IMG/VR virus record: IMGVR_UViG_3300046777_000412
Span: 1-38,726 of that record
Direction: 5' to 3' (one strand)
DNA: 38,726 nucleotides
Source: a virus
Shown: one piece after another, positions 1 to 38,726 of the stretch
How positions within the stretch are numbered: position 1 is the first letter of the stretch
How the letters are laid out: each line of letters begins with the position of its first letter
Made by a program: the position numbers and the translations under genes
The notes under the pieces: generated by a model
Told to the model about the DNA's origin: nothing
The model's database searches: none
Seen by the model: the letters and a program-made list of their open reading frames with translations, nothing else

Positions 1-262
1 TCAGAGTATATTCGTGACCGCCTAGATAAGCGGCATCTGCATCAGCAATGTCATCTTGATACGGGGTTTGAACTTCGGTTACTGTGGTCCCGTTGACCAG
101 CAATGAATAACCACGGGGAATGTCAGTAATAAAAGGATTGATAGTTCCTGATTGAGTTCCACCTGTAATTGGTCTAGCAGCAAGACGAGCATACGGAGAA
201 TAACGATTCTCTGTAATACCCCAAGTCTCCCACCGCCAAGGTGTTGTTAATCTATAAGGCAT
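1..262 (-). CDS. Small virion-region protein, C-terminus cut by window edge
   Basis: Open frame from an ATG at 262 to the first base of the window, 87 codons with no stop. The start has a good ribosome binding site, GAAAGGA, eight bases upstream. The product begins MPYRLTTPWRWETWG and is rich in Thr, Pro and Tyr, with no membrane segment or motif that I recognise. It is the first gene downstream of the major capsid gene on the same strand, a usual place for head-completion or decoration proteins, but this is only a positional guess. If the window were circular, the frame would run without a stop into the gene that starts at 38718. Confidence 0.7.
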   Translation of the reverse strand, partial: MPYRLTTPWRWETWGITENRYSPYARLAARPITGGTQSGTINPFITDIPRGYSLLVNGTTVTEVQTPYQDDIADADAAYLGGHEYTL

Positions 263-290
263 ATCTTCCTTTCAGAATTGACTCATCCCA

Positions 291-321
291 AGGGACAGAC
301 TTTTCAAATTTGCCTGTCCCT
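291..321 (-). other. Stem-loop after the capsid gene
   Basis: An 8-bp perfect inverted repeat (AGGGACAG / CTGTCCCT) with a 15-base loop, just past the capsid stop. It lacks a run of T on either strand, so it is not a standard intrinsic terminator. It could protect the 3' end of a processed capsid message or dampen expression of the next gene. Confidence 0.45.
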
Positions 322-335
322 CAGAATCAATCAAT

Positions 336-1271
336 TTATGAGATTGATGCAGCAGTCTCAATACGATATAGAGCCGCTTCACGTAGACGGTTGAATCCGC
401 CGAAGTAGTACCAACCGATGGTGCGGAAACGACGTAGAGCGTCAATTTCTGGACCGATAACGGTTGAGATGTCTTGTGCTTGTGCTTCAGCAAGTGCTTC
501 ACGACCAGCAACAACTGCCTTGTAGACAGTAACTGCAGGTGATGCACCGTTAGATGCTGAAAGAACGCGAGGTGTTTCGACAACGAATGCACCTTCGATA
601 ACACCAACAGCACCAGCAACGAACGGAGTACGTTCTACGTACTTGGTTAGTTCCTGGAATCCACCGGTTCCGGCTTCCGCACGGAGGTCAGCAGATTGAC
701 GTGGGTGTAGGTATGCAGCATAGAGTTCGCCAATACGAGGCACAGCCTTGTTTGTACGAAGTTGTACTACTGCTTCACGGATATCAGCAACGGTCATTGT
801 GCCAGATGCGGTGATACCTGAAGTACCTGTTGCGGTGCCACCGTAAATTACGTTGGTACCAGAAGTCAAGACGTTTGCTACAACTACGTCGATAGAATCA
901 GCAGCGTTGTAAGCGATGACATCTGCAAGAGCAGCGTCTACGTCGTTGAAAGAAGTTAGGTTTAACTTCTTGGTTGTTGTTACGGCATTGCCGTACTCAT
1001 TGAGTGTAACTGTAACCTGTGATGGGTTACCTAGTGCTACAGAGGAAACGTCAGATGTTTCAGTCAAAGTACCGGTTGCGGTGCTTAGGTCTGAATAGAT
1101 GGAGAATACAACTGACGAACCTGGCATTGCTTGCTGTACTGGCTTGACATCAGCCAACGCTCTCATCACTGGGATGGAACGAAGAGCCATACGTACATAC
1201 TGGTCATACGCAGTTTGTACGAGGTTGCTAATTGTCGAAGACGAGGTCAGCGTTCCCGTAGGAATTGCCAT
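336..1271 (-). CDS. Major capsid protein (N4-gp56-like HK97-fold family)
   Basis: Forms the icosahedral head shell. The 311-residue length suits a major capsid protein, and the layout resembles the N4-gp56-type capsid family: an N-terminal helix, then YGNAVTTTKKLNLTSF near residues 112-127, a GTNVIYGG segment near 138-145, and a HPRQSADLRAEAG stretch after a RTNKAVPR helix. The ATG at 1271 has AAAGG upstream. It follows the scaffold-like gene by about 30 bases, the usual scaffold-then-capsid order, and lies in the same minus-strand operon as terminase and portal. Alanine and threonine are frequent, as in other capsids. Family assignment rests on remembered motifs and gene order; confidence in capsid function is high, in the exact family moderate. 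Confidence 0.85.
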   Translation of the reverse strand: MAIPTGTLTSSSTISNLVQTAYDQYVRMALRSIPVMRALADVKPVQQAMPGSSVVFSIYSDLSTATGTLTETSDVSSVALGNPSQVTVTLNEYGNAVTTTKKLNLTSFNDVDAALADVIAYNAADSIDVVVANVLTSGTNVIYGGTATGTSGITASGTMTVADIREAVVQLRTNKAVPRIGELYAAYLHPRQSADLRAEAGTGGFQELTKYVERTPFVAGAVGVIEGAFVVETPRVLSASNGASPAVTVYKAVVAGREALAEAQAQDISTVIGPEIDALRRFRTIGWYYFGGFNRLREAALYRIETAASIS

Positions 1272-1300
1272 TTACTTGCCTTTCGGTTAGTTAGTTCGGA

Positions 1301-1774
1301 TTAGAGTCCAGACTGCCTAATGATTTCATCTAACTCTTCACGGCTTCCTGCATTGAGCAACTTCTTATGAATCTCTGCTTGGTATTCAGGAGTAGTTCCT
1401 TGTTCCACAGCATTGGTCATACGTTGGTATGCAGCAGCCTGTTGAGGGTCGACATTAGGTGTTGCCTGGGTTGCTTGAGTTTGTACACCGAAAACATCAG
1501 CATAATTCTCAAGCCATTTTGATACAGACTCCTCAGTTGGGTCTATATCCTGTGGGATAAATGCAGCAATCTTGCTGTTTACCCCGCGACTAGCGAGGGC
1601 GTCTTTGATTGCTCTATCTCGTTGTGCTTTAGAAAGACCTTCAAACTGAGCCTTTAATTCAGCCAGTTCTTTTTCTTTCTGCTTGTTTGCTTTACGCAAC
1701 TGTTTGACGAGGTCATTGGAAGAATCTTTTTCTTCCGTATCAAAGTCGTCATCTTCGTAGTCGTAATTGGACAT
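1301..1774 (-). CDS. Scaffold-like protein
   Basis: A 157-residue protein placed directly before the capsid gene, where tailed phages keep the internal scaffold that guides capsid assembly. The first 20 residues are strongly acidic (MSNYDYEDDDFDTEEKD), followed by a charged helical, probably coiled-coil stretch at about 22-60 (KQLRKANKQKEKELAELKAQ) and a Gln/Ala-rich C-terminal half. This acidic-start, coiled-coil build is typical of scaffolds, which have little sequence conservation. AAGGGAGA lies upstream of the ATG. No protease domain is visible, so there is no sign of a fused maturation protease. The role is inferred from position and composition. Confidence 0.7.
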   Translation of the reverse strand: MSNYDYEDDDFDTEEKDSSNDLVKQLRKANKQKEKELAELKAQFEGLSKAQRDRAIKDALASRGVNSKIAAFIPQDIDPTEESVSKWLENYADVFGVQTQATQATPNVDPQQAAAYQRMTNAVEQGTTPEYQAEIHKKLLNAGSREELDEIIRQSGL

Positions 1775-1863
1775 AGGTCCATCTCCCTTGTTTAGTAGTT
1801 GTCGTAGGCCTCATATGGCTTTGGGGGAAACCGTATGGCTCCTACTCCTGGTTTTCTGTCTCT

Positions 1864-1887
1864 CTAACGGACCAGTCGTCCCGTTAG
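1864..1887 (-). other. Stem-loop between virion genes
   Basis: A 7-bp perfect inverted repeat (CTAACGG / CCGTTAG, 10-base loop) in the 118-base gap between the scaffold-like gene and the 459-residue virion gene upstream of it. There is no T-run, so it is more likely a processing or attenuation element than a terminator. It sits where capsid and scaffold expression might be set apart from the upstream genes. Confidence 0.35.
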
Positions 1888-1892
1888 CAGGC

Positions 1893-3272
1893 CTAGAATG
1901 CGCCCGCTCTGTCGCGGGCTAGTGCGCCACCTGCAACTCCGGCTTGACCAGAGAATGCGGCTTGCTCTAATGAAGTCAACTTCTTGCGCTGCTTAGCAGC
2001 CTCAGTTGCTCCAGTTAATCCAAATACTTCCTGCTCTGCAGTTGTTTGTGTATATGGAGTTTGTTTGTAGAACTCAGATAGTTGCGCACCACGAGGTGCT
2101 ACTTCTGCAACTGTTTGGAATCCTTGTCTTGCTGTTTCGCCAGTTACGCCATAACGTTGTAACTCTTCTGCTCTTGATACACCAGTCTGTAGTCCTGCCA
2201 TAGCAGCAGCACCACCAATTTCAGCAGCAGTTACTTTACGACGGATTTCTGTTAGAGCCTTATCTGGGTCTAATGCGTAAGCAAGAATGTCACCATTAGA
2301 AATATCTGGATAGAATGTACGTAACGATGCAGCAATCTCAGGTGCAGCATTGATTACTCGGTTCTGTGCTGTCTGGATTCTATCTTCAAGTTCTGCTGCA
2401 GATACATCGCCAGCAATAAACTTCTCAAATCCTTCTTGACGACCCATATCTCCACGGGCATAGTATGAAGCAGGTAGACCATAGTTACGCATAATGTTTT
2501 GGTACTGGTCTTCTAGTCCAATATATTCTGCTTCAGATAAAGCAGTTAATCCTTTTTGAATACGAGATTGGTTAGCAGCAAATCGCTTCTTGTAAGCGTC
2601 TGTATCTCGCAGACGGATAGTGAATTCTGATGGAGATACATTCTCCATAATCAAACCTCTAAGTGGAGTTACTAATCCACCTAATCCGTATTGGTTGAAT
2701 TGTTCAAATAATAAATCATATGCAGACTTACGCTTGGCTAGTTCTTCAGGAGTTCCAGCACCCATAGCGGTGCTAAGAGTAGAACCTCCACCGGCTCCTC
2801 CCGTGCCGCCACCAGTACCTCCGCCGCCTCCACCTAAACCTAGAGGAACATCTGCACCTTTAGCATTTAGAATGGCAAGCATTGCTATAGTGTCAATAGT
2901 GCCATCTGGCTTAGTGACTGATTTATATTCTTCAGCAGTAAGTTGGCGATTCAATGGCGTATCGTTAAAATAACCAACAGAGTTAATACCACCACGAGAT
3001 GCTATGTATTCCTTAGTCATACCAAGATTCATAGCCTCGCGCTCTTTAGCCATATTGCGCTCAGTGCCAGTGATTGCTAATCCTGAAGATGGAGAAATCA
3101 TTCCTACTTCAGTAGCAGCAGGAGGTTTTCCTGTGGCCGGATTTACTCCGGTATATGTCTTACCATTGATAACAACTGTTTCTGTTTTAGCACCATAATA
3201 TGGACCATCTGAAGTAGTTGTATTTGGGACCAGAGTTGGTCCTCTATTTTCTCTATCGTTTGGTGTGGCCAT
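1893..3272 (-). CDS. Virion-module protein with glycine-rich linker
   Basis: 459 residues, not recognised. The N-terminal part (about 1-140) is polar and Pro/Thr-rich, then comes a linker made almost only of Gly with a few Thr and Ala at about 145-163, and then a helical C-terminal part (about 165-459) ending in an Ala/Arg/Gly-rich tail. The flexible linker suggests two separately folded halves. It lies between the portal and capsid genes on the same strand, three bases from its upstream neighbour, so it is probably a minor head or ejection protein. No signal peptide, membrane span or catalytic motif is visible. Confidence 0.75.
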   Translation of the reverse strand: MATPNDRENRGPTLVPNTTTSDGPYYGAKTETVVINGKTYTGVNPATGKPPAATEVGMISPSSGLAITGTERNMAKEREAMNLGMTKEYIASRGGINSVGYFNDTPLNRQLTAEEYKSVTKPDGTIDTIAMLAILNAKGADVPLGLGGGGGGTGGGTGGAGGGSTLSTAMGAGTPEELAKRKSAYDLLFEQFNQYGLGGLVTPLRGLIMENVSPSEFTIRLRDTDAYKKRFAANQSRIQKGLTALSEAEYIGLEDQYQNIMRNYGLPASYYARGDMGRQEGFEKFIAGDVSAAELEDRIQTAQNRVINAAPEIAASLRTFYPDISNGDILAYALDPDKALTEIRRKVTAAEIGGAAAMAGLQTGVSRAEELQRYGVTGETARQGFQTVAEVAPRGAQLSEFYKQTPYTQTTAEQEVFGLTGATEAAKQRKKLTSLEQAAFSGQAGVAGGALARDRAGAF

Positions 3273-3274
3273 TA

Positions 3275-4387
3275 TTACCCCTGGAATCCAAAGTCTTTAA
3301 GTACTCTAAGTGCAGCATCAGAGACTTCTTCTCTAGCATTGTTTGTATACTGCCAGCGAGGGTCCTTACGGAGTTGACGCTGGAAATCATATAAAGTCAT
3401 TTCTCTATCTTGACCGATAGCACCGCGAAGTGTTGGGTCATTTAGTGCAATAGTATCTGGATTAACTTCTAATGTTGCAGCCATAAGTTTCTTATATGGA
3501 GCATATACAGTTTCAAGGTCTATGCCTTGGTCAAGTAGATTTGCCACTCTATCTGGCATACCTAATCTTGCAGTTTGACGGATTAGATTTTTGAATGTAT
3601 CAACATCTGCTCCATCTGCAATCTGCTTAGTCCAAGCGTCTACAGATGTACCAAAGTCTCTATTTAGGTCAAGACCATTAGCGGCTGCAGTCTTAGCAAG
3701 TTCTTGTCTTGTTAGGTCTGCTGCTGCTTTCTTCTTTTCAGAGAACTCTGGAAGTTTACGAACAACATTGGTTAGGAACTGAGCCTCATCGATACCACCT
3801 TTAGTGGTTTGCACTCTTCTGCCATTGACTATCTCATAAGTTTGTACAGTCGGGTTCTTCTTCTGAGCCTTCTGAAGTTTGGTTGTTATCTTTGTTAACT
3901 CTTCAGCAGTAGGTTCTCTGTTGAGTTCTCTCTTCCAGACATCAGTAATAAGGTTCTGAGCCTGAGTTGCTCCAGCAATACCGATATATTCAGTAGGAAG
4001 GTTTGGCTTAGTTCCACCAGCCTGAGCATTTTCTACAAGATACTGCTCAAATGTTAATTCAGGTCTACCGGTTCTTGCTTTTTCAGTTTCAAAATCACTA
4101 CGAGCGTTAACAATCGCATCGCCTAGTAATCTATCATATTTTCTTTTTGTGGTTTTTAGATACTTAGCGTTTTTTAATAAGTTAGACCATTTTTTAATTT
4201 CCACTGAAGGTGCATCAATCAATGCAGCAATATCTTCGTCAAAGCCAAGAGTTCCAGTAGGAGCATTATTGCTAAATCCACCATAACCGCCACCAGTTCT
4301 AAATGAAGATATGGTTGGTTCACCTGAGATACTGTTACTCTTCCACACCTCTGTAACAGAAGGCGGATTATTTGTACCTGTTACCAC
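3275..4387 (-). CDS. Virion-module protein, unknown role
   Basis: 370 residues starting at a GTG with AGGAGATA upstream. The first 60 residues are Ser/Gly/Thr-rich and probably disordered; the rest is charged, Lys/Ala/Glu-rich and helical, with a conspicuous basic cluster near 70-85 (LKTTKRKYDR). I recognise no family. It is packed between the 1557-residue protein and the 459-residue protein in the head operon, with gaps of 12 and 2 bases, which suggests co-expression and a structural role, perhaps as an ejected internal protein together with its large neighbour. Confidence 0.75.
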   Translation of the reverse strand: MVTGTNNPPSVTEVWKSNSISGEPTISSFRTGGGYGGFSNNAPTGTLGFDEDIAALIDAPSVEIKKWSNLLKNAKYLKTTKRKYDRLLGDAIVNARSDFETEKARTGRPELTFEQYLVENAQAGGTKPNLPTEYIGIAGATQAQNLITDVWKRELNREPTAEELTKITTKLQKAQKKNPTVQTYEIVNGRRVQTTKGGIDEAQFLTNVVRKLPEFSEKKKAAADLTRQELAKTAAANGLDLNRDFGTSVDAWTKQIADGADVDTFKNLIRQTARLGMPDRVANLLDQGIDLETVYAPYKKLMAATLEVNPDTIALNDPTLRGAIGQDREMTLYDFQRQLRKDPRWQYTNNAREEVSDAALRVLKDFGFQG

Positions 4388-4399
4388 TTATATCTCCTA

Positions 4400-7300
4400 T
4401 TAGTCTCTGATTAGTCTTGAGAACAATGCGAAGTAAGCATCTTCTGCATTGCGGTTAGTCTTGGATAGACGTTCTAATTCAGCCTTAGCCTGTTCCTTTA
4501 GAAGGTCTTTGTAGTTCTGGGCAGATATTGTATTGCCTGGAACTGAATCTCTGGCGTTGATATATTGGTTATATACATTCAACATACCTTCGATAGGCTG
4601 GCGAATTGCTGGGTCCAACTTAACGTCTGGGTTAGAAAGCATAAGACTTAAATCATCTAATGCTTGATTTCTTTGGATTCCTTTTTCTGCACCTTTGCCA
4701 AGTTCTTTTTGTAGGGCAGGTCTTGCACCTTTGAAAGACTTGGACCAGTTTTCCCACATATCTTTAAGTTGACGCTTTTGATAATCATTAGTTGTTCTAG
4801 CAAGTTCTGCCTCGTAAAGGTCCTTTTGTGTGTAGTAGAAGTTCTCATCGTAGGCTGTATTGACCTGACGTAGGTAGTCCTTCATTAACTTAGACTGCTT
4901 TAGACCCATATTGATAAGTAACTTATAGGCGTTGAAATCAAACTCGCCTTCTTTGGGAATAAAGAACGAAGCCGCTTCTGGATACTTCTTGAGCAGTTCT
5001 TTGTTATCATTTATCCACTTATTAGCCTTATCATTAGCGCTAATAATTGCAACTACATTGCTTTCAGATTCAGATATCGTATATGGAACTTGGTCTGGGA
5101 ATAAACGAATCCATTCTTCCATAGCCTTGTCATAACTGCCAGTCTTTTCAACTAGACTATTAAAGGTTTGCTTGAAGTTAGTCTCACCATTTTGACGAAC
5201 CCACTGAGCAATTTCGCTCTTGAGCGTAGTCTGTGGCGGAGCAGGGAATATAAATCCAGTAACAAATCTTAGAACCAAAGCAGTAAAGGTAGAAGCCTCT
5301 AGTTTGTTCTGATATTGCTCCATTTCGCCTGGAGTAATAGGAATTTCTTGACCAGTCTTTGGGTCAACCTTTGGTCTTAGTCCGTGACCTGTAGCCTCTA
5401 GGTATGCTGCTGCTTTACGGAATGCTGAAGCGAACTGAGAGTTACGCTCATTCTTATCCATAAGCGAAATAAAACGATTTACGTGTGCAGGAAGCACAGC
5501 ATTCATCATTGGCTGGTCTTCACCATAAACGCCAAGCGCAATTCTGTCCAGTTTATCTAAACCTGGTACAAGATTGCTAATACCTTTGATGGTAACTGCA
5601 GATAATGGACCAGCAAATGTAGGGAATAGTGAGTCTGGGTTAGAAGATGGAGTAATCATCTTCAACTTGGCAGCAAATTCAATAGGCATTGGAGCCTTAA
5701 TTGCGCCTTCTTGACCAAAAGCACTCATTACTTTATCTACTGCTTGATACATTGCAGTTGTACCTGGGTAGAAGAAGTATTGTTCTCCACTATCGTCAGT
5801 CTGAACAAAGCCAGAATGAGCAATACCGTCATAAGTTAGCGATGCTCTTGTAATTGCTTCTGGGTTATATCGTACGCTTCTATAGAAACGACGATAAAAG
5901 TCTTCAGTTGCACGGTAGAAACGAGCGAAGTTACGAGCAGACATAGCCAACTGGCTACGAACTGCAGGATTATCTACATATGCTAATGCTGAATCCTTGG
6001 CTAAATCTTCTGCTGCTTGATTTATATGACGAATTGCAGACTTATAAGCCTTATTGTAAGCCTCACCAGTCTTACCTTTTGTAAGTTGAGTTATAACTTT
6101 TTGAGCATATCCAGAACTATTTAGTTCCTTACGGAATCTTATAAACTCATTTAGGACAATTGGCTCACGAGACCAGCGAGCATTAGCCTCGCCCATACCA
6201 TCCCAGAACTTATCAAACATAGATGCAGCAAAATTGTCGCCTTCTGATACTGGAACTAGCGTTGGACCTGATATAAATTCAGGAGCAAGTGCTGGGTCAT
6301 TAGGTAAATCCGTAAGTCTTAGACCTTTTGCGCTTACTTTAACTGTTCCATCTTTATCAGTTTTAATAACTGCTTTAAGAAGGTCTTCATTTAGGTCGCC
6401 ATTCTTTTTAGAGAATAGGTTTCTGGCTGCAATATAGGCACGCTGTGCGTGAGTATCTATGCTTCCGCCATCCTTGAAGTACAACTGGAATCTATCAAGG
6501 TCTCTTTTAGGCAAAGTGCTGAGATATTTCTTCATCTCTGCTATTGCTTTATTTTCATCTTTCATATAACGGACAGCAATACTACCTAATTCATCATTGG
6601 TCATTATGCCAATTTGGAAAAGCCAGCCAACCTTAGCCTGTTCATTGGCTACTGGGTTGTAGTTAGTAAATGCTTTATCTCCAACAGAACGCTTATAGGC
6701 ATTACCATCAATAGTAATTGCTTCCATCTTGCCATATCGGTTTACATCATCTGCGATATTAGCGTAACGGCCACCACCGCGTACACCATTCTTAGCGCCT
6801 TCAGATATATCTGCAAGCATCTCATCTAAATTTCCGTACCTGGCAAGTTCAGAAATAATGCTTGCTGATTCTGGGTCAAGATTATATGCTAGTTTGCGAC
6901 GCAAAATTGCTTCTGCCATAACAGAACGAACTTCATCTTCTGTTTGAGCAGCAGCCATCTTTGCAGAAAATTCTTTTAATTCATCTGCTTTTAAGAATTT
7001 ATTGATAGCACCTAGTTCACCTTGTTCAGTATTAAAAAATACTGTATCTTTGAACTTTTCTAGTGCTGTCTTATCTCCACCAACACCGCGTCCGACACGA
7101 ATACGGGTGGACCATAAACGACCTTTGACCATATCCCAAGGGTTACGACCGCGAGCCAAAAAGAAAATATCATCTTCAATAGCATTACGGATAGGGAAAC
7201 GAACTCCGGCCAATGTCAAGAATGACCAACCAGATGTAATCTTATCTATCCATTTATTGTGAGATACTCCCACAAGTTTTGATATAATACCTTGACGAGC

Positions 7301-9073
7301 AGTTAATCTATCTAGGTCAACAATTGATGGAACAACCATAGATGAAGATAATTGATATGGGAACAGAGCCATCTGTTCTCCAGCAAATTCTGCTGGATTA
7401 CCTAAGCGTTTTCCATTTACAACTACATCTGCAGCGTATCGCTTCTCAAGTCCACGACCTGCAAATTGCTCCATAAAAGTTTTACCTGGGTCACCTTTAC
7501 GAACGCCACGAGTTGAGAATATGGTGTTCCAAAGTCCCTTAGTAATTTGCATACGCTGACCTTCGTCACCAGCAGCAAATGCTTCAGCAATAATTCTGCT
7601 ATGATAACGAGAGTTTGTTAAGCGAGCAGTGCGATAGATTTCATCTACGGCATTAGGACCCATAACATCAAATACAGTAGATGTTGGATTTGGCACTCTT
7701 GTAAACTTAGCAGCAAATCTATCTATTCGTCCTAGAATCTGATTCTCGGTAAAACGAACAGCGCCATCTGGACCCTTAAATCTTCCGACTTGCTTTTCTA
7801 AAGCAGCGATATCTTCAGGTCTAGTTGTGATGCCAGTTAGGACATCTTCAAATTGTGGTCCTGTACCATATAAAGCACGGACTAATTTTTGTCCAACTTT
7901 ATCAATATCAAAAACTTTATTAACAGTTGTAAGTGCAGCAACTCTTGCTTTACGACCAGCAGTTAATCTTGGAATTAAAGGAGTTTCTCTGGCTGCTTGA
8001 CCTTTGAAGATGGCAAGCATATCTACGCCATTTTGGAAGAACTGCTTTGCAGTGTTAGCGTCCTTGATGCCAGCCTTAACAAATTCATCAATAGCAGCAG
8101 GACCAAACTCAGGAGCAAAGCGACGAAGTCTTGTCATAGCCTCCGTTGAGGCAACTACATCTTTGGCTTTACGAGCCTTAGATAGAACATCTAGGTCATT
8201 GCCATATTGATTAAAAAACTCAACTACTTTTGGATTATTAAATGCTTGGTCTAGTTTTTTAGGAGAACCAGCAATCTTGATAAGTGAATAGTTGATAGCA
8301 TCATAGGCTTTCTTAGCCTTACCAAGTGCAAGTGTTGGGTCTAAGAATAAACGATATGAAGCATCGCCTACACCAGAAATGCCCTTATATAAAAATCCTG
8401 AACCTTCTAAACCTTCAGGTAAAAGTGCGTTTGCTATTTGACGACCTGGAGAATACTTAGATGCAAAAACAGCATCATAAGCATCTTGCCATAGCGGGTC
8501 TTTTTTCTGGGCAGCAAGAGATGCAATCTCTTTTTCTTCAGGTGTTCCATTTGCAACAATATCAGCAAGTGACTTACCTTCAGTTACCTGTTGGATAACT
8601 TTGATTCTTGCTGGGCCATATTTCTGTGTAGCCTTAGCAATACGTCCTTCGTTATATACAAGTTCGCCATTATCATTTGATTTTTCCCAAGCAGCGCTAA
8701 CAATCTGAGCGCGTTTTGCTGGATTAACAGCAGCGCCAAGCACTCCGCCTTCTTTAGCAAAAACACCAAGTCTGTAAAGGCGAGTCATAAAGTCAGATAC
8801 TTCAGTAAGAGCGCCTACTACAGCACCACCTGTGTAGTGCCAAGCAGAACCTAACCAACCACGTTTAGCAGGTTCTGGTTGTGTACCGAAGGTTGTCTTT
8901 AAGATTTCTTGTTGGTCTGCAGGTAGAGACTGAAATCTAACCTTTGCTTCAGGTGCAGGCATACCAAGAAGTGTTTTATGTGTAGAGACAATCTTGCCAA
9001 TCTCATCTGCTTTTTGTTGGTCGGCAGGATTAAGTCCAGCCTTTGCTGCGGCTATCTTAAGATTTTTCTCCAC
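4400..9073 (-). CDS. Giant virion protein, probable internal/ejection protein
   Basis: 1557 residues, the largest gene in the window, with a GTG start overlapping the upstream stop (TAGTG) and AAGAGG as binding site. It is almost wholly helical and charged, with no long glycine or coiled repeats of the tape-measure type and no clear signal peptide. A hydrophobic patch near 90-120 may touch membranes. I see no convincing lysozyme, protease or polymerase motif. It lies between portal and capsid rather than among the tail genes, and no tail-tube genes are seen, so a podovirus-style internal virion protein ejected with the DNA fits better than a tape measure. This is inference from position and size. 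Confidence 0.8.
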   Translation of the reverse strand: MEKNLKIAAAKAGLNPADQQKADEIGKIVSTHKTLLGMPAPEAKVRFQSLPADQQEILKTTFGTQPEPAKRGWLGSAWHYTGGAVVGALTEVSDFMTRLYRLGVFAKEGGVLGAAVNPAKRAQIVSAAWEKSNDNGELVYNEGRIAKATQKYGPARIKVIQQVTEGKSLADIVANGTPEEKEIASLAAQKKDPLWQDAYDAVFASKYSPGRQIANALLPEGLEGSGFLYKGISGVGDASYRLFLDPTLALGKAKKAYDAINYSLIKIAGSPKKLDQAFNNPKVVEFFNQYGNDLDVLSKARKAKDVVASTEAMTRLRRFAPEFGPAAIDEFVKAGIKDANTAKQFFQNGVDMLAIFKGQAARETPLIPRLTAGRKARVAALTTVNKVFDIDKVGQKLVRALYGTGPQFEDVLTGITTRPEDIAALEKQVGRFKGPDGAVRFTENQILGRIDRFAAKFTRVPNPTSTVFDVMGPNAVDEIYRTARLTNSRYHSRIIAEAFAAGDEGQRMQITKGLWNTIFSTRGVRKGDPGKTFMEQFAGRGLEKRYAADVVVNGKRLGNPAEFAGEQMALFPYQLSSSMVVPSIVDLDRLTARQGIISKLVGVSHNKWIDKITSGWSFLTLAGVRFPIRNAIEDDIFFLARGRNPWDMVKGRLWSTRIRVGRGVGGDKTALEKFKDTVFFNTEQGELGAINKFLKADELKEFSAKMAAAQTEDEVRSVMAEAILRRKLAYNLDPESASIISELARYGNLDEMLADISEGAKNGVRGGGRYANIADDVNRYGKMEAITIDGNAYKRSVGDKAFTNYNPVANEQAKVGWLFQIGIMTNDELGSIAVRYMKDENKAIAEMKKYLSTLPKRDLDRFQLYFKDGGSIDTHAQRAYIAARNLFSKKNGDLNEDLLKAVIKTDKDGTVKVSAKGLRLTDLPNDPALAPEFISGPTLVPVSEGDNFAASMFDKFWDGMGEANARWSREPIVLNEFIRFRKELNSSGYAQKVITQLTKGKTGEAYNKAYKSAIRHINQAAEDLAKDSALAYVDNPAVRSQLAMSARNFARFYRATEDFYRRFYRSVRYNPEAITRASLTYDGIAHSGFVQTDDSGEQYFFYPGTTAMYQAVDKVMSAFGQEGAIKAPMPIEFAAKLKMITPSSNPDSLFPTFAGPLSAVTIKGISNLVPGLDKLDRIALGVYGEDQPMMNAVLPAHVNRFISLMDKNERNSQFASAFRKAAAYLEATGHGLRPKVDPKTGQEIPITPGEMEQYQNKLEASTFTALVLRFVTGFIFPAPPQTTLKSEIAQWVRQNGETNFKQTFNSLVEKTGSYDKAMEEWIRLFPDQVPYTISESESNVVAIISANDKANKWINDNKELLKKYPEAASFFIPKEGEFDFNAYKLLINMGLKQSKLMKDYLRQVNTAYDENFYYTQKDLYEAELARTTNDYQKRQLKDMWENWSKSFKGARPALQKELGKGAEKGIQRNQALDDLSLMLSNPDVKLDPAIRQPIEGMLNVYNQYINARDSVPGNTISAQNYKDLLKEQAKAELERLSKTNRNAEDAYFALFSRLIRD

Positions 9074-9477
9074 TATAAACCTCTTGCAAGGAAGTCCTGA
9101 TATAGAACTGCTATCTCTCCGGATTCGTCATATGGTAATAACTTAGCCAAAGTATCAGAGTACTTCTCTGTCATTTGTGGACGCATACCTAAAACTTCTG
9201 GACCTGCACCTGCACCCATAGCAATACCAGTTGTAATTGGTTCTTCTGGTCGTTGAGTTGGTGCAAATAATGGTGTGATTCGCTCTAGTTGACTCGGAGC
9301 AATACCTTGCTCTGAACGAGAAACTGGATTTACATTTGGTGTCTTGGCAAGTGGTGCGCCAGATTTAATTGCTTGTGTCTCAGCACCTTCACCGTATGCG
9401 ATTGAATTCATATTCAAGTCTGTTCTCTTGGAGAACTTGCCAGGACCTGCTGCTCCTGCTAATGGACCTCTAGCCAT
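9073..9477 (-). CDS. Small proline/glycine-rich head-module protein
   Basis: 134 residues, starting MARGPLAGAAGPGKFSKR and rich in Gly, Pro and Ala throughout, so probably mostly disordered apart from a short acidic helix at the C-terminus. It overlaps the upstream gene by eight bases and the giant protein gene by three, so translation is likely coupled. Similar Gly/Pro-rich small proteins often sit after the portal gene in aquatic phages, but I cannot name a function. Confidence 0.7.
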   Translation of the reverse strand: MARGPLAGAAGPGKFSKRTDLNMNSIAYGEGAETQAIKSGAPLAKTPNVNPVSRSEQGIAPSQLERITPLFAPTQRPEEPITTGIAMGAGAGPEVLGMRPQMTEKYSDTLAKLLPYDESGEIAVLYQDFLARGL

Positions 9478-9688
9478 TATTATCCTCCATCGTCTCTAAA
9501 TCTTCTGTGAATTGTTCCCAAGCCTGATTAACTTGAGTTTCTCTTATTGCGTTATATGTTGCTAATTCTAAAATCTCATCTGAGAATGTATGTACTGCTG
9601 TCATTAAGTTATGAAAGAATCCTGCTAATACTACAAAGAAATCAGCGAGACGGATAGGGCGTGGAACGTAATCTTGTTTTTTACTCAC
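9470..9688 (-). CDS. Small helical protein after portal
   Basis: 72 residues from a GTG start with an AGGATAGGG site. It has a moderately hydrophobic helix at about 14-36 (LADFFVVLAGFFHNLMTAV) and an acidic C-terminus (EDLETMEDNNG). The hydrophobic helix could be membrane-associated or a packing helix in the particle. It overlaps the next gene by eight bases. Function unknown. Confidence 0.65.
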   Translation of the reverse strand: MSKKQDYVPRPIRLADFFVVLAGFFHNLMTAVHTFSDEILELATYNAIRETQVNQAWEQFTEDLETMEDNNG

Positions 9689-9714
9689 ACCCTATCCTCT
9701 CGATAGATTTTTAC

Positions 9715-9846
9715 TTAGGCCTTCTTGCCCTTACGTCCGGCAGGGGCATATCCGAAATCTACTTTTCCGCCTTTTGGCTTTGAAGTATCTTTCTTACCTT
9801 CTGTTGGCTTCTGCATTGGTGCAGCAGCACGACTACCTTTGTTCAT
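9715..9846 (-). CDS. Short basic protein between portal and head genes
   Basis: 43 codons from ATG at 9846 to TAA at 9715. A near-perfect ribosome binding site, AAGGAGG, lies five to six bases upstream and strongly supports translation. The product is Lys/Gly/Pro-rich (ends GYAPAGRKGKKA) with net positive charge and no hydrophobic segment, so it may bind nucleic acid or be a disordered virion component. It lies 22 bases after the portal gene. Confidence 0.65.
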   Translation of the reverse strand: MNKGSRAAAPMQKPTEGKKDTSKPKGGKVDFGYAPAGRKGKKA

Positions 9847-9868
9847 TTAGCACCTCCTTCGGTTATGC

Positions 9869-11629
9869 TCAACCTGCGATTTGCGCGAGCAAACTTGCTA
9901 TATCTGGACGAGCGCCAGCAGCAGGGGCCGCACCAGTCATTTGTTCTGGGTTAGGCTGCGAGGCAGGGGCTGGGGCCATACCTGCTGCTGGAACTTGTGC
10001 GCCCATCATTTCTGCTGGGACTTGTGGTTGTTCTTCTGGGGCAAATACTTCATCAACGATTGTTTCAATCGCTTTACCTTTTTGACGACCCTTGATGACT
10101 TCCGCGATTCGGGTAACAATCTGACTAGGGTCTTGGCCTTGTGCTGCAAGCGCGGGGATAGCCTGAGCATACTGAGCCATAGCAACGCGCAAAGAATCAC
10201 GCATCTCTTCAATGTCAACTCGTTGTTCTTCTTGTGTAACATTTAACTCCATTGGAATCTCACGACGTACATAGTCACGAGATACAAGTTTGTCAGAACG
10301 CATTTGTAGCAAAGCAATAATTGCACGGTTAGGGTCCATACCGGACATAATTCCGTAGCGTACATCTACTCCATATTCGCCACCGATAGCCTTAGATGGA
10401 ACATACTTCATTGAGTATGGTGTGCCATCTTCGCTTCCGCGAATTTCTTTGGTCATATTGCCAAATACTTTTTCATCAACTTCAAAGCAAAGTGCTACAA
10501 GTTCTGTAAACAAACGAGCAAACTGTGCTTGAGCGCTGCGAATCTGTGTATCGAATCCAGCCTGTAGCGCTTGTACGCCACGACCAGTAACAACAGAAGA
10601 ATCAATGTTTCCGGTACGTACTTCTGGATATCTTGCACCTAAGCGTAATTCTCTTTCAAGAACACCGGACTCAGTAAATACTCCAGGTGGAAGTTCTAGC
10701 GGTACACGGCGAATCGCTTGTGGGTTGGCAGACCGCATAATCGAATCTGGTCCAAGGGCCAGTTCTTGCACATCCTGTGGGATTGCAATTGGTGCCTGTA
10801 TAGATTTTTCTGCCGCTTGTATTTGCAGAACTGCAAAACGTGCGCGAGCCAGTTGTACCGCCAGAACATCATCGAACTGACCTCGTGCTTCGCCATCAAT
10901 AGATGAACGAGTAGCAACTGAAGCCAGACATTTACCAAGGACGTTTACTGTCTGTGATAGAACTAGGTTATTGCGCTCTGGGATAAATAATAAATCTTGG
11001 TCTTTGTCGTGATAACGAACTAGAGTTACATAAGGTGTATTGCTTGGCATCTTGTTCAATGGATAGCCAGCGTTACTCTTACCTAGAATCTCATTGTAGA
11101 ACTCTGGATACTGTGCTGCTAAAGATTCAGCATCAGTATTTGTAATCTGTGTTAGAGAAATAGTTCTTCCGAATCTATCAATCTCTGGATAGACGCCAAA
11201 TGGATTTAGCAAGCGGATACGTGGATTATTATTTACATAATCCATCTCAACGATTGCTGGCAACATACCGTAGGTATTGAACCAGTCAGCGCCTGTGTAC
11301 ATCTGAATCTGTAGGTCTGAACCTGAAACGTAATAGTTTGCAATGCGGGTTCTTGTATCAGCAGCCTTACGTGCTGCATCTGAAACCATATTGGTAGCAG
11401 AGCATTCAAAGGAAGGTAGTGGTGCCATTGCTTCTGCAAGGTCACGAGCAGCAACGTCAATGAAGTTAGCAACTAGAGGCTTTGGATATTCCTCTGTGAA
11501 CATAGCAGGATAGACCTTGGAGATATCTCCTTGGCGTACAGAAAGTACGCTACGCATACGCTGGTCGCGTGGTGCGTATTTGGTTTTGAGTCTATCGACT
11601 TTAGCGATGACTTCCTTGGCTGATAACAC
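9869..11629 (-). CDS. Portal protein
   Basis: 586 residues in the classic place directly after the large terminase gene. The portal is the dodecameric ring through which DNA enters and leaves the head. Supporting signs are the length, a mixed alpha/beta body, a VVTGRGVQALQAGFDTQIRSAQ helix region near 340-362 typical of portal stem and wing helices, and a C-terminal tail of low-complexity Ala/Pro/Gln (about 545-586). The start is a GTG at 11629 with AGGAGAGG, which overlaps the terminase stop codon, so the two genes are coupled. Assignment is by context plus overall character. Confidence 0.8.
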   Translation of the reverse strand: MLSAKEVIAKVDRLKTKYAPRDQRMRSVLSVRQGDISKVYPAMFTEEYPKPLVANFIDVAARDLAEAMAPLPSFECSATNMVSDAARKAADTRTRIANYYVSGSDLQIQMYTGADWFNTYGMLPAIVEMDYVNNNPRIRLLNPFGVYPEIDRFGRTISLTQITNTDAESLAAQYPEFYNEILGKSNAGYPLNKMPSNTPYVTLVRYHDKDQDLLFIPERNNLVLSQTVNVLGKCLASVATRSSIDGEARGQFDDVLAVQLARARFAVLQIQAAEKSIQAPIAIPQDVQELALGPDSIMRSANPQAIRRVPLELPPGVFTESGVLERELRLGARYPEVRTGNIDSSVVTGRGVQALQAGFDTQIRSAQAQFARLFTELVALCFEVDEKVFGNMTKEIRGSEDGTPYSMKYVPSKAIGGEYGVDVRYGIMSGMDPNRAIIALLQMRSDKLVSRDYVRREIPMELNVTQEEQRVDIEEMRDSLRVAMAQYAQAIPALAAQGQDPSQIVTRIAEVIKGRQKGKAIETIVDEVFAPEEQPQVPAEMMGAQVPAAGMAPAPASQPNPEQMTGAAPAAGARPDIASLLAQIAG

Positions 11630-11639
11630 TTAGCCTCTC

Positions 11640-13523
11640 CTAAATGAACTGACGTTCTTTGTCCTGTAGTAGTTCATCAATATTTACTACGATTTGTCTT
11701 TTACGTTCGTTATGATTCAAGAACGGATTTCTCATATGGGTCTTCTGATTGAGTCCTACGTTTAGCATTTCTCTTGCTCTGATTTCACAGAACCAAAGTG
11801 CCATAACCATATCGGTCTTACCTTTGGTCGTTGGAGACCAAGTGATAAGTTGCTCGATAAGACTCTTGATATTTTCTGTCTGGTCTGATGGTAGGTGCAT
11901 CAGATTATCTCTATGATGCTTTCCATCTTGCTGCTTAGTTCCAAACAATGTGGACATAGAAGCCACACCGAAGCCTGCATCCCATTTGTTATTACCAGTA
12001 TGGTGTTCTCTAAGAACCGTACCTTTAGATGCTAGGAAGTTTCTAATACCTTCATCTTGCGTCAAGAAGGATTGGAAAGCGTTTCGCTCAACTATCCATT
12101 CTGACGGGGCGTAGACGTTAGTCCAGTCCGTGATAAGTTGTCTAATCTGAGCAGGCGTCGGACGCGTAATCTTGATAGCATCCACGATATATCTCTTATG
12201 ACTAATACGGTCAACAGCGTAACAGACAGCGGCAGTGTCACCGACCATCGCAGGGTCGAGGCCACAGATAAAAGAAAAGCCGTTGAGGTCACGAGGATGT
12301 CCAGGGAATCCTGGAGTGAGGCGACCCGCCTTGCGCATTCCGTCGATGCTACCCTTGACGCATACTGGGTCAAAGATGGCGTCATCTGAAATATCTTGCT
12401 GCTGATAGATAAGCGCCCACGTTGAAGCGTCCATTGCCTGACGCTCCGCGTAAAGATGTTTACCATTCCAGCGCGGATATAATCCTTCTTCTGTCTTATG
12501 TTCATTTGTCTGCCCATCGAACGGTTGGTCTGAATAGGGCCAGAGTGTAACCCACTTATCTGGGTCTTCATTGGTTTCAAGAAGAGCCGGCATTGCTAGA
12601 TATGTCCAGGGTACTGTGCCACCGGGATATCTATCGGGATTACGAAGTTCTTTATATAAATCTACTGAGGCTACTCGCGTACCTACTACGATAAGTTTAC
12701 CGGTAGGGTTAAGACGAGACCGCACGTCTTGCTGTAGCCACTTAATCTGCTTTTCAAAGTCATTGGCATTAGACAAGGTAACTGCGTCATCTATGATAAT
12801 CATATCTGCACGTTTACCGTAAATCTGACCACCGATACCTACGGCTTCTAGGTTTGGGTCTTTCTCAGAAGACTCTCTAAGTTCCTCACCGAAGGTGACT
12901 CTGGTCTGTTGCCAGGAAGCAGTCTTGGTATTAAACCCTATACCTGCAGCATAGGCCTGCTGTAGTTCTTCATACATCGGGTGAGTCAGGCGTTGCTTGA
13001 TAGCGTAGAGAAAGTCTGCAGCGAGGCGCTGGGTTTGAGAAACTATCAGAACTCTAAAGTTCGGGTTATTAACAATCTTGTAGGTGACATAGTCAACGGT
13101 GACCGTAATCGACTTCGCGTGGTTAGGCGGGATGTTGATAAGGATGCGGTTATCCGCTAGTCCCTTCTCATACTTCATAGAGGGGTGAAACCAAGAAGGT
13201 TCTCTGCCTTCAATAACATCTATAAGATTCTTCTGGTGACCGAAGGTCTCCTGGTGGAGATACTTCTTACGCCAGGTAGGAAAATCTAATTCTTTGGCTG
13301 AGGCTTCTGCAAAGTTCTTCTCTAAGGCACCAAGCCGGGTTCTATCCGCCAGTGACTTAAAGACGGGGTCAGTACGACGGTAGTATTCATAGGACTTCAA
13401 TGTACGGCCTGCTACTTGGCAGGCCTGTTCTACAGTCATACCTTCTGCGATAGCAGAGAGGATAACCTTCTTAGCCTTCTCCGAGTCTTGTTTCTGTCTC
13501 GGATTAGGTACGGAGTTAGACAT
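11640..13523 (-). CDS. terL: Terminase large subunit
   Basis: DNA-packaging motor and nuclease. With the start at ATG 13523 (AAGGA five bases upstream) the product is 627 residues; a start at 13580 has no binding site and adds 19 unlikely residues. An N-terminal helix-turn-helix-like part (about 15-60) may replace or interact with a small terminase. The ATPase shows Walker A IPPNHAKS at about 131-138 and Walker B MIIIDD at about 241-246. The nuclease domain shows the acidic motifs CGLDPAMVGD, WIVERNAF and a late DMVMALWF. No separate small terminase is recognisable nearby. First gene of the leftward head operon. Confidence 0.95.
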   Translation of the reverse strand: MSNSVPNPRQKQDSEKAKKVILSAIAEGMTVEQACQVAGRTLKSYEYYRRTDPVFKSLADRTRLGALEKNFAEASAKELDFPTWRKKYLHQETFGHQKNLIDVIEGREPSWFHPSMKYEKGLADNRILINIPPNHAKSITVTVDYVTYKIVNNPNFRVLIVSQTQRLAADFLYAIKQRLTHPMYEELQQAYAAGIGFNTKTASWQQTRVTFGEELRESSEKDPNLEAVGIGGQIYGKRADMIIIDDAVTLSNANDFEKQIKWLQQDVRSRLNPTGKLIVVGTRVASVDLYKELRNPDRYPGGTVPWTYLAMPALLETNEDPDKWVTLWPYSDQPFDGQTNEHKTEEGLYPRWNGKHLYAERQAMDASTWALIYQQQDISDDAIFDPVCVKGSIDGMRKAGRLTPGFPGHPRDLNGFSFICGLDPAMVGDTAAVCYAVDRISHKRYIVDAIKITRPTPAQIRQLITDWTNVYAPSEWIVERNAFQSFLTQDEGIRNFLASKGTVLREHHTGNNKWDAGFGVASMSTLFGTKQQDGKHHRDNLMHLPSDQTENIKSLIEQLITWSPTTKGKTDMVMALWFCEIRAREMLNVGLNQKTHMRNPFLNHNERKRQIVVNIDELLQDKERQFI

Positions 13524-13841
13524 TGGGTTCCTTAAAAAAAAATTTTTGTAATGGACAGAACTATCCCTACTAAAAGTCAACCAACGCTCTATAAGGGAGC
13601 GCTGGTAGCAGGACGCGCTCCCTGGTAACCACCGCGCCTTCGGCGCGGATTAGGGGGAGCGGAGTGGTCGAACGAAGCGACCCCTCCTAGAGTGAAACTA
13701 CGGGTGGTCCGTTTCACTCCCCTACTATATATAAGGCGCGAAAAATAGCGCATTTCGCGTTTATGTGATGTAAATCATATTTATATGTATATAAAATAGG
13801 ACAAAGCACCACTTTGTTTAGTGCAGATATTTGATTGGGGT

Positions 13842-13871
13842 ACACTACACACACTACCCCGAAAACTTCAA
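13842..13871 (-). promoter_or_regulatory. Candidate leftward promoter for terminase operon
   Basis: On the minus strand TTGAAG (13871-13866), an 18-base spacer and TAGTGT (13847-13842). The spacer and -10 box lie within the inverted repeat GGGGTA/TACCCC. It would give a leader of about 310 bases before terminase. The match to consensus is partial. Confidence 0.3.
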
Positions 13872-14097
13872 CACTGGGGTCTGGTCTTTTGTGCTGGGTA
13901 TCTGCCCCCACCCTCCCCAAGATGACCGGATATGACTAGAGGTGAGAGGGCTTGCTCTACCTTCGGCGCACCTAATCGTTAAACCTTCCCTAATCTGATT
14001 TAATAATCTTGACCCGCTCAACCCGCCCGCGCTATTAAATAGTTTAAGTTTCAACTATCTCTCAACCTCTACTTTACCTTTACAGTTATCCCTAACC

Positions 14098-14117
14098 TGT
14101 GGATAAACTGTGGATAA
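14098..14117. other. Pair of DnaA boxes, candidate replication origin
   Basis: Two perfect copies of TGTGGATAA (the complement of the DnaA box TTATCCACA) at 14098-14106 and 14109-14117, 11 bases apart and so on the same face of the helix. Weaker TTATC-type boxes flank them (TTATCCCTA near 14086, TTATCAAAT near 14123, TTATCAAAA near 14134). The site lies in the divergent gap next to inverted repeats and an AT-rich patch. Since no phage polymerase or initiator is recognised, host DnaA could load host replication proteins here. Confidence 0.65.
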
Positions 14118-14157
14118 CTCTGTTATCAAATCGTTATCAAAATATCCTTGTTTCCGC

Positions 14158-14185
14158 TTGACACTAGGGGAGACTGTGGTAGGCT
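14158..14185 (+). promoter_or_regulatory. Rightward promoter P1
   Basis: TTGACA at 14158-14163, a perfect sigma-70 type -35 box, a 16-base spacer and TAGGCT at 14180-14185. Predicted transcription start is about 14191-14193, just before the stem-loop at 14194 and some 40 bases before the first rightward gene. Best promoter in the window. Confidence 0.7.
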
Positions 14186-14193
14186 TATGCCAT

Positions 14194-14210
14194 AACCTAA
14201 AAGTTAGGTT
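14194..14210 (+). other. 5' leader stem-loop
   Basis: AACCTAA-AAG-TTAGGTT, a 7-bp perfect stem with a 3-base loop. It falls almost exactly at the predicted start of the P1 transcript, so the messenger would begin with a hairpin, a known way to stabilise 5' ends. The GAAAGGG binding site of the first gene follows. Confidence 0.5.
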
Positions 14211-14230
14211 AGATACTGAAAGGGTTAAAA

Positions 14231-14398
14231 ATGGAAACAGCGAAAAAAATCAACTTTATCTCCTCACTAGTTAAAGAGGTTATTGAAACAATGGAAGAAG
14301 AATACGGTTTCCTTTCAACTCAGGAACAAGGCACATCAAATCTAAATCAGGCTTATCTTTACAAGGTGCTAGAGATTATTGGAAAAATCGAACAATAG
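14231..14398 (+). CDS. Small early protein, unknown
   Basis: 55 codons, ATG at 14231 to TAG at 14396-14398, with GAAAGGG upstream. The product is helical and acidic in the middle (ETMEEEYGF), soluble and without motifs. It is the first gene of the rightward operon, driven by P1. Its stop codon is physically part of the hammerhead ribozyme that follows: the G of TAG is the first base of stem II. A ribosome ending here would cover one strand of stem II and the GAAA core, so translation of this gene may delay ribozyme folding (inference). Confidence 0.7.
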   Translation: METAKKINFISSLVKEVIETMEEEYGFLSTQEQGTSNLNQAYLYKVLEIIGKIEQ

Positions 14399-14449
14399 AC
14401 CGAAACCGCCGAAAGGCGGTCTATCCGTGAGGCGGATACTGACGAGGTC
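14398..14449 (+). ncRNA. Type II hammerhead ribozyme
   Basis: A complete self-cleaving hammerhead fold can be drawn with every core base present. Stem II 5' strand GACC 14398-14401; core GAAA 14402-14405; stem III CCGCC 14406-14410 with a GAAA tetraloop and GGCGG 14415-14419; U 14420 pairing with A 14405; cleavage-site C 14421 (triplet GUC); stem I TATCCG 14422-14427, loop TGAGG, CGGATA 14433-14438; core CUGACGA 14439-14445; stem II 3' strand GGTC 14446-14449. Stems of 4, 5 and 6 bp are perfect, and the G10.1-C11.1 pair is present. Being open at stem II makes it type II. Predicted cleavage is between 14421 and 14422, separating the first from the second gene of the operon. Confidence 0.9.
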
Positions 14450-14470
14450 AGAAAACGAAAGGGAAGAAAA

Positions 14471-14698
14471 GTGAAAAGTGTAGAAGAAAGAATCGCAAAA
14501 CTGAACGAGCGCGAATCGCTTTTTTGCTCAAAAAGAGACGAGATAGAGAAAAAAATCAACAGAGTTCTAGGGATTGAACTACAACCCTTACAACTCTTGA
14601 TGATTCGCCAATTGGTTTCAGATTTTGAGAAATACGAAACAGCAATACAGAACATAGAAGAAGATAGGCGCGAACTAAGGCAAGTAGTCACCGCCTAA
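14471..14698 (+). CDS. Small coiled-coil protein, unknown
   Basis: 75 residues from a GTG start with AAAGGGAAG upstream. Nearly all of it is charged heptad-like helix (VEERIAKLNERESLF, EIEKKINRVL, ENIEEDRREL-type segments), with one Cys at residue 19. It is probably a coiled-coil dimer. It lies directly 3' of the hammerhead ribozyme, so its message would carry a 5'-hydroxyl end and begin with the stem I hairpin after cleavage. No function recognised. Confidence 0.7.
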   Translation: MKSVEERIAKLNERESLFCSKRDEIEKKINRVLGIELQPLQLLMIRQLVSDFEKYETAIQNIEEDRRELRQVVTA

Positions 14699-14701
14699 TG
14701 C

Positions 14702-14735
14702 TTGCCTTTCCTCTAGGGAATCACTACCCTAGAGG
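14702..14735 (+). promoter_or_regulatory. Candidate promoter P2 with embedded inverted repeat
   Basis: TTGCCT 14702-14707, 17-base spacer, TACCCT 14725-14730. Overlapping it is a 9-bp perfect inverted repeat, CCTCTAGGG 14710-14718 and CCCTAGAGG 14727-14735, so the -10 box lies in the right arm. No T-run follows, so it is not a plain terminator. It could drive the gene at 14776. Confidence 0.45.
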
Positions 14736-14775
14736 GAGGGGAGGAATTAGGCCTCCAATAACGAAAGGGTGAAAG

Positions 14776-14919
14776 ATGATTTACAAGGTAGAGATTAGAG
14801 GCAAGGGCGTTATGCCTTACCAATTCGCCACTAAGCAAGAGGCGGAAGATTACGCGGTGAGTATGACAGTATGGACAGGTGGGGCGTATCGTATCCATAA
14901 GGTAAGAGCGGTAGCCTAG
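14776..14919 (+). CDS. Small early protein, unknown
   Basis: 47 codons, ATG 14776 to TAG 14917, preceded by ACGAAAGGG, the same start-site motif as its neighbours. The sequence MIYKVEIRGKGVMPYQF... with ATKQEAEDYAV and a basic C-terminus suggests a small alpha/beta fold, as in DUF-type proteins that begin with an edge strand and then a helix. It stands as its own unit between two promoter-like hairpins (14702 and 14922). Function unknown. Confidence 0.65.
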   Translation: MIYKVEIRGKGVMPYQFATKQEAEDYAVSMTVWTGGAYRIHKVRAVA

Positions 14920-14921
14920 TG

Positions 14922-14955
14922 CTTACTATGGGGGAGAGTGTGGTATGCTCTCCCC
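14922..14955 (+). promoter_or_regulatory. Candidate promoter P3 with embedded inverted repeat
   Basis: CTTACT 14922-14927, 16-base spacer, TATGCT 14944-14949, overlapping the perfect 8-bp repeat GGGGAGAG 14931-14938 / CTCTCCCC 14948-14955. The stretch GGGGAGAGTGTGGTATGCT closely matches GGGGAGACTGTGGTAGGCT of P1. It probably serves the long gene run from 15005. Confidence 0.45.
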
Positions 14956-15004
14956 TGTGGTATCCACTAGCAACAAGGCTAGAGGATAAACGAAAGGGAA
15001 AACA

Positions 15005-15328
15005 ATGCTAAACACAACACAACAACAGATGAAAGATGAATTGTTGAATGAAATCAACAACAATGGGGCGGATATTGACGATATCAAAGACCGCTCGGGC
15101 GAATGGATAGACGGATATCTTCCGGTCTATTACAACCGCATTTTGGAAGAATGGAAAGATATGCCCTCGGAATATAACGACAGGGGCGCGGCAGAATTAG
15201 GGGCAGGGGAGGGCGGTATTTTTAACCTTATGAGCCTTGATTTATATCTCTACTACACCGACCTATTCAATGAGGTAGTGGAAGAAATAGAGGAAGAATT
15301 GGCAGATAAGGAAGAGGTGACCGCGTGA
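15005..15328 (+). CDS. Acidic early protein, unknown
   Basis: 107 residues, strongly acidic (about a quarter Asp/Glu, ending EEIEEELADKEEVTA), starting at an ATG behind ACGAAAGGG. Aromatic-rich middle (GYLPVYYNR, LDLYLYYTDLF). Small acidic early proteins in phages are often inhibitors that imitate DNA or bind host enzymes; that is a thought from composition only. First gene of a tightly overlapping run to 17540, overlapping the next start by four bases (GTGA). Confidence 0.7.
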   Translation: MLNTTQQQMKDELLNEINNNGADIDDIKDRSGEWIDGYLPVYYNRILEEWKDMPSEYNDRGAAELGAGEGGIFNLMSLDLYLYYTDLFNEVVEEIEEELADKEEVTA

Positions 15329-15480
15329 AACTTACAAGGAGAGGGAAGGTAGTCATCGGGCTATTGGTAGCCGTGGCGGTTTATCTAGTATCCACCAAAG
15401 TTTGGTGGATAGAAGGGCAAGGCTATTGCTTCGGCTCAATTGAGAAGTGCTACAAGATAGAGGGAGAGGTCAAAAAATGA
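15325..15480 (+). CDS. Small single-span membrane protein
   Basis: 51 codons from GTG 15325, overlapping the upstream stop, to TGA 15480. A basic start (MKLTRRGK) is followed by one hydrophobic span at about 9-24 (VVIGLLVAVAVYLVST) and a polar tail with two Cys (CFGSIEKC), probably outside the membrane, where they could form a disulfide. It could be an uncleaved signal-anchor protein acting at the host membrane. No family recognised. Confidence 0.65.
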   Translation: MKLTRRGKVVIGLLVAVAVYLVSTKVWWIEGQGYCFGSIEKCYKIEGEVKK

Positions 15481-15599
15481 TTTACGAAATCAAGTGCCAA
15501 AGTTGCGAGGGTCAATGGATAAGCGGAGAAGATGACGCTATTTACTGCGACCCTTGCGTGATAGCAGGGAGTCACAAGATAGAGGAGGGCGTGAAGTGA
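15477..15599 (+). CDS. Mini zinc-ribbon protein
   Basis: 40 codons, ATG overlapping the upstream TGA (ATGA), ending TGA at 15599. Two CxxC pairs, KCQSCEG and YCDPCV, spaced by 14 residues make a plausible single zinc ribbon; little else is present. Small zinc ribbons of this kind often bind nucleic acid or RNA polymerase, but no role can be assigned. It is translationally coupled on both sides. Confidence 0.65.
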   Translation: MIYEIKCQSCEGQWISGEDDAIYCDPCVIAGSHKIEEGVK

Positions 15600-15838
15600 G
15601 AATACTATCGGCAGGGCAAGAGGAGGCAAAGGCTTACTCTAAACGCTATCTCATAGAAGAAGGGGGCGTGACTTATCGCGTGGTTCTTTACTATGAAGAG
15701 AGCGCAGGATACGACACGGCTTGGTTTGTAGATGAGAAGAGAGTTGAAATCCCCGAATCAGTAAGAGAGAAGGCAAACGAGGAAGAGATTTCGGTTGGCT
15801 ATTACTTAGAACTAATGGAAGAGGAGGGCAATAAGTAA
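15596..15838 (+). CDS. Small early protein, unknown
   Basis: 80 residues if the GTG at 15596 is used. It has GGAGG eight bases upstream and overlaps the previous stop; an in-frame start at 15554 would lie inside the zinc-ribbon gene and lacks a site. The sequence has an alternating strand-rich middle (VTYRVVLYYEES, TAWFVDEKRVEI) and an acidic helical end (ELMEEEGNK). Function unknown. Its stop abuts the GTG of the nuclease gene with no gap. Confidence 0.65.
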   Translation: MRILSAGQEEAKAYSKRYLIEEGGVTYRVVLYYEESAGYDTAWFVDEKRVEIPESVREKANEEEISVGYYLELMEEEGNK

Positions 15839-16231
15839 GTGCTATTCCTAGCCTTATCTATCTATGCAACACCTTACGCAATAGACGGAGACACAGTCGC
15901 TATTGAGAAGGAGAGAGTGCGCCTTGTTCAGATTAACACGCCGGAAATTGGAGAGTGTTATTACTGGGAGGCTAAAGCCTTTACGAGGAGGGCGTTAGAG
16001 AGTGGGCTACCGATAACACTAGAGAGGGACAGTAGGTTAGATAACCAAGACCAATACGGGAGGGCGTTGCGCTATGTAATGGTAGGCGGTAAGAATCTAA
16101 ACCTAGAGTTAGTTAGGCAGGGCTACGCCAAGCCTATGTTTTACAACAAGATGAAGGGGAAGTATGCGACCCTCATAATTAAATATGCTAGACAAGCCAA
16201 GGCACAAGGCTTAGGCTTATGGAAATGCTAA
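15839..16231 (+). CDS. Staphylococcal-type (SNase/thermonuclease) nuclease
   Basis: 130 residues, a compact SNase domain preceded by only a very short hydrophobic start (MLFLALSIYA) that may act as a secretion signal. Motifs follow the family order: IDGDTV with Asp18, VRLVQINTPE with Arg28 and Glu36 (the position of the second calcium-binding Asp is Asn33, a common variant), QYGRALRY with Arg75, and a NLELVRQGYAK helix. SNases cut DNA and RNA with calcium. In an early operon, and next to a secreted lytic enzyme, it might degrade host or competitor DNA or act at the cell surface. GTG start; secretion is uncertain. Confidence 0.9.
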   Translation: MLFLALSIYATPYAIDGDTVAIEKERVRLVQINTPEIGECYYWEAKAFTRRALESGLPITLERDSRLDNQDQYGRALRYVMVGGKNLNLELVRQGYAKPMFYNKMKGKYATLIIKYARQAKAQGLGLWKC

Positions 16232-16247
16232 AGAGAGAGGGTAAGAA

Positions 16248-16343
16248 ATGAACTACACAAAGAACGAGAAGGGAAGGCTAGTTTGTTGCTCTTGCGAGCG
16301 CGACATAATGGAACACCACAAGAGGCGGTGTCCCTATGCCTAA
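16248..16343 (+). CDS. Mini Cys/His protein
   Basis: 31 codons, ATG 16248 to TAA 16341. CCSC near residues 13-16, then HHKRRC gives three to four Cys and two His, enough for one zinc site of the CxxC...H...C type. The start has GAGAGGGTAAGAA upstream. The gene overlaps the next start in another frame. Very short, so moderate confidence; it is supported by the strict chaining of starts and stops here. Confidence 0.5.
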   Translation: MNYTKNEKGRLVCCSCERDIMEHHKRRCPYA

Positions 16344-16497
16344 GTGTGGAGTATGTGGCGACCATTATGGAGAACTAATGGTGAAGCACGGCGAGGTATG
16401 TGATGACGATATCAAGGCAGAGGCTAGACCTTACGAGCCTGCTATTAACGATTTAATAAGAGCATTAGAAGAACAATTAGGAGAGGACATACACTAA
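16336..16497 (+). CDS. Small zinc-binding protein, unknown
   Basis: 53 codons from ATG 16336 (inside the last codons of the previous gene) to TAA 16495. It starts MPKCGVCGDHYG with a CxxCxxH motif, has HGEVCDDD further on, and ends in an acidic helix (INDLIRALEEQLGED). Probably a one-zinc knuckle with a helical tail. Its stop overlaps the next start (TAATG). No function recognised. Confidence 0.55.
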   Translation: MPKCGVCGDHYGELMVKHGEVCDDDIKAEARPYEPAINDLIRALEEQLGEDIH

Positions 16498-16679
16498 TGA
16501 GCAAACCAACTAAGGAATACTACAAGGCTAAGGCAGACCTATGCCAAGACCTAGCGATTAAGCAGATACTAGAGGGCAACACAGGAGAAGGCGCAAAGAA
16601 CCTTATCCGTATGGTTAATGCTCTCAATGAATTAAACCTAGTCAATTACAAGAAGGGGAAAGATAATGACCCTCGTTAA
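16497..16679 (+). CDS. Small helical protein, unknown
   Basis: 60 residues, Lys/Leu/Asn-rich and helical (KADLCQDLAIKQILEG, RMVNALNELNLV), with one Cys. It starts in the TAATG overlap with the previous gene and overlaps the next by 14 bases. It resembles small TPR-like or helical-hairpin phage proteins, without a known role. Confidence 0.6.
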   Translation: MSKPTKEYYKAKADLCQDLAIKQILEGNTGEGAKNLIRMVNALNELNLVNYKKGKDNDPR

Positions 16680-16893
16680 TTTCTATGAGGTATGCGATAA
16701 GGAAGGCAACGCTGTGTGGGGTGGCGTAAGCACTCTCCAAGCGGTGGAGTGGCTCGCTAGAGAGGCAGACTATCGCCTCTATGTATCAGTATGGAACGAA
16801 GATGACCCTGAAGAGCCATACCTAATCACCGATAAGATAAACATTACCGATGTGGTGCTTGCCACAAGACTAAACGAGAGGGATAACAAATGA
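16666..16893 (+). CDS. Small early protein, unknown
   Basis: 75 residues, ATG 16666, with AGGGGAAAG upstream inside the previous gene. The order of strand (LVNFYEVCDKEG), helix (STLQAVEWLAREA), strand (YRLYVSVWNEDD) suggests a small alpha/beta fold. Its stop overlaps the ATG of the membrane peptide gene. No family recognised. Confidence 0.6.
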   Translation: MTLVNFYEVCDKEGNAVWGGVSTLQAVEWLAREADYRLYVSVWNEDDPEEPYLITDKINITDVVLATRLNERDNK

Positions 16894-16979
16894 CAGTCGT
16901 ATTGGTAGGAGTAATCGCTGTGACCCTGATAGCCTATGGTCTTATTGTTCTGGAGGAAAAGATAAATGGAGGACACTAA
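16890..16979 (+). CDS. 29-residue membrane peptide
   Basis: ATG 16890 (overlapping the previous TGA as ATGA) to TAA 16977. Residues 2-20 are a continuous hydrophobic span (TVVLVGVIAVTLIAYGLIV) followed by LEEKINGGH. It has the make-up of a single-span mini membrane protein such as a holin-like or membrane-stress peptide. The short length makes chance possible, but coupling and the clean span support it. Confidence 0.45.
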   Translation: MTVVLVGVIAVTLIAYGLIVLEEKINGGH

Positions 16980-17250
16980 GAGAAGGATAGAGACGGCAAC
17001 GAAAGACGCTGTCCGTCAGAGAAACTATCGAAGGGTGCGAGACCGCGCACTCACCAGACTAGGTGCGCTTCACAAAGAAGAATACCTAGCACTACTGGAG
17101 GAAGAGAGAATTAAAGATGAAGTGGAAGGCAAGGCTTGGCTTGATATTACTGGGCGCACTAACAATAGTGTGGGCAAAGCCTCACCCAACATCAGTTCTG
17201 GAAATGCCAAAGGACTTGGTAATAGAATCAAGACAGGCAACTTGGAATGA
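16966..17250 (+). CDS. Basic helical protein overlapping the lytic gene
   Basis: 94 residues from ATG 16966 with TGGAGGA upstream. The first half is a charged helix rich in Arg/Glu (KRRIETATKDAVRQRNYRR; EEYLALLEEERIKDE), likely nucleic-acid or self-binding; the second half is Asn/Ser/Gly-rich. The last 134 bases are also read in another frame as the signal peptide and start of the lytic-transglycosylase-like gene. The N-terminal half looks protein-like; the low-complexity tail may exist mainly because of the overlap. Confidence 0.6.
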   Translation: MEDTKRRIETATKDAVRQRNYRRVRDRALTRLGALHKEEYLALLEEERIKDEVEGKAWLDITGRTNNSVGKASPNISSGNAKGLGNRIKTGNLE

Positions 17251-17533
17251 GAAGAAAGAGAACAAGCGCATCGCCAAACTTTACGCTTATTCAGGGTGGG
17301 GGTGGAGAGGAAGAGAGTGGGAGTGCCTTAAATCCTTATGGACCAGTGAGAGCAGGTTTGACCACCTCGCCACAAACCAACAAGGTTCAAGCGCTTTCGG
17401 TATTGCTCAACGACTTGGAGAAAAAGACAGACGACCTAGAGTCCAGATACTTAAGGGCCTTAGATATATTTCTAAGCGCCACGGAACTCCTTGTAAAGCA
17501 AAAGCGTTTTGGAATAGACACGGACACTACTAG
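17117..17533 (+). CDS. Secreted lytic-transglycosylase-like protein
   Basis: 138 residues. A clean signal peptide spans residues 1-20 (MKWKARLGLILLGALTIVWA), followed by a domain of the small actinobacterial transglycosylase/SLT type: WECLKSLWTSESRFD with Glu78 as the likely catalytic acid, SSAFGIAQ at about 91-98, then GLRYISKRHGTPCKA and a terminal FWNRHGHY. Cys70 and Cys126 could form the disulfide usual in exported members. It would cleave the glycan strands of peptidoglycan. Its place at the end of an early operon, far from holin and endolysin, hints at a use other than final lysis, such as wall remodelling. The gene overlaps two other frames. Confidence 0.8.
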   Translation: MKWKARLGLILLGALTIVWAKPHPTSVLEMPKDLVIESRQATWNEKKENKRIAKLYAYSGWGWRGREWECLKSLWTSESRFDHLATNQQGSSAFGIAQRLGEKDRRPRVQILKGLRYISKRHGTPCKAKAFWNRHGHY

Positions 17534-17540
17534 AGAGTAA
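17247..17540 (+). CDS. Possible overlapping gene inside the lytic gene
   Basis: 97 open codons in a third frame, almost wholly inside the lytic-transglycosylase gene. The ATG at 17247 overlaps the stop of the preceding ORF as ATGA, the coupling pattern used all along this operon, and the stop is seven bases past that of the host gene. The C-terminal half is a regular charged helix (LSVLLNDLEKKTDDLESRYL); the N-terminal half is Gly/Ser-rich. It may be a true dual-coded protein or a chance frame. Confidence 0.35.
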   Translation: MRRKRTSASPNFTLIQGGGGEEESGSALNPYGPVRAGLTTSPQTNKVQALSVLLNDLEKKTDDLESRYLRALDIFLSATELLVKQKRFGIDTDTTRE

Positions 17541-17552
17541 GATAGCAAGCCT

Positions 17553-17592
17553 GAAGCCCTGCGATAACCCTTTCTCGCGGGGCTTCTTTAAT
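17553..17592 (+). terminator. Intrinsic terminator of the rightward operon
   Basis: GAAGCCCTGCGA pairs with TCGCGGGGCTTC (12 bp with one G-U wobble) around a 10-base loop, followed by TTTAATT. It lies 12 bases after the last rightward stop. The stop of the converging FmdB-like gene lies in the T-rich tail, so the two operons end almost back to back. Confidence 0.85.
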
Positions 17593-17767
17593 TATCTGTT
17601 GAGTAGAATCCTTGCCCTCTGAAATGTACAGGTGGAGTATCCCAATTACGGCGAAGGGTAGTGCCACACTCAGAAGAAGGACAGGTATAGTCAGGTGCGA
17701 TATCGTGTATCGAACGATAAACAGTTAGCGTAGTTCCACAGTCAGGACATTCATATTCATATTTCAT
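17588..17767 (-). CDS. FmdB-like zinc-ribbon protein
   Basis: 59 residues, MKYEYECPDCGTTLTVYRSI at the start, matching the FmdB-type zinc ribbon: a first CxxCG at 7-11, a second Cys pair CPSSEC at 29-34, and the ending PVHFRGQGFYSTD that is typical of FmdB proteins in actinobacteria and their phages. The family is thought to regulate transcription, but evidence is thin. The ATG overlaps the stop of the upstream gene (TAATG). Last gene of the leftward replication operon. Confidence 0.8.
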   Translation of the reverse strand: MKYEYECPDCGTTLTVYRSIHDIAPDYTCPSSECGTTLRRNWDTPPVHFRGQGFYSTDN

Positions 17768-18141
17768 TACGGCTTACTCGCTTCAATTAAATCAACCACC
17801 TTTACAAGGTAGCCACGGGAAAGGTTAGGAGGAATCTCGCAGGTTATTTCTCTGCCATACTTTCTAACTGCCTCCCAAAGAATCTCAGTAGGTAGCATAA
17901 GAACAGTACGATTAAGAACGAAAGCCCAGTACTCTGCCTCAGTCACAGACAGACCGCTTGGTGCCCACGCATTGGACTTAGTAAAGAAGCAATCGGTTTC
18001 AATATAAACATTACCGGTAACGTTCCACTTGCGGTCGCGTTTAACCTCAATACGCTTACCTTCAGTAAGCAGGTCAGATACTAACTGCTCGCCTTCTTTA
18101 CCAAAGGAGAAGTCTAAATCAAAGGAGGATAAGGTAGTCAT
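17767..18141 (-). CDS. PD-(D/E)XK-type nuclease-like protein
   Basis: 124 residues. Residues 14-34 hold GKEGEQLVSDLL, then IEVKRD with the Glu32-x-Lys34 pair, followed by TGNVYIETDCF and GLSVTEAEYWAFVL. This is the usual build of small PD-(D/E)XK folds: helix with Glu, acidic strand, ExK, and a later helix. Likely a resolvase- or restriction-like endonuclease. It overlaps the sigma-like gene by one base in TAATG and the FmdB-like gene likewise. A separate resolvase-like gene at 21064 may have a related role. Confidence 0.65.
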   Translation of the reverse strand: MTTLSSFDLDFSFGKEGEQLVSDLLTEGKRIEVKRDRKWNVTGNVYIETDCFFTKSNAWAPSGLSVTEAEYWAFVLNRTVLMLPTEILWEAVRKYGREITCEIPPNLSRGYLVKVVDLIEASKP

Positions 18142-18773
18142 TAGTAAGGAGAATCCCCACCTATCTCGTTCTGTAATTTACGAAGTGCGCTCTGACATCT
18201 GCGGTCAGCAGTAGAGAAGTGGCACTCTAAATACTCAGCCAGTTGTTGAAGAGTATGGTTCTCATAGTATCTAAGACGAAGAATGTCCTGCTCTTCCTTC
18301 TCTAGTTTCTGATAACCCTTCTTAATATCTACAAGCATAGCCAGTAGATTGCCACCTTCAGAAGGGGCAGATGGCTTCTTAGGTGTGCCATCATTAACTA
18401 ATACTTGGCTCTGTTCTAAAGCGGTATCTAATACAACAGACTTGATTACAAAAGGTAGAAGTTGTGCGATAGTGACTGTGTCATAGTAAGTCTCATCGTT
18501 AATCTGATAGCCAGACTTGGCCGCTTTTTCTTTACGAGCATAGCGTTCTAAGTTTCTTTTAATCTGCCAAGCAATACGCTTCTCATTCCACTTACGCTGT
18601 TGTTCATCAGGGTCAGAGAGAGATTCATTAAACTGTTCTGCTTTGGATAGCACAAAAGCCCAAGCCTCTTGGAGTAAGTCACCGCGTTCTACAAACTGGC
18701 GGTATCTACGTACAGTTATAGTGACAACAGATGAAACTAAATCATCAAGGACAGGGTGTAGGTAATCAGTCAT
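18141..18773 (-). CDS. Sigma factor-like transcription protein
   Basis: 210 residues. The N-terminal half (about 1-90) resembles sigma region 2, with a GDLLQEAWAFVL helix like the RNA-polymerase-binding helix DLxQE and a following basic helix. A polar linker (about 130-145) leads to a region 4-like helix-turn-helix, LEKEEQDILRLRYYENHTLQ then QLAEYLECHFSTADRRCQSAL. This is the two-domain plan of ECF-type sigma factors. It could turn the host polymerase to phage late promoters. It overlaps the endonuclease VII gene by eight bases. Identification is by fold pattern; it could also be a sigma-derived regulator. Confidence 0.75.
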   Translation of the reverse strand: MTDYLHPVLDDLVSSVVTITVRRYRQFVERGDLLQEAWAFVLSKAEQFNESLSDPDEQQRKWNEKRIAWQIKRNLERYARKEKAAKSGYQINDETYYDTVTIAQLLPFVIKSVVLDTALEQSQVLVNDGTPKKPSAPSEGGNLLAMLVDIKKGYQKLEKEEQDILRLRYYENHTLQQLAEYLECHFSTADRRCQSALRKLQNEIGGDSPY

Positions 18774-19053
18774 TGTCCCTCGCTAAGTATTGGATAGCCT
18801 TTGCCAGTGTAGTAATGTCATCATTTAATAAACCAATAGCCCTGTTGTGATTAGAGCAGAGCAAGCCACGCACCTTGCCAGTCTTATGGTCGTGGTCTAT
18901 ATCTAACGCTCTCTTATCTGGCTTCTTACCACAGATATAACAACCACCATTTTGTTCTTCAAGCATACGCTCATAGTCAGGGACATCTATCCCATAGACT
19001 CTGATACGGGAGATACGATTCTCTTCGTAAGTTTTATTTCGGTTTCGTGGCAT
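18766..19053 (-). CDS. Recombination endonuclease VII-like HNH nuclease
   Basis: 95 residues with all hallmarks of the T4 endonuclease VII family: CYIC at 38-41, LDIDHDHKTGKVRGLLC with the catalytic His at about 54-56, then CSNHNRAIGLLND completing the zinc site with a Cys at 66 and the NHN. The enzyme cuts Holliday junctions and branched DNA and in T4 clears branches before packaging. It is a bare domain without the helical dimer extension of T4. Overlaps its neighbours on both sides. Confidence 0.9.
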   Translation of the reverse strand: MPRNRNKTYEENRISRIRVYGIDVPDYERMLEEQNGGCYICGKKPDKRALDIDHDHKTGKVRGLLCSNHNRAIGLLNDDITTLAKAIQYLARDND

Positions 19054-19168
19054 CGGAGTTGGCTCTCTTGTTCATCATCTCGACGTATTGGTCAGCCTTA
19101 ATTCTCTTTGCTTCTGCTATTTTCTTACGGCGTAGTGCTGCTTTGTACCAAGAATGTTTCTCAGTCAT
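19034..19168 (-). CDS. Short basic helical protein
   Basis: 44 codons from ATG 19168 to TAA 19034. Highly basic helix (YKAALRRKKIAEAKRIKA) with MM in the middle and a polar tail. The start overlaps the upstream stop region and the 3' end overlaps the endonuclease VII start by 20 bases. It may bind DNA or RNA. Function unknown. Confidence 0.55.
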   Translation of the reverse strand: MTEKHSWYKAALRRKKIAEAKRIKADQYVEMMNKRANSDATKPK

Positions 19169-19373
19169 TCTTACCTCTAGCAATAAAGGCAGCCTCTAAC
19201 CAGATTTCTTTCTCATCATAATAAGTTTCGTTTGCTTTAGCCTCAATCTCTTTTGCTATCTGCTCACGCAATACAGACTCAAGACGATTTACATAATGAG
19301 TAATCATCTTATCCTCCATATTATCTGCCCAGTTCTGAAGGATTTCTTTGGTGATTTCCTGCTTGTCAGTCAT
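19161..19373 (-). CDS. Small acidic helical protein
   Basis: 70 residues, almost all helix (ITKEILQNWADNMEDKM, LESVLREQIAKEIEAKA), with the GKND tail. ATG 19373 overlaps the upstream stop by eight bases. No motif recognised; a small helical regulator or inhibitor is possible but unsupported. Confidence 0.6.
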   Translation of the reverse strand: MTDKQEITKEILQNWADNMEDKMITHYVNRLESVLREQIAKEIEAKANETYYDEKEIWLEAAFIARGKND

Positions 19374-19782
19374 TAGGTAGTTCGGGCCAGTTCTTGTCCA
19401 AGACCATAATTGCTATGGCTGAATAGTTAAGTAGGTCTACAAAGGAATCTCTTAATGATTCATTAGAAGGCTTGACACCACTATCAAGTAGGTTATTTAT
19501 TCTTGCTACCTTGTCCCACATACGGACTCGTAGTCCATTGAGAGGACCACCAGGAGAGCGAGCCACATTTAATGGGCCATAGTCTTGGTGCTTACGAAGT
19601 AGAAGAGTTCCTGCGGTATCAAAGACCCGCCACATATCATCTATAAACTTATCATTTACTTTCTTATGGGCATTGGACGACAGGTTATTGTCCCAGTCTT
19701 GTAGTCTATCGAGACTACTATCATCCCCATATCCGTCAATAATGTTGCTGCCTCTTGTAAGTCCTTTTTCTTGCTCATTCAC
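19366..19782 (-). CDS. DUF1599/Nmad1-like protein
   Basis: 138 residues. The motif RKHQDYGPLN at about 66-75, then GLRVRMWDKVARINNLL and SLRDSFVDLLNYSAIAIMVL, matches the DUF1599 (nucleotide modification associated domain 1) family, an all-helical fold related to MazG-type NTP pyrophosphatases and found in phages with modified DNA or altered nucleotide pools. The first 45 residues are a polar extension. It lies next to the primase genes, in keeping with nucleotide metabolism. Family call from memory of the KxxDYG motif. Confidence 0.65.
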   Translation of the reverse strand: MNEQEKGLTRGSNIIDGYGDDSSLDRLQDWDNNLSSNAHKKVNDKFIDDMWRVFDTAGTLLLRKHQDYGPLNVARSPGGPLNGLRVRMWDKVARINNLLDSGVKPSNESLRDSFVDLLNYSAIAIMVLDKNWPELPND

Positions 19783-20423
19783 TTTGCTACTCCTAGCAGT
19801 TCCCTGACAGACTCCGCACCATTTGTGAGGTAGTACTCATTAACGTCCATACCTTGGGGTAATTGTACTATTTGTGAGTTTGCTACCTCTGAGGCGACAC
19901 GCCGAGAGAACTCCGCACCAGGGTTTGTGCCGTCCTCTTTAACATCATTGTCACCTAATATAAATATCTTATCGAAACCATTAAACAACTTAGAATAAAA
20001 AGGTTTCCAAGCAGCAACGCCTGGGATACCTACTGCTGGTACATCACATAAACCTGACATAACAACAGCATCTAATTCACCTTCACAGATAGCGATGTGT
20101 CCACTATCTGACAAGATATCAGAGACGTTATAGATATGAAGTTTCTGTCCAAGTGGTTGCCCATACTTAGGCTTGCCTTCATCTACCCGTCTAAACTTTA
20201 CTGAGGTACATACACCAATAGCGGAGAAGTAAGGTATAGATAACCAACCAGTAAATTGCTCGTGACCATTGATTGGATTGGTCACTGTGCCAAGTGAGAA
20301 TTGCTCGGCCACATCTTTAGATATTCCACGTCCTTCTAGGTACGCTACGCTTGCCTCGTCTAGCGCCTCTGCGTACCGAGTGACCGCTTCCAACAGCGAT
20401 TTCGTTTGCTCTTTCGAGTGCAT
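19779..20423 (-). CDS. DNA primase, TOPRIM half
   Basis: 214 residues, the catalytic half of a DnaG-like primase. An N-terminal helical part (about 1-45) leads to the primase core; the TOPRIM signature is AICEGELDAV with Glu114 and ILGDNDVKEDG with Asp158 and Asp160. It makes RNA primers for replication. The ATG at 20423 has AGGA seven bases upstream. The zinc-binding half is encoded just before it in another frame, with a 107-base overlap. Making one protein would need a +1 shift, so separate translation of two subunits is as likely, as in mycobacteriophages with two-gene primases. Confidence 0.85.
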   Translation of the reverse strand: MHSKEQTKSLLEAVTRYAEALDEASVAYLEGRGISKDVAEQFSLGTVTNPINGHEQFTGWLSIPYFSAIGVCTSVKFRRVDEGKPKYGQPLGQKLHIYNVSDILSDSGHIAICEGELDAVVMSGLCDVPAVGIPGVAAWKPFYSKLFNGFDKIFILGDNDVKEDGTNPGAEFSRRVASEVANSQIVQLPQGMDVNEYYLTNGAESVRELLGVAK

Positions 20424-20694
20424 CCTTAAATCCTAACCCCTCTTTCTCCATAACTATCTGAACTGCTGTCCCGCCTTTGCCACAAGTGTGGCAGAAGTAT
20501 AAGTTATCGTAAGTATTTATTACTGCACTACGCCTTGTATCGTCGTGCATACAACACTTGACGCTAACGTTGCGTCCCTCTCTTACCTCACCACCATAAT
20601 GGTGAATGATTGGTGTCAGGGGGATTGAGTCTGCATCAACGTTGGCTTTGCCCCCGCCTTTACGTACCAGCCTGGACCAGTCTTGTGTTGACAA
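20317..20694 (-). CDS. DNA primase, CHC2 zinc-finger half
   Basis: 125 residues if read from the TTG at 20694, which has AAGGAG at seven-base spacing; a TTG at 20700 lies too close to that site. It holds the primase zinc finger: CCMHDD at about 47-52 and CHTCGKGG at about 68-75, giving C-x-H and CxxC ligands, followed by AVQIVMEKEGLGFKDAL as in CHC2 domains. The last ~35 residues are Arg/Gly-rich and overlap the TOPRIM gene. It selects primer start sites and works with that half. The upstream small Cys protein overlaps the start by 79 bases. Confidence 0.8.
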   Translation of the reverse strand: MSTQDWSRLVRKGGGKANVDADSIPLTPIIHHYGGEVREGRNVSVKCCMHDDTRRSAVINTYDNLYFCHTCGKGGTAVQIVMEKEGLGFKDALERANEIAVGSGHSVRRGARRGKRSVPRRTWNI

Positions 20695-20792
20695 GCGCAA
20701 TCTCCTTTACAATTCTTATGAAAAGATTCAGCCAGTGCATACTTATGATTGATGTTAAAGTCACCAGCAATCATACACTCATTGCAAATCAT
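20616..20792 (-). CDS. Small Cys-rich zinc-binding protein
   Basis: 58 codons, ATG 20792 overlapping the previous stop (ATGA) to TGA 20616. CNEC at residues 3-6 and CKGDCACQH at 28-36 form one likely zinc site, followed by KTGPGWYV. The C-terminal part shares DNA with the primase zinc-finger gene in a different frame. The Cys pattern and the CQHKTGPGW stretch look like a genuine phage family, of unknown role. Confidence 0.65.
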   Translation of the reverse strand: MICNECMIAGDFNINHKYALAESFHKNCKGDCACQHKTGPGWYVKAGAKPTLMQTQSP

Positions 20793-20971
20793 TTCGATAA
20801 TGCCTGTTGTCTACGAGCATCTCTTGTTTTCTTTATTGCAGAAGCATCGCCACCATTCATTACCAATATGGCGTGAGCAAGTCCAGTATTGTAAGCATTA
20901 TCTTCTGGATGATAACTGTCTATCATAAGAAATGTAATCTTCTCATCTATATCTTTTAGTTTATTCTTCAT
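20789..20971 (-). CDS. Small helical protein, unknown
   Basis: 60 residues, MKNKLKDIDEKITFLMIDSY at the start, with NTGLAHAILVMNGGDAS in the middle and a basic end. ATG 20971 lies inside the last codons of the previous gene and its stop overlaps the next ATG. It is probably a two-helix soluble protein. No family known to me. Confidence 0.6.
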   Translation of the reverse strand: MKNKLKDIDEKITFLMIDSYHPEDNAYNTGLAHAILVMNGGDASAIKKTRDARRQQALSK

Positions 20972-21083
20972 TTTCTCTTACCTCTTCTTGTTCTTCTATT
21001 GTTGTTGGGTCTTCTGGTAGTGGTGGTTCTGCTGGTGTATTCCATATCTCAGTTGTAGTTATATCACCTTGCGGTATTGGCAT
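20961..21083 (-). CDS. Short acidic proline-rich protein
   Basis: 40 codons from ATG 21083, with AGGAG five bases upstream (an ATG at 21086 is also possible but too near the site). Composition is Pro, Glu and Thr (AEPPLPEDPTTIEEQEEV), so it is disordered and acidic. It overlaps the nuclease gene upstream and the next gene downstream. Low complexity limits confidence. Confidence 0.5.
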   Translation of the reverse strand: MPIPQGDITTTEIWNTPAEPPLPEDPTTIEEQEEVRENEE

Positions 21084-21435
21084 CATTACTCCTATCGTCT
21101 AACCATTGGTCTAAGTCTTGAATAACCCAAGCCTTATTAACTCCGTGTTGTCTTCTCTTTACTATGACAAAGGCCGGAGGCGGAAAGGATAGACCTCTAG
21201 CCTTTGCATAGTTTTTTGCTTCTGTCTGGGCCTCGTCCCAGAACTCTGGAAGATTCATCGCTTTACGATTCTTACATTCCAAAATATAGGTCTGACCTGC
21301 GATTATGGTGACGATATCACCTTCATCGTTTGACCCTGCCTTGGCCAATCGCTCTGCGAAATGACCGAGACTGCGTAGGAATTTCATAACATCAGTCTCA
21401 AACTTACTACCCTTGACTTTGTTATACCGACTCAT
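21064..21435 (-). CDS. Holliday-junction-resolvase-like nuclease
   Basis: 123 residues from ATG 21435, chosen because it overlaps the ATPase stop by a few bases as elsewhere in this operon; an upstream start at 21510 would add 25 residues lying inside the ATPase gene. Pattern of archaeal Hjc/VRR-type PD-(D/E)XK enzymes: KGSKFETDVMKFL with Glu13, SNDEGDIV with Asp40, YILECKNRK with Glu53 and Lys55. It probably cuts branched DNA. Together with endonuclease VII this gives two resolvase-type enzymes. Confidence 0.75.
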   Translation of the reverse strand: MSRYNKVKGSKFETDVMKFLRSLGHFAERLAKAGSNDEGDIVTIIAGQTYILECKNRKAMNLPEFWDEAQTEAKNYAKARGLSFPPPAFVIVKRRQHGVNKAWVIQDLDQWLDDRSNDANTAR

Positions 21436-22267
21436 AAGTATCATCCATACTATTAGTGTGAAGCAACGCTCTGCCATCTGCATTGCTATCTGATATTGCA
21501 CATTGTGCAAACCTCACAAACAAAGTAGTCCACTGTGAAGCATCAGCGTAGTGAGGACCAAACCGGTTCTTCACAGTGGCTACTCGGAGGTACCCTTGAG
21601 ACGGGTCGTAACCAAGGGTAAGTATCACAGAGGGTAGTTGTGATACTTTTCCGTGGATAGCACGACGTGGCGGTGGCATAGTCGGAGAACCATACTCACT
21701 GGCTTCGGAGACGTGATGGAGGACAAGGACGCACGCCTCTGTCTTCCTAGCCATATCGTGCAAGTTCATCATTATGTCTCGCAGTCCAGCCCACTCGTTA
21801 TCGTGTTCTGCAACTACGTTCATAAGATTGTCAATGATAATTAACTCTGGATAGATTCCATAAAGTTCTACATAAGCCTTAACTTCTGATTCAATATCAT
21901 CAAGATTTGGGGATGAATCAAAGACCCATTGAATATGTGAAGCGTCCTGTAACTGTCTGTCGTAACTCTTTGGATTCTTAAATAGGCTTTGCTCAACTAA
22001 GACTTGGTCTTGATGTGACAAAGCAGAAGCAACTCTTAGCGATACAGTTGCTATGTCAGTATCTGCCGAGAAGAAAAGCGTAGGTATCTTTGCTTTGATT
22101 GCATAAACTAAAGCGAACATAGACTTACCTGCGTTAGGCGCAGCAGCAACCATACAGAGTTGTCCCCTTCGGAACTTAACCTGATTGGCTGATAAGTCTT
22201 TCCAAACTTCAGGCAGTGGTTCTGCCTTTATCTGTGTCGTTGCCCAAGCCTTATGTAATCTAAGCAC
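21422..22267 (-). CDS. RecA-fold ATPase, DnaB-like helicase
   Basis: 281 residues, GTG start overlapping the WhiB stop. It is a single RecA-type core: Walker A AAPNAGKS at 42-49, strand FFSADTD (about 65-71), Walker B ELIIIDN with Asp146, and a VLVLHHVSE motif as sensor strand. It lacks the N-terminal domain of full DnaB, so it is like the short DnaB/RecA-like ATPases of actinophages, which are annotated as helicase or recombinase. It most likely unwinds DNA at the fork with the split primase, or loads recombination proteins. Confidence 0.8.
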   Translation of the reverse strand: MLRLHKAWATTQIKAEPLPEVWKDLSANQVKFRRGQLCMVAAAPNAGKSMFALVYAIKAKIPTLFFSADTDIATVSLRVASALSHQDQVLVEQSLFKNPKSYDRQLQDASHIQWVFDSSPNLDDIESEVKAYVELYGIYPELIIIDNLMNVVAEHDNEWAGLRDIMMNLHDMARKTEACVLVLHHVSEASEYGSPTMPPPRRAIHGKVSQLPSVILTLGYDPSQGYLRVATVKNRFGPHYADASQWTTLFVRFAQCAISDSNADGRALLHTNSMDDTYESV

Positions 22268-22526
22268 AACCCTCTCTGCTTTCCCTCGGCAATCTTATTT
22301 TGCGTTTGCGACGAACAACTTCTCTATCTGATGCAGTAAGTCCGCCCCAGATTCCAAATCGTTCTTTATGTATACCCCATTCAGCGCATTCAAATTGATG
22401 TGTGCATCTTTTGCAGACACTCTTTGCGACACCGATAACTCTATGGTCTGAACCCTGTTCAGGGAACCAGATGTCACCGTCAACTTCTGCACATAGCGGA
22501 GCCTCGTACTGACGTGGCTCGCGCAT
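22260..22526 (-). CDS. WhiB-family transcription regulator
   Basis: 88 residues with the four cluster cysteines Cys12, Cys38, Cys41 and Cys47 (C...CxxC...C), the turn FGIWGG at 57-62, and a basic C-terminal DNA-binding tail (RRKRKIRLPR). WhiB proteins bind a 4Fe-4S cluster and the sigma factor of actinobacterial RNA polymerase. Phage copies, such as TM4 gp49, can block host WhiB function and superinfection. It is the clearest pointer to the host group. It sits between a zinc-type small protein and the helicase-like gene. Confidence 0.95.
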   Translation of the reverse strand: MREPRQYEAPLCAEVDGDIWFPEQGSDHRVIGVAKSVCKRCTHQFECAEWGIHKERFGIWGGLTASDREVVRRKRKIRLPRESREGCA

Positions 22527-22530
22527 TTAT

Positions 22531-22905
22531 CTACGACCAGATTGGTGCGCACTTATCGGTTGCCCCTTTAGGTGCAGCACATAACCAGCCTTTCCAAGGA
22601 CCTTTTGCATTGGTCCCAGTCTTATATGTCATTGGTCCGTGTGAGCAAGTTGGTGCCTTGCCTTCTTCAACTACCGGCGCTGCTGTTGCTGGCGCGGAAG
22701 TTTGCGGTCTCGGTGTGAAATTACGCTGAAAGGTCTTAGCCGGTCCAGCGCTTCCAAGAGATTGACTCACACTATGAATCAGTGCTGCCATATCTTGAGT
22801 TGATGCAAGTTGTGTTTCAAAATCTGCTGCAGTATCTGCATAGACATTGATTAGTGTTCCGTCTGCTAACTTGAAGTTAGCCTGAAACTTAGTTGTTTCA
22901 GACAT
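22531..22905 (-). CDS. Small protein with C-terminal zinc-ribbon-like part
   Basis: 124 residues. N-terminal half: strands and a helix (FQANFKLADGTLINVYADT, DFETQLASTQDMAALI); then a Pro/Ala linker at about 65-80; then TCSHGPMTYKTG, GWLCAAPKG and KCAPIW, which give three Cys and a His for one metal site. Similar proteins with an HGPM...GW.C...C end accompany nucleases in actinophages; a role as single-strand-DNA binding or accessory factor is possible but not shown. It overlaps the exonuclease gene by eight bases. Confidence 0.6.
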   Translation of the reverse strand: MSETTKFQANFKLADGTLINVYADTAADFETQLASTQDMAALIHSVSQSLGSAGPAKTFQRNFTPRPQTSAPATAAPVVEEGKAPTCSHGPMTYKTGTNAKGPWKGWLCAAPKGATDKCAPIWS

Positions 22906-23848
22906 TAGTTCCTCCTATTTGTTTGACTGATATTCTTGTGGATTCTTTTCCTTCCTTACCAGGAAGGTATCCAAGTTTACTCTGTACTTCTTCTTTGTCA
23001 ATGATGAAAGAGCCTTTCACATTTGACCATTGCACTTGGATGCCAGACTTAGTAACGCCGAGTAATCCAGCAAGCGACTCTTTAAGTCCTTCCTTTCGTT
23101 CGGTCAGTTCCTTTATCTTGGCATCCAGTTGCAAATACTCCAGCGCATTTTTATCTGCGTCGGAATCCTCAATGATTATCTGTTCAGTTTTTGTAAGTTC
23201 TTTTTTTAGACCAACGCATCCAATCTCACCAGATGCGTCATAGTATTTACAATAGAACTTACAGTAATTCTCATCCTTCTCAGGTTCTGGCGCTACCTCT
23301 GATGTCTTAACTGCCTCTAACCAAGAGAGGGCTTCAAGTGCGACAGAAGAATCGTACTTCTCTGAGTGGACCTTTATGTCCCGCTCGTCACCGTCTCTTG
23401 GTATAGCGACTAAGTGAACGTTCTGGACCTTCCCCAATCCAGACTGTTCGATAAGGTAGCCGTAGGTTTGCACCTGCCAGCGTTGTTGCAGTGAAGGAAA
23501 ATAATTAAGGTTCTTGGCCTTAACTGTTTTCCAATCTACAACATCTCCCGTTTCCGGGAAATATGCGTCTACGTGTGCTTTCATTCCATTGTATTCAACG
23601 GATGATTCAAGCATCACACCTTCGTGTTTATCTAAAGCCTTCTCAATAGCAGAGTGAATGGCTGTTCCCATAATGGCAGCCAACTTCAATTCATTCTCAT
23701 TTGTCTCAGGCTGGTCATTAAGTTTGTACCAGACTTTACGTCGGCATCCACCTAATTCGGATGGACCAACCTGTATCTGTGTGGAACGTGGCCGTGCTGC
23801 TTCCTTTGCGTGAAGCGCTTTAACTAATAAATCTTTTATGTCCATCAT
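22898..23848 (-). CDS. Fe-S PD-(D/E)XK exonuclease, Cas4/RecB-like
   Basis: 316 residues from the ATG at 23848 (ATGA overlap with the upstream stop; the longer frame from 23878 lies inside the upstream gene). It has the Cas4/AddB-type build: first cluster Cys35 in SELGGCRRKVWY, His65 in GTAIHSAIEKAL, Asp94 in AHVDAYF, Asp105-x-Lys107 in VVDWKTV, a QVQTYGYLIE motif, then Cys196, Cys200 and Cys211. These would bind a 4Fe-4S cluster. The C-terminus (from about 215) is a coiled-coil plus a Lys-rich tail. It probably trims DNA ends for recombination. It is not part of a CRISPR locus; no repeats are present. Confidence 0.85.
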   Translation of the reverse strand: MMDIKDLLVKALHAKEAARPRSTQIQVGPSELGGCRRKVWYKLNDQPETNENELKLAAIMGTAIHSAIEKALDKHEGVMLESSVEYNGMKAHVDAYFPETGDVVDWKTVKAKNLNYFPSLQQRWQVQTYGYLIEQSGLGKVQNVHLVAIPRDGDERDIKVHSEKYDSSVALEALSWLEAVKTSEVAPEPEKDENYCKFYCKYYDASGEIGCVGLKKELTKTEQIIIEDSDADKNALEYLQLDAKIKELTERKEGLKESLAGLLGVTKSGIQVQWSNVKGSFIIDKEEVQSKLGYLPGKEGKESTRISVKQIGGTNV

Positions 23849-24045
23849 ACTCCCGGAAACCACATCACTAAGTCCCACTTTGTAAAGTGGATATTAAAAA
23901 ACAATAAGTTTATTTGAAATGCTTTTACAAGATAAAGGTTAGGAAGAAAAACTTCTTCTTCATAGTAATCAATTCCGATGGACCAGTTGTGCAAGTAGTG
24001 TCTATTGATTCGGATACTGAAACTATTACCGATATCTTTTCTCAC
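23845..24045 (-). CDS. Small actinophage-type protein, unknown
   Basis: 66 residues from a GTG overlapping the upstream stop (GTGA). The sequence is rich in aromatic and hydrophobic residues (HYLHNWSIGIDYYEEEVF; INLLFFNIHF; WDLVMWF), with short beta-strand character rather than a long membrane span. It resembles small proteins that accompany nucleases in actinophages. Function unknown. Confidence 0.65.
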   Translation of the reverse strand: MRKDIGNSFSIRINRHYLHNWSIGIDYYEEEVFLPNLYLVKAFQINLLFFNIHFTKWDLVMWFPGV

Positions 24046-24608
24046 CGTGGGTCCTTTCGTTGTGCTACCAACTGTATAGGTGGGTGAGTATTAACGTCAA
24101 GCACCGATGCAAGTTCAACTGCTTTTCGGGCGTGTTGCTCTGGTGTCTTCTTTAGACTAGCAGTAGGTAGGCCAGCAAGATAACCAAGAGCGAACTGACC
24201 ACCCGAACCAATACCGTAGATTCCCAACTTACTTTGGATGAACGAAAGGTCAATCGCAATGTGGAATAGGTTGCCAGAAAACGCGACAAGGTAGTCGAAC
24301 CCTGACTCTTTTTCTTTTGTTGCTTCATAAGGGTCATATCCATTCTCTTTGAAAGCGGTAAGTATTGATGGAAGTATTTTCTTTCCCATCCACTGCACGG
24401 GGTCTGCACCTTTATATGCGGGCGGAGTCCAGTTATAGGCGAGGATATCTCCAGGTCTTGAATCACCTACGATTCCTAATAAATACTTTCCGACGTTAAC
24501 TATCTTCGGAGTTGTCGTACTTATAGTCCTGAGATTGTCTTCAGTTATCTGAGAATCGGCTGCTAAGATACAGCGGTCTGGTAATTGAATTCCAACTAAC
24601 GTAGTAAT
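24042..24608 (-). CDS. Proteasome beta/HslV-like Ntn hydrolase
   Basis: Belongs to the proteasome-type N-terminal threonine hydrolases. Counting Thr1 as the first Thr of TTLVGIQL, the catalytic Asp falls exactly at 17 (ILAADSQ) and the Lys at 34 (TTTPK, one later than in the proteasome). A GIGSGGQFALGYL segment matches the glycine-rich oxyanion loop. The open frame reaches a GTG at 24671, but that start lies within an inverted repeat. The Ile codon ATT at 24608 has AAGGAAAGGA six bases upstream, so translation from ATT would give Met-Thr, and Met removal would expose Thr1 (188 residues). An Ile at -1 argues against self-cleavage of a longer precursor. First gene of the leftward replication operon. 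Confidence 0.8.
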   Translation of the reverse strand: MTTLVGIQLPDRCILAADSQITEDNLRTISTTTPKIVNVGKYLLGIVGDSRPGDILAYNWTPPAYKGADPVQWMGKKILPSILTAFKENGYDPYEATKEKESGFDYLVAFSGNLFHIAIDLSFIQSKLGIYGIGSGGQFALGYLAGLPTASLKKTPEQHARKAVELASVLDVNTHPPIQLVAQRKDPR

Positions 24609-24649
24609 CGGCAGTCCTTTCCTTCGGAGAAAAAATTTTACACTACTAC

Positions 24650-24674
24650 GGCGTGTCTGCTCCGGTGACACGCC
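24650..24674. promoter_or_regulatory. Inverted repeat upstream of replication operon
   Basis: Perfect 8-bp repeat GGCGTGTC/GACACGCC with a 9-base centre, 42 bases upstream of the proposed ATT start. On the minus strand TGTAAAAT just downstream could serve as -10 box (about 24641-24634), which would place the repeat near -35, a good place for an operator. More repeats follow at 24713-24740 (AGGCCGCC/GGCGGCCT) and 24752-24765 (GGCGC/GCGCC) inside the divergent gene. No T-run, so it is not a simple terminator. Confidence 0.45.
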
Positions 24675-24689
24675 AATAATTTCTACAAT

Positions 24690-25019
24690 ATGAGCGTGAG
24701 CGAATATATAAGAGGCCGCCTACGGCGTGACCGGCGGCCTCCCAACCGCGAGGCGCTGACGCGCCAAGCCGAGCGGTCTGTGGTTTTCCGTCTACTCCGG
24801 CTGTTGAAAAACAGACCAAGTCTACCGCCAATACAGGCTACTGATTTGCGTTCCGTCGGTCCGACACACGCCTGTGTTTGTGGCTGTACTGTCTTTCTAA
24901 CCTACGCTCAGTTTGAAGATTATGAAATCTGTTGGTATGCACTAGATGTTGAATGTGCTAACTGTGGCAACTTACTTAAAGCCCCTTGCCCAATAGATAA
25001 ACCTGAATTTGAGCAATAA
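24690..25019 (+). CDS. Zinc-ribbon protein on opposite strand
   Basis: 109 residues. The C-terminal 60 form a conserved-looking unit: TDLRSVGPTHACVCGC, a strand-rich middle, VECANCGNLLKAPCPIDKP; the two CxC/CxxC pairs suit one zinc ribbon. The Arg-rich first 50 residues (GRLRRDRRPPNREAL) are encoded by GC-rich DNA with two inverted repeats and may be partly untranslated; no good binding site is seen at ATG 24690. It is divergent from the proteasome-like gene and converges on the late terminator. Role unknown. Confidence 0.65.
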   Translation: MSVSEYIRGRLRRDRRPPNREALTRQAERSVVFRLLRLLKNRPSLPPIQATDLRSVGPTHACVCGCTVFLTYAQFEDYEICWYALDVECANCGNLLKAPCPIDKPEFEQ

Positions 25020-25050
25020 AAAAAGACCCCCAGGATTTCTCCCAGGGGTC
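25018..25050 (-). terminator. Intrinsic terminator of the late leftward operon
   Basis: On the minus strand GACCCCTGGG pairs with CCTGGGGGTC (10 bp including two G-U wobbles), loop AGAAAT, followed by seven T. The wobbles become mismatches on the plus strand, so it works well only leftward. It lies 20 bases after the holin-like gene and overlaps the stop of the converging plus-strand gene. Confidence 0.9.
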
Positions 25051-25070
25051 CTTGCCTCGCTGCTATTTAA

Positions 25071-25280
25071 CTAATACTTCAGACCGAACTCTGCTTCAGC
25101 CTTGTCTGCCCACTTCACGGCAGGTGCGGTTAGACCGCCGATTAGTACTGCATACTCAGGTGCCAAATCGGTAGCAAATGCGATACCCATTGTCACTGCT
25201 GATGCAAGCACAGCGCGGAGATAAGACTTAAATGCAGCCTTGAACTCTTTGCTTTTTAGTTTCTTGATTAACTTATCCAC
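25071..25280 (-). CDS. Holin-like membrane protein
   Basis: 69 residues from a GTG directly after the endolysin stop, with GGAGA upstream. A basic N-terminus (MDKLIKKLKSKEFK) precedes two hydrophobic stretches, about 21-37 (LRAVLASAVTMGIAFAT) and 41-56 (EYAVLIGGLTAPAVKW), and a charged tail. Holins permeabilise the membrane to free the endolysin and usually lie beside it, as here. Last gene before the late terminator. The function is from context and topology. Confidence 0.7.
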   Translation of the reverse strand: MDKLIKKLKSKEFKAAFKSYLRAVLASAVTMGIAFATDLAPEYAVLIGGLTAPAVKWADKAEAEFGLKY

Positions 25281-25748
25281 TTAGTCTCCTTTAGGACTTG
25301 GTGTTTCTTTCTTTTTAGCCTTCCTTGAAAGAGCCGCTGTAACCCTGTTCTTCAACTTAGGCTTTTCCATCCAAGCAAACCAAGGACTTGTATCCTTGGA
25401 GTGTTCCGCCTTTATGGAAATATGTAGATGTTTCATATGTAAATTAGAACCAGTGTACTTACGGTCACCTTTATCTTTGGACCAGATTCTTCCACTGAAG
25501 ATTAGGTAGGATACCCGTTTGTCATCCTTTAACTTCTCATAGATATCACCGCAGTCAATACCGTGATGCGGGTCGTGAGTCAAATCAGCAGCAAGACCTG
25601 TGTTGTGGTCCGAGTTCGGTGATTGCTTTAGGTGCGCAGCAGAAGGTAGGAGTCCATCGCTCGCCTTCATACGTTTCGGAGCAATGGCAGTTGCCTGTCG
25701 CAACACTGCGATTGCAGCAGGACTTGCTACTTTTACTACTTTCTTCAT
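25281..25748 (-). CDS. Endolysin, M15-type peptidase
   Basis: 155 residues from the ATG at 25748, which overlaps the previous stop as ATGA. It is a zinc D,L/D,D-peptidase of the M15 type: SDHNTGLAADL gives His48 and Asp55, and HMKHLHI gives His107 and His109, with an acidic residue likely in between as catalytic base. It cuts cross-linking peptides of the cell wall. No signal peptide, so it needs the holin; no wall-binding domain beyond a Lys-rich tail (RKAKKKETPSPKGD), which may bind anionic wall polymers. Confidence 0.85.
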   Translation of the reverse strand: MKKVVKVASPAAIAVLRQATAIAPKRMKASDGLLPSAAHLKQSPNSDHNTGLAADLTHDPHHGIDCGDIYEKLKDDKRVSYLIFSGRIWSKDKGDRKYTGSNLHMKHLHISIKAEHSKDTSPWFAWMEKPKLKNRVTAALSRKAKKKETPSPKGD

Positions 25749-25933
25749 ATTGACCACCATATTCTGATTGTTCCGTTACATTCTCCACACACATAAGGCA
25801 AGTCGTCCCCATTCTTGTAGTGATTTCTGATTATCTCTGCAGTAGTTTCAAAGTCTGCTTCGTGGGTATCTCTCCCACAATGAGGGCATACCTCTGCTCC
25901 AACGTTTTGATAAACGTGGATGCAATGAGTCAT
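25745..25933 (-). CDS. Small zinc-binding protein in lysis cassette
   Basis: 62 residues. CPHCGRDTH and CGECNG give two CxxC pairs plus His, enough for a zinc ribbon of the rubredoxin-like type; the N-terminal HCIHVYQNVGAE may belong to it. The ATG overlaps the upstream stop (ATGA) and the stop overlaps the endolysin ATG, so expression is coupled. Role in lysis unknown. Confidence 0.65.
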   Translation of the reverse strand: MTHCIHVYQNVGAEVCPHCGRDTHEADFETTAEIIRNHYKNGDDLPYVCGECNGTIRIWWSI

Positions 25934-26133
25934 CGTTTGATTGCTTCCTTTACAAGGTCAGTCAGTAAATCAACCTTATGCTCTAGGGCGTTGACCTTAT
26001 CCTTCAATGAACTACCGCCGTTAGGTTTTAGTTCGGATAGATAATGCTTGGTCAAATGCTTTACTCCCATTGCTAGCGCACCAGCAAGGGTAGTTACGGA
26101 CACGGCTAATCCAGCCCAGTCAGCAGGGGTCAT
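25930..26133 (-). CDS. DUF2746-like membrane/coiled-coil protein, possible second holin
   Basis: 67 residues: one hydrophobic span at about 5-25 (DWAGLAVSVTTLAGALAMGV), a loop with PNGGSSLKD at 37-45 and a coiled-coil tail (VNALEHKVDLLTDLVKEAI). The NGGSSL(K/R)D plus coiled-coil ending is typical of DUF2746-type actinophage proteins. One-span proteins of this kind sit in lysis cassettes and may act as holin or antiholin beside the two-span protein at 25071. ATG with GGAGCC upstream. Confidence 0.65.
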   Translation of the reverse strand: MTPADWAGLAVSVTTLAGALAMGVKHLTKHYLSELKPNGGSSLKDKVNALEHKVDLLTDLVKEAIKR

Positions 26134-26143
26134 CTCTGGCTCC

Positions 26144-28375
26144 TTATACAGAACGAATTGTTATTAGTAATACTCCACCAAAGCCGGTAAACCTTTTATC
26201 TTGCGGTGTCCGGTTGATGAAATCTAGTTCTTCGATGAGTCCGACGTATGACTCACCTGTTCTATAGTCTTCAATTCTTACAGTATCTCCATTGTTCTCA
26301 ACGGTTTCTAACTGTTGCAGTCTTTGCCAAGCAGACCCTTCATAGCCAGCCTGAACTCCAAACTTATCTGCCTCGTGGTCAAAGCACATTACTGGATATT
26401 GAATCAAGCGCTGACGAGGAACGGCAGGTAAAGCCTTAGTCTGATAACCAGTAAAGACTGGTGACTTAGTATCGTCATTACCAAGATTGATAACAAACTT
26501 GAATCCTAAATACTGCTGTGGTGTTGATGGGTATGCAGTTCCAATCTCACCTACAGAATCTCCTTGTGAGAATAGGCCAAGACCATACTCATTATATTCT
26601 TGGTCAACAGACTTCACTTCAAGTGAGCCATTCTCAGTATCAAACTGTGGCAAGATAAACTTGAATCGCTTTAGTTCTAATGTGTTATAGCGGATAAAGC
26701 CAGTCTGTAAGTATCCGCTACTGATATAGCGGGTAGCAGATTCTATATAGACTTTACCGTTTGTTGTAGTTGTAGCATTAGTTGTAAATGCTAATCGGTC
26801 AGTGCCATCTATAAAGGCACAGGCAGTAGTCTCGTGATTGGTATTACCAGTAGCCTTATATAAATCAAAAGCATAAGGAAATACCAGCGGAGATATCTGA
26901 GTACCAAGGTCAATGCGGATAACTCCTGGCTCATCTTCAACGCTAGTTGCAGCCCAAGCAAATCTATCTCTAAAAGCAAAGTCATAGACTGGTTGAGTAT
27001 TTTCCCAAATCAATGGACCATAGGCTAAAGAACCATCATCTGCGACAGCAGCGGCTCGAATACCCTTAGTAGTTCCAATCATAATGTAGCCAAGATAGTA
27101 AGCAATCTTGTAGATGCGCTCGCCTGATGGCATTTCAGCGGCAGTAATAGCACTGGTTAGAGTGGGCATAGTTCCGCTAGATGAAAGCGTAAACTTCTGG
27201 ATATTAGATTGGGTTCCAGAAAAGCCTGTGCAGTAGATAGCAGCACCGCTTGATGTGATGCTGGTATAAACAAAGTCATCTACTGGGTGGGTATAGACAG
27301 CAGTAGGTAGAGATGTCGCTGCTGTAGAAATTTCATAAACCTTGTTATTGATACAAGCAACGATACGTTCTTTGGTGAACTCCATTACCGCATTAGTCAC
27401 AACAAGACCCGTGACATCAAACATCTGTACTGTACTGGTTGGTGAGTCAGTTGAATAGCCAGTCAATGGCTTCTTATACATAGTCAACTTAGTAGTACCA
27501 CCGCTGGTTACGTTAGTTATCCAATAACAGTAAACTCCATCGTCACACATTGCATAAACTTTGTCATCAGTTCCAGAGTTGTAGTCAACAAAATGCTGGA
27601 CATCGCTAGTAATAGTTCCTGTTGCAGGAGTAGATGTCACGTTAGATGCAGTCTTGGCATAAGTCAAAGTAGTTGTAGTAGGAACTGAAGCAATAGTATA
27701 TGTTCCGTTGAAGGTAGCATCTACGCCAGCAACTGTTATTTCCATACCTACAGCAAGACCGTGAGCAGAACTTGTAGTCAAAGTTGCTACGTTAGAGGTC
27801 AAAGCCTTGTTAGTTACAGTTGCCGTAATGGTTGGATAAATCTTGTCAATATCAAATCCGTCAAGCATTAGACAGCCATAGAACTCGTTATAGGTAGTAG
27901 CACCAGTATTGGTCAACTGCTTCCATTGAATAGACCTGAGAAACTGTTGTGGTCTTAAGTTGTCATTTAGATTAGCAGTTGTGTAATGACCTTCATCTAC
28001 ATCATAAAGAAGAGTTACTTGACCTCTGGTCCAGATGTCGCAACCTTTAGATTCGGTGTACTGGAAACGAAGTCCTTCATCCTGAGCAGGTTCAAAGTAC
28101 TTGATGCCTTGACCTAGGTGGAATGATGACTGGCTTCTAAACCACCAGCCAGTTAGAGATTGTTCACCTGCTTCTCTGGTCTGGTCATATTGTTGCTTAC
28201 GATACTGAGCCGTGACACGGCGATACGGAGTATCGTCAGAAGCCTGAACAAAGAAAGGTAGACCAGCAACGGCAATGTCATAAGCCACACCGGTAGCCGA
28301 GTAATTGATAGCACCGGCAGGGTTAGAGAGGGTATAGGGGATTGCCTCGGTAATGTCGTCGCCGTATGGGGCCAC
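26144..28375 (-). CDS. Large tail protein
   Basis: 743 residues, GTG start with AAGGAG five bases upstream. Mostly beta-strand-rich with many aromatic residues and repeated Gly-Thr turns, as in podovirus tail-nozzle or beta-propeller tail proteins. A separate insert at about 184-253 (starting VTNKALTSNVATLTT, with a GLAVGMEITVAGV motif) is a small Ig-like domain common in phage structural proteins. No catalytic motif. It lies between the late fibre genes and the lysis cassette, so it is probably the main tail tube/nozzle or a distal tail protein. Confidence 0.7.
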   Translation of the reverse strand: MAPYGDDITEAIPYTLSNPAGAINYSATGVAYDIAVAGLPFFVQASDDTPYRRVTAQYRKQQYDQTREAGEQSLTGWWFRSQSSFHLGQGIKYFEPAQDEGLRFQYTESKGCDIWTRGQVTLLYDVDEGHYTTANLNDNLRPQQFLRSIQWKQLTNTGATTYNEFYGCLMLDGFDIDKIYPTITATVTNKALTSNVATLTTSSAHGLAVGMEITVAGVDATFNGTYTIASVPTTTTLTYAKTASNVTSTPATGTITSDVQHFVDYNSGTDDKVYAMCDDGVYCYWITNVTSGGTTKLTMYKKPLTGYSTDSPTSTVQMFDVTGLVVTNAVMEFTKERIVACINNKVYEISTAATSLPTAVYTHPVDDFVYTSITSSGAAIYCTGFSGTQSNIQKFTLSSSGTMPTLTSAITAAEMPSGERIYKIAYYLGYIMIGTTKGIRAAAVADDGSLAYGPLIWENTQPVYDFAFRDRFAWAATSVEDEPGVIRIDLGTQISPLVFPYAFDLYKATGNTNHETTACAFIDGTDRLAFTTNATTTTNGKVYIESATRYISSGYLQTGFIRYNTLELKRFKFILPQFDTENGSLEVKSVDQEYNEYGLGLFSQGDSVGEIGTAYPSTPQQYLGFKFVINLGNDDTKSPVFTGYQTKALPAVPRQRLIQYPVMCFDHEADKFGVQAGYEGSAWQRLQQLETVENNGDTVRIEDYRTGESYVGLIEELDFINRTPQDKRFTGFGGVLLITIRSV

Positions 28376-28402
28376 TGGGTCTCCTTATGCTAGTATTGCT
28401 TT

Positions 28403-28879
28403 GTGACTAAAAGGTCTTGCGGTGATTGTACTAAATGCTGTGAAGGCTGGCTTCAGGGCGAAGCACTTGGATATAAATTTTATTCAGGTAGGCCTTGTCA
28501 TTTTGTAGCCATAGGTAAAGGTTGTTCTATCTATGCCAAGCGTCCCAAAGAACCTTGCCAAACATACAAATGTGCTTGGATTGAAAGCGATGATATTCCT
28601 GAATGGATGAAACCTTCTGAAGTAAATGCCATTGTAGATTTTCGTAAAACAAAAAACGGAATAGATTATATTTCTATAAATGAAGCAGGCGCTGTACTGT
28701 CTGCTCAAGTTCTTACTTGGGCTATTCAGTATGCCCTAAAAAATAAAAAGAACTTATATTGGAAAGTTGCCAATGGAGAACATTGGATTGGCTCTCCTGA
28801 ATTTGATAAAGATATTACTCTTGGGTCTCTTCCTGAGGTTCAGGAAAATTCCACAAGCAAGCCTCTTCATCAAAAATAG
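28403..28879 (+). CDS. YkgJ-like CxxCxxCC protein on opposite strand
   Basis: 158 residues from a GTG at 28403. The N-terminus has CGDCTKCC (Cys6, 9, 12, 13), then GRPCHF, GCSIYAKRPKEPCQTYKC: the cysteine set of the YkgJ/PF03692 zinc- or iron-chelating family. The second half, about 60-158, is an ordinary alpha/beta extension. It is the only plus-strand gene in the late region and its 3' end overlaps the opposing gene by 65 bases. A weak promoter (TTGCCT, 17 bases, TATGGG) lies upstream inside the tail gene. The DNA is more AT-rich than the tail gene, suggesting recent gain. Metal carrier or oxidoreductase partner; role unknown. Confidence 0.75.
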   Translation: MTKRSCGDCTKCCEGWLQGEALGYKFYSGRPCHFVAIGKGCSIYAKRPKEPCQTYKCAWIESDDIPEWMKPSEVNAIVDFRKTKNGIDYISINEAGAVLSAQVLTWAIQYALKNKKNLYWKVANGEHWIGSPEFDKDITLGSLPEVQENSTSKPLHQK

Positions 28880-29159
28880 GCTCAATAGTAGTCCCATCTT
28901 CCAGCAGTAAAAGCGCTGGTTTTGGAGGAATAAAAGCATCTTTTTCTTCATCATAAAAGAATCCAGGACCTGCATAATTTTTACGAAGAGGAGTTCCTCC
29001 TAGTAAATGCTTTCCACCAAATGTGTTATATGAGGTTTTTACCCAACGACCACCAAGGTTATCTATGAGCCATTGGTAACCCTCATCTGGGTCATTATTG
29101 CTGCCAACGGTAACTCTTATGACTATGTTATTGTCATCTAACTCAGCCCAGTGTGCCAT
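28815..29159 (-). CDS. Aquatic-phage tail-region protein, unknown
   Basis: 114 residues beginning MAHWAELDDNNIVIRV, with GGRWVKTSYNTFGG, RKNYAGPGFFYDEEKDAF and a Pro-rich end. This closely resembles a small protein family seen often next to fibre genes in cyanophages and other aquatic phages; its function is not known to me. ATG 29159 shares bases with the upstream stop. The 3' end overlaps the opposing plus-strand gene. Confidence 0.75.
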   Translation of the reverse strand: MAHWAELDDNNIVIRVTVGSNNDPDEGYQWLIDNLGGRWVKTSYNTFGGKHLLGGTPLRKNYAGPGFFYDEEKDAFIPPKPALLLLEDGTTIEPIFDEEACLWNFPEPQEETQE

Positions 29160-29953
29160 TATTTACCTTGCCTTTGTTGTTCGTAGTGCATTTTTGAGTA
29201 TTCCAGAAAAGAACCATTGAATATAAAAGAACCTGTATGATTCAATTCTATCCAAGGTAAAACCCATATTTTATATCCGATGCTTTGAACGTATCTACAG
29301 AACATATAATCTTCAGATAAATAGTGTTTAGTTTTAGGGTCTATCTCGCAATCAAAATAATAAAACATTTCCGTACCGTCATCTGGGTCTATAGAAAACT
29401 GTTTTGGGTACGTTCTCTTGAAGGAATCAAATACATCTCTATGTATCATCATAAAGCCAGTACCTGATTCAGATACGCTAATAGGTTCAAGCAAGTTGAA
29501 TGTTTTATCTTCTTCAAAGTTTGCTACAAAATAAGAAGAATAGTTTATAGCGTCTTGTTTATTATTTATTAGATTATTGAAATAACCATATTTTAGTTTA
29601 TCCCAATCTATCTCTTTCATTGGATAGATGCCCGCAATAACCTTTTTATCATTTGATAGAGTCATTACTTCCATCATTTTTAGAACATCTTGCCATTGAA
29701 ATCCTATATCAGAATCTATAAACATAAGCATATCTGACTTAGATTTTAGAAATTCTTTTACAAGTTTATTTCTAGCCCTTTGTACTAAAGATTCATTAGA
29801 CAAAGTATGCAGTTCAAATTCAATACCAATCTTGCCCAAGTTGTAGGCAAGGTCAGTTGTTGATACTGTGTAACTAGCGGTTGAATTTCCATTGTACATA
29901 GGCGTAGCAATAAATAACTTTTTTCCTTTTATTGCCTCTATGTCCAGATTCAC
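29159..29953 (-). CDS. Glycosyltransferase, GT-A fold
   Basis: 264 residues. Start KKLFIATPMYNG, then SLVQRARNKLVKEFL and MLMFIDSDIGFQW with the DxD metal motif at Asp80/Asp82 bind the nucleotide sugar as in GT2-like enzymes; SESGTGFMMIHRDVF and the later LSEDYMFCRYV carry the acceptor side and likely catalytic base. AT-rich compared with its neighbours. It probably glycosylates a virion or host surface molecule, and its neighbour, the FN3/glycine-rich protein, is a candidate substrate. GTG start with a weak site. Confidence 0.8.
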   Translation of the reverse strand: MNLDIEAIKGKKLFIATPMYNGNSTASYTVSTTDLAYNLGKIGIEFELHTLSNESLVQRARNKLVKEFLKSKSDMLMFIDSDIGFQWQDVLKMMEVMTLSNDKKVIAGIYPMKEIDWDKLKYGYFNNLINNKQDAINYSSYFVANFEEDKTFNLLEPISVSESGTGFMMIHRDVFDSFKRTYPKQFSIDPDDGTEMFYYFDCEIDPKTKHYLSEDYMFCRYVQSIGYKIWVLPWIELNHTGSFIFNGSFLEYSKMHYEQQRQGK

Positions 29954-29958
29954 AAATA

Positions 29959-31164
29959 TTAGTCTACCTGAGATTTGGTATAACGTACAATAACAATACC
30001 TGAACCGCCAGCACCTGAAGCATAACTTGTCGATGTGGAGCCCATAGAGCCTCCACCACCGCTACCGGTATTTGCGCTACCAGCAGTTGCGGCAGTATTA
30101 GTTGCACCTGCTCCTCCGCCACCGTTACTTCCGCCACTATAATTATAGGCAGAACCTGAACCTCCGCCACCGCCTGCATAATAGTAGGTTCCACTTACGT
30201 TTTGACCAGTAGATGTTGCTGAACCCCAGGATGAATAAGTAGATGTACCAGCGCCACCGCCACCAGCACCGCCACCTGAAGTTCCATTCTGACCAGCAGC
30301 GGCCATACCTCCGCCACCACCAGAGTTATAGCCTATACCAGAGCCATCTCCACCTTTGAATCCTCCGCTAGTTCCTGTGCCACCTGTTCCAGCGTTTGAT
30401 TCGCTAGATGTAGACCAGGCACTAGCGCCACCACCGCAACCTCCGTTACCACCATTAGTGGTTCCAGATTCAAATGAGGCACCATATCCTCCACCAGTTG
30501 TGCTATAGATATCAAATGAACTTGCTGTTCCCTGATTACCATTTGCTGTTGTAACAGAAGCACCACCACCACCAATGGTAACAGACTTGTTAGAATTAGA
30601 ACTCAAATTTGTTTGATAATTTATATTACCAGCACCACCGCCACCGCCAGAAGCATTTCGATACGTCTTGCTATTTGTTCCGGTGCGTCTTGCAGAACCA
30701 CCAGAGCCACCACCTGCAATTACCAATACGTCATATGTAAGCGATGCTTCAGAAATACCCAGAGTTCCATTACCAGTAAATGTTCTGTAGTAATAAGTTG
30801 AATCCGAGGAAAGAGTTCCACCGGTAACTGTTGGTTTTGCAATAGGTGTTACTGAGTTAGATGCAGCAGAATAAGGACCAACGCCTGCAGAGTTTTCTGC
30901 TCTTACCTGGAATGTATAGGCAGTTCCGTTAGTCAAGCCAGATACTGTGATTGGACTTGAAGTTCCCGTTCCAGTAAATGAACCAGGGCTAGATATGACT
31001 GTATATGAAGTTGCTCCAGATATTGCGGTAAATGCTACTGATGCGTTTGCATTTCCTGCAGTTGCAGTAGGCGCAACCATAAGTGATGGCAGGCCAGCGT
31101 CAGCACTGCTGTACTTCAACTGTCCAGTCTTGATACCTGAGTTCTTGATACGGGTGATTGCCAC
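29959..31164 (-). CDS. FN3 plus glycine-rich fibre/adhesin protein
   Basis: 401 residues. Residues about 20-108 form a fibronectin type III domain (TATAGNASVAF-type strands, GLTNGTAYTFQVRAENSAG). Then comes a short domain (VTGGTLSSDSTYYYRTF, YDVLVIAGGG) and about 220 residues of glycine-rich sequence with GGGG(A/S)G runs, ending GIVIVRYTKSQVD. The start and end of that part match the phage glycine-rich tail domain, whose polyglycine sheets form receptor-binding tips. It is probably a host-recognition fibre component. A glycosyltransferase follows five bases downstream. Confidence 0.75.
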   Translation of the reverse strand: MAITRIKNSGIKTGQLKYSSADAGLPSLMVAPTATAGNANASVAFTAISGATSYTVISSPGSFTGTGTSSPITVSGLTNGTAYTFQVRAENSAGVGPYSAASNSVTPIAKPTVTGGTLSSDSTYYYRTFTGNGTLGISEASLTYDVLVIAGGGSGGSARRTGTNSKTYRNASGGGGGAGNINYQTNLSSNSNKSVTIGGGGASVTTANGNQGTASSFDIYSTTGGGYGASFESGTTNGGNGGCGGGASAWSTSSESNAGTGGTGTSGGFKGGDGSGIGYNSGGGGGMAAAGQNGTSGGGAGGGGAGTSTYSSWGSATSTGQNVSGTYYYAGGGGGSGSAYNYSGGSNGGGGAGATNTAATAGSANTGSGGGGSMGSTSTSYASGAGGSGIVIVRYTKSQVD

Positions 31165-31179
31165 TTGATAATCCCTTTT

Positions 31180-31395
31180 CTAGGAAAGAAGTAGTTTTGC
31201 TTCGTCTTCTGTAATGCCGAGTTTTGCTAGTAGGTCTGCTTTAGCAGCAGCCTTGGTAGCAGCCTCAGCCTCAGCAGCGACTCGTTCAGCCTCAGCCTGT
31301 GCTGCTCTTGCTTCTAGTTCTGCGACTTCTTCTGCGGTCAGTTCTACTTCTGTAGACTCACCAGTTGAGCAGTCAACTACGATTTTGGTTGGCAT
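31180..31395 (-). CDS. Small coiled-coil protein
   Basis: 71 residues. A short strand part (MPTKIVVDCSTGESTEVEL) leads into a long Ala/Glu coiled-coil (EEVAELEARAAQAEAERVAAEAEA) and a C-terminal GITEDEAKLLLS helix. The pattern is common in small phage tail-region proteins thought to act as fibre assembly factors. ATG with GGAGAAAC upstream. Role unproven. Confidence 0.7.
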   Translation of the reverse strand: MPTKIVVDCSTGESTEVELTAEEVAELEARAAQAEAERVAAEAEAATKAAAKADLLAKLGITEDEAKLLLS

Positions 31396-31404
31396 TGTTT
31401 CTCC

Positions 31405-31923
31405 TTAGTCTTTCTTGATTCCGTAAAGCGTTGCGGTTGAGTATTGAAGGAAATCCCATCCATTTCCGTCAATTTTTATATTTGTAATGGCTGCAGTATT
31501 AGACCAAAGACCAGCGCCTAAATCTACTATCCAAGATGTTGAAGAGTTGTTCTCAGTTACGCTGTCCGAAGATATAGTCTTATTGTTAGAAGAAGTATAG
31601 TTTGGTATGTAATACTCAGAGTTGCTAAAGGTTGATGCTGTGGCTGTAGTGCCAACACCTTGAGGTATTTGATAATAAGTAGTTGAAGAGGTATCACTAA
31701 GTGTTGAACCTGAATCATAACCGGCAAGACGTCTACCAGACCAAGAACCTGTAGAATTATTGAACCATACATTCAGGCTTTGTCTGTCTACTGCTCTATT
31801 CATTCTGGCTGATACTTTCAATACCAGGTCTGTATATGTCTGTGGTATAGATGCAAATTCTATAGTTGTAATTCCACCAGACCCTACGGTAGTGGAGGCT
31901 ATTGCGATATATGTATTTGCCAT
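31405..31923 (-). CDS. Tandem fibre-type paralog 1
   Basis: 172 residues, one of three adjacent paralogs. Shared plan: N-terminal YIAIASTTVGSGGITTIEF, then SIPQTYTDLVLKV, and a C-terminal end FLQYSTATLYGIKKD. Mostly beta strands with many Ser, Thr and Tyr, as in sugar-binding tail decoration proteins. Its start codon overlaps the last base of the next paralog's stop. The IPxTYTxLxL and xLYGIK motifs define the family. Confidence 0.75.
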   Translation of the reverse strand: MANTYIAIASTTVGSGGITTIEFASIPQTYTDLVLKVSARMNRAVDRQSLNVWFNNSTGSWSGRRLAGYDSGSTLSDTSSTTYYQIPQGVGTTATASTFSNSEYYIPNYTSSNNKTISSDSVTENNSSTSWIVDLGAGLWSNTAAITNIKIDGNGWDFLQYSTATLYGIKKD

Positions 31924-32429
31924 TATGCCGCCTTTACGCCGTATAAGGTGAAGGTTGAACCTGAAGTAAAATTTACAGAAGTAGCATCATAAAGTTTTAT
32001 ACTTGTGATTGCTTCAGTTGCAGACCCAGTTGAACCACGCCATAAGCCAACCGCGGCAGAAACTATCTCACCAGTTCCTCCATCGTTTCTTCTCCAGATA
32101 CCAGTTTTATATGTTGTAGTGTTTGCATAATTCATAATCTGCAAGATGCTATTATATCTTTGATTGGCTGCGTTGTAACCAAGATACCAATATGTTCCAC
32201 CAGTTGTTCTATCGGAAGAAGCAGTAGTTCCGTTACCTGTAAGTTGTGTTGCTGAATAATAGGCACCAGTCACACCATTTAGTTGTAACCGTAAGTTTAG
32301 GTTAGATGTTGACCCAAGAGTACTTATCAGTACTAAGTCAGTATATGTTCCTGGAATACTACTAAAGGTGACTTCAGAAACACTACCAGAAGCAGTAGCA
32401 GTTGCAATCGGTTCGTATGTTGCTGGCAT
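31923..32429 (-). CDS. Tandem fibre-type paralog 2
   Basis: 168 residues, paralog of the genes on either side: EPIATATASGSVSEVTFSSI, PGTYTDLVLISTL, and TSGSTFTLYGVKAA at the end. Middle region highly diverged (RTTGGTYWYLGYNAANQR), as expected for variable receptor-facing loops. It overlaps both neighbours by one base. Confidence 0.75.
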   Translation of the reverse strand: MPATYEPIATATASGSVSEVTFSSIPGTYTDLVLISTLGSTSNLNLRLQLNGVTGAYYSATQLTGNGTTASSDRTTGGTYWYLGYNAANQRYNSILQIMNYANTTTYKTGIWRRNDGGTGEIVSAAVGLWRGSTGSATEAITSIKLYDATSVNFTSGSTFTLYGVKAA

Positions 32430-32998
32430 TATGCCCCCTTTATGCCGTATAAAGCGAAGTGGGAATACTGTTGAAGATTTCCTCCACCCTGACCTGCAAT
32501 AGTAATTGATGTTATAGCAGAAGTACTGTTATATAAAGTAGATATAAACCAAACTTGACCGTTTGTATTATTCCCATCTGAACCAGATAAGGACCTTATA
32601 GTTTTTGTCTTGTTTGTATTTGCATAATCTAAAATATCTACTATCGCTACAGACCCTGCGGTAGAAACCGCTGAGTTATTCACTATAATACCATTGTAGT
32701 TAGTTGTATATGAATTTGCTGTAGCAGCAGCACCGGTTCCATATAAGGCTTGTGAAATAACTGGTGTTGAACCATTAGGTTGAATAATTATCCAAGTTGA
32801 GTTATATGAAAACGCTCTTATCTGTAAGTGAGTATAAGTTTGCGGAATAGAAGAGAACGTAACGCTTGGTGTTGCAGAACTTACAGTTGCTGTGGCAATA
32901 GATTCAAAAGCGGCAGTGGCTCCAGTATTACCCGCCAGCATCGAACGATACTTAGGCAGGCCTTGCTCTATCGTAGATAACTTTAGGCGGGTAATCAT
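32429..32998 (-). CDS. Tandem fibre-type paralog 3
   Basis: 189 residues, the longest of the three paralogs, with about 30 extra N-terminal residues (MITRLKLSTIEQGLPKYR) before the shared ESIATATVSSATPSVTFSSI and PQTYTHLQIRAF; it ends YSHFALYGIKGA. The N-terminal extension resembles the start of the FN3 fibre protein (AITRIKNSGIKTGQLKY), so this end may anchor both proteins to the same tail part. Confidence 0.75.
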   Translation of the reverse strand: MITRLKLSTIEQGLPKYRSMLAGNTGATAAFESIATATVSSATPSVTFSSIPQTYTHLQIRAFSYNSTWIIIQPNGSTPVISQALYGTGAAATANSYTTNYNGIIVNNSAVSTAGSVAIVDILDYANTNKTKTIRSLSGSDGNNTNGQVWFISTLYNSTSAITSITIAGQGGGNLQQYSHFALYGIKGA

Positions 32999-33001
32999 TT
33001 C

Positions 33002-33331
33002 TTAGGAAATCTCGCTTCCGTATGCGCTGAAGGAAAGGTTTGCTGTTGATGCGTAGACAGTAATTACGTCAGTTGTAGCAAGTGTTAGACCAAGAGTTAG
33101 AACTGTTGAGTCAGATGCTCCGACGGTTACGTCATATGCAATGTAGTGCTGGTTTGCTTGTGCTGCACCTGCAGGACGAATCGAGATACGAAACGTTGCT
33201 GCTGCTGTATCACGGTTAGCAATTACGATACTCGATACCACAGCGCTTGTGGCGGCTGGGACGGTATAGAGCGTTGTGGCTGTGGTTGCGCTCGGTGCTG
33301 ATTGTCCGAGTACTTTGTATGCTGTTGGCAT
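33002..33331 (-). CDS. Small beta-rich virion protein
   Basis: 109 residues from the ATG at 33331, which has AAAGGAGA upstream; the longer frame from 33394 lacks a site and overlaps the next gene. MPTAYKVLGQSAPSATTATT, then VPAATSAVVSSIVIANRDT and RISIRPAGAA: a compact beta-sandwich-like protein seen in many aquatic phages between head and tail genes, perhaps a decoration or tail protein. No motif for catalysis. Confidence 0.7.
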   Translation of the reverse strand: MPTAYKVLGQSAPSATTATTLYTVPAATSAVVSSIVIANRDTAAATFRISIRPAGAAQANQHYIAYDVTVGASDSTVLTLGLTLATTDVITVYASTANLSFSAYGSEIS

Positions 33332-33341
33332 TATTTCTCCT

Positions 33342-33860
33342 TTACGCGCCCATAAGCATAAATGTGTCAGAGAGGCTAGTTGTAGAACCTCCACTGCTTG
33401 CCGCCCATTTGACTCCTAGAGTCTCGGACGAGTCGGCGGTAAGGACATATCCGTCCGTACCTACCGCAAGATTATCTGCATTGTTTGCTGAACTGCCTAC
33501 AATCAAATCACCTTTTGCTGCAACTAAAGTTGCTGGCAATGTGGCATTGAAGTAAGTCAGGTCATCACTTGTTAGTACGTGCTTTACTGTTGCGCCAGAA
33601 CCGTGAGTTATTGCCGTGGTTCCTGCTCTTCCTCTAACTATTGTGAATGAATCACCAGAGTTAGCAGTAACAAAAACTATTTCTTCATTGGTTGTATCTG
33701 GGTCAATAGCAACTGTGAACTGGTCAACGTTGCCTGCTGCCAAGGAAACTCCACCTAAAAGGCCAGAGCCTGTACCTGTGGCTACAGTCATAGTAGTACC
33801 AGTAGCACCGATGCTAGATGCAAGCGTTGTCTCAACGCTTATGCTGGAGTATTTTCTCAT
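33342..33860 (-). CDS. Virion surface protein, unknown
   Basis: 172 residues: N-terminal part with strands (VETTLASSIGATGTTMTV, FTVAIDPDTTNEEIVFV, FTIVRGRAGTTAITHGSGA) as in small phage baseplate/fibre domains, then KGDLIVGSSANNADNLAVG and VLTADSSETLGVKWA, a motif of phage fibre stems. It ends TTSLSDTFMLMGA, echoing the SFMLGGM end of the collagen-like protein. ATG with GGAAAGACA upstream. Confidence 0.7.
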   Translation of the reverse strand: MRKYSSISVETTLASSIGATGTTMTVATGTGSGLLGGVSLAAGNVDQFTVAIDPDTTNEEIVFVTANSGDSFTIVRGRAGTTAITHGSGATVKHVLTSDDLTYFNATLPATLVAAKGDLIVGSSANNADNLAVGTDGYVLTADSSETLGVKWAASSGGSTTSLSDTFMLMGA

Positions 33861-33869
33861 TGTCTTTCC

Positions 33870-34772
33870 TTAGCGAGTTAGGTGGATACGAATTGGGAAC
33901 TGGTCAGAAAGTTTCAATGCTTCTTCCTGTAAGCGCTGCTGGAACAAAGCAAAGACATATTTGCTTACAGAAGAACCAGCAGAAGATGGAATCTTTGTAT
34001 CGTTTAGGTCTGCTTCTGCAGATGATAGGTTGATACGACCTGCGTCCAAGAATGAAAGCAGACGGTAGCAAGCACCATAAACAATCACATCTTGGCAAGA
34101 ATCAGGTAGACCAGTTACATCTACAAAGTCATCGGTATTAGCATCCATAGTATCTGGAACCATTGTGTACCAGACTTTGACAGTTCTACCTGGCTGAATA
34201 TTCTCATACAGGTTGATTGTCTTTTGAGTATTGAATGTTGGTGTATTTGCCAATGGGTCAAAGCGCCACTTGCGAATAGGCAACCATTCTTTAGAAGAAC
34301 CTGTGGTCTGCCAAGACATATAAAGAACTTCTCTTGCATCATCAGGTAGTGGATATGTAACCTGTGCTGCATTGAATGTAAAACTAGTTGAACTTACTGC
34401 AAACAACTTTGGATACAAAGAACGGATAGTATCGTTCAGAGCCTTCTTGATAGTAACTCTTGGAAATGTAGGAGCCAAGGTAACTTGAGCATATTGTGCG
34501 TGAGGAGATGCGGTAGTTCCCATATAACCTCTACCGAATCCTGGTGCAACTTCTAGTGTATTGGTTGCTTTGTCAAAGGAATCTACCCAGATAAGTTCGT
34601 CATCAATCTCAACGATACCTTTAGCAAGGTTGCCAGCAGAACCGATAGTAATTTCACTAGAGGTAGTTGTGATACCACCTGTATTAGTTACATAAGAGAT
34701 ACGGTCTTGACGCAGGGTATAGCCCTGCAGATTGCTCTTGACCTCATCAACTAGGTCATTGAATGTAGGCAT
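33870..34772 (-). CDS. Probable head-tail connector or neck protein
   Basis: 300 residues, MPTFNDLVDEVKSNLQGYT at the start, an inserted beta domain at about 25-100 (GSAGNLAKGIVEIDDELIWV), then IKKALNDTIRSLYPKLF and PLPDDAREVLYMSW, and a helical C-terminus. The order of helical start, inserted sandwich and helical end suits adaptor/neck proteins of short-tailed phages. It overlaps the glycosyltransferase gene by one base. The role is inferred. Confidence 0.6.
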   Translation of the reverse strand: MPTFNDLVDEVKSNLQGYTLRQDRISYVTNTGGITTTSSEITIGSAGNLAKGIVEIDDELIWVDSFDKATNTLEVAPGFGRGYMGTTASPHAQYAQVTLAPTFPRVTIKKALNDTIRSLYPKLFAVSSTSFTFNAAQVTYPLPDDAREVLYMSWQTTGSSKEWLPIRKWRFDPLANTPTFNTQKTINLYENIQPGRTVKVWYTMVPDTMDANTDDFVDVTGLPDSCQDVIVYGACYRLLSFLDAGRINLSSAEADLNDTKIPSSAGSSVSKYVFALFQQRLQEEALKLSDQFPIRIHLTR

Positions 34773-35878
34773 TAGCCCTCCGTTGTTTTCTCCTTAGCCT
34801 TTTGAATAGCCTCGGCTGCTTTCCCTTTTTCATACCAACCATCGCCCCATAGTGTTAGCAAGCGCTGGAAGTAATATTCATATTGTTTTGCTATGACATC
34901 TACGCCATAAGTTTCAACTGCTCTCTTGCGGATAGCAGCCCTATCTAAACTTTTTACATTCTGTGAAGCCAGAATAAATTCTTCTACGCTTCTACATCTA
35001 TAGCCTGTAACTCCTTGAACTACAGTTTCTGTAAATGCACCCCAGTCTGTTGTAATTACTGGAGTTCCACAGGCTTGTGATTCAATGTTTACGTTACCAA
35101 ATGGTTCTATATAAAGCGTTGGAACAAAGGTAGCAATAGCGCCACCCATAAGTTCTGCTCGCTTCTCAGGTCCAACAGGTCCGATGTACTCACCATAAGT
35201 TGGAATGTAATCACCAGGTCCTGCCATAATTAGCCTTGCACCTATTGTCTTACAAATATGTGCTGCTACTTCAACACCTTTTCTTGGAACCATTCTTCCA
35301 ATGTAAAGGTAATAATCTCCGTCCCCTTTACCTAATGGGAACATATCAGGGTCTAAATATCCTGGAATAACTGCATCAAAGAACTGACCATCTACTGTCG
35401 CTGCGTTCTTGAATTGTGCATAGACTGCGTGCATCCAAGCGTAAGACTCGAACACTCTATATTGTGAAAATACTCCAGAGTATCCAACTCCGAACTCAAC
35501 AGACATATATCCAGGAAACGCATCTGCGATTGGCTTATGTGTAGCGCCAGCAATCAGACAGATAAAGTCTTGTTCCTGAAGTCTCTTGCGTATTTCCTTT
35601 ATCGCATTGCCATTGAACTTTTGCCAGTGTGGAAGTTTGTAATCAAATGGTGCTTCTACATATGGCTTCTTACCTACAACGATTCTCCGTTGAGTCTCGT
35701 TGATGCAAGGTATCAGTTCATCTACATCGGCTTCATTTTCTTCGCCAGCGTATAGATAGACAGTATGTCCGAGGGACTTCATCATATTGCAGAATCTGCG
35801 AACCTTTTCGGTATATGCGCAGTTCGCATAATCTTTAGTTGTTTGGGTATGTGGTAGACTTACGACGTGAAATCTCAT
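34772..35878 (-). CDS. Glycosyltransferase, GT4-like (GT-B fold)
   Basis: 368 residues. Two Rossmann-like halves; the C-terminal one has YIGRMVPRKGVEVA (about 192-205), LIMAGPGD, and the retaining-enzyme signature EPFGNVNIESQACGTPVITT with the E-x7-E pair. The N-terminal half (MKSLGHTVYLYAG, VIPGYLDPDMF) would bind the acceptor. GT4 enzymes transfer sugars from nucleotide donors with retention. It lies between the neck gene and a GT25 gene beside the collagen-like gene, so it may lengthen a glycan begun by GT25. Confidence 0.85.
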   Translation of the reverse strand: MRFHVVSLPHTQTTKDYANCAYTEKVRRFCNMMKSLGHTVYLYAGEENEADVDELIPCINETQRRIVVGKKPYVEAPFDYKLPHWQKFNGNAIKEIRKRLQEQDFICLIAGATHKPIADAFPGYMSVEFGVGYSGVFSQYRVFESYAWMHAVYAQFKNAATVDGQFFDAVIPGYLDPDMFPLGKGDGDYYLYIGRMVPRKGVEVAAHICKTIGARLIMAGPGDYIPTYGEYIGPVGPEKRAELMGGAIATFVPTLYIEPFGNVNIESQACGTPVITTDWGAFTETVVQGVTGYRCRSVEEFILASQNVKSLDRAAIRKRAVETYGVDVIAKQYEYYFQRLLTLWGDGWYEKGKAAEAIQKAKEKTTEG

Positions 35879-35887
35879 ACCACAATT

Positions 35888-36468
35888 CTACTTAAATCCC
35901 TTGAAATCAGAGACAACCTCACCCCGCAAGTCGGAGAATCCGTCTGACTGTATTACCAGATTTGGATGGGTAATGTAGGCATTTGTCCGGTCAGCCCATA
36001 GACGATAAGCCACATCTATCCACTTCTCGTTTTCTCTAGCGATATGGATAAACAAGTCTACCTTATCTGGATGAACACAATAGGCTTGAGTTCCTGTTGA
36101 TTCTACCTGTCTGACCCAATGACTATTGACTGGAGTAGTCTCATTCTTGATTGCTCCAAGATAGAAGATATCCCAATCTTTAGGTAGCACAGCCATATAC
36201 TCATCAAGAGCCTCATTGAAATCATCTCTGAAGATAGCGTCATCTTCGCAGATAAGAACCATTTCATTTGGCTTTATCTTACGGAGTACCTGAGCGTGGC
36301 TTAGTCTGCCAGCCACTATCGGGTCCATATTTAGTTCTTTGCCGTCAAACGCTGGATGAACTTCAAAATCAAAGCCAATACGCTCTGCTTCTTTAGTGAA
36401 CTGTTCTAGCCTGTCAGTTCTTCTTGGGACATTGATAACAATAACCCGACTAAAGTATTTAGATAAAC

Positions 36469-36472
<4 letters not shown>
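35888..36472 (-). CDS. Glycosyltransferase family 25-like
   Basis: 194 residues with the GT25 pattern: [16 protein letters not shown] at 10-25, [12 protein letters not shown] at 55-66, [11 protein letters not shown] with Glu76-Asp77-Asp78, [19 protein letters not shown] and [12 protein letters not shown]25 holds bacterial LPS galactosyltransferases and the animal and giant-virus collagen galactosyltransferases. Its GTG start overlaps the stop of the collagen-like gene (GTGA), so the two are co-translated. A phage of a Gram-positive host has no LPS; a collagen-like acceptor is therefore attractive. Confidence 0.85.
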
Positions 36473-37544
<1,072 letters not shown>

Positions 37545-37548
<4 letters not shown>

Positions 37549-37883
37549 GTAGTCACGGCTCCTGTCACGACAAACTTACCCTCAAGTATTCTGGTGACTG
37601 TTCCACCAGAGTCTAAAACTAAATCATATACGTATCTGCTTGCCGGTATATTGGCAGTGTCAGATGCACTGATATTTACTACCACTCTTCCTTGTGACTG
37701 CAAGGCAATACGGCCATTAGCAGTTGATGCAACTATTGTGGTAGTAGATGCGCCAACAAAGGGACGCACTGTCATAGTTGCTGTGTAGTTGGTCAAGTCC
37801 CAAGGAGTTGAATCATTCTTGATTTGGAACTGCCAGTTGAATGTAGTCGCTTGGTCGCAGATTAGATTATATTTCGCACTCAT
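37545..37883 (-). CDS. Small tail/fibre-attachment protein
   Basis: 112 residues, [19 protein letters not shown] at the start, then [17 protein letters not shown] and [10 protein letters not shown], ending [16 protein letters not shown]. This strand order (an unusual-start, ATFxxxF, DLTxYTAxMxVR) is a common small baseplate-type beta-sandwich of phages that precedes fibre genes. It may attach the collagen fibre encoded four bases downstream. Both ends overlap neighbours. Confidence 0.7.
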
Positions 37884-38173
37884 CAGGATGCCAACGTTCT
37901 GAGAGCAGCCGCCGCAGCCAAGCCAGTAGTACCAGCGATACGATTACATACGCCCATAAAATCAAGATGGGTATTCGCAGAACCCGAAATGCCCGCAATA
38001 TCATTTAGCACTCCTACTGTGTCTGTATGAGTAGTAGTTACGGAACGAGCAGCAGCCCATTGACGGGCAGCAAGTGCCATATCTACCATTTGGGTTGGTG
38101 AGCGATAATCGGTGCCACCATTGGCGAGGCGATTCAATTCTTGATTGAGTGTTGAATTTGGATTGATGGCCAC
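37883..38173 (-). CDS. Small virion-region protein, unknown
   Basis: 96 residues from a GTG with AAGGAGAT seven bases upstream. MAINPNSTLNQELNRLANGG, then QMVDMALAARQWAAARSV and a C-terminal GLAAAAALRTLAS helix: mainly helical with Ala-rich ends. It overlaps the downstream start (TGATG). Similar proteins appear before fibre genes in aquatic phages; role unknown. Confidence 0.65.
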   Translation of the reverse strand: MAINPNSTLNQELNRLANGGTDYRSPTQMVDMALAARQWAAARSVTTTHTDTVGVLNDIAGISGSANTHLDFMGVCNRIAGTTGLAAAAALRTLAS

Positions 38174-38183
38174 CTATATCTCC

Positions 38184-38288
38184 TTACTTCTTTTCTATCC
38201 AGGTATCAATATCAAAATGTGCATATGTGCAAAAGCCAAGAACATATGACTTCTTGTCACAGCCTTCTTTCAAACAGATATGGTCCAT
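38184..38288 (-). CDS. Short Cys-containing peptide
   Basis: 34 codons, ATG 38288 overlapping the previous stop (TAATG), to TAA 38184. MDHICLKEGCDKKSYVLGFC has three Cys in a C-x4-C-x9-C spacing and a downstream His, a possible zinc site. Short, but the overlap pattern supports expression. Confidence 0.5.
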   Translation of the reverse strand: MDHICLKEGCDKKSYVLGFCTYAHFDIDTWIEKK

Positions 38289-38446
38289 TATTTCTTCTTT
38301 CTTGAAACAGCGGCGTTATCTACGAGATTCGGATATGGTCTACCTGCTGCTTTGGCTCGCTTCTTAGCGGCGCTCTTCTGTGCTGGTGTTAGTTTCTTAC
38401 TACGCTTCTTTGGGTTCTCTTGGTCCCAGAATGCTTTCTTCTTCAC
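38288..38446 (-). CDS. Short basic phage protein
   Basis: 52 codons from GTG 38446 (overlapping the previous stop) to TAA 38288. Highly basic (KKRSKKLTPAQKSAAKKRAK) with a GRPYPNLVDN segment that recurs in small proteins of many aquatic phages. It may bind nucleic acid or be a minor virion component. Confidence 0.65.
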   Translation of the reverse strand: MKKKAFWDQENPKKRSKKLTPAQKSAAKKRAKAAGRPYPNLVDNAAVSRKKK

Positions 38447-38718
38447 CACTTCACCTTATCTGCCCAGTACGCTGCAGACATCTTGCCTTTAGCAATGTTC
38501 TTTGCGTGACGAGCCTTGAATGATGCTTGACGTTTTGTTGGCTGCTTATCGCCAGTTACACCCTGCTGTCCAAATCTAATAGTCTTTATTTGGTTGCCTT
38601 CTTTGGCAACAACTACGTGTGATTTAGTTGGGTGACTTGGAGTTCTCTTAGGTTTATTGAAACCAGATACTCCGGCTCTAGTTAGCCTTGAATCCTTTTT
38701 GCTTGCCATATTCGCCAT
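38443..38718 (-). CDS. DUF6321-like small phage protein
   Basis: 91 residues, basic. The run RLTRAGVSGFNKPKRTPSH, then KSHVVVAKEG, IKTIRFGQQGV, and SFKARHAKNIAKGKMSAAYW matches a small conserved family of marine and freshwater phages of unknown function (I recall it as DUF6321). GGAAAG lies just upstream of the ATG at 38718, eight bases from the window end. First gene of the late leftward operon in this window. Confidence 0.75.
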   Translation of the reverse strand: MANMASKKDSRLTRAGVSGFNKPKRTPSHPTKSHVVVAKEGNQIKTIRFGQQGVTGDKQPTKRQASFKARHAKNIAKGKMSAAYWADKVKW

Positions 38719-38726
38719 ACTTTCCA

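Follow-up and report, generated by a model that had tools for sequence, protein, structure and literature searches.

Evidence for a compact type II hammerhead ribozyme with a core-complementary 3′ tail at an early gene boundary of a viral genome

Comparison with related viral sequences strongly supports positions 14398-14449 (+) of the IMG/VR virus record IMGVR_UViG_3300046777_000412 as a complete type II hammerhead ribozyme. The whole record, 38,726 bases, was analysed and is called the window below. Comparative sequence analysis demonstrates the hammerhead fold, its placement between genes, and the covariation of core position N7 with a purine (R) in the 3′ tail. We consider it probable (roughly 0.6) that the ribozyme processes the message between two cistrons by cleaving itself and that it includes its own competing hairpin, which may serve as a latch or as an OFF state. 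The role of hammerheads in phages and bacteria has been a standing question since 2011. The compact subclass described here offers a testable answer: it is anchored at a stop codon, it ends just before the next ribosome-binding site, and it carries a covarying hairpin that would undo the active core. At stake is whether the self-cutting RNA is simple punctuation, a one-way latch or a translation-coupled switch.

Structure and setting of the window ribozyme

The elements of the ribozyme and its surroundings are as follows.

14158-14185, +, promoter-like TTGACA-16-TAGGCT 5′ of gene 1 (called P1 in an earlier sequence-only reading), seen by eye
14231-14398, +, gene 1, open reading frame of 55 aa with in-frame TAG stop at 14396-14398
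14396-14398, +, TAG stop of gene 1, its G being the outermost base of stem II (from sequence)
14398-14449, +, type II hammerhead ribozyme, compact subclass (all elements present in order; Rfam and our own covariance model)
14398-14401, +, 5′ strand of stem II, GACC, pairing with GGUC at 14446-14449
14402-14405, +, GAAA core stretch
14405-14420, +, stem III hairpin including A15.1-U16.1 (covariance alignment)
14419-14421, +, GUC triplet
14421/14422, +, predicted cleavage site, 3′ of C17 (14421), from hammerhead chemistry
14422-14438, +, stem I hairpin with loop I motif GUNANGC, 5′ end of the predicted downstream product
14439-14445, +, catalytic core strand CUGACGA, with N7 = C14443
14447-14451, +, tail GUCAG, complementary to CUGAC 14439-14443 in the competing hairpin (N7:R covariation in relatives; isoenergetic fold)
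14457-14463, +, ribosome-binding site of gene 2, GAAAGGG (motif common to other early genes)
14471-14698, +, gene 2, open reading frame of 75 aa with GTG start

The sequence-only reading had claimed that all invariant core bases are present in order, and the window copy indeed contains C3 U4 G5 A6 N7 G8 A9, G12 A13 A14, the pair A15.1-U16.1 and H17. The perfect stems I, II and III of that reading, with a GAAA tetraloop on stem III, were likewise recovered at the same positions. Stem III pairs CCGCC 14406-14410 with GGCGG 14415-14419 around the GAAA loop and is extended by A14405-U14420, while stem I pairs UAUCCG 14422-14427 with CGGAUA 14433-14438, a seventh pair (U-G) being possible. Stems I and III are closed by loops and stem II is open, and the pairs are backed by compensatory changes in relatives. 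Cleavage 3′ of C17 is established hammerhead chemistry.

A search with the Rfam type II covariance model, proposed earlier as a check, matched 14398-14457 of the window (RF02276, Hammerhead_II; 33.3 bits, E = 0.004). The score stays below the gathering score of 37 bits, which is a database convention and not a property of ribozymes. We also trained our own covariance model on 44 viral copies, leaving the window out; it scored the window copy at 72.2 bits (E ~ 1e-23) and found no second hammerhead site in the window. Strict hammerheads were absent from all 400 shuffled windows.

Hammerhead copies could be distinguished by their stem I segment. In compact copies, including that of the window, this segment spans 17-18 nt with the loop I motif GUNANGC, whereas in long copies it spans 20-24 nt and fits the pseudoknotted Rfam consensus. 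A pseudoknot between loop I and the tail was considered for the window copy and rejected, as its loop I (UGAGG) has no complementarity to the tail; nor was a loop-tail signal seen among the strong mutual-information pairs. According to the 2011 report (PMC3088659), this pseudoknot is a majority feature of the consensus and is not required. When 15 compact copies in 13 loci were compared with the Rfam cutoff, four passed, five scored below it and the rest were unreported. Since 11 of the 15 miss it, the RF02276 cutoff under-covers the compact subclass and overlooks most of the compact copies tested.

The prediction that stem II starts within the TAG stop of the preceding gene, with the ribozyme between gene 1 and gene 2, proved correct. 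Gene 1 has the same ribosome-binding site, GAAAGGG, as the neighbouring genes, and no known family was found for the product of gene 1 or gene 2. The promoter P1 can be read by eye as TTGACA-16-TAGGCT, but a consensus promoter scan gave no report of it. The best annotated terminase matches of the window are Streptomyces phages, at about 43%, which makes the earlier assignment to an actinophage plausible without establishing the host. Neither INPHARED, searched for DNA relatives of the window, nor the GTDB genomes, searched with the terminase for related prophages, gave any.

Relatives and their placement at gene boundaries

A pattern fixing the core letters only found the motif in at least 120 viral contigs. 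Although this pattern demanded no stem, 99 of the 129 unique matches listed form stem III and a stem I of at least 5 bp, compared with 0.05% of shuffles. In an alignment of 44 sequences, pre-selected for having stems, double substitutions occurred in 12 of the 16 pairs and 99.3% of the cells were paired. The cleanest structural test used 34 non-redundant copies whose selection relied solely on the letters of core and tail; there, the highest mutual information falls on the helix pairs.

The copies are positioned tightly relative to genes. In 28 of 66 compact copies, the first base of the stop codon of an upstream open reading frame lies exactly 6 nt 5′ of G12, and in 52 of 66 this distance is 5-9 nt; the 5-9 nt range also holds for 48 of 72 long copies. 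In the exact-offset class, to which the window belongs, the stop is TAG in 25 of 28 copies versus 18% in the same contigs (p = 6e-16, a value that ignores shared ancestry). This preference fits the fact that the G of TAG makes the outer pair of stem II. On the 3′ side, the next start codon lies at a median of 26.5 nt from CUGANGA. The predicted cut therefore falls 3′ of the stop and 5′ of the ribosome-binding site, and would leave both genes whole. The same layout of stop, ribozyme and start is shared by the annotated Streptomyces phages Daudau and Hank144, which carry several type II hammerheads. The sequence-only reading had regarded the overlap with a stop codon as new; instead, this is the usual arrangement in phage type II hammerheads, seen in most copies.

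Some phages carry a hammerhead after nearly every early gene. Across the twelve contigs with most copies, exactly one open reading frame lies in 38 of the 49 gaps between successive hammerheads. Four of these contigs (L213, L097, L217, L240) have six to eight consecutive hammerheads, mostly one per adjacent gene pair.

Two side observations concern hairpins near or resembling these elements. In L222, the hammerheads at 5891-5970 and 6177-6260 have a hairpin and T run resembling an intrinsic terminator immediately behind them, and cleavage would therefore release only a very short downstream RNA. Furthermore, a motif tggtnaccRGYCGAAAC-hairpin-GTCctagataacc...CTGAGGAGG is repeated intergenically before ATG in L005, L019, L026, L083, L086, L088, L092 and L099, with several copies in some contigs. 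It has a stem III-like hairpin without stem I and was judged not to be a hammerhead; matches to the CTGAGGAGG pattern in L092, L099 and others were rejected on the same ground, the absence of stem I.

The core-complementary tail and its possible role

The 3′ tail of compact copies often reads RUCAG, the complement of the catalytic strand CUGAY. In an unbiased set, TCAG followed 28 of 65 compact copies versus 2 of 64 long copies, nearly always at one of two offsets in the compact ones. The tail is thus not needed for the compact class, as about 37 of the 65 do without TCAG. In two scans N7 was set to T or C and TCAG was required, with any base allowed in front of TCAG. The N7-R combinations were 28 T-A, 34 C-G, 1 T-G and 1 C-A (Fisher p = 7e-16); after dropping copies at least 80% identical, 20 T-A and 11 C-G remained with no exceptions. 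Among the 34 non-redundant copies, just one of the 11 pairs with the highest mutual information lies outside the helices, namely N7:R, and it was paired in all 34. The T-A and C-G forms occur side by side in L222, and no viral contig was found in which the tail pairs with a purine N7. In GTDB genomes the tail pattern had eight matches, of which two form stems, both T-A, and the six stemless ones serve as chance controls. The two stem-forming copies lie in metagenome-assembled genomes of Acidobacteria (L273) and Rhodobacteraceae (L274).

In an active hammerhead N7 is unpaired and CUGA is part of the catalytic strand; hence the N7:R pairing must belong to a different state. In the minimum free energy fold of a 91-nt region of the window, CUGAC 14439-14443 pairs with GUCAG 14447-14451 and replaces stem II, so that the tail hairpin excludes both stem II and the active core. 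The two states of the window have predicted energies of -23.2 and -23.3 kcal/mol, and the median difference in 93 copies was 0.1, -0.5 or -0.3 kcal/mol depending on tail offset; these Vienna energies ignore tertiary contacts, and their uncertainty exceeds the differences reported. In the window itself R is part of stem II and its variation is constrained, so the evidence for covariation comes from relatives whose loop has 6 nt, for example L222 at 5891 and 6177, where N7 and R are both free. Covariation and modelled energies together point to two mutually exclusive conserved folds. The bistability implied by the switch of the sequence-only reading is therefore backed by a conserved competing hairpin, but the covarying partner is the ribozyme's own 3′ tail.

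In the mechanism that we propose, an RNA spanning genes 1 and 2 would fold into the hammerhead from the last base of the gene 1 stop and cleave itself 3′ of C14421. On the 5′ side of the cut, the gene 1 message would retain its stop and terminate with the hairpin of stem III and a 2′,3′-cyclic phosphate; on the 3′ side, the hairpin of stem I with a 5′-OH would open the gene 2 message, whose ribosome-binding site would be accessible. The outcome would be single-gene messages with hairpin-protected ends. Since the GUCAG-CUGAC pairing would be about as stable as stem II, which it excludes along with the active core, the uncut RNA may be poised between two folds. Once cut, the downstream product, predicted to fold as two hairpins, should go fully to the tail hairpin because the other half of stem II is lost. 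Most likely the tail hairpin would then act as a one-way latch, promoting product release, preventing religation and giving a double-hairpin 5′ end. We favour the latch because the tail hairpin wins in the product and need not beat stem II in uncut RNA. Cleavage, the latch and any effect on mRNA levels are inferences.

The main rival places the tail hairpin before cleavage, as the OFF state of a translation-gated switch. A terminating ribosome would cover the 5′ strand of stem II and GAAA, the tail would capture the core and the message would stay uncut, whereas an untranslated gene 1 message would fold actively and be cut. The stop codon being part of stem II, the TAG excess in 25 of 28 exact-offset copies and the nearly isoenergetic folds all fit this model. 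The stop lies exactly in stem II in 52 of 92 tail-bearing copies versus 12 of 52 others (p = 1e-4, an association confounded by ancestry), which hints weakly at the competition between translation and the ribozyme raised earlier. However, a start at a stop codon is expected of whatever element fills a short gap between genes, and with fast exchange between isoenergetic folds cleavage would be only about two times slower unless a further factor acts. We therefore regard such gating as possible but, on balance, unlikely. The broader proposal that a widespread phage subclass, with a structural stop codon and a covarying anti-core tail, forms a translation-coupled self-cleaving switch separating early messages gene by gene is doubtful.

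The RUCAG tail might also be a by-product, for example of a tertiary contact in the active fold, at a plain processing site of the type described in 2011 with no competing state. The class and its context are already known from that report (PMC3088659), and many copies lack the tail; yet N7, unpaired in the active form, and R change together with almost no exception, and TCAG can pair with the invariable CUGA, so that we rate this reading as improbable. An inactive relic, no longer cutting in the cell, would accord with the patchy occurrence among relatives and the Rfam score under the curated cutoff. It is very improbable given the intact core and stems and the fold retained between unrelated genes in a relative, L150 (see below). 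Chance resemblance has nothing but the sub-threshold Rfam score in its favour, and is statistically refuted by the 72.2 bits of the independent model and the 400 shuffles, which makes it barely conceivable. Hence, we retain the self-cleaving processing element with a competing hairpin as the preferred reading.

Much of this has precedents. Perreault et al. 2011 (PMC3088659) reported type II hammerheads in phages and on the flanks of prophage genes, and suggested that these divide phage transcripts into pieces of gene length; the arrays of A. tumefaciens and A. caulinodans were shown to cleave. The window copy shares with RF02276 and that report the circular permutation, invariant core, three stems and open stem II, and the occurrence in phages and prophages, often as several copies flanking single genes. 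The consensus given there includes a pseudoknot of loop I with the tail; compact copies lack it, their stem I is short with the loop GUNANGC, and their tail is often complementary to the core. HHphage of haloviruses HF1/HF2 also lies close 5′ of an early gene start and was proposed to be regulated, but it has a variant structure and a proposed tuning by salt, and the passages on it in the paper describe neither stop-codon anchoring nor a covarying tail (PMC3088659). The theta (HDV-like) ribozymes of gut phages are likewise small, self-cleaving, intergenic elements that process phage RNA; in contrast, they have the HDV fold and adjoin tRNA genes instead of lying between protein genes (PMC10879173). 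Our literature search, which covered papers readable without subscription, found no prior description of stop-codon anchoring or a covarying anti-core tail. Hence, the covarying anti-core tail of the compact subclass appears new, whereas type II hammerheads in phages and the idea of transcript cutting were known.

Lineage history and a second boundary element

Only two of the 55 terminase relatives with the region covered have kept a hammerhead, L150 (compact) and L139 (long type), so that the ribozyme is dispensable in the window's lineage. The compact copy of L150 scores 74.3 bits and shows a compensatory change from U-A to G-C in stem I with the fold kept, the kind of change that the sequence-only reading had proposed to look for in related phages, and its flanking genes are unrelated. 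L150 has a second hammerhead at 1778-1843 (-), with C at core U4 (CCGAUGA) and 48.9 bits in Rfam. In L122, the closest relative (99% terminase identity), other genes replace gene 1 and gene 2.

A different element, here called element X, follows gene 2.

14692-14752, +, element X, conserved long hairpin with the stop of gene 2 inside its basal helix (folding, relatives)

This intergenic hairpin, about 25 bp long (z -5.1), begins with the upstream stop codon and bears the fixed motifs GCUUGCC / GGGGAGG; repeats of it occur in L122, L127, L136, L140 and others. Its basal helix covaries with the upstream stop (TAG/CUA, TAA/UUA, TGA/UCA), the third base of the stop changing together with the 3′ strand. 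No Rfam family matched element X, and a ribozyme was rejected because it folds as a single long hairpin. The boundary before the gene at 14776 carries element X in the window and in L136, and the second, Rfam-type hammerhead in L150. Because hammerheads and element X occupy the same slots, a shared role in mRNA processing or end protection is favoured.

In phage T7, RNase III sites at early gene boundaries serve to split the polycistronic early transcript into single messages. The hammerheads resemble these sites in a processing role at early gene boundaries; T7 sites are cut by a host protein, whereas the hammerheads would be self-cutting. Element X, in the same operon, probably resembles a site of the T7 kind, and an RNase III-like site would be the more economical explanation of it; a promoter role is also possible. 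Finally, a strong hairpin (z about -4) at 14910-14972 of the window, directly 3′ of the TAG that ends the 14776 gene, is possibly a diverged element X.
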